Positions 1 to 64,000 of a DNA stretch of 64,000 nt are shown in pieces. Numbering within the stretch: position 1 is the first letter of the stretch; each line of letters opens with the position of its first letter. Origin of the DNA: Raineyella fluvialis (GTDB taxonomy: Bacteria > Actinomycetota > Actinomycetes > Propionibacteriales > Propionibacteriaceae); contig NZ_CP045725.1 in the NCBI RefSeq assembly GCF_009646095.1, positions 1,364,001-1,428,000 of the forward strand, read 5' to 3'. A program made the position numbers and the translations under genes. Below the pieces are notes generated by a model that was not told the origin of the DNA, made no database searches, and was given only the letters and a program-made list of their open reading frames with translations.

Positions 1-1
1 T

Positions 2-142
2 CCCCCCGGATCCGAGGGGACGGTCCGGGCCACCGTCACCTGCACCGTGGGGCTGGGCGACCTGGTCGTCCCGGGACTACCGGGTGAGCTGACCGTTCGG
101 GCGACGGCCGACAGTGTCGTCGACAGGTACCGGAGGCGATGA
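2..142 (+). CDS. TadE/TadG-like pilus assembly protein, C-terminal fragment
   Basis: The frame that opens at the window edge reads to a TGA at 140-142 and ends in a beta-rich tail (motif VTCTVGLGDLVVPGLPG, then RATADSVVDRYRRR). This resembles the C-terminus of actinobacterial TadE/TadG-like pseudopilin proteins, which often end in an arginine-rich stretch. The stop overlaps the next start as ATGA, so the two genes are translationally coupled and this is probably the last structural gene of a Tad/Flp pilus operon lying to the left. Only about 46 residues are visible, so the family call rests on style and context. Confidence 0.55.
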   Translation, partial: PPGSEGTVRATVTCTVGLGDLVVPGLPGELTVRATADSVVDRYRRR

Positions 143-2829
143 TGCGCCTCGTCCGCGGCTTCCTGGCCCTCGTGGTGCTGCTGGCCTCGCTGGTGGGCGT
201 CCCCGAGCTGCTGCTCGCCCTGGGTCGCTATCCGGACCCCGGTGACCTGGCCCCACTACGCCTGCTGATGGTCCCGGACGACGGGCAGGCGCTGTTGTGG
301 CTGGTGACTGCTCTGGGCTGGGTCACGTGGCTGCTGTTCACGATTTCCCTCGGCGCCGACGTGGTCGGCCTCTTCGGCGGCCGTACCATACGACTCCCCG
401 GACTGCGGTGGATGCAGCTGGCCTCCGGCACGCTGCTGCTGGCCGTGCTGGTGATGCTCGGCACGGTCCCGCGGGACGACGCGGCGCCGGCCGTGCCGCA
501 AGCCTCGGCCGGCCCTCCTGTCGTGGGCGTGGCGGTGGCGTACGCGGCGCCGGCTCCGGTGGAGGCCGCGCCGGTGCCGGACGACGAGGTGAGCGACCAA
601 GCCGCCGCGGCGGTCCCGACCACCTTCCAGTACCGCGTGCGCCACGGCGACGACCTGTGGACCCTCGCCGAGACCTATCTCGGGGAGGGCATCGAATGGC
701 GCCAGATCCGCGACCTCAACCCGGATCTGCTGGGCGACGATCCCGACCATCTCGAAGTCGGCTGGGTGCTCACCATGCCGCTCCCCGCACCGCCTCCAGC
801 CCCTGCTGAGCCGGTCCCGTCGCCCCAGCAGGCATCCGCGCCGACGCCGATGGAGCCCGTCGAAGCCCCCGCCCCGCCCCAGCCGGTCCCGCCCCCGCCG
901 GCCCCGACCCCGGCGCCGACGGAGGGCCGGGCCGACCACGACGCCCGAGCCGTCCTCGGTGGTATCGGCGCCCTGCTCGCCACGGGGATCGTCGCGGGCC
1001 TTGCCGGACGCCGTCGGCTGCAGCTCGTCCAGCGCCCCGTCGGTCAGATCCCGGAGCCACCGGCAGCCGGGACCGAGCGACTGCGTGCGGCCCTGCTGGT
1101 GTCGACGGTGCCCGACCGGGTCGAGGTGGTGGGCTGGGCCATTCACATGGTCGCCCGCCACGCCGAACGGGTCGGCGCTATCGGCGCCCTGGACTGGCTC
1201 CGCGTCGAGGAGGAGGTGGTGGAGTTCGCCTGGGCGGTCGAGCCGCCCCCGCCGGACCCGCCGGCTCCGTTCTCGGTCGACGGGCAGTCCTGGTCGCTCT
1301 CCTGGGCCGATGTCCTCGCGGACCGTGCCGCTTCCGTCGGAGAGGAGGCGCTGCAGCCGTGGCCGACGCTGGTCACGCTCGGGACCGGCGAGGGCGGGAC
1401 CTATCTCATCGATCTCGAGCGCTGGGGCCGGCTCAGCGTCCAGGCAGACAGCGGGGAACGGGCGGGGGAGATCCTGACGTCGTACGTCCTCGACCTGGCG
1501 ACGGGTCCCTGGTCCGGTGGCGCGCGGGTCGTCGTGGTGGGCGACGACGGGGGACTCGTCGACACCAGCGGCGCGGAGCACGTCAGCCGCGTGGACGACC
1601 TCGAGGACATCCTGGCCGACTGGGAACGGACGACCGCCACCCAGCAGGTCCTGGCCGGGGTCGCCGACGCACCCGTGCCCGTGCTGCGCCTCGACCCCGA
1701 CGTCGCCGAAGCGTGGGCCCCGAGGGTGCTCGTCCTCCTCGCGGACATCACCCCGGCGGAACGCCGACGACTCAGCGACCGCTTCTCCCGGGCTCATCGA
1801 GGCCCGATCGTGCTCATCTCCGAGCATCCCGATGGCGACGCCACCCTGTTGGTCGACGAGTCACCGCTGCGCGCGAGGCTCGAACCCGCCGGGCTCGACC
1901 TCATCCCGCAGCGGGTCTCTCGCCCTGTCAGGGATGAGGTGATCGAGCTGCACCGCGTCACCGCACCGGACGCCTTGGTCCCCGCCGCCTGGGCGGGCGG
2001 CCCCACGGACATCACCATCACCCCGCTCATCCCGGCCGTCGACGAGGAGCCCGCGATGTCAGAGGTCGCGATGTCAGAGGACCCGAGGCTCCTGCTGCTG
2101 GGGCCGATCGAACTGGAGGGGGCCCGCGGCACCCCGCCGAGCCGCGCTCCTCGCCAATGCCTCGAGTACTGCGCCTGGCTGTTGGAACACCCCAACGCGA
2201 CCTCGGTGGAGATGGCACGCGCCCTGATGGTCGCCGAGGGGACGCGGCGCTCCAACATGAGCCGCCTGCGGGGCTGGCTCGGCACCTCGCCCGACGGCAA
2301 GCCGTACCTGCCTGAGGCCTATTCGGGGCGGATCCGGCTGCACCCGGCGATCCGATCGGACTGGCAGGAGGTCCAGGTGTTCCTGGGGCGTGGACTGGAG
2401 CAGACCAGTGATGCCACGCTGGCCGCGATCCTCGACCTGGTCCGGGGTGCGCCGCTCGCCGATGCCCCGCCAGGGGCCTGGGGCTGGGCGGAGGAACTGC
2501 GGATCGAGTCCTCCTGCGCCATCCGCGACGTGGCGTACGAGCTCGCGGGCCGCGCCCTCGAGACGCGGGACCACGACCTGGCCAAATGGTCGATCGGCCG
2601 AGGGCTGGTGGCGGCGCCCGCCGACGAGCTGCTGCTCCGGCGGCTGCTCGTCACCGAGCACCGCTCCGGGAACACCATGGCGGTCGAGCGATTGGTCTAC
2701 ACGCTGAACAAGCAGGCTCGCACCCTCGGTATCGACCTGCTGCCCGAGACCGTCTCGACGATGCAGGAGGTCCTCGAGGGTGGGATCCGGGTGCGCTGGT
2801 CGGGCGGTCCCCGCCGGGCAGCGGTCTGA
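139..2829 (+). CDS. LysM and BTAD domain membrane protein
   Basis: An 896-residue protein with an N-terminal hydrophobic segment (residues 1-30), two further hydrophobic stretches by about residue 110, and a LysM domain at about 162-214 (YRVRHGDDLWTLAETYLGEG, then a DLNPDLL turn). A long Pro/Ala linker follows, then another membrane helix near 275-295. The C-terminal 250 residues (LLLLGPIELEG onward, with helical repeats such as ELLLRRLLVTEHRSGN) match the bacterial transcriptional activator domain of SARP/AfsR-type regulators. No winged-helix DNA-binding motif was clear. The start overlaps the upstream TadE-like stop. Such fusions are found beside actinobacterial Tad pilus genes. An envelope sensor or scaffold role is inference. 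Confidence 0.75.
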   Translation: MMRLVRGFLALVVLLASLVGVPELLLALGRYPDPGDLAPLRLLMVPDDGQALLWLVTALGWVTWLLFTISLGADVVGLFGGRTIRLPGLRWMQLASGTLLLAVLVMLGTVPRDDAAPAVPQASAGPPVVGVAVAYAAPAPVEAAPVPDDEVSDQAAAAVPTTFQYRVRHGDDLWTLAETYLGEGIEWRQIRDLNPDLLGDDPDHLEVGWVLTMPLPAPPPAPAEPVPSPQQASAPTPMEPVEAPAPPQPVPPPPAPTPAPTEGRADHDARAVLGGIGALLATGIVAGLAGRRRLQLVQRPVGQIPEPPAAGTERLRAALLVSTVPDRVEVVGWAIHMVARHAERVGAIGALDWLRVEEEVVEFAWAVEPPPPDPPAPFSVDGQSWSLSWADVLADRAASVGEEALQPWPTLVTLGTGEGGTYLIDLERWGRLSVQADSGERAGEILTSYVLDLATGPWSGGARVVVVGDDGGLVDTSGAEHVSRVDDLEDILADWERTTATQQVLAGVADAPVPVLRLDPDVAEAWAPRVLVLLADITPAERRRLSDRFSRAHRGPIVLISEHPDGDATLLVDESPLRARLEPAGLDLIPQRVSRPVRDEVIELHRVTAPDALVPAAWAGGPTDITITPLIPAVDEEPAMSEVAMSEDPRLLLLGPIELEGARGTPPSRAPRQCLEYCAWLLEHPNATSVEMARALMVAEGTRRSNMSRLRGWLGTSPDGKPYLPEAYSGRIRLHPAIRSDWQEVQVFLGRGLEQTSDATLAAILDLVRGAPLADAPPGAWGWAEELRIESSCAIRDVAYELAGRALETRDHDLAKWSIGRGLVAAPADELLLRRLLVTEHRSGNTMAVERLVYTLNKQARTLGIDLLPETVSTMQEVLEGGIRVRWSGGPRRAAV

Positions 2830-3088
2830 GGCAGCGGTCGAAGAGTGTTCCATAGGACCGCCCTATGACGCTGCCGCCCTACCGGGCCGGGCGCCCGGCA
2901 CCGCGTTTGAGTGTGACGGAGGTTACATCGGGTCCCCGACATCAACGCGTACGGCGCGGTTGCGTTATTGAACTGTTATCTGGGGCGGCAAGATTGCCAT
3001 CGCTACCCCCTTACGGGTACCCCCGTGAATGGTTAGGGTGACGCTGATCTCACGCCCCTGTGAGCCGTTTCACCCCAGGAGCGATAAC

Positions 3089-3418
3089 ATGCCCAGCCCC
3101 ACCCGCTACAGAGAAGTAGAGAAGTCGGCTGAGTTCGTCGAACTACGGAAGAAGTTCCGCAGCTTCGCGTTCCCGATGACCATCGCCTTTCTCGTCTGGT
3201 ACTTCGCGTACGTCCTGCTCTCGGTGTACGCCGTCGACTGGATGAGCACCCGAGTCTTCGGCAACATCACCACCGGTCTGCTGATCTCCTTCCTGCAGTT
3301 CGTCACCACGTTCCTCATCACCTGGCTCTACATCCGCCACGCGAACCGGTCGCTGGACCCGTTGTCCGCGCAGCTCAAGAACGGCCTGGAAGCCGACGTC
3401 GAAGGGACCCTCAAGTGA
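3089..3418 (+). CDS. DUF485 family small membrane protein (YjcH-like)
   Basis: About 109 residues with two membrane helices (FPMTIAFLVWYFAYVLLSVY and GLLISFLQFVTTFLITWLYI) and a short charged C-terminus, the layout of DUF485/YjcH proteins. The ATG at 3089 is chosen over an upstream GTG because CAGGAGCG precedes it at good distance and the family normally starts just before a Tyr/Arg-rich segment. It ends in a GTGA overlap with the acetate-type symporter. YjcH-type proteins are regularly encoded immediately before ActP and are thought to be an accessory partner; their exact role is not settled. Confidence 0.85.
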   Translation: MPSPTRYREVEKSAEFVELRKKFRSFAFPMTIAFLVWYFAYVLLSVYAVDWMSTRVFGNITTGLLISFLQFVTTFLITWLYIRHANRSLDPLSAQLKNGLEADVEGTLK

Positions 3419-5022
3419 TTCCTCCTCTCGCCACGCTGGGCAATCCGGCCGTCAATATCGGGATCTTCGTCGCCTTCGTCGTCGCCACGATGACCGTGGT
3501 CATCATGGTGACCCGGGGCGGCCTGAAGAAGTCGAGTGACTTCTACACCGGCGGCGCGGCCTTCTCCGGCCGCCAGAACGGCATCGCCATCGCCGGCGAC
3601 TACCTGTCCGCCGCGTCCTTCCTGGGCATCGTCGGCTCGGTCGCCTTCTACGGCTACGACGGCCTGCTCTACTCGGTCGGCTTCTTCGTGGCCTGGCTGG
3701 TCGCCCTGCTGCTCGTCGCCGAGCCGCTGCGCAACACCGGCCGCTACACGATGGCCGACGTCATCTCGTTCCGCGTCCAGGACCGGCCGGTCCGGATGGC
3801 GGCGGCGATCTCGACCCTGCTGGTGTCCTTCTTCTACCTGCTGGCCCAGATGGCGGGTGCCGGTGGCCTGGTGGCCCTGCTGCTCGGCATCAGCAACCCG
3901 GTCGGACAGAACCTCGTCATCGTCATCGTGGGCCTGCTGATGGTGGCGTACGTCCTCATCGGCGGCATGAAGGGCACCACCTGGGTGCAGATGATCAAGG
4001 CGATCCTGCTGATCATCGGCGTCCTCGTGATGTCGGTGTGGGTGATGTCCCGCGTCGGGTTCAACCTGTCCACACTGATCCAGCAGTCCATCGACCACGT
4101 CAACACGGTCAAGCCGGGCACCGGCGACCACCTGCTGCAGCCGATGGGCAAGTACGGCACCAACAAGCTGGGGTTCATCTCGCTCTCGATCGCCCTGGTG
4201 CTCGGTGCCTCCGGTCTGCCGCACGTGCTGATGCGCTTCTACACCGTGCCGACGGCCAAGGAGGCCCGCAAGTCGGTGACCTGGGCCATCGTGCTGATCG
4301 GCGCCTTCTACCTGCTGACCATGGTCCTCGGCTACGGCGCCGCGTGGCTGGTCGGCGCGGAGAAGATCAAGGCGATGCCGGGTGGCGCCAACGCCGCTGC
4401 CCCGGCGCTGGCCTACGAGCTCGGCGGCACGATCCTGATGGCGATCATCTCCGGCGTGGCGTTCGCGACCATCCTCGCGGTCGTCGCCGGCCTCACCATC
4501 ACCGCCTCGGCGTCGTTCGCCCACGACATCTACAACTCGGTGATCAAGAAGGGCACGGCCGAGCCGCAGCAGGAGCTCCGCGTCGCCCGGATCGCGTCGA
4601 TCACCATCGGCCTGATCTCGATCGTTGGCGGTGTGATCGCCAACGGCCAGAACATCGCCTTCCTGGTGTCGCTCGCCTTCGCCCTGGCGGCCTCCGCCAA
4701 CCTGCCGTCGATCCTCTTCACCCTCTACTGGCGTCGCTTCAACACCCGCGGCGCGCTGTGGAGCATCTACGGCGGTCTGATCTCGGCGATGGTGCTGATC
4801 ATCTTCTCCCCGGCTGTCTCGGGCAACGCGGCGGCGATGTTCCCGCACGCCAACTTCGCCTGGTTCCCGCTGGACAACCCGGCTCTGGTGTCGGTCCCGA
4901 TCGGCTTCATCCTCGGTTGGATCGGGTCCATCACGTCGGATGAGCACGACGAGGACAAGGCCATCGAGATGGAGGTCCGCTCCCTCACCGGTGCCGGTGC
5001 CGGTGGTGCGATCGACCACTGA
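3415..5022 (+). CDS. actP: Sodium:solute symporter, ActP-type (acetate/propionate)
   Basis: A 535-residue polytopic membrane protein of the SSS family, with about 13 hydrophobic segments. It contains an early loop typical of ActP/MctC proteins (DFYTGGAAFSGRQNGIAIAGDYLSAASFLG) and a conserved GLPHVLMRFYTVPTAKEAR segment. It is predicted to take up acetate or related short monocarboxylates with sodium in the cytoplasmic membrane. The GTG start sits in a GTGA overlap with the DUF485 gene, so the two are coupled. A hairpin lies 39 bases beyond the stop. Acetate and propionate specificity cannot be told apart from sequence. Confidence 0.88.
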   Translation: MIPPLATLGNPAVNIGIFVAFVVATMTVVIMVTRGGLKKSSDFYTGGAAFSGRQNGIAIAGDYLSAASFLGIVGSVAFYGYDGLLYSVGFFVAWLVALLLVAEPLRNTGRYTMADVISFRVQDRPVRMAAAISTLLVSFFYLLAQMAGAGGLVALLLGISNPVGQNLVIVIVGLLMVAYVLIGGMKGTTWVQMIKAILLIIGVLVMSVWVMSRVGFNLSTLIQQSIDHVNTVKPGTGDHLLQPMGKYGTNKLGFISLSIALVLGASGLPHVLMRFYTVPTAKEARKSVTWAIVLIGAFYLLTMVLGYGAAWLVGAEKIKAMPGGANAAAPALAYELGGTILMAIISGVAFATILAVVAGLTITASASFAHDIYNSVIKKGTAEPQQELRVARIASITIGLISIVGGVIANGQNIAFLVSLAFALAASANLPSILFTLYWRRFNTRGALWSIYGGLISAMVLIIFSPAVSGNAAAMFPHANFAWFPLDNPALVSVPIGFILGWIGSITSDEHDEDKAIEMEVRSLTGAGAGGAIDH

Positions 5023-5060
5023 GTGGTCCGCACCGGTCAACGGAGATCGGTGCCCTCGTG

Positions 5061-5090
5061 ACAGCCCGTCGGGTCCCCCCGGCGGGCTGT
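5061..5090 (+). terminator. Hairpin after the acetate symporter
   Basis: A perfect 8-bp stem, ACAGCCCG at 5061-5068 with CGGGCTGT at 5083-5090, encloses a G/C-rich loop. It lies 38 bases after the symporter stop and has no strong T run after it. It probably terminates or stabilises the 3' end of the symporter message. Confidence 0.5.
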
Positions 5091-5277
5091 CGCAATCTTG
5101 GGGACGCCTCGTGGGAGCAACCCGGTGAGACCGGTCACACTCCTGAACACACGCTGTGAGGCTGTGGACGTAGGGTAACCTTTCGATTAACATCGCCTCA
5201 GGTGCGCAGAAATGCGTCCCTCCCCGGCCGTCGCACGCTGACATCATCCCCCCCGTACGCCAGCGATGCGACTGACC

Positions 5278-5309
5278 CAGTGGCCGACCACCTCGGTGGT
5301 CGGCCACTG
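5278..5309. terminator. Strong 14-bp hairpin in the actP-DUF2207 gap
   Basis: CAGTGGCCGACCAC (5278-5291) pairs perfectly with GTGGTCGGCCACTG (5296-5309) around the 4-base loop CTCG. It lies in the 328-base gap between the symporter and the DUF2207 gene, 41 bases before the latter's start. It could be a second terminator or a leader structure of the DUF2207 gene. Apart from this and the hairpin at 5061, nothing recognisable was seen in the gap. Confidence 0.55.
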
Positions 5310-5350
5310 TTGGCTCCGGCCCCGATACCGCCCACCCGTACGCTGGGGGC

Positions 5351-6573
5351 GTGACTCCCGCTGCCCTTCTCATGGTGGTCGTCGGCCTCGTCGTGACCGC
5401 CGTCACCATTCTGGCGATCGTACGATCCCGCCGCTCCGGACTCGACGAGATCTATGAGGGGGTCACCCCCGGACAGCTCCCTGCGCGCGGCCAGCAGGCG
5501 CTCACCCGCCGGGTCGCGGACACCGAGTACACCCGTACGGTCGCGGTGCAGTTCACCCCGCCGAAGGGGCTGCGGCCCGGGCTGGTCGGCACCATCTACG
5601 ACGGAGTGGCCGAGAGCCGCGACGTCACCGCCACCATCGTCGACCTGGCCGTCCGCGGCTACGTGCGGATCAGGGCGGTCGAGCCCGAGGGGGAGCCGGT
5701 CGGCCGTGCGGAGAAGGCTCGTCCGGACAAGGCCCGCCGGGACAAGGCTCGCCCGGACTGGGAGGTCGTCGCCCTCGACCCCCCGGCTGACGACGAACTC
5801 TCGGTGATGGAGGCCCACCTGCTCAACGGCCTGTTCGCGTACGGGCCGTCGGTGCGGATCTCGCAACTCACCGGGGATTTCGGCCAGGTGATGCGGGAGG
5901 CGGTGCAGGCCCTCTACACGGAGGTCGTCCATCGCGGCTGGTACCGGCGCCACCCGCGCGCCAAGAACGGGCTCAGCGGTGCCGGACTGTGGGGCCTGGC
6001 CATCGGTGGTGCCGTCGTGATGGTCGTGGTCGGGGTGGGCCCGGCGTCGTCGGTGCTCTGCTCACGCTGCTGTCGGCGGGAGCCTGGGCACGCTGGGGCC
6101 GCGTACGCCCCGGACGGACCGCGGAGGGCACGGCCGTCCGGATCCAGGCGCTGGCCTTCGAGGAGTACCTGCGCACCGCCGAGGCGGACCAGATCCGTTT
6201 CGAGGAGGCCGGCGACATCTTCTCCCGCTACCTGCCGTACGCCATCGTCTTCGGCGTGGCCGACCACTGGGCCAAGGTGTTCGGCGAGGTCGCCGCGAAG
6301 GCACAGCTCGCCGGCTACGACCAGCTGGACTTCGGCCTCGACTGGATCGACATGGTGATCCTCGCCGACCTGCTCGACGTCCCTGAGCTCGCCTTCCTGG
6401 TCGGCGAAGGACTGGCCGAACTGGTCGGCGGCCTCGACGTCTCCGGCGTCGCCGACGCCGTCGGTGGTGGCCTGGAGGCGTTCACCGATGGCGTGTCCAG
6501 CTTCGTCGACTCCACCGGCGGCCTCGACAGCCTCGGTGACGGCTGCGACGGGTGTGACTTCGACTTCAGCTAG
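5351..6573 (+). CDS. DUF2207 family membrane protein (frame break, probably a base-call error)
   Basis: Two overlapping frames make one DUF2207-type protein of about 407 residues. The N-terminal part has an initial helix, then a soluble domain with TPPKGLRPGLVGTIYDG and ATIVDLAVRGYVRI, the classic DUF2207 core. A hydrophobic stretch follows, then the tail AFEEYLRTAEADQIRFEE with DIFSRYLPYAIVFGVADHW. The reading frame changes at the C run at 6040-6042; one extra C gives a continuous protein through VVMVVVGVG into GVVGALLTLLS. The GTG at 5351 is used as the start. The gene converges on mscS, and their 3' ends overlap by 8 bases. The function of the family is unknown. It ends in an Asp/Cys-rich tail. 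Confidence 0.75.
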
Positions 6574-7456
6574 TCGCGTTGGTCGCCGGCGGGCTGGCCG
6601 GCTCCTCGATGCCCGCCACGTGCAGGGCCGTACGGATCCGGCTGAGCGCCTCGCGCTGGAAGCCCCACTGCTGGTTGGCGAGGGTGTCCGCGGTCGCCCG
6701 CAGCTTCGTCTGCACGGCGTCCATGCTGTCGACGCCCAGCACCACCGGATCGGCGATGAGCACCAGCTGCCACTCCTCCTCGGCCGCCATGTCCTCCAGC
6801 ACCTGCTTCATGATGTCGATCGCGGCACTCGGGTCGGCGCCCGGCGCGATCGGCACGTCGATGATGGCGGTCGAGGTGCCCTGGGAGGAGTTGCCCAGCT
6901 GGTTGATGTCACCGTTGCGGACGTACCAGACGACCCCCGAGAACGCCCGTAGCCGGGTCACCCGCAGGCCGACCTCCTCCACCCGGCCGGAGATCTTGTC
7001 GTTGATCAGGACCCAGTCGCCGACACCGAACTGGTCCTCCGACACCATGAAGATGCCCGAGAGGTAGTCCTTGACCAGCGACTGCGCGCCGAAACCGATG
7101 GCCACGCCGCCGATGCTCGCGCTGGCCAGCAGCGGCGCCATCGGCACCCCCAGCACGTTCATGATCGTCATCACGACGACGATGACCAGCACGATGTCGA
7201 GGACGTTGCGCAGCAGGCTCGCGGTGGTGTTGGCGCGGGCGGCGTAACGCTCGTCGGACATGTCCGCGGCCCGGCGCAGGATCTCGGTGGCGCGCAGCCG
7301 CTTGCCGCTGGCGTCCTTGATCATCATCCGGGTGATCCGCCGGATCGTCCGGGCCAGCAGGCCGCGGACCACCAGGGCGACCAGCAGGGTGACGAGGATG
7401 ACGATCGAGTTGTTGATCCATGCTTCGGTGACTTGCTGGGACACGGGCCAGGTCAC
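6566..7456 (-). CDS. MscS-type mechanosensitive channel
   Basis: About 296 residues: an N-terminal membrane helix (IVILVTLLVALVVRGLL), a second helix, then the MscS pore and beta domain with SIGGVAIGFGAQSLVKDYLSG and DWVLINDKISGRVEEVGLR. It is predicted to act as a small-conductance osmotic safety valve in the inner membrane. The reading frame continues upstream into thiE without a stop, but only because of a frame error in thiE. The real start is probably the GTG at 7456 or the one just downstream, giving the normal length for short MscS proteins. No clear Shine-Dalgarno decides between them. Confidence 0.85.
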   Translation of the reverse strand: MTWPVSQQVTEAWINNSIVILVTLLVALVVRGLLARTIRRITRMMIKDASGKRLRATEILRRAADMSDERYAARANTTASLLRNVLDIVLVIVVVMTIMNVLGVPMAPLLASASIGGVAIGFGAQSLVKDYLSGIFMVSEDQFGVGDWVLINDKISGRVEEVGLRVTRLRAFSGVVWYVRNGDINQLGNSSQGTSTAIIDVPIAPGADPSAAIDIMKQVLEDMAAEEEWQLVLIADPVVLGVDSMDAVQTKLRATADTLANQQWGFQREALSRIRTALHVAGIEEPASPPATNATS

Positions 7457-7556
7457 TGGGAGGGCTCCGATCTGGTTGGTCGGTCGGTTCACGAAGGGGC
7501 GGCGTTGCCGCCTTCGATCCTGCCACGAGTCACTGACCGTCCCCCTCAGGCTCCGA

Positions 7557-8206
7557 TCAGCCCAGAGAACCCCAGGCCTCCCGCAGGGCCGCGGCCGCCT
7601 GCCGGGGGACGGGCGGCCACAGATGGCCGAGACCACGCTGATGCCGTCCACGCCGGTCGCGCGGACCCGCGGGACCCGCTCGAGGCTGATCCCGCCGATC
7701 GCGACGCTGGGCCACGGGCTGGTCGCGGCGATCGTTGCCGTACGATCCGTGCCGCCCGCCTCGGCGGCATCCGGCTTCGTCGCGGTGTCCCAGACCGGGC
7801 CGATCCCCACGTAGTCGAGCAGGTCCTCGCCCAGGGCCCGGGCCACCTCGAGATGGCCGACCGACTGCACCGACAGCCCGAGGAGCCGGTGCGGGCCGAG
7901 GACGGCACGCGCCTGGTCGATCGGCAGGTCGCCCTGCCCGACATGTGCGCCCTCGGCACCGATCGCCTCGACCAGGTGCACCCTGTCGTTGACGATCAGC
8001 GGCACGCGTCCGGCCAGCGCCTCGTGCAGGGTGCGCCCGATCCGGACGAACTCGTCGTCGTCCGCGTCGGTGTCCCGCAGCTGCACCAGGGTCACGCCGC
8101 CGTCGACGGCCTCCCGTACGGTCCGGACGAGGCCGTACGAGGCGGTCATCACCGGGTCGGTGACGAGGTAGAGCCGGTAGTCGGGGCGGGGGCGGGCGGT
8201 GCTCAT
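7557..8206 (-). CDS. thiE: Thiamine-phosphate synthase ThiE (frame break near 3' end)
   Basis: ThiE couples hydroxymethylpyrimidine diphosphate and thiazole phosphate to thiamine phosphate. Family motifs are present: YLVTDPVMT at the start, VTLVQLRDTDADD, PLIVNDRVHLVEAIGAEGAHVGQGDLP, LGLSVQS, DYVGIGPVWDTATKPDA and IGGISLERV. Beyond VSAICG the frame runs on into mscS, but adding one base at the C/G run at 7604-7608 restores a normal end, QAAAALREAWGSLG plus stop at 7557, for about 216 residues. The start overlaps the thiM stop (ATGA), so the two are coupled. I read the frame break as a sequencing error. Confidence 0.88.
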
Positions 8207-9017
8207 CGCTCCTCCAGCCGCACCCGGGACGCGACCTGCTCGGGAGTGATGGCGCCGAGGGCGTCGAGAAGTCCGACGGCGAAGGAACCGGTGCCTGTCT
8301 TCGGGGCCTCCTCGGCGGCGAGGCAGAGCAGGGTCGTCGCCGCGGCGGCCGCCACCAGCTTGTCGGGCGTGACGGCCGCGAAGCCGGCCATCAACGCGCC
8401 CAGCGAGCAGCCGACGCCGGTGACCCTCGTCATCAGCTCGTGCCCGTTGCTCAGCGCCACGGTCCGGGTGCCGTCGGTGAGGTAGTCCGTCGGGCCGCTG
8501 ACCGCGACGACCGCCCCCGTGTCGGCGGCCAGCCGGCGCGCGGACTCCAGAGCGTCGTCAGAGGAGTGCGACGAGTCCACCCCTTGCCGCCGGCGCCGCC
8601 GAGCAGCCCGAGGATCTCCGAGGCGTTGCCCCGCACGATGGTCGGGCGGTGCTCCAGCAGCTCGATCGCCACGCCCGTCCGCCACCCGATGCCACCGGCG
8701 GCGACCGGGTCGAGCACCCACGGCACGCCGTGCTCGTGGGCGGACGCCGCCGCCAGGCGCATCGCTTCGACGGTGTGCTGCTGCGGGGTGCCGACGTTGA
8801 CCAGCACACCGCTCGCGATGGCGGCGAACTCCGCCGCCTCCTGCGGGTTGTCGACCATCGCGGGGGCCCCGCCGGAGGCCAGCACGACGTTGGCGGTGAA
8901 GTTCGTCACCACGACGTTCGTCAGGCAGTGGACCAGCGGCGCCGCAGCACGGTACTGCTCGAGCGAGGTGGCGAGTGCGGAGGGGAGGGCCGACGAGGTC
9001 TGCATGTCCCACAACAT
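8203..9017 (-). CDS. thiM: Hydroxyethylthiazole kinase ThiM (internal frame break)
   Basis: ThiM phosphorylates the thiazole alcohol for salvage into thiamine. Family motifs span two frames: PLVHCLTNVVVTNFTANVVLASGGAPAM, LDPVAAGG, RPTIVRGNASEILGLLG in the first, then AVSGPTDYLTDGTRTVALSNGHELM, TGVGCSLGALMAGF (active-site Cys in GVGCSLGA) in the second. One added base at the C run at 8580-8583 joins them (GGKGVDSSHSSDDALES), giving about 271 residues. The ATG at 9017 or the ATG at 9005 could be the start; neither has a strong Shine-Dalgarno. It is followed at once by thiE. I saw no obvious TPP riboswitch in the short upstream gap. Confidence 0.87.
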
Positions 9018-9077
9018 ATGTCAGCGACATCTGCGTCAATCTGTGGGGATCGGTAGACCCGGCCATAGAGTGACAGC

Positions 9078-10258
9078 GTGGACCCGATCCAGAACCCGTA
9101 CGCCCCCGGGGCCGGCCAGCGACCGCCCGCCCTGACCGGCCGGGACGACGAGTTGGCGGCCTTCGACGTCGTCCTCGCCCGGGTGGCGAAGGGGCGGCCC
9201 GAGCGCTCGATGGTGCTCACCGGCCTGCGCGGTGTCGGCAAGACCGTGCTGCTCAACACGTTGCGTTCCTCGGCGGTCCGCGCCGGCTGGGGCACGGGCA
9301 AGCTCGAGGCACGGCCCGGCCAGTCGCTGCGCCGCCCACTGGGTGCCGCGCTGCACATGGCCGTCCGGGAACTGGGCCACCCGTCCCAGACGGAAACCGT
9401 CCTCGGCACCGTACGGTCGTTCGTCGAGGCCGACGCCAAGCCGGGGACGAAGCTGCGGGACCGCTGGAACCCTGGCATCGCGGTCCCCCGACCCGTGGGC
9501 GCGCCGACTCCGGCGACATCGAGATCGACCTGGTCGAGATGCTCACCGACCTGGGCGGCCTGGCCCTGGACGTCGGGGCAGGCGTCGCGCTCTACATCGA
9601 CGAGATGCAGGACCTCGAGCCGGAGGACGTCTCGGCGGTGTGCGCGGCCTGCCACGAACTCAGCCAGCAGGGGCTGCCGGTGATCGTCGTCGGTGCCGGG
9701 CTGCCGCACCTGCCGGCGGTGCTGTCGGCCTCGAAGTCGTACTCCGAGCGGCTCTTCCGCTACGTCCGGATCGACCGGCTGTCCCGGGAGGCCGCCGATG
9801 CCGCCCTCGCCGAGCCGGCCGGGGACGAGGGCGCCGCCTACGATCCGGAGGCCCTGGCGGCGCTCTACCGCTCCACCGGCGGCTACCCCTACTTCATCCA
9901 GGCGTACGGGAAGGCGGTCTGGGATGCGGCGACCGCCTCGCCGATCAGCGCCGAGGACGTCGCCGTCGCCGTCCCCCAGGCCGAATCCGAGCTCGCCGTC
10001 GGATTCTTCGGGTCCCGCTACGAACGCGCCACCCCGGCCGAGCGCGAGTACCTCCGGGCGATGGCCGAGGTCGGCGGGGAGGACCCGGTCGGCACCGCCG
10101 AGGTCGCCGCCCACCTCGACCGCAAGCCCCAGAGCCTTTCTCCGGCCCGGGACTCGTTGATGAAGAAGGGTCTCGTCTACTCCGGCGAGCGGGGCAAGGT
10201 GCAGTTCACCGTGCCGCACTTCGGCCGGTACCTGCGCGGCACACCCGCCGCGGAGTAG
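9078..10258 (+). CDS. Orc1/Cdc6-like AAA ATPase (internal frame break)
   Basis: An ATP-binding protein of about 393 residues. Walker A is GLRGVGKT near residue 55 and Walker B is ALYIDEMQD. A winged-helix-like C-terminus (AEREYLRAMAEVGG, TAEVAAHLDRKPQSLSPARDSLMKKGLV, QFTVPHFGRYLR) resembles the AAA+wHTH ATPases of the Orc/Cdc6-like or STAND-related group. The frame breaks at the C run at 9485-9489; one extra C gives VPPTRGRADSGDIEIDLVEML. The GTG at 9078 starts just after the divergent thiM promoter. The substrate is unknown. Confidence 0.7.
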
Positions 10259-10272
10259 GGCATCCGGCCGTA

Positions 10273-10289
10273 CCGGGCGCGCCGCCCGG
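10273..10289 (+). terminator. Short GC hairpin before sbcD
   Basis: CCGGGCG (10273-10279) pairs with CGCCCGG (10283-10289) around a 3-base loop, without a T run. It sits between the AAA ATPase stop and sbcD and may be a weak terminator. Confidence 0.3.
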
Positions 10290-10321
10290 GAAATGTCAGA
10301 GGCCGGTCCTAGCGTTCTGGC

Positions 10322-11479
10322 ATGCGCATCCTGCACACCGCTGACTGGCACCTCGGGCGGACGCTGCACGGCGAGAGCCTGCAGTCCGCCCAGGAGGCGT
10401 TCGCCGACCACCTCGTCGAGGTGGTGGAGGCCGAGCGGATCGACGCCGTCCTCGTCGCGGGGGACGTCTACGACCGGGCCATCCCGCCGGTCGAGGCCGT
10501 CGAGCTGCTCGGTGACACCCTGGCACGGCTGACCGCGCGGACCCGGGTGGTGCTGACGTCCGGCAACCACGACTCGGCGATCCGGCTCGGCTTCGGGTCG
10601 GGGATGTATCGCGACCGGTTGAGCGTCCGCACCCGCGTGGCGGAGGTCGGTGCGCCGGTCACCGTGCCCGACGCGGACGGCCATGACGGCCTGGTGGTCT
10701 ACCCGGTGCCTTACCTCGACCCGGACGGCACCCGCCAGGAGCTGGGCGCCGTCGACCGTACCCACGCGGCGGTCGTCGGGGCGGCGATGGGACGGATCGC
10801 CGAGGACCGCGCCCGGTTCGATCCGGCGGTGCCGGTGGTCGTGCTAGCCCACGAGTTCGTCGGGACGGGGGAGACCTCGGACTCCGAGCGCGACATTCGC
10901 GTCGGCGGGATCGACTCGGTGCCGTCGGCGGTGTTCCGCGACGTCGACCCGTCCTACGTCGCGCTCGGCCACCTGCACCGTGCCCAGCGCACCGGCGACC
11001 CCGAGCGCGACCCGCTGATCCGCTACGCCGGCTCCCCGCTGGCCTTCTCGTTCTCCGAGGCCGACCACGTGAAGTCCAGCGTGGTCGTCGACTTCGACGG
11101 GATGGTGCCGGCGGTGCGGACGATCGCCACGCCGGTGCCGCGCCGCCTGGTGCGGGTCCGCGGCACGCTGGCGGAGTTGGAGTCGTCCGCCTGGGACGGC
11201 GACCGCGACGCCTGGGCCGAGGTCGTCGTCACCGACCCGGTGCGTACGCCCGACATGATGGCCCGGGCCCGGGCCTGTTTCCCGCACCTGCTGACCTTCG
11301 CCCACCTGCCCGCCGACCGGGTCACGGACGGCCCCTCGCGGGTGACCGCTGCGGTGGATCCCCTCGAGGTGCTCACCGAGTTCGTCGCGGACGCCGGCGG
11401 CCGGGACGCCACCGAGGACGAGGAGCAGGTCCTCCGCGAGACGTACGAAGAGGTCCAGAAGGCGATGGCGGTCGCCTGA
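10322..11479 (+). CDS. sbcD: Exonuclease SbcCD subunit D (nuclease)
   Basis: A 385-residue Mre11-type phosphoesterase with the five metal-site motifs in order: TADWHLGR (residues 7-14), VAGDVYDRA, TSGNHDSAIRLG, LAHEFVGTGETSDSE and ALGHLHRAQ. With SbcC it forms the nuclease complex that cuts DNA hairpins and protein-blocked ends. It is an actinobacterial-length SbcD. The stop overlaps the sbcC start by one base (TGATG), so the subunits are translationally coupled. Confidence 0.96.
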   Translation: MRILHTADWHLGRTLHGESLQSAQEAFADHLVEVVEAERIDAVLVAGDVYDRAIPPVEAVELLGDTLARLTARTRVVLTSGNHDSAIRLGFGSGMYRDRLSVRTRVAEVGAPVTVPDADGHDGLVVYPVPYLDPDGTRQELGAVDRTHAAVVGAAMGRIAEDRARFDPAVPVVVLAHEFVGTGETSDSERDIRVGGIDSVPSAVFRDVDPSYVALGHLHRAQRTGDPERDPLIRYAGSPLAFSFSEADHVKSSVVVDFDGMVPAVRTIATPVPRRLVRVRGTLAELESSAWDGDRDAWAEVVVTDPVRTPDMMARARACFPHLLTFAHLPADRVTDGPSRVTAAVDPLEVLTEFVADAGGRDATEDEEQVLRETYEEVQKAMAVA

Positions 11480-14400
11480 TGCAACTCCACCGGCTGACGT
11501 TGCGCGGCATCGGTCCCTTCCCGGACGAGTGTGTGATCGATCTCGACGCCCTGGGGGTCGGGGGGCTGTTCCTGATCGAGGGGCCGACGGGGTCGGGCAA
11601 GTCGACGCTGCTCGATGCGATCACCTTCGCCCTCTACGGCAGCCTGGCCAATCCCGAGGCGAGTGACGAGCGGCTGCACTCCGCCCACGCGGGGCCGGAG
11701 GTGGAGCCGTACGTCGACCTGGTCTTCTCCACCGCGGCCGGCGACTACCGGATCTGGCGCCAGCCGCGTTACGAACGCCCGAAGCAGCGCGGCACCGGCA
11801 CCACCACCCAGAACCAGCAGGTCCGGCTGTGGCGGCTGAGCCCGGGCGACCTCGAGGCGGTCCTGGCCGGCGGTCAGGCGGGGCGGCTGCTCTCCACCCG
11901 GGCCCAGGAGGTCGGCGCCGAGATCCCCGCGCTGACCGGACTGACCCGCGACCAGTTCACCCAGACCGTCCTGCTGCCCCAGGGCAAGTTCGCGACCTTC
12001 CTGCGGGCCCGGCCCGACGATCGGCGAGCGGTGCTGCAGCAGGTGTTCGGCACCGATGTGTACGACCGGGTGCAGAAGCGACTGATCGAGGGTGCCCGCG
12101 ACCTGCGCAGGTCGCTCGACCGGGTCCGCCAGGACATCGGCAAGGCGGTTGCCGTCTACGGCAGCACGGTCAGCGCCGAGCCGCAGATCGTTGCCGCTCT
12201 GGAGGTGGCCGCCGTCGAGGGGCGCCCTGAGCTTGCCGCGACCCTGGACGCCGACGCCGCCCGGTTCTCCGCCGAGGTGGCCCGTACGACCGCCGTGGTG
12301 CGGGCCGCCGAGGCGGAGGAGACGAAGGCCCGCAGCGGCCTGGAACGTGCCGAGAAACTCGCTGAGGCCCTGCGACGCCGGGCCGACCTGCTGGCCAGGG
12401 ACGCCGACCTCACCGCTCGCGCCGACGCCGTCGCCGCCCTCCGTGAACGGCTCGCCCTGTCCCGGGCGGCCGCCGCGGTCGTCCCGCTCGTCGTCCCGGC
12501 GGAACGGTCCCGCGCCGCCCTCGCCGACGCCCTGGCCACGGCCGAGCGGGTCGCGGTGAGGGTGGAGGGTGGCGTCGGCACGGACGAGGAACTGCTCCGG
12601 GGCGCCGATGAGGACGAGGCCACGTCCGCCGACTGCAGCCGAGCCGTCGGCGAACTGGAGGTCTGGGCCAGGACCGAGGCCGGCCTGCCGGCCCGCCGTG
12701 AGGACCTGGCCAACCGACGACGGGCACTCGACGAACAACAGCAGCGGTTGGCCGGTCAGCGGGACGAACTCGACGCCCGTCCTGCCGACGACCGGGAGCT
12801 GGAGGAGACCCTCGCCCGGCTACGTCAGGACGCCGGCGACGCCGAGGCGGCGGCCGCCGACACCCGCCGGGCCCGGGTTGCCCGCGAAGCCGCGGCGGAG
12901 GCCCAGCTCCTCGAGGGAAAGGTCGAGGAGGCCGCCCGGCAGGCCCGCCTCCTCCTCGACGTCCAGCGTGCGGCGGGGGAGAGGGCCCTCCAGCGCCAGC
13001 TCGACCGCTTCGCCGGCATGGCCGGCGAGATGGCCGCCGAGCTGCGTGCCGATGAACCCTGCCTCGTCTGCGGGTCGACCACCCACCCCGCCCCCGCGGC
13101 ACTGGAGGCCACGCATGTCTCCGCCGAGGACGTCCGGGCCGCCGAGGAGGACCGCGACCGGGCGGTTGCGGCGGTGAACGCCCACCAGCAGGCCGTCACC
13201 GGCCTCACCTCAAGGCTCGCGGCGCGTCGGGCGGAGGCCGGGGGGCTCGACCTGACCGCCGCGACCGAGGCGCTGCGCGTTGCGGAGCAGCACGAGCGGC
13301 AGGTCAGGGCCCGGCTCGCCGACCTCACGGCCCGGGAAACAGCCCTGCGGAAGTTCCGGGAGCGCACCGAGCAGCTCACCGCGGCCGTGACCCGCGACGA
13401 ACTCGCCCAGGACCGCGCGGAGCAGTCCTGGGCACGCGAAAGGGACACCGTCGACGCCGACACGGCTCGCTGCGCCGAGCTACGGGGCGACCAGGCGTCC
13501 GTCGAGGTGCGGGTCCAGACCCTCCGGACGCTCGCCCGCGCCGCCCAGCAGCGGGCCACCGCCGCCCGTGCTGTCATCCGGGCCCGCGCCGAGGAGCGGG
13601 ACGCTCGGACCCGCCTGGAGGATGCCCTCGCGGAGTCACCGTTCCGCGACCCGCCAGCGGCGCGAGCCGCCCGCCTCGACCGGGAGGCGGAGGAGCGGGC
13701 CGACGCCCAGGTCCGGGCGTACGACAAGGAGCGGGACACCGTCGACGCGGGACTGGCCGAGCTCGCCGGGCTCACCGGCGACGAGGACCCGCGGCTGGAC
13801 GAGTGCCGCCTGGCCGACCAGGAGGCCCGGCTCGCCGCCCGGGCTGCCACGTCGGCGGCGGACGCCGCCGCGACACTGGCCGCCGATGTGGCCCGCGCCC
13901 GGGCCGGCATCGAGGAGGCAAGGGCGGCGTACGCCCGGGAGGCGGCCCAGGGCGCGGCCCTGTTGCGGGTCTCCGACCTTGCCCAGGCCGGGTCGCAGTC
14001 ACGGATCCGGACCGAACTGGCCACGTGGGTGCTGGTCCGACGCTTCGAGGAGGTCATCGCCGCCGCGAACGACCGGCTGCAGGTGATGTCCGACGGCCGC
14101 TACCTGCTCGAACGGGTCGACGACGAGGCCGGACAGCGCTCGACCAAGCTCGGCCTGGGCCTGCAGGTCGTCGACCAGCTCACCGACCGGCCGCGCTCGC
14201 CGGGTACCCTCTCCGGTGGCGAGACGTTCTACGTCTCGCTCGCCCTCGCCCTGGGCCTGGCCGACATCGTCCGGGCGGAAGCGGGCGGCGTGGACCTCGA
14301 CACGCTGTTCATCGACGAGGGCTTCGGCTCCCTCGACCCGTCCGCCTTGGAGAACGTGATGATCGTCCTCGACGGGCTGCGCGCCGGGGGACGTACGGTC

Positions 14401-14502
14401 GGAGTCATCAGTCACGTCGCGGACATGAAGGACCGCATCCCCGAGCGGATCAGCGTCCGACGGCGTGCCGACGGGTCCTCCACCCTCGCGGTCACGGCCT
14501 GA
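11479..14502 (+). CDS. sbcC: Exonuclease SbcCD subunit C (SMC-like ATPase)
   Basis: A 1007-residue Rad50-like protein. Walker A is GPTGSGKST near residue 35. Long Arg/Glu/Ala-rich coiled coils follow, with a zinc-hook CLVC in the middle (DEPCLVCGSTTHPAP). The C-terminal ATPase lobe carries the ABC signature LSGGETFYVSLALALGLAD and Walker B DTLFIDEGFGSLDP. It tethers DNA ends and powers the SbcD nuclease. It is directly coupled to sbcD and has the normal length and domain order. Confidence 0.96.
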   Translation: MQLHRLTLRGIGPFPDECVIDLDALGVGGLFLIEGPTGSGKSTLLDAITFALYGSLANPEASDERLHSAHAGPEVEPYVDLVFSTAAGDYRIWRQPRYERPKQRGTGTTTQNQQVRLWRLSPGDLEAVLAGGQAGRLLSTRAQEVGAEIPALTGLTRDQFTQTVLLPQGKFATFLRARPDDRRAVLQQVFGTDVYDRVQKRLIEGARDLRRSLDRVRQDIGKAVAVYGSTVSAEPQIVAALEVAAVEGRPELAATLDADAARFSAEVARTTAVVRAAEAEETKARSGLERAEKLAEALRRRADLLARDADLTARADAVAALRERLALSRAAAAVVPLVVPAERSRAALADALATAERVAVRVEGGVGTDEELLRGADEDEATSADCSRAVGELEVWARTEAGLPARREDLANRRRALDEQQQRLAGQRDELDARPADDRELEETLARLRQDAGDAEAAAADTRRARVAREAAAEAQLLEGKVEEAARQARLLLDVQRAAGERALQRQLDRFAGMAGEMAAELRADEPCLVCGSTTHPAPAALEATHVSAEDVRAAEEDRDRAVAAVNAHQQAVTGLTSRLAARRAEAGGLDLTAATEALRVAEQHERQVRARLADLTARETALRKFRERTEQLTAAVTRDELAQDRAEQSWARERDTVDADTARCAELRGDQASVEVRVQTLRTLARAAQQRATAARAVIRARAEERDARTRLEDALAESPFRDPPAARAARLDREAEERADAQVRAYDKERDTVDAGLAELAGLTGDEDPRLDECRLADQEARLAARAATSAADAAATLAADVARARAGIEEARAAYAREAAQGAALLRVSDLAQAGSQSRIRTELATWVLVRRFEEVIAAANDRLQVMSDGRYLLERVDDEAGQRSTKLGLGLQVVDQLTDRPRSPGTLSGGETFYVSLALALGLADIVRAEAGGVDLDTLFIDEGFGSLDPSALENVMIVLDGLRAGGRTVGVISHVADMKDRIPERISVRRRADGSSTLAVTA

Positions 14503-14525
14503 GCCATGCTGCCTAGGATCATCCG

Positions 14526-16454
14526 GTGAGCACCACGACAGCCCCCGCGCGCCTCGTCGACCCGGTCGACGCCGTCCCCCCGCTCCCCAAACTGACGGTC
14601 CTGGGCGTCCAGCATGTGCTGGCCTTCTACGCCGGGGCCGTCATCGTCCCGCTCGTCATCTCGCAGGGCCTCGGGCTCTCCCGGCAGGACACCATCCACC
14701 TGATCAACGCCGACCTCCTCACCTGCGGCATCGCGTCGATCATCCAGTCGGCCGGGTTGGGCAAGCGCATCGGCGTCCGCCTCCCGCTGCTCCAGGGCGT
14801 GACCTTCACCGCCGTCTCGCCGATCATCGCCATCGGCCTGGCGTCCGGGGGCGGCACCCACGGCCTCGCCGCGGTCTACGGGTCGATCATCATCGCCGGC
14901 CTGGTGACGTTCTTCGGCGCGCCGTGGTTCGCCAAGCTGCTGAAGTTCTTCCCGCCGGTCGTCACCGGCACCCTGCTGACCGTAATGGGTACGACGCTGA
15001 TCGGTGTCGCCGCCGGCGACATCGTCCGCTGGGGACAGACCGACAAGGCGCTGATGGTGCCGGGCCTGGTCTACGCCTTCGGCACCCTCGCGGTGATCGT
15101 CCTCGTCCAACGGGTCTTCAAGGGCTTCATGGCCACCATCTCGGTGCTCATCGGCCTGATGCTCGGCACAGCCGTCGCGGCCGCCCTCGGGCACACCGAC
15201 TTCTCCGGGGTGACCACCGCCGCGCCGATCGGACTCACCGCTCCCTTCTTCTTCGGCTGGCCGGCCTTCTCCCTCACCGGGGTCATCTCGATGATCATCG
15301 TGATGGCCATCACCGCGGTCGAGACGACGGGCGACGTGTTCGCCACCGGAGAGGTCGTCGGCAAGCGGATCACCCCGCACCACATCGCCTCGGCGCTGCG
15401 CGCGGACGGCCTGTCCACGACGCTGGGCGGCATCCTCAACTCCTTCCCGTACACCTGCTTCGCGCAGAACGTCGGCCTGGTCCGGCTCACCCGGGTGAAG
15501 TCGCGGTGGGTCGTCACCGCCGCGGGGGTGATCATGATCGTGCTCGGGCTGTTGCCGAAGGCCGGCGCGATCGTCGCGGCCATCCCGGCCCCGGTGCTCG
15601 GCGGCGCCTCGCTGGCGATGTTCGCCAATGTCGCCGTCGTCGGCATCCAGACCCTGGGCAAGGTCGACATGCACGACAACCGCAACGCGGTGATCGTCTC
15701 CACCGCCATCGGCCTGGCCATGCTGGTGACCCTGCAACCGACGATCGCCGCCGCGGTGCCGTCCTGGCTGCAGATCATCTTCGGCTCCGGCGTCACCCTC
15801 GGCTCGATCGTCGCGATCCTGCTCAACCTGCTGTTCTTCCACGTCGGGCGGCGTAGGGGGCCCGACGTCGCGGTCTCCCACGGCAAGCCGGTGCGCCTCG
15901 ACGAGGTCAACGCCATGTCGAAGGACGAGTTCGTCGCGGCTTTCGGCGGCCTCTTCCCGGTCACCTGGCCGGTCGCCCGGGCCTGGGAGGACCGTCCGTT
16001 CGCCAGCACCGAGGAGCTGCGCGAGGCCTTCCAGCAGGTCGTCCTGTCCTCGTCGGCCGACGAACAGCGCGCCCTGGTCGACAGCTACTACGACATCTCC
16101 GAACTCGTCCTCACCGATCCGGCGACCGCGACCGAGGACGTCGCGGCCCTGCAGGAGACCGGCTCGCTGGCCATCGACCGGCTCGACGACCGGGATCGTA
16201 CGGAGATCGCGGCCCTCAGCCCGGCCTACCGGGACAAGCACGGCATGCCCTGGGTCGTCTCGCTGGCCAACCTGGCCAGCCGTGACCAGCTCGTCGGGGA
16301 CGGGTGGCACCGGGTGGCCAGTTCTCCCTCGCGGGAGTTGGTCACCGCGATCACCGAAGTCGGCCACATCGCCGACGCCCGGTTCGACGCCCTGGTGGCG
16401 GACGCCAACCCGATCCGCTCGGCCTGGGCACGCAAATTCGAGCAGTTGAGCTGA
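14526..16454 (+). CDS. NCS2 purine permease fused to an OHCU-decarboxylase-like domain
   Basis: A 642-residue fusion. Residues about 20-450 are a nucleobase:cation symporter-2 (xanthine/urate/uracil) permease with QGVTFTAVSPIIAIG, AVETTGDVFATGEV and the signature region QNVGLVRLTRVKSRWV. Residues about 460-642 resemble OHCU decarboxylase (UraD), the last enzyme of urate-to-allantoin conversion: LDEVNAMSKDEFVAAFGGLF, RPFASTEELREAF, ALSPAYRDKHGMPWVV, and a helix ending ITEVGHIADARFDAL. The HPDL motif that carries the catalytic His is replaced by YYDI (residues 521-524), so the domain may be inactive and could sense or bind a ureide. The GTG at 14526 is used. The fusion has no frame anomaly. Confidence 0.82.
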   Translation: MSTTTAPARLVDPVDAVPPLPKLTVLGVQHVLAFYAGAVIVPLVISQGLGLSRQDTIHLINADLLTCGIASIIQSAGLGKRIGVRLPLLQGVTFTAVSPIIAIGLASGGGTHGLAAVYGSIIIAGLVTFFGAPWFAKLLKFFPPVVTGTLLTVMGTTLIGVAAGDIVRWGQTDKALMVPGLVYAFGTLAVIVLVQRVFKGFMATISVLIGLMLGTAVAAALGHTDFSGVTTAAPIGLTAPFFFGWPAFSLTGVISMIIVMAITAVETTGDVFATGEVVGKRITPHHIASALRADGLSTTLGGILNSFPYTCFAQNVGLVRLTRVKSRWVVTAAGVIMIVLGLLPKAGAIVAAIPAPVLGGASLAMFANVAVVGIQTLGKVDMHDNRNAVIVSTAIGLAMLVTLQPTIAAAVPSWLQIIFGSGVTLGSIVAILLNLLFFHVGRRRGPDVAVSHGKPVRLDEVNAMSKDEFVAAFGGLFPVTWPVARAWEDRPFASTEELREAFQQVVLSSSADEQRALVDSYYDISELVLTDPATATEDVAALQETGSLAIDRLDDRDRTEIAALSPAYRDKHGMPWVVSLANLASRDQLVGDGWHRVASSPSRELVTAITEVGHIADARFDALVADANPIRSAWARKFEQLS

Positions 16455-16471
16455 CACAGACCAGGAGGACG

Positions 16472-17389
16472 ATGATGCGGTTCGCGGTGATCGGGGCGGG
16501 AGGCCTCGGGGGTTTCTTCGGTGGTCTGCTCGCCAACGGCGGGCACGAGGTCCACTTCGTGGTCCGGGGTCGTACGTTGGCGGCCCTCCTCGACACCGGG
16601 TTGAGTATCACCGGCGGGTTCCGGGCCCACCTCGACCGGGTCGAGGCGACCGACGATGCGCGCACGATCGGGCACGTCGACGTCGTACTGGTCACGGTGA
16701 AGGCCGGCCAATTACCCGACATCGCCACGCAGTTGCCGCCGCTGGTGGGACCGCAGACCATCGTGCTGACCATGCAGAACGGCGTCGAGGCGCCCGACAC
16801 CGTCGCCGAGGTCGTCGGGCGCGAGCACGTCGTGCCCTGTGTCGTGCGGATCTTCACCCAACTGGAAGAGCCGGGCCGGATCAGCCACCACGGCGGCGCC
16901 GGGTCGGTCACCTTCGGAGCCTGGGACAACGTCGAGACCCCACTGATCGAGGCCACCCGGGCCGCCTTCGAGGGCGTCGGGATCTCCGCCCCCGAACCGC
17001 CCGACATCTGGGTCGACCTGTGGACCAAGGCGATGTTCATCATCCCGACCGGCGCCCTCGGAACGCTGAGCGGCCAGCCGATGGGTGAGGTGCGCACCGC
17101 CCTGCGCGACGAGTTGAGCGCCTGCATCGCCGAGATCGAGGCGATCGCCAGGGCCCGCGGTGTCCGGCTGCCACCCGACGCGGTGGAACGTACGCTCGCC
17201 TTCGTCGACGAGCAGCCCGCCGATGCCACCACCTCCCTGCAACGCGACCTGATGCACGGGCGGGCATCCGAACTGGACAGCCAGGCGGGCGCCGTGGTCC
17301 GGCTGGGCCGGCAGGTGGGCGTCCCCACCCCACGGCACGACCTGATGTACGCGGTGCTGTCGCTGCGGGAGCGCGCGGCCCGGGGCTGA
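16472..17389 (+). CDS. 2-dehydropantoate 2-reductase family protein
   Basis: A 305-residue ApbA/PanE-type oxidoreductase. It has an N-terminal Rossmann motif (FAVIGAGGLGGFFGGLLA), the NADPH-loop VVRGRTLAAL, VTVKAGQLPD, TMQNGVEAPD, and a C-terminal domain with WTKAMFIIPTGALGTL and a late ELDSQAGAVVRLGRQVGVPTP segment. It would reduce ketopantoate or a related 2-keto acid with NADPH. The ATG at 16472 is preceded by AGGAGG. It follows the purine permease with a short gap and may be co-transcribed. Many genomes carry several PanE paralogues, so a role in pantothenate synthesis is not assured. Confidence 0.8.
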   Translation: MMRFAVIGAGGLGGFFGGLLANGGHEVHFVVRGRTLAALLDTGLSITGGFRAHLDRVEATDDARTIGHVDVVLVTVKAGQLPDIATQLPPLVGPQTIVLTMQNGVEAPDTVAEVVGREHVVPCVVRIFTQLEEPGRISHHGGAGSVTFGAWDNVETPLIEATRAAFEGVGISAPEPPDIWVDLWTKAMFIIPTGALGTLSGQPMGEVRTALRDELSACIAEIEAIARARGVRLPPDAVERTLAFVDEQPADATTSLQRDLMHGRASELDSQAGAVVRLGRQVGVPTPRHDLMYAVLSLRERAARG

Positions 17390-17408
17390 GCCGGACATCA
17401 AACACCGG

Positions 17409-17446
17409 CTGTACCTGGAGGTATGGACGCTGTACCTAGAGGTATG
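17409..17446 (+). promoter_or_regulatory. Paired palindromic operator upstream of tetR-gap
   Basis: Two near-identical 17-base copies, CTGTACCTGGAGGTATG (17409-17425) and CTGTACCTAGAGGTATG (17430-17446), lie 21 bases apart, two helical turns. Each contains TACCT-N2-AGGTA, a perfect inverted repeat. They end 13 bases before the TetR start, so the TetR protein probably represses its own operon, including gap, from here. Confidence 0.65.
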
Positions 17447-17459
17447 TACACTCGAAGCC

Positions 17460-18089
17460 GTGGACTCCAGGGAACGCCTGATCGTCGCGATGAGCGATCT
17501 GATGTGGGAGAAGGGCTATGCCGCCACCAGCCCCCGTGAGGTCCGCGACCGCTCCGGCGTCGGCCAGGGCAGCATGTACCACCACTTCCCCAGCAAGCGC
17601 GAACTCGCGCTCGCGGCGCTGGAGCGCAACTGCCAGGACCTGCTGCCCGGCTCCATCGACCCACTCAGCGCCCCCGGTGATCCGCTCGAGAAGCTCGCCG
17701 GGCACATGTCCACGCCGCGCGATGCGCTCAAGGGCTGCAAGGTCGGCCGGATGACCCAGGACCCCCTGGTCGCCACCGATCCCGGGCTGCTCGCCCCCGT
17801 CACCGACGCCTTCGAGAAGGTGCACACCGCCCTGGTCGCCGTCATCCGGGAGGCGATCGACGCGGGCGAGCTCCCGGCAGCCCTGGATCCCGATCGGATC
17901 GCCTCGCTGTTGCAGGCCACCATCCAGGGCGGCTACGTCCTCGCCATCGCCCGTCAGGACCGGGCGCCCTACGACGAGGCCGTCGCCGGAGTCGTCGACC
18001 TGCTCCGCGCCGCCGCCCCGCCTCCCGCTGCCGCGCCCGCCTCGGCCCCCACTACTTCAACCCCAACCCACAGAAAGGTACGGCCATGA
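17460..18089 (+). CDS. TetR family transcriptional regulator
   Basis: A 209-residue regulator with an N-terminal TetR helix-turn-helix (LMWEKGYAATSPREVRDRSG, then GSMYHHFPSKRELALAALE). The C-terminal ligand domain resembles the LmrA/YxaF group (LKGCKVGRMTQDP, ALVAVIREAIDAGELP). The tail is Pro/Ala/Thr-rich and probably disordered. The GTG at 17460 follows the paired operator directly. The stop overlaps the gap start as ATGA, so regulator and GAPDH are one transcript, an unusual coupling. The inducer is unknown. Confidence 0.88.
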   Translation: MDSRERLIVAMSDLMWEKGYAATSPREVRDRSGVGQGSMYHHFPSKRELALAALERNCQDLLPGSIDPLSAPGDPLEKLAGHMSTPRDALKGCKVGRMTQDPLVATDPGLLAPVTDAFEKVHTALVAVIREAIDAGELPAALDPDRIASLLQATIQGGYVLAIARQDRAPYDEAVAGVVDLLRAAAPPPAAAPASAPTTSTPTHRKVRP

Positions 18090-19090
18090 CCGTACGCATC
18101 GGTATCAACGGATTCGGTCGGATCGGGCGCAGCTACCTGCGTGCCGCCCTCGCCAACAACGCGGACGTCGAGGTGGTCGCCGTGAACGACCTCACCGACG
18201 CCCGCACCCTCGCCACCCTGCTCGAGTGGGACTCCGTCAGCGGACACCTGGACGGCGTCGGCGTGGACGGCGGTGACCTCCGGGTCGGCGACGCCACGGT
18301 GAAGGTCTTCTCCCAGGCAGATCCCGCCACCATCCCCTGGCGGGAGGTGGGCGCCGACGTGGTGATCGAGTCGACCGGCCGGTTCACCGACGGGGCCAAG
18401 GCCGTGGCCCACCTGCAGGGTGGCGCCCGGAAGGTGATCGTGTCGGCCCCGGCCAAGGGTGACGTCCCGACCTTCGTGCTCGGCGTGAACGACGACACCC
18501 TCGACGTGGGCGCCAGCGACGTCTTCTCCAACGGCTCGTGCACGACGAACTCCCTCGCGCCGCTCGCCAAGGTCCTCAACGACACCTTCGGCATCGAGAG
18601 CGGTCTGATGACCACCGTGCACGCCTACACCGGTGACCAGCGCCTGCACGACGCCCCGCACTCCGACCTGCGCCGGGCCAGGGCCGCCGCCGTGTCGACC
18701 ATCCCGACCTCGTCCGGGGCCGCGAAGGCGATCGGCAAGGTCATCCCGGAACTGGACGGGCGGCTGACCGGATTCGCCCTGCGGGTGCCGGTGCCGGTCG
18801 GCTCGATCACCGACCTCACCGTCGTCCTCCAGCGGGAGGCCTCCGTCGAGGAGGTCAACGCCGCCTTCCGGGAGGCCGCCGGCAGTGATCGACTGCGGCA
18901 CGTGTTGCAGTACTCCGAGGCTCCGCTGGTGTCGGTCGACATCGTCGGCAACCCGCATTCGTCGATCTTCGACGCGCCACTGACCCAAGCCGTCGGCCGT
19001 CAGGTCAAGGTGCTCGGCTGGTACGACAACGAGTGGGGCTTCTCCAACCGGCTGGTCGAGTTCTCCGAACGGATCGGGCAGGCCCTCTGA
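18086..19090 (+). CDS. gap: Type I glyceraldehyde-3-phosphate dehydrogenase
   Basis: A 334-residue GAPDH. The NAD-binding start is INGFGRIGR, the active site is SNGSCTTNSLAPLAKVL (nucleophilic Cys in SCTTN), followed by TVHAYTGDQ and the C-terminal VLGWYDNEWGFSNRLVEFS. It oxidises glyceraldehyde 3-phosphate in glycolysis. The usual second Cys (CTTNC) is Ser here. It is translationally coupled to a TetR gene rather than lying with pgk and tpi. It may therefore be a secondary, conditionally expressed GAPDH; this is inference since the rest of the genome is not seen. Confidence 0.94.
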   Translation: MTVRIGINGFGRIGRSYLRAALANNADVEVVAVNDLTDARTLATLLEWDSVSGHLDGVGVDGGDLRVGDATVKVFSQADPATIPWREVGADVVIESTGRFTDGAKAVAHLQGGARKVIVSAPAKGDVPTFVLGVNDDTLDVGASDVFSNGSCTTNSLAPLAKVLNDTFGIESGLMTTVHAYTGDQRLHDAPHSDLRRARAAAVSTIPTSSGAAKAIGKVIPELDGRLTGFALRVPVPVGSITDLTVVLQREASVEEVNAAFREAAGSDRLRHVLQYSEAPLVSVDIVGNPHSSIFDAPLTQAVGRQVKVLGWYDNEWGFSNRLVEFSERIGQAL

Positions 19091-19106
19091 CCCACCCGAA
19101 CAGTTC

Positions 19107-19945
19107 TCAGAAGGCCAGGTGCGTCATCCAGGGCAGGATCGGCGTCATCAGCCCGGTCGACATCCAGAACATGCCGAAGTTCATGGCGAAGCCGGCCAGC
19201 GCCGCGAGGCGATAGGTCGGCGACGCCACGGCCCGCTGCTCGTGGCACATCATGGCCGCGGTTCCATAGGGCTGCCCGATGGTCAATTCCTGGGTCGATG
19301 TCCCCGGAATCGCGGTCATGATGAGGGCGTCGCCGGTCTCCTCTGCAGCGGCGGGCGAGGCCGGCGCGGCTGACACGGCCGGCGAGATCGGCGCGTGCCC
19401 GGCCGCGTCCTGGGCAGTCTGGGCGTCATGGGCCTTGACCCAGGCGGGACGGACGACGTCGACCAGGTCGCGTCCGGCGGCGAACAGCAGATAGGCCATG
19501 AACGGGATCCCCACCAGGCCCACGGTCCACACCGAGCCGCCCGGCTTCGAGGCCTCCATCAGCCACGGCTTCATGGCCGCGCCCATGTGGGGCATCTTGA
19601 GGTTCATCCCGACCAGGTGCCAGGCCATTGCGCCGAACATCGCCGCGTGACCGGCGTAATGCCAGCGGGCCCCCGCCGGGTCACCGCGAGCCCAGCGAAC
19701 CACGCGGTCGACAACACGAAGACGGCCAGCACCACGGGGGGAGTGAGCAGGTGCACCAGGGGCATCCAGGTGACCGGGGCGACCATCAGCAGCATCACCA
19801 CCGACATCACCAGGTGCAGCACGTTCGACACGCGCTGGGTGCGGTCCTGGGGACGAGTGAGCTCGTACATCGACCACGCGGTGCACCACGCGAAGAAGAC
19901 GAGCAGGACGACGAACTTCACCGGTGTGTTGGCGAGCGTGAACAC
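19107..19945 (-). CDS. DUF5134-like polytopic membrane protein (internal frame break)
   Basis: A hydrophobic protein of about 279 residues. N-terminal helices (VKFVVLLVFFAWCTAWSMYEL, LHLVMSVVMLLMVAPVTW, LAVFVLSTAWFAGLAV) are followed in a second frame by WHYAGHAAMFGAMAWHLVGM, another helix pair, a central variable loop, and a last pair of helices (AALAGFAMNFGMFWM). His-rich membrane segments of this type are seen in DUF5134 proteins. The frame break is at the C run at 19670-19674 and is repaired by one base. The GTG at 19945 has AGGAGG upstream. Function unknown; the family call is tentative. Confidence 0.6.
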
Positions 19946-20116
19946 GACGGACCTCCTGGGGAGACGACTGACGAGACGCGGTGGTCATCGGGTCGAGTCG
20001 TGTAGGAGGAGACACGGCAACGCTGGGACGACGCTCCGGGAGCCACTGTAGGACGGCGCCGAGCCCGCGATACCCCCGGTGAGTAGCGGAAATGGAACGC
20101 TCGCGACGCCGGCCCG

Positions 20117-21360
20117 TCAGCCGAAGTGGTAGATGATCAGGTCCTCGAACCGGGTCACCTCGATCACCACCGCCGTCCCGGCCGCTCCGGCCCGGACCGC
20201 CATCTCACCGACGCGCCAGGTCCGGCTCAATCGTCCCCGCGAGTCGCAGGAGCAGCCCCACGGCTCCCCGTACGCGGCATCGAGCAGGCGGAGCAGTTGC
20301 AGCGTGTAGTCGCGGACCGCGGGCTCCGCACGCCAGGCGTCGAGCACGGTGATGTCGATGGTCCCCGAGCGCACCCTGACCCGCCAGCCGGCGCCGGCGC
20401 GCAGCTCGGGGACGCCGTACCGGGTGGGCGTGGCCACCAACTCGTGGTGCTCGACGAAGTTGCGGATCCCGGCGTCCAGCACCTCGGCGACGAGGCTGGC
20501 CGCCTCCTCCGGCGACACGTACGCCGCGACGTACGTTCCCCCGGGCCGGGCCGGCTGGGGGCGCGCCTCGACCGGCGCGGTCAACGGGAGCAGGTCGATG
20601 ACCGTGGCGGGTTCGAGGGCCTCGGCCTCCTCGGCCCCGGCCGCCACCTCGCCGCCCGGTGTGGGGAGCAGAGTGAACGGGGTACGGGTCGGCGCGACGC
20701 CGATCACGAGCTCGTCGGGGCGACGGTCGGCGTACGTCGTCGCCCAGATCCGCCCGATGACCTTGGCGGCCCGGCGCGACTGGTCGGCGTCGAGGGCGAC
20801 TTCGACCCCGTCGACGTTGACCGTCAGGCGGTTCGGCTCGGCCCGAGCGGTGAGCCGGCGCCCCTCGAGGGAGCCGGAGAGCACCACCGGTTCGCCGAAC
20901 CAGGCCGGGGGATCGTGGCCAGGTCGGAGGGCAACAGTGCCAACAGGAACCCCAGCTCGGTTGCCACGTCCGACCAGCGCGGCAACAGGAACGGCCCGGG
21001 GGCCCAGGAGCAGGGTGGAGCCTGACCGGTGGAGATCGACCACAGGTGGGGCGGTGACAGGTCGGGGGTGGCCGAGACGAAGGCGACGTGCTCCCGGGCA
21101 CTGACCTCCGGGTCGTACGGGAACGCCCGGCACCCGACCTCCCACTGGTCGAAGAACCGGTCGACCCCGACCTCGATCATGATGCCGTTGAGCTCCCAGC
21201 GGAACCTTGCCTGGGGTCCGTGGATCTCGTACGGCGGGGACCCGAGCGCGTCGGCGATGGCCAGCAACGCGGCGTGGGCATCGCTGGGTCGGGGCAGCAG
21301 ACGGCCCGTCAGGGCGAGGACAGCGGCCTCGACGCCCTGGAGCAACTCGTCGATCCGCAT
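20117..21360 (-). CDS. Uncharacterised soluble protein (internal frame break)
   Basis: I do not recognise a family. About 414 residues after repair. The N-terminal half (MRIDELLQGVEAAVLAL, PPYEIHGPQARFRWELNG, IMIEVGVDRFFDQWEV) and the C-terminal half (RLTVNVDGVEVALDADQS, FEDLIIYHFG) look cytoplasmic with mixed alpha/beta. They are joined by one added C in the run at 20907-20911 (LATIPPAWFGEPVVLSGS). The gene stands alone between a DUF5134-like protein and an oppositely oriented aminotransferase. The ATG at 21360 is the first plausible start. Confidence 0.6.
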
Positions 21361-21389
21361 CCCTCACCCCCTGGGTCTAAGGTCGCTGC

Positions 21390-22583
21390 ATGAAGATCTC
21401 CCGACGCTCCGACATCGATGCCTTCGAGGTGATGACCATTCAACAGAAGGTTGCCACGATGCAGGCGGCGGGTCAGGAGGTTCTGCTGCTCAGCGTCGGG
21501 GAACCCTGCCAGGGCGCCGCCCGATCGGTCCGGGAGACGCTGGCCCGGGTGGCGACGGATGGAACGGATCTGGGGTACACGCCGGGCTTCGGGATCGCGC
21601 CGCTGCGCGCGGCCATCGCGCGTCACTACGCCGATTGGTACGGGCTCGAGGTCGATCCGTCCCGGGTCTGCGTGACGGTCGGATCCTCCGGGGCGTTCCT
21701 GCTGTCCTTCCTCGCCTGCTTCGACGTCGGGGACCGGGTCGCCGTGGGCCGGCCGACGTACCCCGCCTACACCAACGACCTGCGGGCCCTCGGCTGCGAG
21801 GTGGTCGAACTGGACTGCGGTCCGGCGGAACGCTTCCAGCCCACCCCGGAACTCCTGGCGGCTGCGCACGCCGAGTCGCCGCTGACCGGCGTCGTGCTGG
21901 CGTCCCCGGCGAACCCGACCGGGACGATGCTCGACGCGCAGCGGATGGCCGACCTCGCCACGTGGTGCCGCGCCCACGACGTGCGGATGATCAGCGACGA
22001 GATCTACCACGGCATCACCTTCACCGGCAGCCGTGGCGAATGCGCCTGGACGTACGACCCGTCGGCGGTGGTGATCTCCTCGTTCTCCAAGTACTGGTCG
22101 ATGACCGGCTGGCGGCTGGGCTGGATGCTGCTGCCGGAGGACCTCGTCGATCCGGTCGACCGGCTCACCGGCAACCTGTTCCTCTGCGCCCCCGCGCCCG
22201 CCCAGTGGGCGGCCATCGAGGCGTTCGGCCCGGAGGCGTACGCCGAGGCGGAGCAGGCGGTCGCCGACTTCGCCGCCGCGCGCGAGGTCGTGCTCGGCAC
22301 CGAGATGGGCTGGGGCACCGTCGCGCCCCCCGACGGCGCCTTCTATTACTACGCGGACATCAGCCCGGTGCTGGGGCCGTACGCCACCTCACGGGAATGG
22401 TGCGCCGCCCTGTTGGAGCAACAGCACGTGGCCGTCACCCCCGGCAAGGACTTCGACTCCGTCCACGGTGACCGGACGATCCGACTGTCGCTGTCCGCCG
22501 GGGCACCGGCCGTCCGGGAGGCGCTGCGCCGGATCCAGGTCTTCCAACAGGAGCTTGCGAGCCGGGTCAGCGCTGCTCGGTGA
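21390..22583 (+). CDS. Class I/II pyridoxal-phosphate aminotransferase
   Basis: A 397-residue fold-type I aminotransferase. Landmarks are SVGEPCQGAARSVRE, YTPGFGIAPLRAAIARHY, ASPANPTGTML, RMISDEIYHGITF and the PLP-lysine motif SSFSKYWSMTGWRLGW, with a late conserved RLSLSAG arginine. It belongs to the AspC/DapL/alanine aminotransferase subgroup; the amino donor cannot be set from sequence. It starts 29 bases from the divergent unknown gene and overlaps the universal stress protein tail-to-tail by 17 bases. Confidence 0.87.
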   Translation: MKISRRSDIDAFEVMTIQQKVATMQAAGQEVLLLSVGEPCQGAARSVRETLARVATDGTDLGYTPGFGIAPLRAAIARHYADWYGLEVDPSRVCVTVGSSGAFLLSFLACFDVGDRVAVGRPTYPAYTNDLRALGCEVVELDCGPAERFQPTPELLAAAHAESPLTGVVLASPANPTGTMLDAQRMADLATWCRAHDVRMISDEIYHGITFTGSRGECAWTYDPSAVVISSFSKYWSMTGWRLGWMLLPEDLVDPVDRLTGNLFLCAPAPAQWAAIEAFGPEAYAEAEQAVADFAAAREVVLGTEMGWGTVAPPDGAFYYYADISPVLGPYATSREWCAALLEQQHVAVTPGKDFDSVHGDRTIRLSLSAGAPAVREALRRIQVFQQELASRVSAAR

Positions 22584-23379
22584 CAGCGGGGGGAGCGGTG
22601 ACCACGGCGACCGGGCAGCGGGCGCCCATCAGCGCGTGCTGAGCCACGGTGCCGAGCTTGAGGCCCTTGAAGCCCTCCTGGCCGCGCCGGCCCACCACCA
22701 TCAGGTCGGCCGTCTCGCTGGCCGTGACCAGGACGTTGCGGGGGTGGCCGGGGCGGGCGACCAGGTCGATCCCGACGCCCGGCTTCGACCGTCCGGCGAG
22801 GGTCTGTTCCAGCATGGCGTACGCCACCGCCGGCACCGGGTCGGTCGAGTCCTGCGGCATCGTCGACCAGCAGAGCAACAGCGTGATCGTGCCGCCGGCC
22901 GCGACGAGGCTGAGGGCGAAGTCCAGGGCCGCCGTGCTGGAGGCCGAACCGTCCGCACCCACGACGATGCTGCGGGGGGCCGCATCGGTGGCCGTGTCGC
23001 CGTGGATGATGACGACCGGACAGGCCGCATGCTGGGCGGTCGTCATCGAGACGGTGCCGAGGAAGGCGGAGGTGATCCGGCCGCGGCCGCGATTGCCCAT
23101 CACGAGCATCGTCGCGTCGTCGCCGGCCCGCACCATCACTCCGGCGCCCGTACCGACCGGGTCCTCGCCGCTGGCCGGCAGGTCCGGGTGGGTCCGCCGC
23201 ACCGCGTCGAGGGCCTCGGCGCTGCGCACCGGTTGCGCGTCGTTCTCGCGGGCGGCGATCACGCGCAGCGGCACCCCCATGCGCTCCGCGGCGCCGGCGG
23301 CCCAGGTCACCGCCCGACCGGCCATCTCGGAGGAGTCGTAGCCTACGACGACGGGACGGGAAGGGGTGCCCTCGGACAT
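22567..23379 (-). CDS. Tandem-domain universal stress protein
   Basis: A 270-residue protein with two UspA domains. Domain 1 begins VVVGYDSSEMAGRAVTWA and has the ATP-type loop VMGNRGRGRITSAFLG. Domain 2 begins SIVVGADGSASSTAALDFA and ends VVGRRGQEGFKGLKLGTVAQ with a final HALMGARCPVAVV. The G-2x-G-9x-G pattern suggests ATP binding. The start at 23379 (MSEGTPSRP) is preferred over the longer frame because the extra N-terminus is not family-like. Double-domain Usps are common in actinobacteria and linked to dormancy and oxygen stress. Confidence 0.9.
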   Translation of the reverse strand: MSEGTPSRPVVVGYDSSEMAGRAVTWAAGAAERMGVPLRVIAARENDAQPVRSAEALDAVRRTHPDLPASGEDPVGTGAGVMVRAGDDATMLVMGNRGRGRITSAFLGTVSMTTAQHAACPVVIIHGDTATDAAPRSIVVGADGSASSTAALDFALSLVAAGGTITLLLCWSTMPQDSTDPVPAVAYAMLEQTLAGRSKPGVGIDLVARPGHPRNVLVTASETADLMVVGRRGQEGFKGLKLGTVAQHALMGARCPVAVVTAPPAVTEQR

Positions 23380-23419
23380 GACCTCAGTGTAGGGGCCGAC
23401 CAGGGGTGACACTGGTGCC

Positions 23420-24820
<1,401 letters not shown>

Positions 24821-24845
24821 TCGTCAGGCCGGAGTGAGCGTGCGG

Positions 24846-24920
24846 CCCGAGTGAGCGACTGACGATCAGGCCCGAGTGAGCGACTGACGATCAGGCCCGA
24901 GTGAGCGACTGACGATCAGG
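24846..24920. repeat. Three perfect 25-bp tandem repeats after fumC
   Basis: Three identical 25-base units at 24846-24870, 24871-24895 and 24896-24920, each beginning CCCGAGTGAGCGACTGACG. Diverged partial copies lie just upstream, overlapping the fumC stop. The unit length is not a codon multiple. They end 25 bases before the IS110 inverted repeat. Confidence 0.9.
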
Positions 24921-24944
24921 CCGCGTGACATCAGACGGGAGTGA

Positions 24945-24967
24945 CAGTTCCAATTTCACGTCATAGG
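24945..24967. repeat. IS110 boundary inverted repeat, left copy
   Basis: Twenty-three bases that are the exact reverse complement of 26270-26292. The inner end runs into a small hairpin, CATAGG (24962-24967) with CCTATG (24973-24978), just before the transposase stop at 24979. Confidence 0.85.
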
Positions 24968-24978
24968 TTTCTCCTATG

Positions 24979-26034
24979 TCAAGCGGCGGCCGGCAGACAG
25001 GGCTGGGGGGCTGATCGTCGGGCGTTCTTGAGGGTGGTGAAGACCAGGCGGATGAGGTGGCGTTTGAGGCAGCGCAGGGCCTCGCGGTTGGACATGCCTT
25101 CGGACTTCTTCTTGTCGTAGTAGGCCCGACCCAGACTGTCCTTGAGCCGGGTCTGGGTGACCGCGATGCGGTGGATGGCGCAGTTGATCTGTCGGTTGCC
25201 CGAGCGCGTCATCCGGACCCGGCCCTCGGTCCGGCCCGACCAGACCGGGATCGGCGCGATCCCGGCATGGCGGGCCAGCTGGGCCTCGTTGTCGAACCGG
25301 TCAAGGGCCCCGATCTCGCCGACCAGCTTGGCCGCGGTCAGCGCCCCGCAACCGGGCAGCGCCACCAGTTCAGGGGCCCGTTGGGCGACCAGAGCAGCAA
25401 TCCTCTTCTCCAGCACGTTGATCCGCCCGGTCAGGGCGATCACGTCCTCCAGCTCGTCGGTGGCCAGTTCGGCCACGATGCCCGTCTGCGCGGCCAGCCA
25501 AGCGGCGAGCGCCTGCTGGTGCTTGGCCCGGTCCAGGCCGGACGGCTTGATCGGGTACTCGGGGTCGAGTTCATGGACCCGCCAGCGCAGGCTGTTGATC
25601 GTGGCGGTGCGCTGGGTGATCAGCGTGTCGCGCCGGTCGACCAGCAGCTTCAGCTCCCGGGCCTGGTCATCGTGGCAAGCCCTGGGCAGGTTCGGCTCGG
25701 CCAACGCGGCCCGGGCGACGGCCAACGCGTCGATCGGGTCGGACTTGCCACGGGTGCGGGCGATCGCGCGGGCCTGGCCCGTCATCTTGGGCGGGACCCG
25801 GACCACCGTCTGCCCGGCGCCCAACAGGTCACGCTCCAGCCGCGACGACAGGTGGCGACAGTCCTCGATGGCCCATTCCAGCTCGTCACCGAACTCCCGG
25901 CGGGCCCAGCCCAGGGCCTTCAGATGCCCTGCGGTGATGGCCTCGACGGTCAGCTGACCCAGTTTGCGGCCGGTCTGGTCGACCGCAACGAACGTGTGGC
26001 TGCGCTTGTGAACATCGGCTCCGACGACAACCAT
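24979..26034 (-). CDS. IS110 family transposase (DEDD)
   Basis: A 351-residue transposase. The N-terminal RuvC-like domain has the DEDD set: Asp7 in VVGADVHK, Glu57 in WAIEDCRHL, and Asp99/Asp102 in GKSDPIDALAVARAAL. A central coiled-coil region follows. The C-terminal Tnp20 domain has LPGCGALTAAKLVGEIG, FDNEAQLARHAGIAPIPVWSG and RMTRSGNRQINCAIHRIA. It is full length with no break, so the element may be active. Known IS110/IS621 enzymes recombine DNA under guidance of an element-encoded bridge RNA. Confidence 0.93.
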   Translation of the reverse strand: MVVVGADVHKRSHTFVAVDQTGRKLGQLTVEAITAGHLKALGWARREFGDELEWAIEDCRHLSSRLERDLLGAGQTVVRVPPKMTGQARAIARTRGKSDPIDALAVARAALAEPNLPRACHDDQARELKLLVDRRDTLITQRTATINSLRWRVHELDPEYPIKPSGLDRAKHQQALAAWLAAQTGIVAELATDELEDVIALTGRINVLEKRIAALVAQRAPELVALPGCGALTAAKLVGEIGALDRFDNEAQLARHAGIAPIPVWSGRTEGRVRMTRSGNRQINCAIHRIAVTQTRLKDSLGRAYYDKKKSEGMSNREALRCLKRHLIRLVFTTLKNARRSAPQPCLPAAA

Positions 26035-26269
26035 GGTGGTTGCCTCCTTTCACCCTGATCAGTGAGGGACGGTCGGGCCGGTCGGCGGACACATCTCAGT
26101 GGGGGCGGTGCCACGCTCCTATCAAGTCACGCCGGCCGGTCCTTCACACTGACCGGCGACAAAACCTATGAACGCCATGCAGGCAGCACCCCTACGAGTC
26201 AGCCGACCAGTGATCCGGATCCAACCACCGCGTCAACAGCGGCACCACCCAAAATGACACTGAGGCAGC
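26035..26269 (-). ncRNA. Candidate bridge-RNA region of the IS110 element
   Basis: About 235 bases of non-coding DNA upstream of the transposase and inside the inverted repeat, where IS110-group elements encode their bridge RNA. A 10-base inverted copy of the opposite end lies inside it: AAACCTATGA at 26162-26171 against TCATAGGTTT at 24961-24970. I could not fold the region, so target-binding and donor-binding loops are not assigned. The call rests on position and family knowledge. Confidence 0.4.
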
Positions 26270-26292
26270 CCTATGACGTGAAATTGGAACTG
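26270..26292. repeat. IS110 boundary inverted repeat, right copy
   Basis: Exact reverse complement of 24945-24967. It is followed by an imperfect continuation of the symmetry: about 7 further bases match the left flank with a small gap. Confidence 0.85.
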
Positions 26293-26420
26293 CACTCTCC
26301 GCTCCGCCTCGGCGATCGCGCTCCGGAGCAGGGCATGCGCGGGACCGGAGACAGCTTGGGCGCGCTCGGCGGTGCGGTGGCGCTCGCGGATGTAATCGCC
26401 TTCTCGCTGCCGTTATGCGG

Positions 26421-26484
26421 TCCGCGAGCTACTTGATCATCCGCGAGCTACTTGACCGTCCGCGAACTGTCTGAGGGTCCGCGA
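26421..26484. repeat. 19-bp degenerate tandem repeats right of IS110
   Basis: Units at 26421-26439, 26440-26458 and 26459-26477 plus a partial fourth. All begin TCCGCGA; the first two share TCCGCGAGCTACTTGA. The rest of the 299-base gap 26293-26591 shows no gene. Confidence 0.75.
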
Positions 26485-26591
26485 GGCTCGCCAGCCGCCG
26501 AGTGCCGCCGAAGGCAAACGGCACGTGAATGTCCCGGGGGTGTGGCGGACCCCCGGGACAGGCGCGTGACACAGGCGTGACGGCCGAAACC

Positions 26592-27263
26592 TCAGACGAA
26601 GATGACCTGCGCCCCCTCGCTGATCACGATGAAGTCGGAGGCCGAGATGACGCCCTCGACGGCCGGGTGCAGGTCGGCCTCGAGCAGCTTCATCATGTCG
26701 AAGGTCAGGCGGCAGGCGTAGAAGTGCGCGCCCTGGGCCGCCATCAGGTCGAGGAACTCCGGGACGTCCGGGATGTCGAGATCGGCCATCTCCTTCTTGA
26801 AGTAGCGGGTGGCGAAGGCCCCCATGCCCGGCAGACCGCCGAGCTGCTGGGGCACGGAGAGGTGCTCGAGGCCCGGGCGCAGATTGCCGAGCGCGGGCAT
26901 GTGCATGGCGGTGTTGCCGGCGATGGTGAACTTCAGGTTGCTGTTCGTCTTCTGGTTGACCATGTCGAGGCCCCAGAAGGTGAAGAAGATGTGCACCTCG
27001 CAGCCCTCGCTGAGGGCGGCGTTGCCCATGATCAGCGCGGGATAGGCCATGTCGAGATTGCCCTTGGAGCAGATGAAGGCGATCTTGCGGGGCCCGGTGT
27101 AGGCGGGGGCGCCCCCGGCGTACGCCTCACCCGGCGCGGTGGCGCCGGCGGCTCCGGAGGCGGCGCCCGAGGACGCCCCCTGCTGGCGGGGACCGAAGTC
27201 CGGCATGATGAACCCGTCGGGGATCCGGGTGGACCTGACGCGTGCCTCTGTGGTGGCAGTCAT
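26592..27263 (-). CDS. DsrE/F-like sulfur relay protein
   Basis: A 223-residue protein. The first 60 residues are Gly/Ala/Ser-rich and probably disordered; a DsrE-type domain follows, with KIAFICSKGNLDMAYPALIMG, EVHIFFTFWGLDMV and a C-terminal AQGAHFYACRLTFDMMKL. Two cysteines (ICSKG and YACRL) are at positions where DsrE-like proteins carry persulfide-handling cysteines. It lies last in the sqr-dsrC-dsrE operon, 24 bases after dsrC. It is likely to accept or move sulfane sulfur released by sulfide oxidation in the cytoplasm. The long flexible N-terminus is unusual. Confidence 0.82.
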   Translation of the reverse strand: MTATTEARVRSTRIPDGFIMPDFGPRQQGASSGAASGAAGATAPGEAYAGGAPAYTGPRKIAFICSKGNLDMAYPALIMGNAALSEGCEVHIFFTFWGLDMVNQKTNSNLKFTIAGNTAMHMPALGNLRPGLEHLSVPQQLGGLPGMGAFATRYFKKEMADLDIPDVPEFLDLMAAQGAHFYACRLTFDMMKLLEADLHPAVEGVISASDFIVISEGAQVIFV

Positions 27264-27287
27264 GGTGATGTTCTCCTGACGCGTCGA

Positions 27288-27602
27288 CTAGACGCAGCCG
27301 ACGGGCTTGGGCAGACCGGCGATCCACGCCATCTTCTTGGCGGGCTTGCCGGGGTAGAGGCGGTAGAGCTCCTTGATGTCGAAGCCGCCGACCGTCTGCA
27401 GCCGGCGCAGCGTGGGCGTGACGCCGGACTTGGCCGAATCCTCGCGCATGAAGCGGATCGGGCCCCAGTGCTCCTCGTCCATCTCGATGTCGATGAGGGC
27501 GGCCAAGTCGGCTCCCAGCTCCTCACTCCACTCGTCGCGGTTGGTGAAGAAGCCCTCGTCGTTCACGTGGAACGTACGCTCGTTGAGGGTGTTGGTGGGC
27601 AC
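27288..27602 (-). CDS. TusE/DsrC-family sulfur carrier
   Basis: A 104-residue DsrC/TusE-type protein: FHVNDEGFFTNRDEWSEELG, a helical centre (VTPTLRRLQTVGGFDIKELYRLYPG) and the mobile C-terminal arm GLPKPVGCV with the conserved penultimate cysteine. Only this arm cysteine is present, as in TusE/RspA-type members; the second arm Cys of dissimilatory DsrC is absent. It is separated from sqr by one base and belongs to the same operon, so it probably carries sulfur from the quinone reductase to the DsrE-like protein. No dsrAB genes are in view. Confidence 0.9.
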   Translation of the reverse strand: MPTNTLNERTFHVNDEGFFTNRDEWSEELGADLAALIDIEMDEEHWGPIRFMREDSAKSGVTPTLRRLQTVGGFDIKELYRLYPGKPAKKMAWIAGLPKPVGCV

Positions 27603-27603
27603 G

Positions 27604-28839
27604 TCAGTTCTCCTCGTGCTTGCCGGCCATCGACATCAGCGTCGGGACGGGCAGTTTGTGACCGGGCAGGAGCATGCGCCAGTAGAGCTGTTCGAAGGCG
27701 AGCTTGCCCATGTGATTGATGCGGGAACGCCCCAGCAGCTTCATCGGCCCGATGCCGGGCAGCGGGAAGGTACCGGTCAACGGCTGGGTGTCGTAGTTGA
27801 AGTCCAGGAGCAGCGCCTGGCCACGGCCGGACTCGACGAAGCAGTTGGCGTGCCCGTCGAACTTGTTCGGCATCGGCTTGCCCTCGACAGCGGCGAGGAA
27901 GTTCGGGACGAACGTCTCGACACCGAAGTGGGCCACGGCCCCGGCCTTGGAGGTCGGGATGTTACTGGCGTCGCCCAGGACGAAGATGTTGTCGTACTGC
28001 GTCGATCGCAGCGTCTGCTTGTCGACCGGAATGAAACCATTTTCATCGCCCAGACCAGAATCGAACACGTACTGCTGGCCGGTGTTGAGCGGGATGGTGA
28101 CCAGCAGGTCGAAGGGGAGCTCGCGCCCGTCGTACGACACGATCATCTGGCGTTCGTTGTCGATGTGCTCCAGAGCGAAGTCCGAGGCCAGCCGGATGGA
28201 CCGGTCGGTCATCAGGTTGCCCAACTCGCGCGAGGCGACCGGCTTGGTGAACGCCCCGTCAAGGGGAGTGACGTAGGTGATGTCGACCTTGTGGCGGATG
28301 CGGCGGGTGCGGAAGTAGTCCTCCACCAGGAAGACGAACTCCAGCGGCGCGACCGGACACTTGATCGGCATGTCGGTGAGCTGCACCAGGATCTTGCCGC
28401 CCTCGAACGCCTCGAGGGCGTCGTGCAGCTTGCTGGAGCCCTCGAGCGTGTAGAAGTCGAAGACCTTCTTGTACCAGAGGGAGCCGTCGGCCATCCCGGG
28501 AGTCAGGTCGGGACGCGGACGGGTGCCGGTGGCGATCAGGAGCCAGTCGTACGGCAGGGTCCGGCCGTCCTCGAGGTCGACTTCGTTGTCGGCCGCTCGG
28601 ACCTTGCGGATGCCGGTCTGGACGAAATCGACGCCCTTGGGCAGGTAGCGCGTCCGGGGTTTGACGACCCTTTCGGGCGTGTAGGTGCCGAACGGGATGA
28701 ACAGGTAACCGGGCTGGTACTGATGGTCGTTGTCTTTGTCGACCACAGTGATAGCCCAGTCTGCGGAAAGCTCGCGCCTGAGGATGTTCGCGAGCATGGT
28801 GCCGGCGGTACCGGCACCGAGGATGAGGAGCCGTCTCAT
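27604..28839 (-). CDS. sqr: Sulfide:quinone oxidoreductase family flavoprotein
   Basis: A 411-residue FAD protein. It has an N-terminal Rossmann motif (LLILGAGTAGTMLANIL), HQYQPGYLFIPFGTY, the ATGTRPRPDL segment, Cys161 in IKCPVAPLEFVFLVEDYF, and the second FAD motif NIFVLGDASNIPTSKAG. The C-terminal region (YWRMLLPGHKLP) is a likely membrane-association helix. It would oxidise sulfide and pass electrons to the quinone pool at the inner face of the membrane. Position in front of dsrC and dsrE supports this. A perfect 20-base palindrome lies 9 bases upstream of the start. The exact Sqr subtype was not determined. Confidence 0.88.
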   Translation of the reverse strand: MRRLLILGAGTAGTMLANILRRELSADWAITVVDKDNDHQYQPGYLFIPFGTYTPERVVKPRTRYLPKGVDFVQTGIRKVRAADNEVDLEDGRTLPYDWLLIATGTRPRPDLTPGMADGSLWYKKVFDFYTLEGSSKLHDALEAFEGGKILVQLTDMPIKCPVAPLEFVFLVEDYFRTRRIRHKVDITYVTPLDGAFTKPVASRELGNLMTDRSIRLASDFALEHIDNERQMIVSYDGRELPFDLLVTIPLNTGQQYVFDSGLGDENGFIPVDKQTLRSTQYDNIFVLGDASNIPTSKAGAVAHFGVETFVPNFLAAVEGKPMPNKFDGHANCFVESGRGQALLLDFNYDTQPLTGTFPLPGIGPMKLLGRSRINHMGKLAFEQLYWRMLLPGHKLPVPTLMSMAGKHEEN

Positions 28840-28847
28840 GACTACGA

Positions 28848-28867
28848 GGATACCCGTACGGGTATCC
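28848..28867. promoter_or_regulatory. 20-bp perfect palindrome upstream of sqr operon
   Basis: GGATACCCGTACGGGTATCC is fully self-complementary. The ATACCC/GGGTAT arrangement resembles operators of CsoR/CstR-family repressors, which sense copper or persulfide. Position just before sqr suggests persulfide-responsive control, but no csoR/cstR gene is in the window. Confidence 0.6.
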
Positions 28868-28879
28868 GAGTACTACCCT

Positions 28880-29587
28880 TTACGTAGGACTCGCAGGGTG
28901 ATCCGCCACACCCCCGGTGCCGCGGAACGACGCCAGGGGAGAGTCGAGGATGTGCTGCGTCATCGCCCTCTCGGCCGCCTCGGGGTCCCGGTCGCGGATG
29001 CCTTCGTACACCTCCCGATGGCCCCGGTTGCGTTCGACGAGGCTGCCGGTGAAGCCGCCACCGTGGGTGGCGATGAGGAAGTCGCTCAGGTCCCACAGGT
29101 CATGACTGATGTCGGCGGCGAGGGGGGCGTTGGCCATCCGGTGGATCAGTGAGTGGATGTTGCGGTTGTCCTGCACGTACGCCTGGCCGCCCGACCCGTC
29201 GTCGCGCGAGGCCAGTGCATCCAGGCGGTCGCACAGCGCGGCAAGCTCGGCCAACTGCGCCTCGCTGCGTCGGGTGGCCGCCCTGAAGGCCATCCCGCCC
29301 TCGGTGCGGGCGAACATCCAGAAGAAGGTCCCGACCTCCTCGGGGGTGTACTGACTCACCCGTACGCCCACCTGGGGCTGGATCTGCACGAGGCGGTCCG
29401 CGGCCAGCATGTGCAGGGCCTCCATCACCGGCTGCTTGCTGACCCCGTACTCCTCGCGGAGCTTGACCACCGTGATCGCTTCGCCCGCCGGGTACCGCCC
29501 GGCCAGGAGGTCCTGCTTCAACCGCTCGTACACCCCGCGGGCCAGTCGACCACCGACCACGGAGGAGCGGCCGGCGGGGGAGGACAT
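28880..29587 (-). CDS. GntR family regulator, FCD type
   Basis: A 235-residue regulator. The N-terminal winged helix has LARGVYERLKQDLLAGRYPAG, then LREEYGVSKQPVMEALHML. The C-terminal all-helical FCD domain has HSLIHRMANAP and a late GHREVYEGIRDRDPEAAERAM, with His residues placed for metal or carboxylate binding. It lies downstream of the ring hydroxylase and MFS genes on the same strand and probably controls them. FCD-type GntR proteins usually respond to organic acids. Confidence 0.88.
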   Translation of the reverse strand: MSSPAGRSSVVGGRLARGVYERLKQDLLAGRYPAGEAITVVKLREEYGVSKQPVMEALHMLAADRLVQIQPQVGVRVSQYTPEEVGTFFWMFARTEGGMAFRAATRRSEAQLAELAALCDRLDALASRDDGSGGQAYVQDNRNIHSLIHRMANAPLAADISHDLWDLSDFLIATHGGGFTGSLVERNRGHREVYEGIRDRDPEAAERAMTQHILDSPLASFRGTGGVADHPASPT

Positions 29588-29664
29588 GCGGTGAGTCTAT
29601 CGAGGGAGGTGAGGTGCATGACGGTGAACGACCGGGTGGCCGCGCCCGCCATGCACCTCTCGCC

Positions 29665-31466
29665 TCAGACGAGGACCTTGGCCCCGGCGTCGACCTGGTC
29701 CGCGACCTGGTCCACGACCTGGTCCCCGACCCGGTCCAGCACGCTGTCCAGCGCGGTCTCGAGCAGCGTACGGGCCTCCGCGGGGTCCCAGACCGCTCCC
29801 GGGCAGCGCCAGGCGACCACCGCGTCGGGCCGGACCAGCAGTGCCCCGGCCTCGTGGACCTCCCGTTGCCGGTACCAGTCGTGGTACGGGTCGTGGGCAT
29901 CGACATCCGCGCCGACCAGCACGACATCGAGGAACTCGGCACCGAGCTCGTCGGCCGCCTCACGCCACGCAGTGCCGGCCTGTCCGGTGACGAGGGTGAA
30001 GCGTCCCTTGCCGACGATGTCGAGGGTGGAGCGTCGGGTCCCCTCGCCGTCCACCAGCCAGGCGTGCGGCAGCTTGGCGCCCGGCCGGGTGGTCGGCTGG
30101 GCGTAGAGCTCGACGTCTCGCTCCCACACCTCCTCGGGCAGGGTCGGATCAGGCAGGACAGCCGAGGAGACGTAGCGGTGGTTCTTCTCCACCCCCTCCG
30201 CGTTCCACTCGTGCTCCTTCAGCTGCAGCGCCGCCTCCAGCCGGGCGCGGCGGCGGACCCCGTCCTCGGTCGGGGCGTTGAGCTTCGCCAGCGCGTTCGT
30301 CACCGGATCCGCCTCCCCGCTGGTGTCGAAGCAGTCACGGATCGCCGCGTAGTCGAGCCGGGACTGGTTCGCCCGCAGCACGATCTGTCGGCCCACCGGC
30401 GCCCGTTCCTCGGAGTAGCTGTCGAGCAGTCCGGCCCCGGCGTAGCCCTTGATCGCGTACGCCAGCTTCCAGGCGAGGTTGTGGGCGTCCTGGACGCAGG
30501 TGTTCAGCCCCAGGCCGCTGCTCGGCGGATGCCGGTGGGTGGCGTCGCCGCCGCAGAAGACCCGGCCGCGCGAGTACTCCGTGGCGTACTCCTGGTTGAC
30601 GTACCAGACGGACCGGTTGAAGATCTCGATCTCCAGGTCGGGCACCCCCACCAACTGGCGGATCCGACCGACCAGCTCCTCGTCGGTCGGCTCAGGCACC
30701 CCGTCCTCGGGCAGGAAGCCCCAGCCGGCGATCCATTCGGTCCAGGGCTTCGTGCAGCGCAGCAGGCCGAGACCGATCTCCCCCACGTTCATCTCCGGGT
30801 TGAAGAACCAGTGCAGGATGCTCGGGCGGTGCTCGACATAGCGCCGCAGGTCGCAGCGGAACTGCGTGTAGAGCGTCCCGGCGCGGTTCTGGTGACCCTC
30901 GAACGGCAGCCCGATGGTCTGGGCGACCAGGGAGCGGGCACCGTCGGCGCCGACCAGGTAGCGGGACCGGATGACCTCCTGCTGTCCGCTGAGGCGGTTC
31001 CGCAGTCGTGCGGTCACCCCCTCCTCGTCCTGGGTGAAGTCCACGAGCTCGGTCTGGTAGCTCAGTGCGACGCCGTGGCGTCCGGCGGCGTCGACGAGTA
31101 CGGGCTCGATCCGGTCCTGCGGGATGTCGAGGTACTCGCACGGGCTGTGGCGTACGTAGTCGCCGTGCCGGGCGAACCCGGACCCCCAGGCCGGCATCCG
31201 GGCGATCTCCGGGCCGGTGAGGCTGACGGCGAGCAGGGTGTCGCCCATCTCCGCCCATGGGGTGGCGACGCTGCGGGCGCGCTCCTCCAGGCCGAGGTCC
31301 CGGAGGACCTCCATGGTGCGCTGGCTGGTGATGTGGGCGCGGGGGGAGTTGGCGACCCAGGGGCCTTCGTCACCAGTCGTACCGAGACGCCCTGCTGGGC
31401 GAGCGCGATCGCGGTCGTCAGACCGAAGGGGCCCGCGCCGACGACGAGGACGTCGGTGTGGGTCAT
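29665..31466 (-). CDS. FAD-dependent aromatic hydroxylase, TfdB/MhpA-like (frame break near 5' end)
   Basis: About 600 residues after repair. The N-terminus MTHTDVLVVGAGPFGLTTAIALAQ is the FAD GxGxxG fold; then WVANSPRAHITSQRTMEVLRDLG, RYLVGADGARSLVAQ, and GRVFCGGDATHRHPP with GLGLNTCVQDAHNLAWKL, the class A hydroxylase GD motif. A C-terminal thioredoxin-like domain follows. It would hydroxylate a phenol or similar aromatic with NAD(P)H and oxygen. The frame break at 31360-31363 is repaired by one base. The C-terminus ends in an unusual repeated DQV pattern (VGDQVVDQVADQVDAG). It sits 25 bases after the MFS gene, in one operon with it. Confidence 0.85.
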
Positions 31467-31491
31467 CGGGTGTCCGAGATCCGGCGCCATC

Positions 31492-32829
31492 TCAGTGCAC
31501 CTCCTGCTGCTGCAACTCGGCCTCGCGTCGACCCCAGGGGCCGGGCAGCAGTGCCACCGAGAGGATCGAGATGGCACAGACGACCACCATGTAGAGGCCG
31601 ACGCCGGTCGAGGAGTGGGTGGCTCCGAAGATGGCGGTCGCGATCGTGGGGGCGAAGGCGGGGCCGACGATCTGGGAGATCGTGTACCCGACCGAGGCGC
31701 CGGAGTAGCGGACCTCCTTGGGGAAGACCATGGAGAACAGGGGACCGGTGACGCCGGCGGCCGGTGGCATGGCGATGCCGAACATCAGGGTGATGGCCAG
31801 CATGAAGAGCAGGGAGTTCCCACTGTTGATGAGGGCGAGGGCGGGGAAGACGGATGCGCCCATCAGGACCGCCCCGAGCAGGTAGACGGTCTTGCGACCC
31901 CAGTAGTCCGACAGCCAGCCGAAGACCGGGTACGCCAGGGTCGCGATCACCGCGGCGACCAGCATCCCGGCGAGCGCCTCCACCCGCGGAATGCCCACGA
32001 CCTTGCTCCCGTAGGTGATGAAGTAGGACATGCACAGGTAGGCCAGCACGCCCTGGCTCACGAAGGTCCCGGCGATCAGCAGGATCGGCTTCCAGTGGTA
32101 CCGGAAGGCGGTGGCGATCGGGAGGGCCTGGACGGCGTCCTCGTCCCGGGCGGCCTGGAAGGCCGGGCTCTCCTCGACCGTGAGCCGGATGGCCAGGCCG
32201 ATCACGACCAACAGGGCGCTGATCAGGAAGGGCACCCGCCAGCCCCAGGTGAGGAACTGGTCGTCGGGGAGCAGGGCGGCCACCAGGAACGCGCCGGTGG
32301 CGAGCCCGGTCCCGAGCGGAGCGCCCATCTGCGGGAACGAGCCGAAGATGCCCTTGCGGCCCACCGGCGCGTGCTCCACCGCCATCAGGGTCGCGCCGCC
32401 CCATTCGCCGCCGACCATGAAGCCCTGGACCAGGCGCAGCACGGTCAACAGGACCGGGGCGGCGACGCCGATGGCTGCGTACGTCGGCAGCAGACCGATC
32501 AGTACGGTGGCCAGCCCCATGCCGAGCAGGGTGATGACCAGCATCTTCTTGCGCCCGACCCGGTCACCGAAGTGGCCGAACACCACACCGCCGAGCGGCC
32601 TGGCCAGGAAGCCGACGCCGAGCGTGGCGAAGGACAGCAGCGTCCCGGTGAGAGGGGTGGCGGCGGGGAAGAAGAGCTTCGGGAACACGAGCGCGGCGGC
32701 CGTCCCGAAGATGAAGAAGTCGTAGTACTCGACAGTGGTGCCGATGAGGCTGGCTACTGCCACGGTCATCGGCTTCGCCGCGGTGGGGGGCCGGACTCCG
32801 GCGGAGAGGGCCTGGTCGACAGACGTCAT
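31492..32829 (-). CDS. MFS transporter, metabolite:H+ symporter type
   Basis: A 445-residue transporter with 12 predicted helices. The MHS-family start is VASLIGTTVEYYDFFIFGTAAALVF; the loop 2-3 motif is GHFGDRVGRKKMLVITLLGMG; RLVQGFMVGGEWGGATLM follows. These are typical of ShiA/KgtP/ProP-like carriers for carboxylates and aromatic acids. It lies first in an operon with the ring hydroxylase, so it likely imports that enzyme's substrate. A 12-base palindrome sits 32 bases upstream of its start. Confidence 0.88.
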   Translation of the reverse strand: MTSVDQALSAGVRPPTAAKPMTVAVASLIGTTVEYYDFFIFGTAAALVFPKLFFPAATPLTGTLLSFATLGVGFLARPLGGVVFGHFGDRVGRKKMLVITLLGMGLATVLIGLLPTYAAIGVAAPVLLTVLRLVQGFMVGGEWGGATLMAVEHAPVGRKGIFGSFPQMGAPLGTGLATGAFLVAALLPDDQFLTWGWRVPFLISALLVVIGLAIRLTVEESPAFQAARDEDAVQALPIATAFRYHWKPILLIAGTFVSQGVLAYLCMSYFITYGSKVVGIPRVEALAGMLVAAVIATLAYPVFGWLSDYWGRKTVYLLGAVLMGASVFPALALINSGNSLLFMLAITLMFGIAMPPAAGVTGPLFSMVFPKEVRYSGASVGYTISQIVGPAFAPTIATAIFGATHSSTGVGLYMVVVCAISILSVALLPGPWGRREAELQQQEVH

Positions 32830-32860
32830 TGTCAGCTCCTTGGGGTGAGGTGCTGAGACG

Positions 32861-32872
32861 CTAGCATGCTAG
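32861..32872. promoter_or_regulatory. Palindrome upstream of the MFS-hydroxylase operon
   Basis: CTAGCATGCTAG is self-complementary and overlaps a broader ATGC-N6-GCAT symmetry. FadR/FCD-type GntR operators are short A/T-containing palindromes of this kind, so it may bind the GntR protein encoded at the operon's end. Confidence 0.4.
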
Positions 32873-32978
32873 TACGCATGAGGTAAAGGTCACAGTCCAT
32901 CCCGCGCCGTTCCGCGGATATGGCAGGAGCGGGGGACGACTCAGGCTCTCGCGAGAGGCCCCCGTTACGCTGGGGAAC

Positions 32979-34334
32979 ATGTTCCGTCCCGGGACCCTCG
33001 TGTGGTGGATGCTGGAGCGGTTGTGGCCCACACACCCGCGCCGGTGGCGCGACGTGCCCGCACGCCTGGAACCGACCGGGGTCTGGGTCCTGCGGCTGAC
33101 CATCGCGACGGTCCTGGCGTACCTGGCCAGCATGCCGATCGTCCAGGGGCCGCCGGACCTGACCGGCGCGCTGACCGCCCTGCTGGTCGTGCAGGGCACG
33201 AACGTGGGAACCCTGCGCAGCATGGTGGTGCGGATCGGCGCCGTCGTCACCGGGGTGATGCTCGCTGTCCTCGTGTCACAGTTCGTCGGCCTGTCGTGGT
33301 GGAGCCTGGCGCTCGTCGTGGCGCTGTCGCTCGCCTCGGCCAAGGTCTTCCGGCTCGGCGAGCAGTCCTTGGAGACGCCGATCAGCGCGATGCTGATCCT
33401 TGCGGTGCAGGGGCAGGCGATGGCGGTGGAGAACCGGATCTTCACCACCCTGATCGGCGCTGCGATCGGTTTCCTGTTCGTGGTCGTGCTGCCCTCCCCG
33501 GTGCCCACCCGCCGCGCAGCCGCGATGGTGCGCCGCGCCGCGGTGGGCACGTCGGACCTGCTGATCAGCGCTGCCGAGTCGATGTCCACCCAGCCGATCT
33601 TCCGGGCCCGGGCCGAGACCTGGCTCGCTGAGGCCCGGGGGCTGAGCGGGGAGGTCGGACGGGCCCGCGCGCTGGTGGTCGAGTCGCGCGAGGCCCGCCG
33701 GATCAATGCCCGCGCGTTCGGCACCACCGATGTCGGGCCGGTCCTGGAACTCGGGGTGGGGACGATCGAGCGGATCGTCTTCGACGCCCGCAACCTGTTC
33801 CACATGATCGCGCTGGAGGCACCGGCCCGGGAGACCCGCGACGACGGTTACGGCGAGGACGTACGCCCCGCGCTCGCCTGGGTGCTCGCGACGCTGGCGG
33901 ACGCCATCGCGGCGTACGGTCGATTCGTCGAGGCCGAGGTGGAGGGGCGCCGGCCGGAACCCGCTGGCGGCGGCCACATCCTCACCCACGCCGGCGCCGC
34001 GGCCGAGCACGAGCTGGACGAGGCGCTGGCGCAGGTCGGCGAGGCCCGGGCCATGCTCACCGACCTGATGACCGTCGATCCGGCCCAGGATCGCGGGCTC
34101 TGGCTGCTCCGCGGCTCGATCCTGGGCGTCCTCCACCAGATCATCAACGAACTCGAGCACGAGGAGCGCCGCCGGGCCGCCGATCAGCTGGCCTCGGACC
34201 GGGCGCTCGGTCTGTGGCCACGGGTGATGCCGATCCTGGTCCGCCCGGTCGAACGCCCCGACGGGGAGGGCTGGGTCGACCCGGACGCCTCGAAGGAGAC
34301 CTCCGAGATCCCGCGGATCGATGACGCCGGATAG
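32979..34334 (+). CDS. FUSC/aromatic acid exporter family membrane protein
   Basis: A 451-residue protein. The N-terminal half has about six membrane helices (WVLRLTIATVLAYLASM, LTALLVVQGTNVGTLRSM, VVALSLASAKVF, TTLIGAAIGFLFVVVLP). The C-terminal half is soluble, helical and Arg/Ala/Glu-rich with a conserved RLxF-like core. This matches the FUSC/YccS/ArAE organisation of efflux proteins. It is divergent from the aromatic-substrate MFS gene, so a role in exporting aromatic acids is plausible. It runs into the urea transporter gene with a 13-base gap. Confidence 0.75.
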   Translation: MFRPGTLVWWMLERLWPTHPRRWRDVPARLEPTGVWVLRLTIATVLAYLASMPIVQGPPDLTGALTALLVVQGTNVGTLRSMVVRIGAVVTGVMLAVLVSQFVGLSWWSLALVVALSLASAKVFRLGEQSLETPISAMLILAVQGQAMAVENRIFTTLIGAAIGFLFVVVLPSPVPTRRAAAMVRRAAVGTSDLLISAAESMSTQPIFRARAETWLAEARGLSGEVGRARALVVESREARRINARAFGTTDVGPVLELGVGTIERIVFDARNLFHMIALEAPARETRDDGYGEDVRPALAWVLATLADAIAAYGRFVEAEVEGRRPEPAGGGHILTHAGAAAEHELDEALAQVGEARAMLTDLMTVDPAQDRGLWLLRGSILGVLHQIINELEHEERRRAADQLASDRALGLWPRVMPILVRPVERPDGEGWVDPDASKETSEIPRIDDAG

Positions 34335-34347
34335 GGGGAGTGCTGCC

Positions 34348-35448
34348 ATGTCCACGACCAGCGCGCAGCAGGCGCGCCGTTCCGCCCTCGACTCGGCCCT
34401 CGATGTCGGCCGCGCTCCCTTCCCCGGCGCCGGGTCGAACGGCGCCCTGCAGTGGGTCGACCGGGTGTTGCGCGGCACCGGTCAGGTCGTGTTCCAGGCC
34501 AACTGGCTGACCGGCCTGCTCATCCTGGTCGCCATCGGGATCAACTCACCGGTGTATCTCGTCGCGGCCGTGGTGGGGGTGGCCGCCTCGACCGCCACCG
34601 CACTGCTGCTCCGGATGGAGCACGGGATGGTGGACGCCGGGCTGACCGGCTTCAACGGCTGTCTGTTCGGCATCGGCCTGGTCGCCTACCTCAGTCGGGA
34701 CTTCACCGCGGGATCATGGCCCTCGGCCCTCGTCTGGGCGTACGTCGTCGTGGGCGCGGCGATGACCACGGTGATGCTCTCGGCGATCGGCTCACTCCTG
34801 GGGTCGCGGACGACGCCCGCACTCACCTCGCCGTTCGTTTTCACCGCCTGGATCTTCCTCTTCGCCACGCTGCGATTCAGCCGGTTGGTGCCCGGCCCCC
34901 TGCTCGACCCCAGCCTGCCCACGCCACTCGTCCACGGCGATGTCTATCCGTTGGGGACCTGGTTCCTGGGTACGTTCAAGGGGATCGCGGAGATCTTCTT
35001 CCAGGACAACTGGGTCAGCGGGCTGGTGATCCTGCTCGCCATCGCGGTGAACAGCCGGATGAGTGCCCTGATGGGGCTTCTCGGCTCGGTCCTCGGCGTG
35101 GGGGTGGCGATGCTGTCCGGGGCGCGCGCCACGACGATCGCGCTGGGGCTGTTCGGCTTCAACGCCGCGCTCACCGCCATGGCGCTCGGCGGGGTGTTCT
35201 TCGTCCTCAACCGGGCCGGCTTCTGCTACACGCTGTTCGGCGTGGTCGTCACGGTCTGGGCCTGGGCGACGATGAGCGTTCTGCTCAGCCCCGTGGGGAT
35301 GCCGACCTTCACCTCGGCCTTCGTCCTCGTCGGGTGGGTCTTCATCATCGGCAAGGCCGGCTTCCGTGCCGTCGTGCCGATCGACCCCGGCCTGTCCACC
35401 TACCCCGAGGACAACCTGCGCCGCTGGCGGGCCGATCAGCTCAGCTGA
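34348..35448 (+). CDS. Urea transporter
   Basis: A 366-residue UT-family (SLC14-like) channel with the internal two-fold repeat: VVFQANWLTGLLILVAIG and GFNGCLFGIGLV in the first half, IFFQDNWVSGLVILLAIA and GFNAALTAMALGGVFF in the second. TSPFVFTAWIFLFA and GTWFLGTFKGIAEIFFQ are also conserved UT motifs. It allows selective urea diffusion across the membrane. The ATG at 34348 is chosen for its GGGGGAG ribosome site. No urease is in the window. It stands between the FUSC gene and an IclR gene of the ureide island, where urea could be imported or vented. Confidence 0.9.
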   Translation: MSTTSAQQARRSALDSALDVGRAPFPGAGSNGALQWVDRVLRGTGQVVFQANWLTGLLILVAIGINSPVYLVAAVVGVAASTATALLLRMEHGMVDAGLTGFNGCLFGIGLVAYLSRDFTAGSWPSALVWAYVVVGAAMTTVMLSAIGSLLGSRTTPALTSPFVFTAWIFLFATLRFSRLVPGPLLDPSLPTPLVHGDVYPLGTWFLGTFKGIAEIFFQDNWVSGLVILLAIAVNSRMSALMGLLGSVLGVGVAMLSGARATTIALGLFGFNAALTAMALGGVFFVLNRAGFCYTLFGVVVTVWAWATMSVLLSPVGMPTFTSAFVLVGWVFIIGKAGFRAVVPIDPGLSTYPEDNLRRWRADQLS

Positions 35449-35477
35449 CCGGAAGGAAGGACCAGCGGATCAGCGGA

Positions 35478-36263
35478 TCAGCGGCCCCACTGCGTGTTGC
35501 TCTTCTCGATCGCCTCACGCAGGCGCTCGGCCAGCTTGTTCAGTTCCGGGACCACCACCGTGGTGACGACCTCGTCGGTCATCCGCGAGGGGAGCCCGGA
35601 GGCCGAGACGGCCAGGTGGAGCGGCACGTCGAGGGAGACCGCCACGCACCGTACGCCCAGGTCGTGCTCGGCCTCGTCGATGGCGTAGCCGCGCTCGCGG
35701 ATCTCGTGCAGTTGGGCGATGAGTTCGTTCGGGTCGGTGATCGTCGTGGGGGTGAAGGCCCGCATCCCGGCGCGGTCGAGGATCGTCCGGACCTCGGCGT
35801 CCGAGAACTGGCTCAGGATCGCCTTGCCCACGCCGCTGGCGTGGATCGAGACCTGGTTGCCCACCTCGGTGAACAGGCGCATCGGGTGCTCGGAGGGCAC
35901 GTGGGCGATGTAGCGCGCGAAGTCCTGGTCGAGCATGGCCACGGACACGGATTCGTCGACCTTCGCCGCGAACTCGGCCAGCATTGGCCGGAAGGCGATG
36001 CCCAGCGAACCACCGGCGTAACGGGACAACGGGATCAGCCGCGCCCCCAGCGCATAGGTGCGCCGTGGTGTCTGGAAGGCGTAACCGCCGGCGATCAGGG
36101 TGCGCAGGATGCGATGGGCGGTGGGCATGGGCAGGTTGCAGTTCTCGGCGATCTCGGAGATGCCCATCGGACGCTCGGACAGCGCGATCTCTTCCAGGAT
36201 CCGGAAGGCTCGCACGATCGACTGCACCGAATTGGTGCTGGTCGGTGCGGTAGTTTCGGTCAT
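35478..36263 (-). CDS. IclR family regulator (copy 1)
   Basis: A 261-residue IclR protein. The winged helix-turn-helix at the N-terminus is SVQSIVRAFRILEEIALSERPMG, then CNLPMPTAHRILRTLI. The effector domain contains RYIAHVPSEHPMRLFTEVGN, ASGVGKAILSQ and GVRCVAVSLDVPLHLAVSASG. It is very similar across its whole length to the IclR at 54341, which suggests a duplication. The ATG at 36263 has GAGGAGAC upstream. It lies at the left border of the ureide island. Allantoin-regulator AllR proteins belong to the same family, but the effector here is not known. Confidence 0.92.
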   Translation of the reverse strand: MTETTAPTSTNSVQSIVRAFRILEEIALSERPMGISEIAENCNLPMPTAHRILRTLIAGGYAFQTPRRTYALGARLIPLSRYAGGSLGIAFRPMLAEFAAKVDESVSVAMLDQDFARYIAHVPSEHPMRLFTEVGNQVSIHASGVGKAILSQFSDAEVRTILDRAGMRAFTPTTITDPNELIAQLHEIRERGYAIDEAEHDLGVRCVAVSLDVPLHLAVSASGLPSRMTDEVVTTVVVPELNKLAERLREAIEKSNTQWGR

Positions 36264-36381
36264 GGCGTCTCCTCTGCTGCATCGTTGCAGACATCGTCCG
36301 GTGTGGCTCGGCGCCACGCCCCGCAAGGTGTTTCTGGTGGGTCCTCTACTGGCCCCGCACCTGCCTCATAGTACCACCATC

Positions 36382-36397
36382 CGAAAGTTAAGTTCCG
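36382..36397. promoter_or_regulatory. Candidate IclR operator (CGAA-N7-TTCCG), site 1
   Basis: CGAAAGTTAAGTTCCG, 119 bases upstream of IclR copy 1. The same spacing is found at 37889, 54181 and 58655. The 10 bases that follow (GTGGGCGGAT) also partly match the site at 54181. The rest of the 302-base gap 36264-36565 shows no gene. Confidence 0.45.
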
Positions 36398-36565
36398 GTG
36401 GGCGGATGTAACGATGGCGGTAATGATTCTTCCGCATCGTGGAACGCTTTGTTGAAGCTTGATTATCTTGATCGTAGAGTTGAGGCATCAAGGGGGAAGG
36501 ATCCGGCAGAGCCGGGCCGACCCCCTTACTCATGCCCTCTGGGCCCTACGAACACAAGGAGAATC

Positions 36566-36691
36566 GTGCAGGATCGCACCGAGAACACTGAGAACACCAC
36601 CAAGTCCTTCAACGACATCCGCAACATCGCCGTGCCGGCCGTGCTGACCGCCGCCAGCGCAGTGCTCGGCATCGTCGTCGTCCTGGGCTGA
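36566..36691 (+). CDS. Small single-helix membrane protein, 41 residues
   Basis: GTG start after a good AAGGAG ribosome site. The hydrophilic N-terminus (QDRTENTENTTKSFNDIR) is followed by one strong hydrophobic helix (AVPAVLTAASAVLGIVVVLG), then stop. A terminator hairpin follows 60 bases later. No family was recognised. The ribosome site, clean amphipathic layout and terminator support a real gene. It could be a small accessory subunit of a transporter such as the AEC carrier next door; that is speculation. Confidence 0.55.
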   Translation: MQDRTENTENTTKSFNDIRNIAVPAVLTAASAVLGIVVVLG

Positions 36692-36750
36692 CGCCACCCG
36701 CGACACTGATCCAGCACACCTCGTGCTGAGCTGTCGTCCGCTGGACCGGT

Positions 36751-36771
36751 CCCCCTCGGCTACCGAGGGGG
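36751..36771 (+). terminator. Terminator hairpin after the small membrane protein
   Basis: CCCCCTCGG (36751-36759) pairs with CCGAGGGGG (36763-36771) around the loop CTA. No T run follows. It separates the small protein from the AEC transporter. Confidence 0.6.
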
Positions 36772-36900
36772 CGGACCGGCCACCTGATTCACAGCTTTCC
36801 GGCGCCGCCCCTCCCGAGATCGCCATGTGCCGTCCGATGATCGGCGAGGCATAACCTACGAGCACCCGGGGCCAGCCAGGCTGCGGCAGAAAGGCCCACC

Positions 36901-37854
36901 GTGCTGCACGTCCTGTCGGCGACCGCTCCGATCTTCCTCGTCGTGGGACTCGGCTATCTGCTGACCCGGCGTGGGATGTTCAAGCGCGCCGACATGACCG
37001 TCCTGTCCACGTACGTGGTCAAGGTGGCCCTGCCCCTGCTGGTCTTCGTCAACGTAGCCGGCCGCAGTGCCGCCGAGATCTTCCAGCCGACCTACCTGCT
37101 CACCTACGCCCTGGCGTCGATGGTGATGTTCGCCCTGTCCTTCGGCTACGCCAGGGTGCGTGGCCGCAGTGCCTTCCGGGCGACGTTCATGGCGATGGGG
37201 ATGGGCGGCACCAACAACGGCTTCATCGGCTTCCCGGTGTTCCTGATCCTCTTCGCCGAGTCGGCCGGGGCGGCGACCGGGATGGGCATGCTGGTCGACA
37301 ACATCCTGATCATCCCGTTCACCCTGTTCCTGGCCGACCAGGCCGACGGGGAGGGCGGGCTCGTGCAGCGGCTCGTGTCGACCGTACGCAACGTGCTGCT
37401 CCACCCGATGGTCCTCGCGATCATCGCGGCACTGGTGCTCCAGGTCGTTGACCTCACCCTGCCCCCGGTGCTCGACCGGAGCGTCCGACTGCTGGCGCAG
37501 ACCTCCTCCGGTGTCGCGCTGTTCACCGTCGGCGGCATGCTCGTGGGTCTGAAGATCCGCGGCGAGCTCGGCGACATCGTCACGACGGTGGCCGGCAAAC
37601 TGCTGGTCATGCCGGCGCTGGCCATCGTGCTGGTGACCCTGCTCGTGGCCCTCGGGCTGCCCGGCCTGGCGCCCCAATTCCGCGCCGCCGTGGTGCTCAC
37701 CAGTGCCCTGCCGACGTACGCCGTCCTCCCCGCCCTGGCGGAGCCGTACGGCGAGAAGGACGTCGCCACCGCCTCGATGATGCTGTCGACGTTGGTCTCC
37801 TTCCTCACCCTGTCCGGCTGGATGGTGGCGCTGCGCGCGATGGGCTGGATGTAG
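36901..37854 (+). CDS. AEC family transporter
   Basis: A 317-residue auxin-efflux-carrier family protein with ten predicted helices in two halves. The N-terminal block is TAPIFLVVGLGYLLTRRGMF with VKVALPLLVFVNVA; GTNNGFIGFPVFLILFAES contains the conserved Asn/Pro kink; the C-terminal block has VLTSALPTYAVLPALAEPYG. Bacterial members move dicarboxylates such as malate or malonate. The GTG at 36901 is the apparent start. It precedes the NCS1-transketolase operon by about 280 bases, with a candidate IclR site between. Confidence 0.85.
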   Translation: MLHVLSATAPIFLVVGLGYLLTRRGMFKRADMTVLSTYVVKVALPLLVFVNVAGRSAAEIFQPTYLLTYALASMVMFALSFGYARVRGRSAFRATFMAMGMGGTNNGFIGFPVFLILFAESAGAATGMGMLVDNILIIPFTLFLADQADGEGGLVQRLVSTVRNVLLHPMVLAIIAALVLQVVDLTLPPVLDRSVRLLAQTSSGVALFTVGGMLVGLKIRGELGDIVTTVAGKLLVMPALAIVLVTLLVALGLPGLAPQFRAAVVLTSALPTYAVLPALAEPYGEKDVATASMMLSTLVSFLTLSGWMVALRAMGWM

Positions 37855-37888
37855 CCCGACCCTGCCACGAGCCCGGCGTGCCCGAGCT

Positions 37889-37904
37889 CGAAAGGTGACT
37901 TCGG
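37889..37904. promoter_or_regulatory. Candidate IclR operator (CGAA-N7-TTCGG), site 2
   Basis: CGAAAGGTGACTTCGG, about 230 bases upstream of NCS1 permease 1 and 35 bases after the AEC gene. The outer CGAA/TTCG is perfectly self-complementary. No gene is seen in the remaining gap up to 38132. Confidence 0.4.
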
Positions 37905-38132
37905 ACACGCTGCGCCGGGCCCCACTCGGCCACTCTTCCCCTGCGGCGACCCCCTCGCGGCACGCGCCGCCGGGCACCCCTCCGATGACGTCTTGACCCC
38001 GCTGATGGCCGGACCTTACCCTCATTCGTGGAACCATTCTCCCGCATCGCGGAATTCGTGAACTGGTGAACAACGGAGTATCCCCATCGCACCTGGCTCA
38101 ATGACGAGCCAGCTCGAAGAAGGAAGTGGGTC

Positions 38133-39701
38133 ATGCAGAACCACAACAGCCACAAGGACGAGGCCTTGGCCTGTCACCTCCGGGCGGTCGCGACGAGCCG
38201 CGAGGAGCTGGCGGCGTCGGACCCGACCGGGCGTCTCTACAACGAGGACCTCGCGCCCTCCACGCAGTCCGATCGCAAGTGGAACGGCTACCAGCTCTTC
38301 TCCATGTGGATGAACGACGCGCACAACGCCGGCAACTACACGTGGGCCGCGGGTCTGTTCGTCGGCCTCGGGATGTCGGCCTTCAACATCACCCTCGGCA
38401 TCTTCATCGGTGCGCTGATCATCATGCTCGGCTGCATCCTCTCCGGCTTCATGGGGCACGCGACCGGCACGCCCTACCCCGTCATCTCCCGGATCACCTG
38501 GGGTGTGTGGGGAGCCAACGTCCCCGCCGTCATCCGTGGCATCGTGGCTATCGCGTGGTACGGCGTGCAGACCTACCTGGCCTCGATCGCCCTGAACACC
38601 CTGCTGTCCCGCGCCATCCCGGCGTTCCGCGCACTCAACGGGCCGACCGCGACACAGTTCCTCAACCTCTCCGTCGGCGGCTGGATCTGCTTCCTGCTCC
38701 TGTCGGCTGTGCAGCTCGCCATCGTGTACCGCGGCATGGAGGCCGTCCGTCACTTCCAGGGCATGGCCGGCCCCATCATCTGGGTCGTCATGCTCAGCCT
38801 GATGTTCTACTTCCTGGCTCGCTCCGGGTGGAACATCAACCTCTTCCAGGGCCCGCACGGTGAGGCGATCAGCGGCGCCCAGCAGACCCGCAACATCCTC
38901 ATCACGATGGCTCAGACGGTCGGCACGCTCGCGACGCTGATGCTCAACTTCTCCGACTTCGCCCGGTACGCACCGACCCGCAAGTCGATCGTCCTCGGCA
39001 ACGCCTGGGGCCTGCCGATCAACTGGACCGCCTTCGCCGTGACCTCCGTCATCACGACGGCCGCCGCCGCCAAGGTCCTCAACGCCGACATGAGCGAGAT
39101 CAAGGACCCGGGCGTCCTGGTCGGGCACATCGGCAACCCGATCCTCTTCTACGTCTTCACCACGGCCTTCGTGTTCGCGACCATCGGCGTCAACATCGTC
39201 GCCAACTTCGTGTCGGCCTCGTTCGACATCTCGAACATCGCCCCGCGCCAGATCTCGTTCCAGCTCGGCGGCATCATCACCGCCATCGCCTCGGTCGTCA
39301 TCACCCCCTGGAACTACTTCAACAACCCGGTCGTCGTCGGGACCTTCCTCGGCTCTCTCGGTGCCCTGCTCGGCCCGTTCTTCGGCATCCTCGTCGTGGA
39401 CTACTTCCTGGTGCGTCACGAGAAGTTCTCGATCCGCCACATGTACATGCCGAACGAGAAGTCGATCTACTACTTCAACAGCGGGGTGAGCCTGCGGACG
39501 TTGGCGGCCTTCGCCCTCGGGGCGGTCGTCTCGCTCCCCATCGCGTGGGACGTGTTCGGGAACGGGATGATCAGCAACTTCGGCTGGTTCATCGGTGCCG
39601 GTATCGCGGGCGTCGCCCACTACCTCATCTCCAACAACCGCGTCGTGGTGCTCCCGCAGGAGGACCTGGACGCGACCCCGGGCGAGCGGGTCTCCGCCTG
39701 A
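38133..39701 (+). CDS. NCS1 family permease 1
   Basis: A 522-residue nucleobase:cation symporter-1 (Mhp1/PucI/AllP type) with about 12 helices. Family positions include FSMWMNDAHNAGNYTWAAGL in helix 1, GTPYPVISRITWGVWGANVP, AIAWYGVQTYLASIAL, LMLNFSDFARYAPTRKSI and VITPWNYFNNP. Known substrates of the family are allantoin, hydantoins, cytosine, uracil and related ring compounds. It heads an operon with a split transketolase, an isomerase and a DUF1537 kinase, an unexpected combination for a nucleobase carrier. It is similar in length and motifs to permease 2 at 55166. Confidence 0.9.
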   Translation: MQNHNSHKDEALACHLRAVATSREELAASDPTGRLYNEDLAPSTQSDRKWNGYQLFSMWMNDAHNAGNYTWAAGLFVGLGMSAFNITLGIFIGALIIMLGCILSGFMGHATGTPYPVISRITWGVWGANVPAVIRGIVAIAWYGVQTYLASIALNTLLSRAIPAFRALNGPTATQFLNLSVGGWICFLLLSAVQLAIVYRGMEAVRHFQGMAGPIIWVVMLSLMFYFLARSGWNINLFQGPHGEAISGAQQTRNILITMAQTVGTLATLMLNFSDFARYAPTRKSIVLGNAWGLPINWTAFAVTSVITTAAAAKVLNADMSEIKDPGVLVGHIGNPILFYVFTTAFVFATIGVNIVANFVSASFDISNIAPRQISFQLGGIITAIASVVITPWNYFNNPVVVGTFLGSLGALLGPFFGILVVDYFLVRHEKFSIRHMYMPNEKSIYYFNSGVSLRTLAAFALGAVVSLPIAWDVFGNGMISNFGWFIGAGIAGVAHYLISNNRVVVLPQEDLDATPGERVSA

Positions 39702-39830
39702 CCCCGTCTCGGACATCGAGAGCAACCCGAAGATCTGTGCCGGAGACCCGTCTCCGCACCGTTCGGACAAGAAGGGTTCCGCAGCTCGCGGGACCGCAGC
39801 GCAGGATCGGTCAATGAAGGAGGAATTTCA

Positions 39831-40652
39831 GTGCTCACCGATCAAGAAGTGAAGGACCTGGAAGTTCAGGTCAAGCAGAACCGGCGCGACATCGTGCGCA
39901 TGGTTCACCACGCTGGAAGTGGGCACCCCGGTGGGTCACTGTCCGCGATCGAGGCACTGACCCTGCTGTACGTGAAGCGGATGCGGGTGCGCGTGGAGGA
40001 GCCGTCGTGGCCGGACAGGGACATGTTCTTCCTGTCCAAGGGCCACTGCACCCCGGCGTACTACACGGCGATGGCCTCCCGCGGCTACTTCCCCCGCGAG
40101 GAGCTGATGACCTTCCGGGACATGCACACCCGCCTGCAGGGGCACCCCTCCAACGCCCACCTGCCCGGTGTGGACATCTCGTCCGGCTCCCTGGGCCAAG
40201 GTCTCTCCGTCTGCAACGGTGCCGCCCTGGCCGCCAGGATCGACGGTCGCGACGCCCGTTTCTACTGCATGATCGGCGATGGGGAGGCCCAGGAGGGCCA
40301 GATCTGGGAAGCGTCGATGACGGCCGGCTCCCGTGGCCTGGACAACGTCTGCGCGATTCTGGACAAGAACGACATCCAGCTCGACGACTACGTCGACAAC
40401 GTGAAATCCCTCGGTGACGTCTGCGCCAAGTGGCGGGCGTTCGGATGGCATGTGGTCGAGGTCGACGGTCATTCCCTCCGTGACCTCGATGCCGCCTTCG
40501 ACGAGGCCGAGGCGACCAAGGGCCGCCCGACCATGATCATCAGCCACACCACCAAGGGCAAGGGTGTCTCGTACATGGAGAACACCGCGAAGTTCCATGG
40601 CATGGCCCCCACCGACGACGAGCTCGAGACTGCGCTGGAAGAACTGCGATGA
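39831..40652 (+). CDS. Transketolase N-terminal subunit
   Basis: A 273-residue ThDP-binding half of transketolase: RRDIVRMVHHAGSGHPGGSLSAIEAL, DMFFLSKGHCTPAYYTAMASRGYF, GSLGQGLSVCNGAALAARIDG, and the ThDP/Mg site IGDGEAQEGQIWEASMTAGS with LDKNDIQLDD. It needs the C-terminal subunit encoded next. The GTG at 39831 has AAGGAGGAAT upstream. The stop overlaps the partner's start (ATGA). Split transketolases are frequent in catabolic operons for sugars and sugar acids; together the two halves transfer two-carbon ketol units. Confidence 0.93.
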   Translation: MLTDQEVKDLEVQVKQNRRDIVRMVHHAGSGHPGGSLSAIEALTLLYVKRMRVRVEEPSWPDRDMFFLSKGHCTPAYYTAMASRGYFPREELMTFRDMHTRLQGHPSNAHLPGVDISSGSLGQGLSVCNGAALAARIDGRDARFYCMIGDGEAQEGQIWEASMTAGSRGLDNVCAILDKNDIQLDDYVDNVKSLGDVCAKWRAFGWHVVEVDGHSLRDLDAAFDEAEATKGRPTMIISHTTKGKGVSYMENTAKFHGMAPTDDELETALEELR

Positions 40653-41587
40653 CAGAGAAGATGGAACCCCGAGAAGGTTACGCCCAGGCTCTCCTGGAGT
40701 TGGGCGCCGAGCACGAGGACGTCGTCGTCCTGGACGGTGACTGCGCGAAGGCGAACTACACCAACCGATTCGGCGCGCAATACCCTGACCGCTTCTTCAA
40801 CATGGGCATCGCCGAATGCGACATCGTCGGCACAGCCGCGGGCCTCTCCCTGGGCGGGAAGATCCCGTTCGCCAACGCGTACGCCAACTTCCTCACCGGG
40901 CGCGGCTTCGACCAGGTCCGCGTGTCGGTGGCCTACTCCGAGCGGCCGGTGAAGATCGTCGGCCACAATGCCGGCACCTCGGCGGCGCAGGAGGGGGCGA
41001 CCCACCTGCCGCTGGAGGACTTCGGCATCATGCGGTCGATCCCCGGGATGACGGTGATCGTCCCGGCGGACGGCGTCGAGATGAAGAAGGCCGTACGGGC
41101 CGCGTACGAGCTCGACGGGCCGGTCTACCTGCGCGTGGGCAAGGTCGCCGTGCCGATCAGCACCGAGGAGGACACCCCCTTCGAGATCGGCAAGGCCGTC
41201 CTGATGCGCGAGGGGACCGACGTCACCCTGGTCAACACCGGCCACCTCCTGGCCGAGACGATGCAGGCCGCCGACCTGCTGGCGGAGAGGGGGGTCTCCG
41301 CCGAGGTCCTCCACATGCACACCGTGAAGCCGATCGATCGCGAGGCGCTCGTCGCGTCCGTACGCAAGACCGGCGCCGTCGTCACGATCGAGGAGCACTC
41401 CATCGTCAACGGACTCGGGTCGGCCGTGGCCGACGTGCTGTCGGCCGAGTTGCCCGCTCCCCAGGAGCGCGTCGGGACGAAGGACGTCTTCGGTCTGTCC
41501 GGGACCATGGACGAATTGCTCGATTACTTCGGCCTGCGGGCACCCAACATCGCGGACGCCGCTGACGCGGCAATCCTTCGCAAGTAG
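40649..41587 (+). CDS. Transketolase C-terminal subunit
   Basis: A 312-residue partner: the pyrimidine-binding domain (REGYAQALLELGAEHEDVVVLDGDCAKA, FFNMGIAECDIVGTAAGLSLGG with the catalytic-glutamate region), HNAGTSAAQEGATHLPLEDFG, and the C-terminal transketolase domain (GTDVTLVNTGHLLAETMQAADLL, VVTIEEHSIVNGLGSAVADVL). It overlaps the N-subunit gene by 4 bases, so the halves are made together. Members of this split group often prefer unusual ketol donors or acceptors. The context of hydroxypyruvate and glyoxylate enzymes suggests one possibility, described under findings. Confidence 0.93.
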   Translation: MTEKMEPREGYAQALLELGAEHEDVVVLDGDCAKANYTNRFGAQYPDRFFNMGIAECDIVGTAAGLSLGGKIPFANAYANFLTGRGFDQVRVSVAYSERPVKIVGHNAGTSAAQEGATHLPLEDFGIMRSIPGMTVIVPADGVEMKKAVRAAYELDGPVYLRVGKVAVPISTEEDTPFEIGKAVLMREGTDVTLVNTGHLLAETMQAADLLAERGVSAEVLHMHTVKPIDREALVASVRKTGAVVTIEEHSIVNGLGSAVADVLSAELPAPQERVGTKDVFGLSGTMDELLDYFGLRAPNIADAADAAILRK

Positions 41588-41608
41588 ACAAGCAGACTGG
41601 AGACTCTG

Positions 41609-42532
41609 ATGAAGGCGTCACTGCACGACTACATGAAGGTGGGCCTGATCCACTTCATGGCATATCCCCAGACCATCGGGGGTGACGGCCCCGTGTTCGA
41701 CACCATGGCGGAGGTCGTACGCGACGAGTATTTCGAGTGCATCGAGATCACCCGGGTCAACGATCCGGACGAAGCGGCCCGGGTCCGTGACCTGCTGGCC
41801 TCCTCGGGCATGGCGGTGGGTTTCGGGGCGCAGCCCATCGAGCTGCGCGGCGGGCTGAACCTCAACTCCTTTGACGACGAGGAGCGGTGCCGGGCGATCG
41901 AGGCGCTGAAGGGCGCCGTCGACTCGGCCTACTACTTCGGTGCCAAGAAGCTGGGATTCCTCTCCGGCAAGAAGCCGGCGGAACGCCAGGACGACGCCCT
42001 CCAGCTGCTGGCCGACGCCATCATCGAGGTCGGTCAGTACGCCCGGTCCAAGGGTGACCTGGTGCTCTCCCTGGAGACCTTCGACGACAGCACCGACAAG
42101 AAGGCCCTGATCGGCACCAACCGGCTCGCGGCCGAGCTGTCCAAGGAGGTGCGCAAGCAGCTTCCCGACTTCGGTCTGATGATCGACCTGTCGCACCTGC
42201 CGATGCAGGGAGAGACGGTGCGCGAGGCGCTGACGGTCGCCGCGGACCAGATCAACCACGCCCACATCGGCACCTGTGTGATCTCGGATCCGAACGATCC
42301 GCTCTACGGTGACAAGCACCCGCGCTTCCTGCACCCGAAGAGCGAGAACGGCGTTCCCGAGGTCCGCGAATACCTGGCCGGGCTGTTCGACATCGGCTAC
42401 CTGACCGAGGACGCCCCCGAACGCAACATCGTCTCCTTCGAGGTCATGCCCGCCCCGGGCACGTTCGAGACGTCACAAAGCGTTGTCGCCGAAGCCAAGC
42501 GCGTCCTGCGCGAGGCGTGGCGGACGCTCTGA
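41609..42532 (+). CDS. Sugar phosphate isomerase/epimerase, TIM barrel
   Basis: A 307-residue AP-endonuclease-2-like TIM barrel. The metal ligands expected of the fold are seen as Glu in LVLSLETFDD, Asp in LMIDLSHLPM, His in INHAHIGTC and Glu in NIVSFEVMP. It follows the transketolase subunits by 21 bases and precedes the DUF1537 kinase. Relatives isomerise or epimerise keto/aldo sugars and keto acids, including 2-oxo-tetronate isomerase OtnI and hydroxypyruvate isomerase. Which substrate applies here is unknown. Confidence 0.82.
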   Translation: MKASLHDYMKVGLIHFMAYPQTIGGDGPVFDTMAEVVRDEYFECIEITRVNDPDEAARVRDLLASSGMAVGFGAQPIELRGGLNLNSFDDEERCRAIEALKGAVDSAYYFGAKKLGFLSGKKPAERQDDALQLLADAIIEVGQYARSKGDLVLSLETFDDSTDKKALIGTNRLAAELSKEVRKQLPDFGLMIDLSHLPMQGETVREALTVAADQINHAHIGTCVISDPNDPLYGDKHPRFLHPKSENGVPEVREYLAGLFDIGYLTEDAPERNIVSFEVMPAPGTFETSQSVVAEAKRVLREAWRTL

Positions 42533-42543
42533 CCTTCACCCCG

Positions 42544-42576
42544 GCTTGACCCAGGATCCCCGATCCTGGGTCAAGC
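42544..42576 (+). terminator. Strong hairpin between isomerase and DUF1537 kinase
   Basis: A perfect 15-bp stem (42544-42558 with 42562-42576; left arm GCTTGACCCAGGATC) around the 3-base loop CCC. A CTTTT tract follows about 20 bases on. Inside the apparent operon this could be a partial terminator or an mRNA stabiliser lowering or separating kinase expression. Confidence 0.65.
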
Positions 42577-42609
42577 GCGGTTCTGTCTGCGCTTTTCAGG
42601 AGGATCATC

Positions 42610-44070
42610 ATGACGTCGTTGGAGGAACTCGTCGCCGGCTTCAGGCCGCCCCGACCCGTGTCGGCCGAGGAGGTGCGCGAGGCGATCATCGACGCGGGGC
42701 TCGAGCAGGTGCTCGTGGTCCTCGACGATGATCCGACCGGGACGCAGTCCGTGGCGGGGCTACCCGTCCTGACCGGTTGGGAGGCGGACGACTTCCGCTG
42801 GGCGTTCTCCCAGTCGGCCGCCGCGATCTATGTGATGACCAACTCCCGCTCCCTCGCCCCGGACACCGCGGAAGCCGTGACCCGCGAGGTCGTCACCACC
42901 GCCGTCGACGTCGCGCGGCAGATGGGCATCAACCCCGTGTTCGTGTCGCGGTCCGACTCGACCCTGCGCGGTCACTTCCCGCTGGAGACGCGGGTGATCA
43001 CGGCGGCCAGCGGGCAGCAGGTGGACGGGATCATCCTGATCCCCGCGTTCGACGAGGCCGGCCGGGTGACCGTCGGGGGAGTCCACTACTGCCGGGTGGG
43101 CCAGGACTACCTGCCCGTCGGCGAGACGGAGTTCGCGAAGGACGCCACCTTCGGCTACCGCGCCTCACGGCTCGCGGAATGGGTCGAGGAGAAGACCGAG
43201 GGTGCCGTCCGCGCCGACGACGTCGTCCTGATCGGGCTGGACACCCTGCGTGGCGAACCCGACGCCGTACGCGACGCCGTGATGGCCCTGAAGGACGGCG
43301 CCGTCCTGACGGCTGACATCGTCACCGAGGAGGACCTGCGGGCCCTGTCGCTGGCGCTGATCAGTGCCGAAGGCGCGGGCAAGCGCTTCGTCTATCGGGT
43401 CGGTCCGCCCTTCGTCCGGGCCCGGATCGGTCAGGAGAAGCACGCCCCGGTGAGTCCGGCCGAGATCGAGGAGGCCCGCCGCTGGGCGGGCGCCCCGCAC
43501 CAGGAGCCGCTGCCCCACGGCCTGGTGGTGGTGGGCTCGCACGTGGGAGTCACCCAGCGCCAGCTCACGCACCTGAAGGAGAACGTCGCCGCCACCGTGC
43601 TGGAGGTCGAGGTCGCCAAGGTCGTCGACACGGCCCAGCGGGACGCCCATCTCCAGGACCTGATCGACCAGGCGGTGGCTGCCCTCGACAGCGGCTCGGT
43701 GATCGTGCAGACGTCGCGCACGCTGGTGACCGGCGCCGACGGGCATTCCTCCCTGGACATCTCCCGGCAGGTGTCGGCGGCGGTGGTCGCCGTGGTCCAC
43801 GGCATCCTGTCGCGGCGGGCTCCCGCGTTCGTGCTGGCCAAGGGCGGGATCACCTCCTCCGACGTCGCCTCCAAGGGTCTGGAGATCCGGCACGGTCTGG
43901 CCGTCGGTCCGATGCTGCCTGGCATCGTGTCGCTGTGGGTCGCGCAGGACGGCCCGGCGCGAGGCATCCCCTACATCGTGTTCCCGGGCAACGTCGGCGA
44001 TGACGCCTCGCTGACCGCCGTCGTGAAGAGGCTGCAGGGCGCGGCCGACGCGGTGGCCCCTGCCCGCTGA
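42610..44070 (+). CDS. DUF1537 four-carbon acid sugar kinase
   Basis: A 486-residue kinase. The N-terminal substrate domain is VVLDDDPTGTQSVAGLPVLTG, with VFVSRSDSTLRGHFPLET; the C-terminal ATP domain has AKGGITSSDVASKGLEIRHGL and YIVFPGNVGDDASL. Characterised members are OtnK (3-oxo-tetronate 4-kinase), DtnK (D-threonate) and LtnK. The usual partners OtnC (decarboxylase) or PdxA2 are not in the window. It is preceded by AGGAGG and a strong hairpin, and ends before a bidirectional terminator. Confidence 0.9.
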   Translation: MTSLEELVAGFRPPRPVSAEEVREAIIDAGLEQVLVVLDDDPTGTQSVAGLPVLTGWEADDFRWAFSQSAAAIYVMTNSRSLAPDTAEAVTREVVTTAVDVARQMGINPVFVSRSDSTLRGHFPLETRVITAASGQQVDGIILIPAFDEAGRVTVGGVHYCRVGQDYLPVGETEFAKDATFGYRASRLAEWVEEKTEGAVRADDVVLIGLDTLRGEPDAVRDAVMALKDGAVLTADIVTEEDLRALSLALISAEGAGKRFVYRVGPPFVRARIGQEKHAPVSPAEIEEARRWAGAPHQEPLPHGLVVVGSHVGVTQRQLTHLKENVAATVLEVEVAKVVDTAQRDAHLQDLIDQAVAALDSGSVIVQTSRTLVTGADGHSSLDISRQVSAAVVAVVHGILSRRAPAFVLAKGGITSSDVASKGLEIRHGLAVGPMLPGIVSLWVAQDGPARGIPYIVFPGNVGDDASLTAVVKRLQGAADAVAPAR

Positions 44071-44117
44071 TCCACCCGCGCGGACGCCACCCCGCGAGTC
44101 CACCCCCCGCGGAACGC

Positions 44118-44154
44118 ACTGATGGCCCGGTCTCCAGGAGACCGGGCCATCAGT
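44118..44154. terminator. Bidirectional terminator between convergent genes
   Basis: A perfect 17-bp stem: 44118-44134 (ACTGATGGCCCGGTCTC) with 44138-44154, 3-base loop. A CTTT stretch follows on the plus strand. It lies between the plus-strand DUF1537 kinase and the minus-strand ATCase-like gene, separating the two halves of the island. Confidence 0.85.
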
Positions 44155-44173
44155 CTTTGCCGTCAGCGGTTGC

Positions 44174-45238
44174 TCAGTCGGCGGAGTAGGGCGCGGGCCG
44201 CGGAACGGGCTTCGCGCTCACCCACTTCGAGATCGAGTAGCGCGATCGTACGGCGGCCAGGTCGATACCGAAGATGGTGCAGAAGATCGCCATCCGGACC
44301 ATCAGGCCGTTGTCGGTCTGGTGGAAGATCGCCAGCCCGGGCAGGTCGTCGACATCGGCCGACAGGTCGTACGAGCCGGGCCGCGAGTCGCGGGGGAGCG
44401 GGTGCATGATGACCAGGTCGGGGCGGCCGTGGTCGGTCACCATCTGACGGTTCAGCAGCACCGTGTTGGCGATCGCCTGCGACGTCGCCTCGTCCGTGAT
44501 CCGCTCCCGCTGGACGCGGGTGTTGTAGACGACGTCCGCGTCGGCGAGGGCCTCCGCCACGCTCGAGCAGACGGTCAGCCGATGCGCGTCTGCACGGTCG
44601 AAGTACTCCGCGGGCAGCTCGAGGCTGGGCGGGGAGTACAGCCGGAAGCGGACCCCGGGGTAGAGGCGCAGCAGGTCGATCAGGGAATGCACCGTGCGGC
44701 CGTACCTCAGGTCACCCATGATCGCGATGGTCGCGCCCTCGACCTGCTTGTCCCGGACGCCGAGCTCGCGCCGCAGCGTGTAGACGTCGAGGAGGGCCTG
44801 CGTCGGGTGCTCGCCGTCGCCGTCGCCGGCGTTGACCACGGGGACCAGGGAGGCGTCGGCGAACCGCGCGACGGAGCCCTTGTCGGGGTGGCGGATGACC
44901 ATCACGTCGCTGTAGCCGGAGATGACCCGCGAGGTGTCGTGGATGGACTCGCCCTTCGCCATGGAGGAGAAGGTGAAGCCGGTGGTGGTGAGGACGTGGC
45001 CGCCCAGGTGGGCGAACGCCGACTCGAACGACAGCCGGGTGCGGGTCGACGGTTCGAAGAACAGGCTGGAGAGGACCGCGCCGGAGAGGACGTCGCAGGC
45101 GAACTCTCCGCGTCCCAGGGGCCGCAGTCCGTCCGCGAGGTCGAACAGCCGCTCGACCGATTCGCGGCTGAACTGGGAGGTCGACAGGAGGTCAGAACCT
45201 TGCTGGAAAGGGGAGTCGCCGGCCGGTGTTGCACTCAT
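44174..45238 (-). CDS. Aspartate-carbamoyltransferase-like protein, orphan
   Basis: A 354-residue transcarbamylase close to catalytic PyrB. The carbamoyl-phosphate site has EPSTRTR (residues 62-68), KGES (95-98) and HPTQALLD (144-151). Aspartate-type residues are kept: GDLRYGRTVHSL with Arg181, TRVQRER (Arg241, Gln243) and HPLPRD (279-284). The C-terminus is about 40 residues longer than E. coli PyrB. It makes carbamoylaspartate in the known family, or works in reverse on a ureido compound. No other pyrimidine gene or PyrI partner is adjacent. It lies 185 bases downstream of the asparaginase in the ureide island. Confidence 0.85.
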   Translation of the reverse strand: MSATPAGDSPFQQGSDLLSTSQFSRESVERLFDLADGLRPLGRGEFACDVLSGAVLSSLFFEPSTRTRLSFESAFAHLGGHVLTTTGFTFSSMAKGESIHDTSRVISGYSDVMVIRHPDKGSVARFADASLVPVVNAGDGDGEHPTQALLDVYTLRRELGVRDKQVEGATIAIMGDLRYGRTVHSLIDLLRLYPGVRFRLYSPPSLELPAEYFDRADAHRLTVCSSVAEALADADVVYNTRVQRERITDEATSQAIANTVLLNRQMVTDHGRPDLVIMHPLPRDSRPGSYDLSADVDDLPGLAIFHQTDNGLMVRMAIFCTIFGIDLAAVRSRYSISKWVSAKPVPRPAPYSAD

Positions 45239-45423
45239 GGAGTAGTCCCTTCTGGAGCTCTTCGTCGTCGCGGCCGGATCACTCGTGGTCCTGGTCGGCC
45301 CGCACGGCGCCGCCCCGGTCGGGGCCGAGAAAGCAGGCTCTCTGCCGGGTGGGGAGACAGGGGTGCGGTGCCCTCAGCCTACCGGGAGCCGCCTGTCCGG
45401 GCGGCGGAGGGTCGCCGCTCGGG

Positions 45424-46421
45424 TCAGGGTCGTCCCCGCAGCGCGAACTGCTCCCGCCAGGTCTCGATCGGAGCGTCGCAGCTGACGAGCACCCAGGCCA
45501 GCAGCCGCGCCTGGGCGGCGTTGAGGCGTCCGGCCATCACCACGCCGCGCTCGATCAGGTCCATCTCGGCGCCGGGGTAGGCGTACGTCCTGGTCCCGGT
45601 ACGGCCACCGCGGGTCCGGCTCGCCATCACCACCGGCACCCGGGCCACCAACTCCGACACCACGTCGGCCGCGACCCCGGACACGTGACCGGCGCCGACC
45701 CCGTCGATGACCAGGGCCGCGGCGCCGGCGTCGACCACCGCGCGCAGACCGAAGCCCGAGTCGCCGATCCCGGCGCCGACGATGACCACCTCGCCACGGA
45801 CAGTCCCCGGCGTGAGGGGCGCCACCCGCGGCTGTACCGGCAGCCAGTCGATCTCCGGCTCACCCTCGGTGATCCGGCCGATCGGGCGGTAGTGCTGGGT
45901 GTCGAAGGCGTCGACCGCGAAGGTGTGGCCCTTGCGGACCCGGTCGCCGCGGAACACCTGGTCGTTCATCACGACCAACGAGCCCAGCCCCCGGGTGCGG
46001 GGGCCAGCGCCACGGAGATGGCCGCGCGCAGGTTGGCGGGCCCCTCGGCGCCCGGCTCCTCGGGGCTGCGCATCGCCCCGGTGAAGACCAGGGGCGCCTC
46101 CCGGTCCCAGAGCAGGTCGGCGAGATAGGCGGACTCCTCGATGGTGTCCGTGCCGTGCGTCATGACCACGCCGCGCGCGCCGGCGTCCACCTGCTGGCGG
46201 GCCCATGCGAGGCCGTTCAGCACGTCGTCGATGTGGACGGAGGGTGACCCGACGTTCGCGACCTCCTCGGTGACGAAGCGTACGGACGCCGTCAGGTCCG
46301 CGACCGAGGCGATCAGGTCATTGGCACCGAACTCCGGCAGCACCCCCACGTCGTCCCCGGTCGCCGCCATCGCGATCGTGCCGCCGAAGGACGCCACCGC
46401 CACCAGGGGACGCTCAGTCAT
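45424..46421 (-). CDS. L-asparaginase (internal frame break)
   Basis: About 332 residues after repair. The N-terminus has the catalytic threonine motif ASFGGTIAM and the second motif MTHGTDTIEESAYLADLL, then FTGAMRSPEEPGAEGPANLRAAIS. The C-terminal domain (LVVMNDQVFRGDRVRKGHTFAVDAFDT, IVGAGIGDSGFGLRAVVDAG) follows in another frame. One base added at the C run at 45988-45992 joins them. The start overlaps the glycerate kinase stop (ATGA), so it belongs to the ureide operon. It would release ammonia from asparagine; a ureide or amide of the pathway as substrate is possible but unsupported. Confidence 0.83.
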
Positions 46422-47539
46422 AACCACTCCTCCACAACATCGGTGAGGCGCTGCCGCAACAGATCGGCGGCATCGCGGATAGAGATGGCCGGATCGGGCT
46501 CCAGGTCGGTGAGGGGATAGACCCCACCCAGCCCGATGCCCTCGGCCTGGGCCGGCGTCAGCAACGACCGCCCGCACACGGCGACGACCGGTACGCCGGC
46601 CCGGCCGGCTTCGGCCGCGACGCCGGCGACGGCCTTGCCGCTGAGGGTCTGCTCGTCCAGTGAGCCCTCACCGGTGATCACCAGCGCCGCGTCGGCCAAG
46701 GCGTCGGCGAAGCCGGCCACCTCGAGCACCAGTTCGATCCCGGGGCGCATGGCGGCGCCGAGGAAGGCCAGGGCGGCGATGCCCACGCCGCCGGCGGCGC
46801 CGGCGCCGGGACTGGAGCGCAGGTCCTGGCCCGTTGTACGGGCGACGACGTCGGCCCAGTGCTCCAGGCCGGCTTCGACACGCGGGGCGAGCTCGGCATC
46901 GACACCTTTCTGGGGGCCGAAGACGGCGACGGTCCCCCGCGGGCCGAGCAACGGATTGTCGACATCGCAGGCCAGGGTCACCCGGGTCGTGGCCAGAGCG
47001 GCCGGGAGGCCGGACAGGTCGATGCTGTCGATCTCGGCCAGGAGCTCGGCGCCGGGCGCCACCGGGTTCCCCTGGCTGTCCCGCAGGACGGCCCCGAGCC
47101 CGACCATCAGGCCGGTTCCCCCGTCGGTCGACGCCGATCCGCCGATGCCGATGATCACCTCGGCGGGTTCGAGTTCCAGTGCGGCGCGCAGCACCTGGCC
47201 CAGCCCCTTGCTGGAGGCGGTCAGCGGGGCGAGGTCGGGTGTGGGCAGCCGCAGCAGCCCGCAGGCATCGGCCATCTCCACCACCGCGACGCCGTCGCGC
47301 AGCAGGAACGACGTCCGGACCGGCTCGCCCGTCGGCCCGTCGACGGTGACCGGATGGGAGTCGAAGCCGGCGAGCCGCAGGGCGGTCAACGTGCCGTCCC
47401 CACCATCGGCGACCAGGTAGGCGCTGACGGGGCGGCCCGTCGCCCCCTTGACGGTGGTGGTGATGATCTCGGTCACCTGCCGGGCGTCCAACGAACCCTT
47501 GAACTTGTCACACGCCACGATCACCCGTGAACGAGACAT
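46418..47539 (-). CDS. glxK: Glycerate 2-kinase
   Basis: A 373-residue GlxK/GarK-type glycerate kinase: VIVACDKFKGSLDARQVTEII, LVADGGDGTLTAL, IIGIGGSASTDGGTGLMVGLGA, VFGPQKGVD, ALVITGEGSLDEQTLSGKAVAGVA. It phosphorylates D-glycerate, the last step feeding glyoxylate carbon into glycolysis. The ATG at 47539 is chosen because AAGAGG precedes it at 5 bases. It follows the hydroxypyruvate isomerase by about 10 bases and is coupled to the asparaginase. Confidence 0.94.
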   Translation of the reverse strand: MSRSRVIVACDKFKGSLDARQVTEIITTTVKGATGRPVSAYLVADGGDGTLTALRLAGFDSHPVTVDGPTGEPVRTSFLLRDGVAVVEMADACGLLRLPTPDLAPLTASSKGLGQVLRAALELEPAEVIIGIGGSASTDGGTGLMVGLGAVLRDSQGNPVAPGAELLAEIDSIDLSGLPAALATTRVTLACDVDNPLLGPRGTVAVFGPQKGVDAELAPRVEAGLEHWADVVARTTGQDLRSSPGAGAAGGVGIAALAFLGAAMRPGIELVLEVAGFADALADAALVITGEGSLDEQTLSGKAVAGVAAEAGRAGVPVVAVCGRSLLTPAQAEGIGLGGVYPLTDLEPDPAISIRDAADLLRQRLTDVVEEWL

Positions 47540-47549
47540 TGCCACCTCT

Positions 47550-48346
47550 TCAGATCAGATCCGGTAACGCGCCGAACGACTCGGCGGTCGGCACGGTGGG
47601 CTTGTATTCCAGCCCGACCCAGCCGTCGTAGCCCGCGGCGCGCAGGTCGGCCAGCCACGCGGCCAAGGGTAGTGTTCCGCTGCCCGGCTCGCCCCGACCG
47701 GGGAAGTCAGCGATCTGGCAGTGACCGGCGGTGGCGCCTTCCTCCCGTACGGCCCGCGGGACATCCTGCCCGTTGGCGGCCAGGTGATACAGGTCGAGCA
47801 GCAGCCGTACGTTACTCGCCCCCGCGCCTGCACCGCGCCGATCACGCTGTCGGCGTCCGTCGCCGACTTGAGCGGGTACGCCTCGGCGCCCGAGACGGGC
47901 TCGACCAGCACGATGCCGTCGACCTCCGCCGCGGCGCGGGCGGCGAACAGCAGGTTCTCCACCGCCAGGGCGTCGGCCTGGGCGGGGTCCTGCCCGGGCT
48001 GGCGGTTGCCGTACAGGGCGTTGAACGCGCGGCAGCCGGTCGCGCGGGCGATCTCAAGGGCCACCGGCACGTTCGCCCGGAACTCGTCCTCCCGGCCGAT
48101 CCAGGACACCACGCCGCGGTCCCCTCCGGGCATGTCGCCGGCGAAGAAATTGAGGCCGATGAGCGCGACGTCCGCATCCTTGATCGCTGCCACGAAGGCA
48201 GCGACCTCGGATGCGGACGGCACCGCCGTGCTCCATGGCCACCAGAACTCCACCGCGTCGAAGCCGGCTGCCTTGGCAGCGGCCGGCCTCTCCAGCAACG
48301 GCAGCTCGGTGAACATGATCGAGCAGTTGACGGCGTACTTCATCAT
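47550..48346 (-). CDS. hyi: Hydroxypyruvate isomerase (internal frame break)
   Basis: About 265 residues after repair. N-terminal part: YAVNCSIMFTELPLLERP, GFDAVEFWWPW, LNFFAGDMPGGDRG, EFRANVPVALEIARATGCRAFNALYGNR, LVEPVSGAEAYPL. Adding one base at the run at 47819-47823 continues it as ASNVRLLLDLYHLAANGQD, AGHCQIADFPGRGEPGSG and a last metal-ligand Glu in VGLEYKP, ending at 47550. It interconverts hydroxypyruvate and tartronate semialdehyde. It sits between gcl and glxK, the usual arrangement of glyoxylate assimilation operons. Confidence 0.9.
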
Positions 48347-48358
48347 TTGCCGATCATG

Positions 48359-50149
48359 TCAGTCCTGCGTCTGCGGGTCCATCATGATGATCGCGGTCGG
48401 AGCGTCCTCGGGGCTGGCGGCCAGCACCTCGAACTCGGTCATGTTGGCCAGGCTGGAGCCCATCGAGACGTTGGTGACGCGCTCCAGGACGCACTCCACC
48501 ACGACCGGCACCCGCAGCTCCATCGACAGGCGCCGGGCCTCGCACATGGCGGGGACCAGGTCCTCCGGCTGGCGGACGCGGATCGCCTTGCAGCCGAGCG
48601 CCTCGGCGACACCGACGAAGTCGACGCCGTAGCCCTCCGTCTCGGGGACGTTGATGTTGTCGAAGGACAGCTGGACCTGGTAGTCCATGTCGAAGGCGCG
48701 CTGGGACTGGCGGATCAGGCCCAGGTAGGCGTTGTTCACCAGCACGTGCACGTACGGCAGGTTGAACTGCGCGGCGGTGGCGAGCTCCTCGATCAGGAAC
48801 TGGAAGTCGTAGTCACCGGACAGGGCGACCACCGGGGTCTCCGGGTCGGCCACCACGGCACCCAGGGCGGCGGGCATCGTCCAGCCCAGCGGACCGGCTT
48901 GGCCGGCGTTGATCCAGTTACGCGGCTTGTAGACGTGCAGCATCTGGGACGCCTGGATCTGCGACAGGCCGATCGTGGTGACGTAGCGGGTGTCCTTGCC
49001 GAAGGCCTGGTTCATCGCCTCGTACACGCGCTGCGGCTTGAGCGGGACGTTGTCGAAGTGGGTCCGGCGCTGCATCGAGCCCTTGCGCTGGTCGCAGTCC
49101 TTGACCCAGACCTCGAAGTCGGGGATCTCGCCCTTCGCCTGGAAGCGCTTCGCCGAGGCCAGCAGGGCGTCCAGCGCGAGGCCGGCATCGGACGTGACGC
49201 CGAAGTCCGGCGGGAACACCCGGCCGAGCTGGGTCGGCTCGATGTCGATGTGGACGAACTTGCGACCCTCGCGGAAGACGGTGAGGTCACCGGTCATCCG
49301 GTTGGCCCAGCGGTTGCCGATGCCGATCACCAAGTCGGATTCCAGCATCGTGGCGTTGGAGTAGCGCAGGGAGGTCTGGATGCCGGCCATGCCGTGGGCG
49401 AGGCGGTGGTCGTCGGGGATGACGCCCCAGCCCATCAGGGTGGAGATCACCGGGACGTTGAGCAGCTCCGCGAGCTCCACCAGCTTGTCGGCGGCGTCGG
49501 CGTTGATGATGCCGCCACCGGCCAGCAGGATGGGGTGCTGCGAGGCGGCGATCATGCCCATCACCGTGTCGGCCTGGTACTCGTTCATCGCCGGCTTGGC
49601 GATCGGCAGCGGCTCGTACGCGTCGATGTCGAACTCGATCTCCTGCAGCTGCACGTCGATCGGGAGGTCGATCAGCACCGGGCCCGGACGTCCGGAACGC
49701 ATCAGCTCGAACGCGCGCTGGAAGACGCCGGGGACCTGGGCCCCCTCCAGCACGGTCTTGGCCATCTTCGTCACCGGCTTGGCGATCGCCGGGATGTCGA
49801 AGCCCTGGAAGTCCTCCTTGTCGAGCTTGGCGACGGGGGCCTGGCCGGTGATGCAGAGGATCGGGATGGAGTCGGCGGTGGCCGAGTACAGGCCGGTGAT
49901 CATGTCGGTGCCGGCCGGTCCCGACGTGCCGAGGCAGACACCGATGTTGCCGGCCTTCGCCCGGGTGTATCCCTCGGCCATGTGGGAGGCGGCCTCGACG
50001 TGACGGGCCAGGATGTGGTCGATCTTGCCGAAGTCCTTCAGTGCCGAGTACAGGGGATTGATCGCCGCGCCGGGCACTCCGAACGCCTTGGTCACCCCCT
50101 CCTTGGCGAGGATGAGGACGGCGGCGTCCACCGCACGCATGCGAGTCAT
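48359..50149 (-). CDS. gcl: Glyoxylate carboligase (tartronate-semialdehyde synthase)
   Basis: A 596-residue ThDP enzyme: [51 protein letters not shown], and the ThDP motif region [22 protein letters not shown] ending [15 protein letters not shown]. In RHVEAASHM a Val occupies the site where most ThDP enzymes have the activating Glu, diagnostic of Gcl. It condenses two glyoxylates to tartronate semialdehyde and CO2. It lies between the reductase and the isomerase, 29 and 12 bases away. Confidence 0.96.
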
Positions 50150-50178
50150 GGCATTGCCTTTCGGAGTTCGAAGTGAAG

Positions 50179-51066
50179 TCAGTTGTTGTCGTCGAGGCGG
50201 CCGGAGAGTCGCTCGATGGTGCGCAGGAGGGCGGAGTGGTCGAGACCGCCGTCGCCGTTGGCGCGGGCGGAGGCGATGAGTTGGGCGACGACGGAGCCGA
50301 GCGGGATGACGACGCCGGCCTCGCGGGCGGCGGAGGTCACGATGCCCATGTCCTTGTGGTGCAGGTCGATGCGGAAGCCGGGCTTGAAGTCGCGGGCCAG
50401 CATGCTCTCACCCTTGATGTCGAGGATGCGGCTGCCGGCCAGGCCACCCGCGAGCACCTTGATCGCCGCCTGGGTGTCGACGCCGAAGGCCTCGAGGAAC
50501 ACGATGGCCTCGGCCACCAGTCCGTACGTGCCGCCGACGATCAACTGGTTCGCGGCCTTCACCGTCTGCCCGGAGCCCGACGGGCCGAGGTGGACCACCG
50601 TCTTGCCCATCACCTCCAGCAGCGGTCGGGCCTGCTCGAAGTCGGCCGGCTCGCCGCCGACCATGATGGAGAGGGTCCCGTCGATGGCGCCCTTCTCGCC
50701 ACCGGACACCGGGGCGTCCAGGGGCCGGACCCCGACCTCTCGGCACGCCGCGGCGACCTGCTGCGACACGTCGGGACGGATGGAGCTCATGTCGATGTAG
50801 AGGAGGCCGTCAGCGGCGTTCTCCAGCAGGCCGCCCTCGCCGAGCACGACATCCTGCACGTGCGGCGAGTCGGGGACCATGGTGATGAAGACATCCACAC
50901 CGTCGCAGGCCTCGGCGATGCTGCCGGCGCCGCGGCCGCCCATCTCCTCGAGCTTCGCTACGGCGGCCTGGTGATGGTCGTAGCCGACCACCTCGTGACC
51001 GGCGGCGAGCACGTTCTTCATCATGGGCAGGCCCATGATGCCCAGCCCGACAATTCCAACCTTCAC
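50179..51066 (-). CDS. glxR: Tartronate semialdehyde reductase
   Basis: A 295-residue beta-hydroxyacid dehydrogenase: NAD(P) fold [17 protein letters not shown], substrate motif [23 protein letters not shown], catalytic-lysine region [16 protein letters not shown], and [16 protein letters not shown]. It reduces tartronate semialdehyde to D-glycerate for the kinase downstream. It is preceded by a 14-bp hairpin that separates it from the DUF3830 gene. Confidence 0.95.
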
Positions 51067-51090
51067 GTCAGTGCCCCTTCAGGGTCTAGT

Positions 51091-51130
51091 CGGTGTGGCC
51101 GAGGGCCGTGGCGAGTCCTCGGCCACACCG
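51091..51130 (-). terminator. 14-bp hairpin between DUF3830 gene and glxR
   Basis: CGGTGTGGCCGAGG (51091-51104) pairs perfectly with CCTCGGCCACACCG (51117-51130) around a 12-base loop. It lies in the 72-base gap of the minus-strand operon. With no T run it may be a leaky terminator or processing and stability element that splits allantoin genes from glyoxylate genes. Confidence 0.6.
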
Positions 51131-51138
51131 GGTTCGTG

Positions 51139-51558
51139 TCAGAGAGCGCGGAACTCGAGGTCCTGCGCGCCCTCCCAGAGCATCTTCCGCCCGAGCTCCT
51201 TGAGGTTCTCCTTGCCCTCGACGATCGTGGCGAAGTGGTTACCAGCGAGCTGGCCGGTCACCGCGTGGAATGCCGTGTGACCGTAGGGGAAGAGCACCTC
51301 CGCCTCGGACTCGCCACCACCGTAGATGAGCAGCTCGCCCGCGGCCGGGTAGGAGGTGTTGACGGCCCACTCGACCTCGACGCCCAGGTCCTTGTCGCCG
51401 AAGGGGATCCAGCCGGACTGGCCGGACCAGCGAGCCTGGATGACCTGGGTCTTCATGCCCAGCAGGTGCTCCTTGAAGGCCGCAACGGTCTTCGGGGCAT
51501 CCGGGTTGTACACGCACTTGAAGGTGAATCCACCGGCGATGATTTCGAAGTCAGCCAT
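51139..51558 (-). CDS. DUF3830 family protein (cyclophilin-like fold)
   Basis: A 139-residue protein matching the DUF3830 pattern: FEIIAGGFTFKCVYNPDAPKTVAAFKEHL, IQARWSGQSGWIPFGD, GELLIYGGGESEAEVLFPYGHTAFHA, NHFATIVEGKENLKELGRKMLWEGA. The family has a cyclophilin-like beta barrel and no settled activity, but is often found near hydantoinase, amidohydrolase and transporter genes. Here it lies directly after the divergent transcarbamylase, so a role in binding or opening a ureide ring is a reasonable guess. The conserved GHTAFH histidines could be functional. Confidence 0.82.
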   Translation of the reverse strand: MADFEIIAGGFTFKCVYNPDAPKTVAAFKEHLLGMKTQVIQARWSGQSGWIPFGDKDLGVEVEWAVNTSYPAAGELLIYGGGESEAEVLFPYGHTAFHAVTGQLAGNHFATIVEGKENLKELGRKMLWEGAQDLEFRAL

Positions 51559-51575
51559 GCTGATGTCCTCTCGGG

Positions 51576-51605
51576 TTGCTGTTGTTCGGGTTGCTGTTGT
51601 TCGGG
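51576..51605. repeat. Two 15-bp tandem repeats before DUF3830 gene
   Basis: TTGCTGTTGTTCGGG occurs twice in direct succession (51576-51590, 51591-51605), in the 57-base spacer between the transcarbamylase and the DUF3830 gene. On the transcribed strand the RNA is CA-rich and G-poor. Confidence 0.85.
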
Positions 51606-51615
51606 TTGGTGGTGA

Positions 51616-52644
51616 TCAGCCGAGGATGGAGGCGAGCAGAGCCATCCGGATCGACACGGAGTGCAGGATCGCCTCGAAGGCGAGCTGGTTCGGGGTGTCG
51701 TCGATGGCCAGGTCCATCTCGCCGGCACGGCGGGGGAGGGTGTGGGTCACGTAGATCATGTGGCCCTTCTCGCGAGCAGCGTCCAGGGTCGCGTGGTCGA
51801 CGAAGTAGTCGTCCATGCTCTTCTTGAACTGCTCGGCGTTCTCGCCGGCGACCGCGGAGCAACCCGGCAGGTAGACCTCGTCCTTGTCCGAGATGAACTC
51901 GTTGAAGGACTTGCGGTTGAAGTCGAACACCTCTTCGATCTTGGCGTTCGGGTAGCTGGAACGGATGTTCTCGATGACCTCGGAGGGCACGCGGCGAGCC
52001 TTCGGGGAGGCGATGGTGACCTCGGCGCCCAGACGGGCGAGGCCCTGGGCCATGGAGTGACCGGTGCGGGCCTCGATCATGTCGGTGGAGGCGACGGTCA
52101 CCTTGAGGCCGTCGATGTGGCCGAACTTGCGGTACAGGGTGTACAGGTCGAGCAGGGCCTGGGTCGGGTGCTCCCAGTGGCCCCAGCCACCGTTGATCAG
52201 CGGGGTGTCGCCGACGTACTTCGCGGCCTCGCGGGCCTCGACGTCGTTCGGGTGACGGAGCACCAGGACGTTCGAGTACTGCGCCACGCAGCGGATCATG
52301 TCGTTGAGGGACTCCTCCTTGGCGATCGAGGAGGTCGTCTTCGGGCTGTTCTCGACGATCACGTTGCCACCGAGGCGGAGCATGGCCGTCTGGAAGCTCA
52401 TCCGGGTGCGGGTCGAGGGCTGGAAGAACAGCAGCGTCTCGACGGCGCCCGGGAACAGGTCGAAGCGGTCGCGGTTCATCAGCTCGAGCTTCTTGGCGAG
52501 CTCGAACAGCGCGAGGAGCTGGTCGTTCGTCATCGAGTTGATCGAGATGAAGCTCTGGCCGGCGAAGTCGACCTCGTTGATCGCGGCCTTGATGGACTGC
52601 ATGGGCCGGGCGGCGACGGGGGTCTGGGTGGTCAGTACGGACAT
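51616..52644 (-). CDS. Divergent ATCase-fold transcarbamylase of unknown substrate
   Basis: A 342-residue transcarbamylase. The carbamoyl-phosphate half is intact: QPSTRTRMSF (residues 75-84), AKEES (108-112), HPTQALLDLYT (159-169), and TDMIEARTGHS with Arg193. The second-substrate half is not aspartate-like: the TRVQ motif of ATCase is replaced by YLPGCSAVAGEN near 258-269, and HPLPR by HTLPRRAGEMD (301-311). It is therefore neither PyrB nor ArgF. It lies between allantoinase and DUF3830 genes, and a carbamate kinase is in the sister operon. I infer phosphorolysis of a ureido acid such as allantoate. Oxalurate (oxamate transcarbamylase) is the main alternative. Confidence 0.82.
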   Translation of the reverse strand: MSVLTTQTPVAARPMQSIKAAINEVDFAGQSFISINSMTNDQLLALFELAKKLELMNRDRFDLFPGAVETLLFFQPSTRTRMSFQTAMLRLGGNVIVENSPKTTSSIAKEESLNDMIRCVAQYSNVLVLRHPNDVEAREAAKYVGDTPLINGGWGHWEHPTQALLDLYTLYRKFGHIDGLKVTVASTDMIEARTGHSMAQGLARLGAEVTIASPKARRVPSEVIENIRSSYPNAKIEEVFDFNRKSFNEFISDKDEVYLPGCSAVAGENAEQFKKSMDDYFVDHATLDAAREKGHMIYVTHTLPRRAGEMDLAIDDTPNQLAFEAILHSVSIRMALLASILG

Positions 52645-52736
52645 CGGAGTGGTCTCCTTCGAGTGGTGGTGGGTAGGTGTTGCGGGTCTGAGTGGTGCAG
52701 TGGTGTGGAGCTGTGGTGGTGTGGGGGAGCGGGCGG
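52645..52736 (-). other. C-rich, G-poor leader before the divergent transcarbamylase
   Basis: The 92-base spacer between allantoinase and the transcarbamylase has a transcribed strand made largely of C and A with few G (CACACCACCACAGCTCCACA and similar). Such stretches resemble Rho-utilisation regions. No gene or terminator hairpin is seen. Confidence 0.4.
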
Positions 52737-54089
52737 TCAGGCCTGGACGAGATCGCGGCCACGCACGAGCTCGCGGCCCCGGCGGCGGCCCTCCAGGTCG
52801 ATCGGCTCGCCGGCCAGCCAGGTGGCGCGGACGACACCGGTGAGGGTGCGGCCGTCGTACGGGGACACCTTGTTCTTGTGGAACAGGGCCTCCTTGTCGA
52901 CGATGAACTCGTCGTCGGGGGCAACGATCGCCAGGTCCGCGCGGGCGCCGATGGCGAGTCGGCCCTTGCCGGCGATCCCTACGACGTCCGCCGGGTTCGA
53001 ACCCATCCAGCGGACCACGTCCGACAGCGAGTGGCCCAGCTGGCGGGCCTGGGTCCAGACGGCCGGGAGGCCGAGCTGTACGGAGGAGATGCCGCCCCAG
53101 GCGGTGCCGAAGTCACCGGTGTCCAGGCTCTTGAGGTCAGCGGTGGACGGGGAGTGGTCGGAGGCGATGAAGTCGATCGTGCCGTCGGCCAGTCCACGCC
53201 ACAGCTCCATCCGGTTCGCGTGGTCGCGCAGCGGCGGGCAGCACTTGAACTGGGTCGCGCCGTCGGGGACCTCCTCGGCGTCGAAGGTCAGGTAGTGCGG
53301 GCAGGTCTCGACCGTGATCGGGAGGCCCTCGGCCTTGGCGGCCTTGATCAGCGGCAGTGCGCTGGCCGAGGCCAGGTGCAGGATGTGCGTCCGGCAGCCG
53401 GTCTCCCGTACGGCCTCGATGACCGTCGCGATGGCGGCGTCCTCAGCACTGGCCGGGTGGGAGCGCATGAAGGCCATGAAGTCGCGGCCGTTGGTGTGGG
53501 GAGCCTGGTCGAGGGTGCCGGCGTCCTCCGCGTGGGCGATGAGCAGACCGCCGAACGTGGCGATCTCGACCATGGCGGCCCGGAGCTCCTCCTGGTTGAG
53601 GTAGGGGTACTCCTCCAGTCCGGAGTCACCCAGGAAGCACTTGAAGCCGAAGACTCCTTCGTTCCACAGGGGCTCGAGGTCGTCCACGTTGCCGGGGATC
53701 GCCCCGCCCCAGAAGCCGACGTCCATCATCAGCTGGTCCTTGGCGACCTCGCGCTTGAGCTCGAGGTTGGCGACGGAAGTCGTCGCGGGCTTGGAGTTCA
53801 GGGGCATGTCGACCAGCGTCGTGATGCCGCCCGCTGCGGCCGCCTTGGTGACCGAGGCGAAACCTTCCCATTCGGTGCGGCCGGGCTCGTTCACGTGCAC
53901 ATGCGCGTCGATCAGTCCGGGCAGCAGGACCTCGTCGTCGGCCAGGACGGTCACGTCGGTGCAGTCGTACGGCTCGTCATAGGCGCCGATCGCGGCGATC
54001 GTCTCGCCGGCGATGGCGATGGAGACCGCCGCCTCGCCCTCGGGCAGTACCGCCCGGCGAGCCCGGACGACCTTGGTAATGCTTGTCAT
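52737..54089 (-). CDS. allB: Allantoinase
   Basis: A 450-residue amidohydrolase closely matching AllB: metal HxH in LIDAHVHVNEPGRTEWEGF, GGITTLVDMPLNSKPAT, carboxylated-lysine region FGFKCFLGDSG, LLIAHAEDAG, THILHLASASALP, TVETCPHYLTFDAEEV, KCCPPLRDHANR, DFIASDHSPSTAD and GGISSVQLGLPAVW, ending KVSPYDGRTLTG. It opens allantoin to allantoate. The ATG at 54089 is preferred to an upstream GTG. It heads the large minus-strand operon and is divergent from IclR copy 2. Hydantoinase is an alternative, but AllB landmarks dominate. Confidence 0.92.
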   Translation of the reverse strand: MTSITKVVRARRAVLPEGEAAVSIAIAGETIAAIGAYDEPYDCTDVTVLADDEVLLPGLIDAHVHVNEPGRTEWEGFASVTKAAAAGGITTLVDMPLNSKPATTSVANLELKREVAKDQLMMDVGFWGGAIPGNVDDLEPLWNEGVFGFKCFLGDSGLEEYPYLNQEELRAAMVEIATFGGLLIAHAEDAGTLDQAPHTNGRDFMAFMRSHPASAEDAAIATVIEAVRETGCRTHILHLASASALPLIKAAKAEGLPITVETCPHYLTFDAEEVPDGATQFKCCPPLRDHANRMELWRGLADGTIDFIASDHSPSTADLKSLDTGDFGTAWGGISSVQLGLPAVWTQARQLGHSLSDVVRWMGSNPADVVGIAGKGRLAIGARADLAIVAPDDEFIVDKEALFHKNKVSPYDGRTLTGVVRATWLAGEPIDLEGRRRGRELVRGRDLVQA

Positions 54090-54171
54090 TTCCTTGTTTC
54101 CTCTCACCCACTGCGTTGTGGATCGAGCTTCAGGACATCTCCCGCGTCGACATCCCTACGCTAACACAATT

Positions 54172-54196
54172 TTCGTATTACGAACAACAACTTCCG
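54172..54196. promoter_or_regulatory. Candidate IclR operator in the allB-iclR gap, site 3
   Basis: Two overlapping palindromes: TTCGTATTACGAA (54172-54184, perfect around one base) and CGAACAACAACTTCCG (54181-54196), the CGAA-N7-TTCCG motif. They lie between allB (start 54089, minus) and IclR copy 2 (start 54341, plus) in an A/T-rich patch fit for promoters. GGCGGAT follows, as at 36401. Confidence 0.55.
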
Positions 54197-54340
54197 ACAG
54201 GCGGATACTCACCAGTGCTGAGCATCACCCCATAGGCGGGTGTGCATCACCCGCTAGGCTCGGATCGACACCCCTGCTGCTGGACGCCTCGCGCCTCGCG
54301 GCGGACGGGACACGGCAGCACCCTGGAAAGGGGACGAGGT

Positions 54341-55117
54341 ATGGCGGAAGCCAAGAGCGACGGCTCGGTCCAGGCGGTCACCCGTGCCTTCCGGATCCTT
54401 GAGGCCATCGCCGCGGTGGAGCACCCGATGGGGATCACCGAGATCGCGGAGGCCTGCGACCTGCCGTTGCCGACCACGCACCGGATCCTGAACACGTTGC
54501 TGGCCACCGGTTACGTGTTCAAGACACCCCGGCGTACGTACGGGCTCGGCGCCCGGCTGATCCCGCTGTCCCGCTATGCCGGTGGCGCGCTCGGGGTGGC
54601 CCTGCGGCCCCTGCTGGCCGAGTTCACCGCGAAGGTCCAGGAATCTGCCTCGGTCGCGATCCTCGACCAGGACTTCGCCCGCTACATCGCCCATGTCCCG
54701 TCGGAACAACCGATGCGCCTGTTCACCGAGGTCGGCAACCGGGTCGAGCTCTATGCCTCCGGTGTGGGCAAGGCCATCCTGAGCCAGGGCTCGGACGCCG
54801 AAGCCCGCGCCAGCCTTGAGCGCACCGGGATGCGGCGCTTCACCTCGACCACGGTGACGGATCCCGATGAGTTGGTCGAGCAGTTGCAGTTGATCCGCGA
54901 GCTCGGCTACGCCCTCGATGAGGGTGAGCACGACCTCGGCGTCCGCTGCGTGGCCGTGCCGCTCGGCCAGGACCTGCGCATCGCCGTGTCGGCCTCCGGT
55001 CCCCCGAGCCGGGTGACCGACGAGATGGTGGTCAACGTGCTGGTCCCCGAGCTGACCGAGCTGGCGAAGCGGCTGGGAGAGGCGATCGTGAAGGGTGCCG
55101 CCGGTAACGGTCGCTGA
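54341..55117 (+). CDS. IclR family regulator (copy 2)
   Basis: A 258-residue IclR protein: N-terminal helix-turn-helix SVQAVTRAFRILEAIAAVEHPMG, then CDLPLPTTHRILNTLLATGY; effector domain RYIAHVPSEQPMRLFTEVGN, ASGVGKAILSQ, GVRCVAVPLGQDLRIAVSASG. It is closely similar to copy 1 at 35478. It is divergent from allB and convergent with NCS1 permease 2, so it is the likely local regulator of allantoin use. The ATG at 54341 follows AAAGGGGACGAGGT. Confidence 0.92.
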   Translation: MAEAKSDGSVQAVTRAFRILEAIAAVEHPMGITEIAEACDLPLPTTHRILNTLLATGYVFKTPRRTYGLGARLIPLSRYAGGALGVALRPLLAEFTAKVQESASVAILDQDFARYIAHVPSEQPMRLFTEVGNRVELYASGVGKAILSQGSDAEARASLERTGMRRFTSTTVTDPDELVEQLQLIRELGYALDEGEHDLGVRCVAVPLGQDLRIAVSASGPPSRVTDEMVVNVLVPELTELAKRLGEAIVKGAAGNGR

Positions 55118-55165
55118 GTCCTTCACGATCCCTCCTCCCCCAGCCTGTGCAGTGGGCCTGCTCCG

Positions 55166-56704
55166 TCAGCGGTACTGGCCCGCGTTGGCGCTGGCCTGGG
55201 TGAGGTTCTCGTGGTCGTCCAGCGAGTACCCCTCCTCGACCTGGATGGCCATCCGCACCGAGTCGGCGATCGACGTGTCGTGGCGCGAGATCAGGTAGTG
55301 CGCCGCGAACGCCAGGGCCGCGCCGATGAACCAGGAGAACGGGGCCAGGACCGCGAAGGCGGGCACCAGGGCCACGATGATCGTGGGGATCGAGGTGATC
55401 AGGAAGGAGACGATCGCCTTGCGGTTCCAGCCCTTGGTGTAGGTGTAGTAGCCCTGGTCGCGGAACAGGTCGCCGAGGACCACCCGCTGCTTACGCAGGA
55501 CGTAGTAGTCGGCCATGATGATGCCGAACAGCGGGCCGAGCATGGCGCCGACGGCACCGAGGAAGATGTTGACCACGATGGGGTTGTTGAACAGGTTCCA
55601 GGGGGTCATCACCAGGGCGATGACGGCGGAGATCAGGCCGCCGCGCTTGAAGTCGATCTTGCTCGGCCACATGTTGGCCAGGTCGTACGCCGGGGAGACG
55701 AAGTTGGCCACGACGTTGATGCCCAGGGTGGCGATGGCGAAGGTCAGGGCGCCGAGGATCAGGACGAAGACGTTGTCGATGCGGCCGACCAGTTCGACCG
55801 GGTCGTAGATGTGCTCACCGTAGACGGCGAACGAACCGGCGGTCACGATCACGGACAGGATCGAGAAGGCGATGAAGTTGACCGGCAGGCCCCAGAAGTT
55901 GGCCTTGAAGACCGACTTCTTCGTGGGAGCGAACCGGGAGAAGTCGCAGAAGTTGAGCATCAGGGTGGAGAAGTAGGCCACCGTCAGCGCGATCGCCGCG
56001 AAGAAGGCGTGCGTCATGCCCCACTTCGGGGTGGCGCCCGGGAGGGTCAGCGAGATGTGGCCGCCGGCCTGCACGATGATGTAGATCGCCAGCATGATCA
56101 TCACGACCCAGACGGCCGGACCGGCCCAGTCCTGGAACTTGCGGATCGTCTCCATGCCGTTGCGCAGGAGCAGCAGCTGCAGGGCCCACATCGTGACGAA
56201 CGCGATCCAGCCGAGCGTCGACTCACCCAGGATGTTGTTGTGGGTCAGGGCGCCGAGGCCGGGGAAGACCTTGACGCTGAGGATGATGACCGCACGCGAG
56301 GCCAGCCAGGTCTGGATGCCGTACCAGGCGATGGCGACCAGCGCCCGGATCAGGGCCGGAACGTTGGAGCCCAGCGTTCCGAAGGAGATCCGCGCCAGGA
56401 CCGGGTAAGGGATGCCGTACTTCTGACCGGCCCAGCCGGACAGGTTCATCAGCAGGAAGACGAGGGCGATGCCGATCACCAGGCTGCCGAACACCCAGGT
56501 GGCTCCCAGGCCGAGAGCGAAGAGGCCGGCGGCGAAGGTATAGCCACCGATGGAGTGGATGTCCGACATCCACATCGCGAACAGCGAGTACGTACCCCAC
56601 TTGCGTGCGTGGGCGGGACGGAGGTCCTCGTTGATCAGGCGCGGCGAGACCCCGGGGATCTCGATCTGGTCAGTGATGCCGACGTTGGCATCGATGCTGG
56701 TCAT
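55166..56704 (-). CDS. NCS1 family permease 2 (probable allantoin permease)
   Basis: A 512-residue NCS1 symporter with about 12 helices: FAMWMSDIHSIGGYTFAAGLF in helix 1, YGIPYPVLARISFGTLGSNVP, AIAWYGIQTWLASRAV, LMLNFCDFSRFAPTKKSV, VMTPWNLFNNP. It lies in one operon with carbamate kinase and the racemase-like gene, next to allantoinase, so it is the better candidate of the two NCS1 proteins for allantoin uptake. A repeat-bearing C-rich leader precedes it. Confidence 0.9.
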   Translation of the reverse strand: MTSIDANVGITDQIEIPGVSPRLINEDLRPAHARKWGTYSLFAMWMSDIHSIGGYTFAAGLFALGLGATWVFGSLVIGIALVFLLMNLSGWAGQKYGIPYPVLARISFGTLGSNVPALIRALVAIAWYGIQTWLASRAVIILSVKVFPGLGALTHNNILGESTLGWIAFVTMWALQLLLLRNGMETIRKFQDWAGPAVWVVMIMLAIYIIVQAGGHISLTLPGATPKWGMTHAFFAAIALTVAYFSTLMLNFCDFSRFAPTKKSVFKANFWGLPVNFIAFSILSVIVTAGSFAVYGEHIYDPVELVGRIDNVFVLILGALTFAIATLGINVVANFVSPAYDLANMWPSKIDFKRGGLISAVIALVMTPWNLFNNPIVVNIFLGAVGAMLGPLFGIIMADYYVLRKQRVVLGDLFRDQGYYTYTKGWNRKAIVSFLITSIPTIIVALVPAFAVLAPFSWFIGAALAFAAHYLISRHDTSIADSVRMAIQVEEGYSLDDHENLTQASANAGQYR

Positions 56705-56720
56705 GGTCGTGCTTTCTCTC

Positions 56721-56764
56721 GTGGGGGTGATGCGGTGGGGGTGATGCGGTGGGGTGGTGATGCG
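56721..56764. repeat. 14-bp tandem repeats before NCS1 permease 2
   Basis: GTGGGGGTGATGCG occurs at 56721-56734 and 56735-56748, then a 16-base variant at 56749-56764 and a partial copy. The sense RNA for the permease gene is C-rich and G-poor here, as in the spacers at 51576 and 52645. Confidence 0.85.
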
Positions 56765-56779
56765 GTGGGGTGATCCGGC

Positions 56780-57727
56780 TCAGGCCGTGATCGTGGTGCC
56801 GGCTTCGCCCTTCAGCGCCGCTGCCATCAGCGGAGGCGAGGTGATGATGACGCGGCGGCCGCCACGCTCGAGGAACGCGATCGCCGCCTCGATCTTGGGG
56901 GCCATGGAGCCCGCGCCGAACTGGCCCGCGGCCAGGTACTCCTTGACCTCGTCGACGCAGACGTTGCCGAGCCACTTCTCGTCGGGGGTGTTGAAGTTGA
57001 TCGCCACGGCGTCGACCGCCGTCGAGATCAGCAGGGTGCCCGCATCCAGCTGGTTGGCCAGCATCGAGGCGCCGAAGTCCTTGTCGATGACGGCTTCGAT
57101 GCCGGTGAAGCCCTCGCCGTCCTCGACCACCGGGATGCCGCCGCCGCCGGCGGCGATGACGGTGAAGCCGTTCTCCACCAGCGTACGGATCGCCTCGACC
57201 TCGGCGATACGGACCGGCTTGGGGGAAGCCACCACGCGGCGCCAGCCACGGCCGGCATCCTCGACGACGTCCCAGCCGAGCTCGGCCTCGCGGCGCTTGG
57301 CCTCGTCCTCGTCCATGAACGAACCGATCGGCTTGGTCGGCTTCTGGAACGCGGGGTCCTTGGCGTCGACCACGGTCCGGGTGACGAGGGCGACGATCTG
57401 CTTGTCGACGCCGATCTTGGCGAACTCGTGGCCCAGCGCGTTGCCGAACATGTAGCCGGTGGCTCCCTGGGTGTCGGCGCCAAGGCCGTCGAGCGGGATG
57501 GGCGGCAGTTCCGCGGAGGCCAGTTCGACCCGGCGGAGCAGGAACCCGACCTGGGGGCCGTTGCCGTGGGTGACGATGACCGACCAACCGTCGGCGACCA
57601 TCTGTGCCACGTGCTTCATGGCCTCCGAGGCGGCCGCGTACTGGTCCTGCAGGGAGATGTGGGTCTTGTCGGTGATCAGGGCGTTGCCGCCGACGGCGAC
57701 GACGACTGTGCGGTTGATGTCTTCCAT
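56780..57727 (-). CDS. arcC: Carbamate kinase
   Basis: A 315-residue carbamate kinase: VVAVGGNALITD, VTHGNGPQVGFLLRR, GATGYMFGNAL, VIAAGGGGIPVVEDG, VIDKDFGASMLANQL, LLISTAVDAVAINF and QFGAGSMAPKIEAAIAFLE. It uses carbamoyl phosphate and ADP to make ATP, CO2 and ammonia. No arginine deiminase or ornithine carbamoyltransferase is nearby. It sits in the ureide island with two ATCase-fold proteins, which implies that carbamoyl phosphate arises from ureides. Confidence 0.95.
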   Translation of the reverse strand: MEDINRTVVVAVGGNALITDKTHISLQDQYAAASEAMKHVAQMVADGWSVIVTHGNGPQVGFLLRRVELASAELPPIPLDGLGADTQGATGYMFGNALGHEFAKIGVDKQIVALVTRTVVDAKDPAFQKPTKPIGSFMDEDEAKRREAELGWDVVEDAGRGWRRVVASPKPVRIAEVEAIRTLVENGFTVIAAGGGGIPVVEDGEGFTGIEAVIDKDFGASMLANQLDAGTLLISTAVDAVAINFNTPDEKWLGNVCVDEVKEYLAAGQFGAGSMAPKIEAAIAFLERGGRRVIITSPPLMAAALKGEAGTTITA

Positions 57728-57764
57728 GGGTGTTCCTTCTCAGTTCAGGGGCGGAGGTGAGGGG

Positions 57765-58499
57765 TCAGCGCTGCAGCAGTCGGTGCAGCGGCCAGTTCAC
57801 GACGGTCTTGGGGCGCGGAGGCGCGTAGGTGCGGACCTTGCTGGTCTTCAGTCCGAGGTTGACCAGGGACTCGGCCAACTTCACGGCGGCCGCCACGCCG
57901 TCGACGGTGGGGGCGCCGGTGGCCTCGCGGACGGCGGCGTCCAGGCCGGCCATCCCGCCGCAGCCGAGGACGAGGACTTCGGCACCGTCCTCCTTGATGG
58001 CCCGGACGGCTTGGTCGGTGATGGCGGCGAGGACAACGTCCTGGTCGCCCTCGAGTTCGAGGACGCCCAGCCCGCTGGCTCGTACGGAGGCGCAGTGGTC
58101 GGCGACGCCACCGAGCATCAGCCGCTCCTCGATCAGAGGTACGGCGCGATCGAGCGTGGTCACCACGGAGTAGCGGTAACCGAGCAGGCAGGCCAGGTGG
58201 GCGGCGGCATCGGTGATGTCGACGACGGGGACCTCGAGGACCTCCTTGAGTCCTTCCTGGCCGTGTTCGCCGAAACCGGCCTGGACCACGGCGTCGTACG
58301 GCTCGTCGTAGGCCAGGACCCGATCGAGGACGCCGATGGCGGCCAGGTAGCTCTCGAAGTTGCCTTCGACGGAGTCGGCACCGATGAACGGGGTCAGGCC
58401 GACGATCTCGGTCCCGGGGGCGGCGACCGCCCTCGCTTGTGCCGCGATCGACTCGGTCATCGACTCCGTCGTGTTCACATTGACGACCAGGATTCTCAT
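57765..58499 (-). CDS. Asp/Glu/hydantoin racemase superfamily protein
   Basis: A 244-residue protein of the family that includes allantoin and hydantoin racemases: ILVVNVNTTESMTESI, PVVDITDAAAHLACLLG, and the second-cysteine motif VLVLGCGGMAG with Cys180. The first catalytic cysteine, expected in an ACFGDPG-type motif, is Gly75 here (QAGFGEHGQEG). True two-base racemases need both; arylmalonate decarboxylase has the same Gly/Cys pattern. It heads the operon with carbamate kinase and the permease. It could racemise allantoin by a different mechanism, or act as a decarboxylase or isomerase. The ATG at 58499 is preferred. Confidence 0.82.
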   Translation of the reverse strand: MRILVVNVNTTESMTESIAAQARAVAAPGTEIVGLTPFIGADSVEGNFESYLAAIGVLDRVLAYDEPYDAVVQAGFGEHGQEGLKEVLEVPVVDITDAAAHLACLLGYRYSVVTTLDRAVPLIEERLMLGGVADHCASVRASGLGVLELEGDQDVVLAAITDQAVRAIKEDGAEVLVLGCGGMAGLDAAVREATGAPTVDGVAAAVKLAESLVNLGLKTSKVRTYAPPRPKTVVNWPLHRLLQR

Positions 58500-58654
58500 C
58501 GGATGCCTCCACCGCACTGAGTCGTCAGCGCGACACAGCCGCGACCGCTCACGGGGAGCGTGCGGGAAAGGATGAGAGAGCGGCCCTCGGGGCTGTGGGG
58601 GACAACGTTGTCCTTTCGTCCGGCGGGTCGAGCTCCTGGTGAAGATTCACGATG

Positions 58655-58670
58655 CGGAACTCGTTTTTCG
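58655..58670. promoter_or_regulatory. Candidate IclR operator (CGGAA-N7-TTCG), site 4
   Basis: CGGAACTCGTTTTTCG, the reverse-complement form of the motif at 36382, 37889 and 54181. It lies in the 299-base gap between the racemase-like gene (minus) and the aldo/keto reductase (plus), beside an A/T-richer patch. No gene is seen in this gap. Confidence 0.45.
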
Positions 58671-58798
58671 CTAAGTGGTTGTTGGTAGCCTACGACAAGA
58701 CGTAAGACAAGAGCAACGGGTCGGGGCTCACAGTTCTGGTGGCACCCCCGTCGAACCGGCCAAGGCGCCGACAACCGAAGCAGGACAAGGGAGGACGC

Positions 58799-59647
58799 AT
58801 GGAGGCCACGCAGGTAGCGATCACGCCGGATGTCAGGGTTCCGGCGATCGGAATCGGTACCTGGTATCTGGGAGACCAAGATCACACCCGGGCGCGCGAG
58901 ATCGCCGCGCTGCGCGCTGGGCTCGAGGCGGGTGCGCGGCTCGTCGACACCGCCGAGATGTACGGCAACGGGCGCAGCGAGCGGCTCGTCGGCGAAGCAC
59001 TGAAGGGCATCCGCGACCAGGCGTTCCTGGTCAGCAAGGTCCTGCCCACCAACGCGACGCGCCGGGGCACCGTCGCGGCCTGCGAGGCGTCCCTGCGCCG
59101 GCTCGGCACCGACCACCTCGATCTGTACCTGTTGCACTGGTCCGGCCTGCACCCGGTGGCGGGCACGATCGCGGCGTTCGAACAGTTGCGGGCGGAGGGC
59201 AAGATCGCCGCCTGGGGTGTCTCCAACATGGACCCGGGGGAGATGGAGGCCATCTGGGGGACCCCGGGCGGGCCCGACTGTGCCACCGATCAGGTGCTGT
59301 ACAACCTCACCCGGCGTGGGCCCGAACTCGACCTCTTCCCGCTCCTCGCGGAGCATCGGACCTCGGTGATGGCGTACTCACCGCTCGAGCAGGGCCGCCT
59401 GTTCGCGGGCGCAGCCGGACGGGCCCTCACGTCGATCGCCGCGGACGCGGGAACCACGCCGACGGCTCTCGCTCTGGCCTGGGCCATCCGGGACGGACGT
59501 ACGGTGGCCATCCCGAAGTCGGGCGACCCGCAGCGGATGCTGGCGAACCTCGCCGCCCTCGACGTCACCCTCTCCGCCGAGACCCTGGCCCGGCTCGACG
59601 AGGCCTTCCCGGCGCCCCGGCGCCCGGTCCCGCTCGAGATGCTCTGA
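58799..59647 (+). CDS. Aldo/keto reductase
   Basis: A 282-residue AKR with the catalytic tetrad visible: Asp and Tyr in RLVDTAEMYGNGRSE, Lys in FLVSKVLPTNA, His in YLLHWSGLHPV. Family segments GVSNMDPGEMEAIW, YNLTRRGPELDLFPLL and VAIPKSGDPQRMLANLAAL follow. It reduces an aldehyde or ketone with NADPH; glyoxylate or tartronate semialdehyde would fit the neighbours but are unproven. The ATG at 58799 has AAGGGAGG upstream. It is divergent from the racemase operon across a candidate IclR site. Confidence 0.88.
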   Translation: MEATQVAITPDVRVPAIGIGTWYLGDQDHTRAREIAALRAGLEAGARLVDTAEMYGNGRSERLVGEALKGIRDQAFLVSKVLPTNATRRGTVAACEASLRRLGTDHLDLYLLHWSGLHPVAGTIAAFEQLRAEGKIAAWGVSNMDPGEMEAIWGTPGGPDCATDQVLYNLTRRGPELDLFPLLAEHRTSVMAYSPLEQGRLFAGAAGRALTSIAADAGTTPTALALAWAIRDGRTVAIPKSGDPQRMLANLAALDVTLSAETLARLDEAFPAPRRPVPLEML

Positions 59648-59769
59648 GGTCAGGATTCCGGAGGGGCGCCCGATGACCGCGGCCCCGATGACCGCGGGCA
59701 CCCGACAACCCCAGCGGCGACCGCACCGATCGGCGATAGTGAGGAGAGGGCGGCGGAGGGCGGCTGGAC

Positions 59770-60597
59770 ATGGCTGGGGTGAACGCTCGGCAGGGGGCGC
59801 ATCGGGCTGAGGGGTCACATCGTCCACATCGCGAGGGCTACCGCGTCGAGCGGATGAGCAAGGCCCGTCGGGCGCTGGCGATGGGGCAGAACGTGGCGGT
59901 CCGGCGACACCTGATGTACGCCCTGGTCGAAGCGGATCTCACCGAGCCGCGTCGGTTGCTGCGGGAGCATCGGGAGCGTACGGGGGAGCGGCTGTCCCAG
60001 ACCGCGTATGTGGTGTCCTGTGTGGCGCGGGCGCTGGCCGAGTTCCCCGAACTCAACGCGTTCCGGCGCGGTCGATCACTGGTCTTCCTCGACGAGGTGA
60101 TCATCGAGGTGCTACTCGAGCGCCGGATCGGCGACCAGCCCGCCGTCGGCTACCTTCCCGTCCGGCGCGCCGATACCAAGTCTTTCCGCGAGGTCCACGA
60201 CGAGATCCGTGCCGGGCAGGCGGCCCGGCACGAGACGATCGCCGGGCAGCGGTGGCTGGAGATGGTGCCGCTGGCCCTGACTCCGCTGCTGATGTGGGGG
60301 ATGCGGCGCAGCATCCGCTGGGGTCTCCGGATGGGCGTCGCCGGGGTCAACAACCTCGGGCTCGGCACCGGGACGGCCGGCTGGGGTTTCGCGCCCGGCG
60401 CGGGGACCCTCGCGGTGACCATCGGTGGGATCACCCGGCGTCCGATCTGGGTGGAGGGCCGGCTCGCGGATCGGGAGATCGCCGACATCACCCTCACCTT
60501 CGACCATGACGTCATCGACGGCGCCCCGGCGGCGCGGTTCGCACGGCGACTGGTCGAGCTGCTGGCCGAGGGTGCGTCGCTCCGGGACACGATCTGA
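59770..60597 (+). CDS. Stand-alone 2-oxoacid dehydrogenase acyltransferase domain protein
   Basis: A protein of up to 275 residues with the catalytic E2 domain only: RRHLMYALVEADLTEPRRLL, AYVVSCVARALAEFPELNAF, the active-site region ITLTFDHDVIDGAPAARFARRL (His-x3-Asp-Gly). No lipoyl or E1-binding domain precedes it. A hydrophobic segment (MVPLALTPLLMWGMRRSIRW) is inserted in the middle. Such proteins occur in actinobacteria with unknown role, possibly CoA-dependent acyl transfer. The true start may be the later Met near 59853. Confidence 0.75.
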   Translation: MAGVNARQGAHRAEGSHRPHREGYRVERMSKARRALAMGQNVAVRRHLMYALVEADLTEPRRLLREHRERTGERLSQTAYVVSCVARALAEFPELNAFRRGRSLVFLDEVIIEVLLERRIGDQPAVGYLPVRRADTKSFREVHDEIRAGQAARHETIAGQRWLEMVPLALTPLLMWGMRRSIRWGLRMGVAGVNNLGLGTGTAGWGFAPGAGTLAVTIGGITRRPIWVEGRLADREIADITLTFDHDVIDGAPAARFARRLVELLAEGASLRDTI

Positions 60598-61065
60598 TCC
60601 GGCGCAGGGCGGCCGGCCGGTTGCCGCCCGACAGTTCACCGCCTTCTCGCCGTGGTGTTGACGGCTCCGCCTGCCGGCATTGACGTCCGTCCCGGGGGCG
60701 ATGGACATCCAACCGTGCCTGGAGCAGATCACGCTTCCCTTGGTCGGATTACCGACGATCAGGCCGTGATCGACACCATGCCCGATAGACTCCGATCAAT
60801 GTTGCGCCGGAAGCCCGGTATCCAGAGGAGTTGGATGGTCCGGTATCGGTTTGACCGGGATATGTGCAACGAGAGGCAGGCGATGCGGTGTTCTGACTGG
60901 GGGAAGATCACGGCACGCGTACATTGGTCCCGCAAATCCCCTGCTCGGCGTGGGCGATGTGACGCCGGTCGTGAACGACTCCTCGTGGCAAGGTCGCACG
61001 AATCTGTGCAGAGGAGTTCCTCGCGTCGGTCGTACGTCTCCCTTGACGCTAGAAGGAGAGAAGCA
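60598..61065. other. 468-base gap without a recognised gene
   Basis: No convincing reading frame with a ribosome site and no strong hairpin was seen. A/T content is visibly higher than in the neighbouring genes, and this continues into the two genes to the right, so the segment may be an insertion boundary. Confidence 0.5.
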
Positions 61066-62001
61066 GTGGCCATTTGCAGCCTGTGCGGTCATGAGGCGAA
61101 TGGGCCCTTTTGCAGGGCGTGTGGCGCCCCGGTCGGCTCGCCGCCGGACAATGTGACGGCGACTGCCTCGCCGCCTCTTCCAAGGGCCTCGTCCTCGCCG
61201 TCTGCGGTGCCGCGATCTTCGTCGGCCAATCTCTCGTCAGCGCGTCAGGACGGAACACCTCATGCAGGGGATGGCCCGATGAGCACCCCGGCTCGGGTGA
61301 CGTCTTCACCCGCATCTCCTGTGACCACTGAACGTCGCGCCCCGAGTCCGAAGCGCATCCTCATCATCGGAGGTGGGCTGATCGCGCTGATCGTGGTGGT
61401 GGCGATCGCGGCGGACCTTCGCGGCTCCTCCCGGAGCTCTCGCTCAATCGCGTACCCGTCCGCTGAATCCGTGCCTGCCGCCACCTCTGCTGCCACCTGG
61501 GGCGCTACGAGGGCAGCAGCGTCAGCGTCGTCGGGGGCTGGGTGGTCGCCCTCGGCCGCGACCTCATCCGCCTCTTCCGACGTGGTGACTGAGCAGGAGG
61601 CTCGATCCTGGCTCGAGTCCGAGTCATCCACCTACCGCGTCACGACGGACGACCACTATGTCATCGCATTGTCCGCGAAGTACGTCGGTGCTACTGATCC
61701 ACAACTGACTGCGGCCAATGGCACTCACACCTTCATGTTTCGCGACATCGTCGCCGAATTCCAGTCACTCCGCTCGCGTTTCGGCTCCGACGTCCACTTG
61801 GTCAAGTCGACATCCTTCGGCAAGCAGAACGCCAACGCGAACGTGCCGGCCGGAGAGTCCATCTATGTGACCGTCTATGATCCTGGCACCTTTCTGAGCA
61901 AGGAGGCGGGCCAGGCCTGGTGCGCTCGGAATTTTCCCGATCTCTCCGGGGCATCCCTCGACAACGTGTGTCTGCCGAGGGTGGCGTCCGTCCCACACTG
62001 A
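61066..62001 (+). CDS. Zinc-ribbon membrane-anchored protein of unknown function
   Basis: A 311-residue protein. The N-terminal zinc ribbon has Cys4, Cys7, Cys16 and Cys19 (ICSLCGHEANGPFCRACG). A long Ser/Pro/Ala-rich linker, one membrane helix near residues 96-118 (ILIIGGGLIALIVVVAIAAD), another Ser/Ala-rich linker and a C-terminal extracytoplasmic domain of about 125 residues (TYRVTTDDHYVIALSAKYVG, AGQAWCARNFPDLSGASLDNVCL, with two Cys able to pair) follow. The GTG at 61066 is set by AAGGAGAG upstream. The next gene is an FtsK-type ATPase, so the two may form a membrane system. Family not recognised. Confidence 0.65.
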   Translation: MAICSLCGHEANGPFCRACGAPVGSPPDNVTATASPPLPRASSSPSAVPRSSSANLSSARQDGTPHAGDGPMSTPARVTSSPASPVTTERRAPSPKRILIIGGGLIALIVVVAIAADLRGSSRSSRSIAYPSAESVPAATSAATWGATRAAASASSGAGWSPSAATSSASSDVVTEQEARSWLESESSTYRVTTDDHYVIALSAKYVGATDPQLTAANGTHTFMFRDIVAEFQSLRSRFGSDVHLVKSTSFGKQNANANVPAGESIYVTVYDPGTFLSKEAGQAWCARNFPDLSGASLDNVCLPRVASVPH

Positions 62002-62094
62002 GCCGAAGGGCGCAGATGAGGCGATGAGCCTCTCGGCTATATGCTGACGCCGGAGTCTGATGACTCCTACTCACTCGGCTTTGGGGGGAAACAC

Positions 62095-64000
62095 ATGACC
62101 GAGGGGGATTCGGCGCGCCGCCGTATCCATATCGAGGGTGAGCCGCAATGGAATGGCGGTCGCCCGTCGGGGCGCTTTGTGCCGGGATCGACTTTTCGCC
62201 CGCAGACGCCGCCACAGCGGTCCGGGGCTGAGGATGTGCCATCGATTCTGGCCGAGGAGTCAGGGCGTCAGCTCGACCGTGCAGTCGTGGATGTTCGCCG
62301 TCGGGTTGCCACACTGAAGGGTCGCCTCGAGAGCGTCTCGGCGCTCATCCCTGCGCTGGCCGAGGCCACCAGTGCCGCCGACGAGCGCGAGCTCGCCCTG
62401 GCGCGGGCCCGCGCAGAGTCGCAGCGTGAGGCCCAGCTGGACTCGGTGATCCGACGATTCGAGGCCGACTCCCGGCGAGGCATGACGGGCGTCGTCGATC
62501 TGTCCCGTCGCCTGGCTCCGGGATGGGCATCAGCCATATGCGAGGGCTCCTGGAGCCCCCAGGAGGTCAGCATTCCCGCTGACTTCGTACGGGTCGGGGC
62601 CATCCCTCACGAGACCGTGGGTGGCGTGCCGCTCATCGTGCCGATGGTGAACCATCCGGGACTCGTGCTGTCCGGTGCGGCCTCCGCAACGGACAACCTG
62701 GCGCTGTCCCTCGCTGCCCGACTGTTCGCCCAGAGCCCTCTGAAGCATGTCGTCCTCGAGGTGTTCGACCCGAAGGTGCGGGGCACTCTGGGGACCTTGA
62801 CCGGCTTGCGTGCGGGCCACCCCGGCGCTTTCCCTCCGCCGACCGTGGATGCCTCCTCGTTCGCCGGCCGCCTCGACGCAGTCATGCAGTCCGCAGTGCG
62901 CAATGTCGAGCTCTCCCGGCTCGCTGGTGTCTCGAGCCTTACCGACCTGTGGCGGCTTCGTGGAACCCCGGAAGGCACCCTCCACCTCGTGGTCATCCTC
63001 GACTACCCATACGCAGTCGACAGGGCCCTCCAGGAACGACTGCTCAGGATCGCGACCATCGGTGGTCCGTCCGGGACGAGTCTGCTCGTGGTCGTGGATC
63101 CGACCGCGGTCCCGGACCGTGAGGTGATCCCGGACGAACTCATCGGACGTCTGACCCTCGTCGAAGTGGGCGCCGACACGGTACGCGTCCCCGGCTACCC
63201 GTGCGACGGTGTCCCCGATCCGGCCCTGCGCCCCGACTTCGTCGAAGAACTGGTGCGGGGCGTCGGCGCCTCTGCGCGACTCGTGCAGGGCCCTACCATC
63301 CCGCTCGAGAGCCTGATGCCCGACGACGTCGAAGTGCCCTGGGCCCACTCTGCAGAACAGTCGCTCGACGTCGTCGTCGGGCGTACGGGGCGCGAGCCGC
63401 TGACCATCTCCTTGCGCACGGAGAATCCGCCCCATCCCAACATCCTCATCGGTGGCGCCGTCGGGCAGGGTAAGTCGAATCTGGTCCTGGACATCATCTA
63501 CGGGCTCGCGGTGAGGTACTCCCCGCAGGAACTGGAGCTGTACCTGCTCGACTTCAAGCGGGGACTGGAATTCAAGCGCTTCGCTCCCGACCCGGATGGT
63601 CGCCACTGGCTCCCGCACGTCAGGGTTCTCAGCCTCGAATCGAACCAGGCCTTCGGCGTGGCGGTCCTCCGCTCCGTCGATGACGAGATGGAGCGGCGTT
63701 CGCAGCTCTTCAAGCAGGTAGGCGCCAATTCCCTGAACAGCTACCGCACCCTCACGTGTTCGCCTATGCCTCGGCTGTTGCTTGTCGTCGATGAGTTCCA
63801 TGTGCTCTTCGAGGGAGAGGACCGCTACGTCGACCAGGCGGTGGAGCTGATGGACCGTCTGGCCAAGCAGGGCCGTGCCTACGGCATCCACCTCCTGCTG
63901 GCGTCCCAGACGACGTCGGGAGTCCGGGGGCTCGCCATCAAGGGGAACTCGATCTTCGCCCAGTTCCCGCTGCGACTCTCCCTCAAGAACACTGCTGCTG
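62095..64000 (+). CDS. FtsK/SpoIIIE-type ATPase, 3' end beyond window
   Basis: An open frame of 635 residues running off the right edge. The N-terminal 60 residues are hydrophilic. A coiled coil follows at about 65-130 (QLDRAVVDVRRRVATLKGRL, RELALARARAESQREAQLD). Then comes a soluble domain, and an FtsK/SpoIIIE ATPase core with Walker A GGAVGQGKSN (about 453-462), LYLLDFKRGLEFKRFAPD, Walker B LLLVVDEFHVLFEG (about 560-573) and LLLASQTTSGVRG. No membrane helices are seen. It resembles stand-alone FtsK-domain ATPases of secretion, conjugation or defence loci rather than FtsK itself. The ATG at 62095 follows GGGGGGAAACAC. Confidence 0.75.
   Translation, partial: MTEGDSARRRIHIEGEPQWNGGRPSGRFVPGSTFRPQTPPQRSGAEDVPSILAEESGRQLDRAVVDVRRRVATLKGRLESVSALIPALAEATSAADERELALARARAESQREAQLDSVIRRFEADSRRGMTGVVDLSRRLAPGWASAICEGSWSPQEVSIPADFVRVGAIPHETVGGVPLIVPMVNHPGLVLSGAASATDNLALSLAARLFAQSPLKHVVLEVFDPKVRGTLGTLTGLRAGHPGAFPPPTVDASSFAGRLDAVMQSAVRNVELSRLAGVSSLTDLWRLRGTPEGTLHLVVILDYPYAVDRALQERLLRIATIGGPSGTSLLVVVDPTAVPDREVIPDELIGRLTLVEVGADTVRVPGYPCDGVPDPALRPDFVEELVRGVGASARLVQGPTIPLESLMPDDVEVPWAHSAEQSLDVVVGRTGREPLTISLRTENPPHPNILIGGAVGQGKSNLVLDIIYGLAVRYSPQELELYLLDFKRGLEFKRFAPDPDGRHWLPHVRVLSLESNQAFGVAVLRSVDDEMERRSQLFKQVGANSLNSYRTLTCSPMPRLLLVVDEFHVLFEGEDRYVDQAVELMDRLAKQGRAYGIHLLLASQTTSGVRGLAIKGNSIFAQFPLRLSLKNTAA

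Follow-up and report, generated by a model that had tools for sequence, protein, structure and literature searches.

The system closest to the locus described here is the purine-degrading gene cluster of Rubrobacter xylanophilus, whose protein Rxyl_2847 was expressed in the study that described the "pseudo-ATCases" and converted allantoate to ureidoglycine and carbamoyl phosphate only in the presence of arsenate or phosphate (Barba et al., 2013; PMC4016543). Table 1 of that paper presents the combination of H[ST]LP with GX[SC] as one pseudo-ATCase group, and H(T/S)LP was later given as the signature of the ureidoglycine carbamoyltransferases (UGTCases), with the Thr at position 298 in R. xylanophilus numbering (Shi et al., 2015; PMC4581275). 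The assayed basis of the entire UGTCase family is this one member, Rxyl_2847. Because Table 1 and the text of Barba et al. seem to number the groups differently, the Rubrobacter sequence was checked directly. The UGTCase of locus L039 (genome G041) contains HTLP with Thr at 298 and LPGCS at 254, and the gene order of the locus (permease, OHCU decarboxylase, deaminase, uricase, HIU hydrolase, allantoinase, Rxyl_2846, UGTCase, carbamate kinase, asparaginase, regulator) is that of Table 2 of the same paper; L039 is equated with Rxyl_2847 by this order and by T298, not by the record name.

In the window, i.e., the whole stretch of 64,000 nucleotides from Raineyella fluvialis that was analyzed, the gene in question lies on the minus strand at positions 51616..52644 (start codon ATG at 52644, stop ending at 51616) and codes for a protein of 342 amino acids which, as judged from its sequence, is very probably a UGTCase acting in the catabolic direction. 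Both OTCace Pfam domains (OTCace_N and OTCace, 135 and 51 bits) are matched, so the resemblance to transcarbamylases is not due to chance. In a maximum-likelihood tree, the protein falls inside a 26-member UGTCase clade that includes Rxyl_2847 of L039 (support 100/100) and lies on the ATCase side of the tree, distant from ArgI and YgeW. The identity to the L039 UGTCase is 61% by search and 59% over the alignment, compared with 30% to PyrB from Escherichia coli and 21% each to ArgI and YgeW. The features shared with the family further comprise HTLP as a case of the H[ST]LP that replaces HPLP, G261-C262-S263 as a case of the GX[SC] that replaces RXQ, and allantoinase and carbamate kinase genes as neighbors. 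The protein should be regarded as a new member of an already characterized family, the family itself not being new.

Curated models leave the protein without a name. It scores 206.5 bits with the ATCase model TIGR00670 (cut-off 236.95, rounded to 237), 103 bits with the OTCase model TIGR00658 (cut-off 281), 76.7 bits with the putrescine carbamoyltransferase model TIGR04384 (cut-off 500), 47.4 bits with the N-acetylornithine carbamoyltransferase (AOTCase) model (cut-off 288) and 39.7 bits with the YgeW model (cut-off 453); NCBIfam names neither this UGTCase nor that of L039, both of which stay below the ATCase cut-off. Such values below every cut-off speak for the proposal of an earlier, sequence-only reading that the gene represents a novel transcarbamylase family with an unrecognized acceptor, but the grouping with the assayed UGTCase at 100/100 and the shared published H(T/S)LP signature render this highly improbable. 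In the tree, the protein clusters inside a characterized transcarbamylase family with a known acceptor, the very outcome that the reading had named as speaking against its own proposal. Its claim of a separate family tied to allantoinase and DUF3830 holds with respect to the distinct clade and the genomic association (for DUF3830, in Actinomycetota), but the family is that of the known UGTCases. An acceptor other than aspartate or ornithine, as also proposed there, is supported at the sequence level, and so is a clade of its own outside the ATCases, OTCases and YgeW.

The motif statements of the same reading proved correct. STRT (residues 77-80, within the reported STRTR), K-E-E-S (109-112) and HPTQ (159-162) are intact, and an alignment with E. 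coli PyrB indicates that the phosphate-site residues S52, T53, R54, T55, S80, R105, H134, and Q137 are all retained. LPGCS starts at residue 259 in the place of the TRVQ of ATCases, and HTLPR (301-305, with T302 as the Thr) takes the place of HPLP(R), the G-x-S and HTLP columns being invariant in the 27 relatives; the OTCase (ArgF) signatures HCLP and DxxxSMG are absent from the sequence. In the same alignment, R167 of PyrB is retained as R193, while the 240s-loop pair R229/Q231 is changed to G261/S263, P266 to T302 and E50 to Q75, and the R234 column contains Ala or Lys across the UGTCases. The retained R167 and the changes at R229, Q231, P266, and E50 are invariant in all UGTCase relatives possessing those columns (26-27 sequences; one of the 27 relative rows is a fragment without the N-terminal columns), and the altered acceptor site is therefore a conserved feature rather than an error of this genome. 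A structure of the UGTCase predicted with AlphaFold from a seven-row alignment reached a mean pLDDT of only 57.6, which was too weak to use.

In ATCases, Arg229 and Gln231 grip the second carboxylate of aspartate, and E50 and R234 form a pair. Ureidoglycine has the amine and carboxylate at the alpha-carbon in common with aspartate and contains a neutral ureido group instead of CH2-COO-, a difference which predicts the retention of R167 and the loss of R229 and Q231. That E50 and R234 are lost together would fit a remodeled loop. A genuine aspartate carbamoyltransferase, i.e., an anabolic PyrB whose loops are unusual, might still be considered, since the closest solved structures and the best NCBIfam model are ATCases and automatic annotation would probably label the gene ATCase-like; yet the score of 206.5 bits lies below the cut-off of 237, the equivalents of R229 and Q231 are missing from all relatives, and a canonical ATCase is encoded in the same genome only 6.4 kb away, which leaves this interpretation with hardly any probability. 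That canonical gene (44174..45238, minus strand) retains TRVQRER and HPLPR, reaches 286.7 bits with TIGR00670 (cut-off 237) and serves as an internal control, being the only other ATCase-like gene among the three transcarbamylase genes of the genome (UGTCase, canonical ATCase and an ornithine-type gene). It is located at the end of the allantoin cluster, forms a long branch in the tree and finds its best model in the ATCase entry PRK11891, with 460 bits and thus below the cut-off of 560.

For the UGTCase, we infer the activity, the residue roles, the in vivo direction and the step that follows ureidoglycine along the lines below. The most likely reaction on sequence grounds would be allantoate + Pi -> ureidoglycine + carbamoyl phosphate, with carbamoyl phosphate or phosphate held by the conserved STRT/HPTQ site and the carboxylate of allantoate bound by R193. 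The 240s-loop residues G261-C262-S263, together with T302 of HTLP, may accommodate the neutral ureido group of allantoate and form hydrogen bonds to it. The carbamate kinase encoded in the cluster would then use carbamoyl phosphate and ADP to form ATP and carbamate, which would yield ammonia, and ureidoglycine would be processed onward to glyoxylate and, via glyoxylate carboligase (GCL), tartronate semialdehyde reductase (TSR), hydroxypyruvate isomerase (HYI) and glycerate kinase, to glycerate phosphate. Phosphorolysis of allantoate would thus save energy in purine breakdown.

The genes surrounding the UGTCase gene are in accordance with such a pathway. Upstream of it on the minus strand are found an allantoinase gene (52737..54107; TIGR03178, 558 bits, cut-off 358) for the conversion of allantoin to allantoate, a gene for an NCS1 permease, probably an allantoin importer (55166..56704; PF02133, 316 bits; 294 bits with the allantoin permease model NF008476, which is below its cut-off), the carbamate kinase gene (56780..57727; TIGR00746, 383 bits, cut-off 358) and a gene of the Asp/Glu/hydantoin racemase family (57765..58517; PF01177, 158.6 bits), whose product is probably an allantoin racemase as judged from the context. 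An IclR-type regulator (54242..55117, plus strand; PF01614 and PF09339) is encoded divergently from the allantoinase. Downstream, likewise on the minus strand, lie the genes for TSR (50179..51066; TIGR01505, 372 bits, cut-off 341), GCL (48359..50149; TIGR01504, 1048 bits, cut-off 711), an HYI-like protein (47555..48346), a glycerate kinase-like protein (46418..47545), assigned by position and homology within conserved clusters, and a member of the asparaginase family as in the Rubrobacter cluster (45424..46577; its 3' part matches PF00710 and PF17763). Compared with intact relatives, the HYI-like gene contains one frame shift near 47822-47831, with TIGR03234 matching residues 2-172 only, and the asparaginase gene one near 46008; homologues of both align across two frames. 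This may reflect partial decay of the pathway in the strain or assembly errors. Neither uricase nor HIU hydrolase was found among the open reading frames examined in the cluster, and because the NCS1 permease and the racemase are present instead, the pathway probably starts from imported allantoin.

A different acceptor within the same pathway, i.e., oxamate (phosphorolysis of oxalurate) or another ureido acid used in a lineage whose enzyme has diverged from that of Rubrobacter, is unlikely. An allantoin cluster with a carbamate kinase would suit an oxamate transcarbamylase equally, and sequence cannot prove specificity, but the substrate-site columns tested are identical to those of the assayed Rubrobacter enzyme except for the variable positions of R234 and Y165, no ureidoglycolate dehydrogenase is seen in the window cluster, which contains glyoxylate-using genes instead, and the known oxamate transcarbamylase AllFGH is a system composed of three proteins (PMC11326118).

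The assignment as UGTCase is further in line with the gene content of related clusters. In Rubrobacter-like and related genomes lacking UGTCase, clusters of matching layout bear an allantoate amidohydrolase instead, as exemplified by locus L091 with the order uricase, HIU hydrolase, AllC-like protein, allantoinase, DUF3830, IclR, HYI, TSR, GCL. The AllC-like proteins of four loci (L094, L100, L103, and L106) were tested and all score above the curated cut-off of NF006775, and none of the clusters compared contains both enzymes, a replacement pattern expected if UGTCase performs the allantoate-cleaving step. The AllC-type enzyme likewise yields ureidoglycine, but it is an unrelated M20 metallohydrolase which catalyzes hydrolysis and saves no carbamoyl phosphate. 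The clusters would thus represent a natural gene-for-gene swap between energy-saving phosphorolysis by UGTCase plus carbamate kinase and simple hydrolysis by allantoate amidohydrolase.

Next to the UGTCase gene, positions 51139..51558 (minus strand) encode a DUF3830 protein of 139 amino acids (PF12903, 70.8 bits, cut-off 26) with a cyclophilin-like fold, which appears to be a candidate for a ureidoglycine-processing enzyme, as judged from neighbor patterns, fold and conservation. Its counterpart Rxyl_2846, entered as unknown in 2013 (PMC4016543), also is a DUF3830 member, and the purine-linked branch of DUF3830 stays in the clusters whether UGTCase or AllC makes ureidoglycine; three loci (L097, L098, and L102) have DUF3830 with neither of the two nearby. 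Twenty of the 23 UGTCase genomes contain DUF3830 and lack the bicupin ureidoglycine aminohydrolase, whereas the remaining three, all from Chloroflexota, show the reverse, with the aminohydrolase gene of G396 located about 4 kb from that of UGTCase. It is this complementary distribution that makes DUF3830 a candidate for ureidoglycine processing, although the contrast lies between two phyla, is partly confounded by phylum and may go back to a single historical event. In a sample of 396 genomes of Actinomycetota, the aminohydrolase occurs in only three, one of which has a DUF3830 from outside the purine branch, and the exclusion observed there is therefore uninformative by itself. Ureidoglycolate lyase (PF04115) is present in none of the 23 UGTCase genomes and occurs in one genome, G152, whose DUF3830 is purine-linked.

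The AlphaFold model of the DUF3830 protein (pLDDT 77.5) matches structure 3kop with a Z score of 17.7 (rmsd 2.3 over 135 residues) and the bacterial Pictet-Spenglerases KslB and McbB with Z scores of 14-15.7, compared with about 12 for ordinary cyclophilins. Pictet-Spenglerases handle imines, and these modeled fold relationships are suggestive for a substrate able to lose ammonia via an imine, a shared fold being no proof of function. Among the 42 purine-linked members, the DUF3830 protein of the window diverges most and has Gln at residue 41, where the 41 others as well as 15 other DUF3830 proteins have His. No literature was found on DUF3830 or on a ureidoglycine aminohydrolase with a cyclophilin fold. 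We tentatively propose, while considering it somewhat more doubtful than probable, that the purine-branch DUF3830 proteins are an unrecognized enzyme acting on ureidoglycine (to ureidoglycolate and ammonia, or onward to glyoxylate and urea) or on ureidoglycolate. If true, they would take the place of the bicupin aminohydrolase in Actinomycetota, and perhaps that of ureidoglycolate lyase as well, using the cyclophilin-like fold common to the imine-handling Pictet-Spenglerases. Alternatively, spontaneous decay may be the only fate of ureidoglycine. A role of DUF3830 as allantoin racemase was ruled out, as the clusters of the window and of Actinomyces contain a separate racemase-family gene.

The UGTCase family is considerably broader than the handful of species in which it was originally reported, with members in Actinomycetaceae (Trueperella and Actinomyces among them), a Bifidobacteriaceae MAG and Chloroflexota. 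In the Actinomyces clusters, DUF3830 and TSR are separated by inserted genes for a split transketolase and for a TIM-barrel protein resembling xylose isomerase (L006:9501-12248). In one locus from Chloroflexota (L012:11488-15763), the genes for UGTCase, carbamate kinase and allantoinase are followed by those for an M20 peptidase, ureidoglycine aminohydrolase, a protein resembling ketol-acid reductoisomerase and another transcarbamylase, which is AOTCase-like but, with 254 bits, does not reach the cut-off of 288, extra genes which possibly constitute an alternative oxalurate/oxamate branch. Another locus (L055:1471-3700) contains two adjoining transcarbamylase genes, the first type being a further pseudo-ATCase with HSLP and the other a protein that groups with YgeW; this pairing recalls the arrangement described for Nocardioides in PMC4016543. 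The puzzle of the acceptor that had been flagged for the window gene thus resolves to a known but under-annotated enzyme, UGTCase, and leaves DUF3830 as a sharply defined candidate for the missing ureidoglycine step.

Compared with the Rxyl_2847 cluster, the window shares the STRT, HPTQ, GCS, and HTLP columns as well as the neighboring genes for allantoinase, DUF3830, carbamate kinase, the asparaginase family, IclR and the conversion of glyoxylate to glycerate, but differs in gene order, in the presence of the NCS1 permease and the racemase, and in the frameshifted HYI and asparaginase genes. With the catalytic chain of PyrB, the UGTCase has in common the fold, the carbamoyl-phosphate site and the equivalent of R167 for the alpha-carboxylate, whereas the RxQxER motif of the 240s loop and HPLP are lacking, E50 is replaced by Gln and R234 by Ala or Lys. 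The purine-catabolism-linked YgeW, a knotted carbamoyltransferase, belongs to the same superfamily and a similar metabolic setting, but differs from the window protein, as indicated by an identity of 21%, a score of 39.7 bits where the cut-off is 453, and its location in a separate region of the tree.
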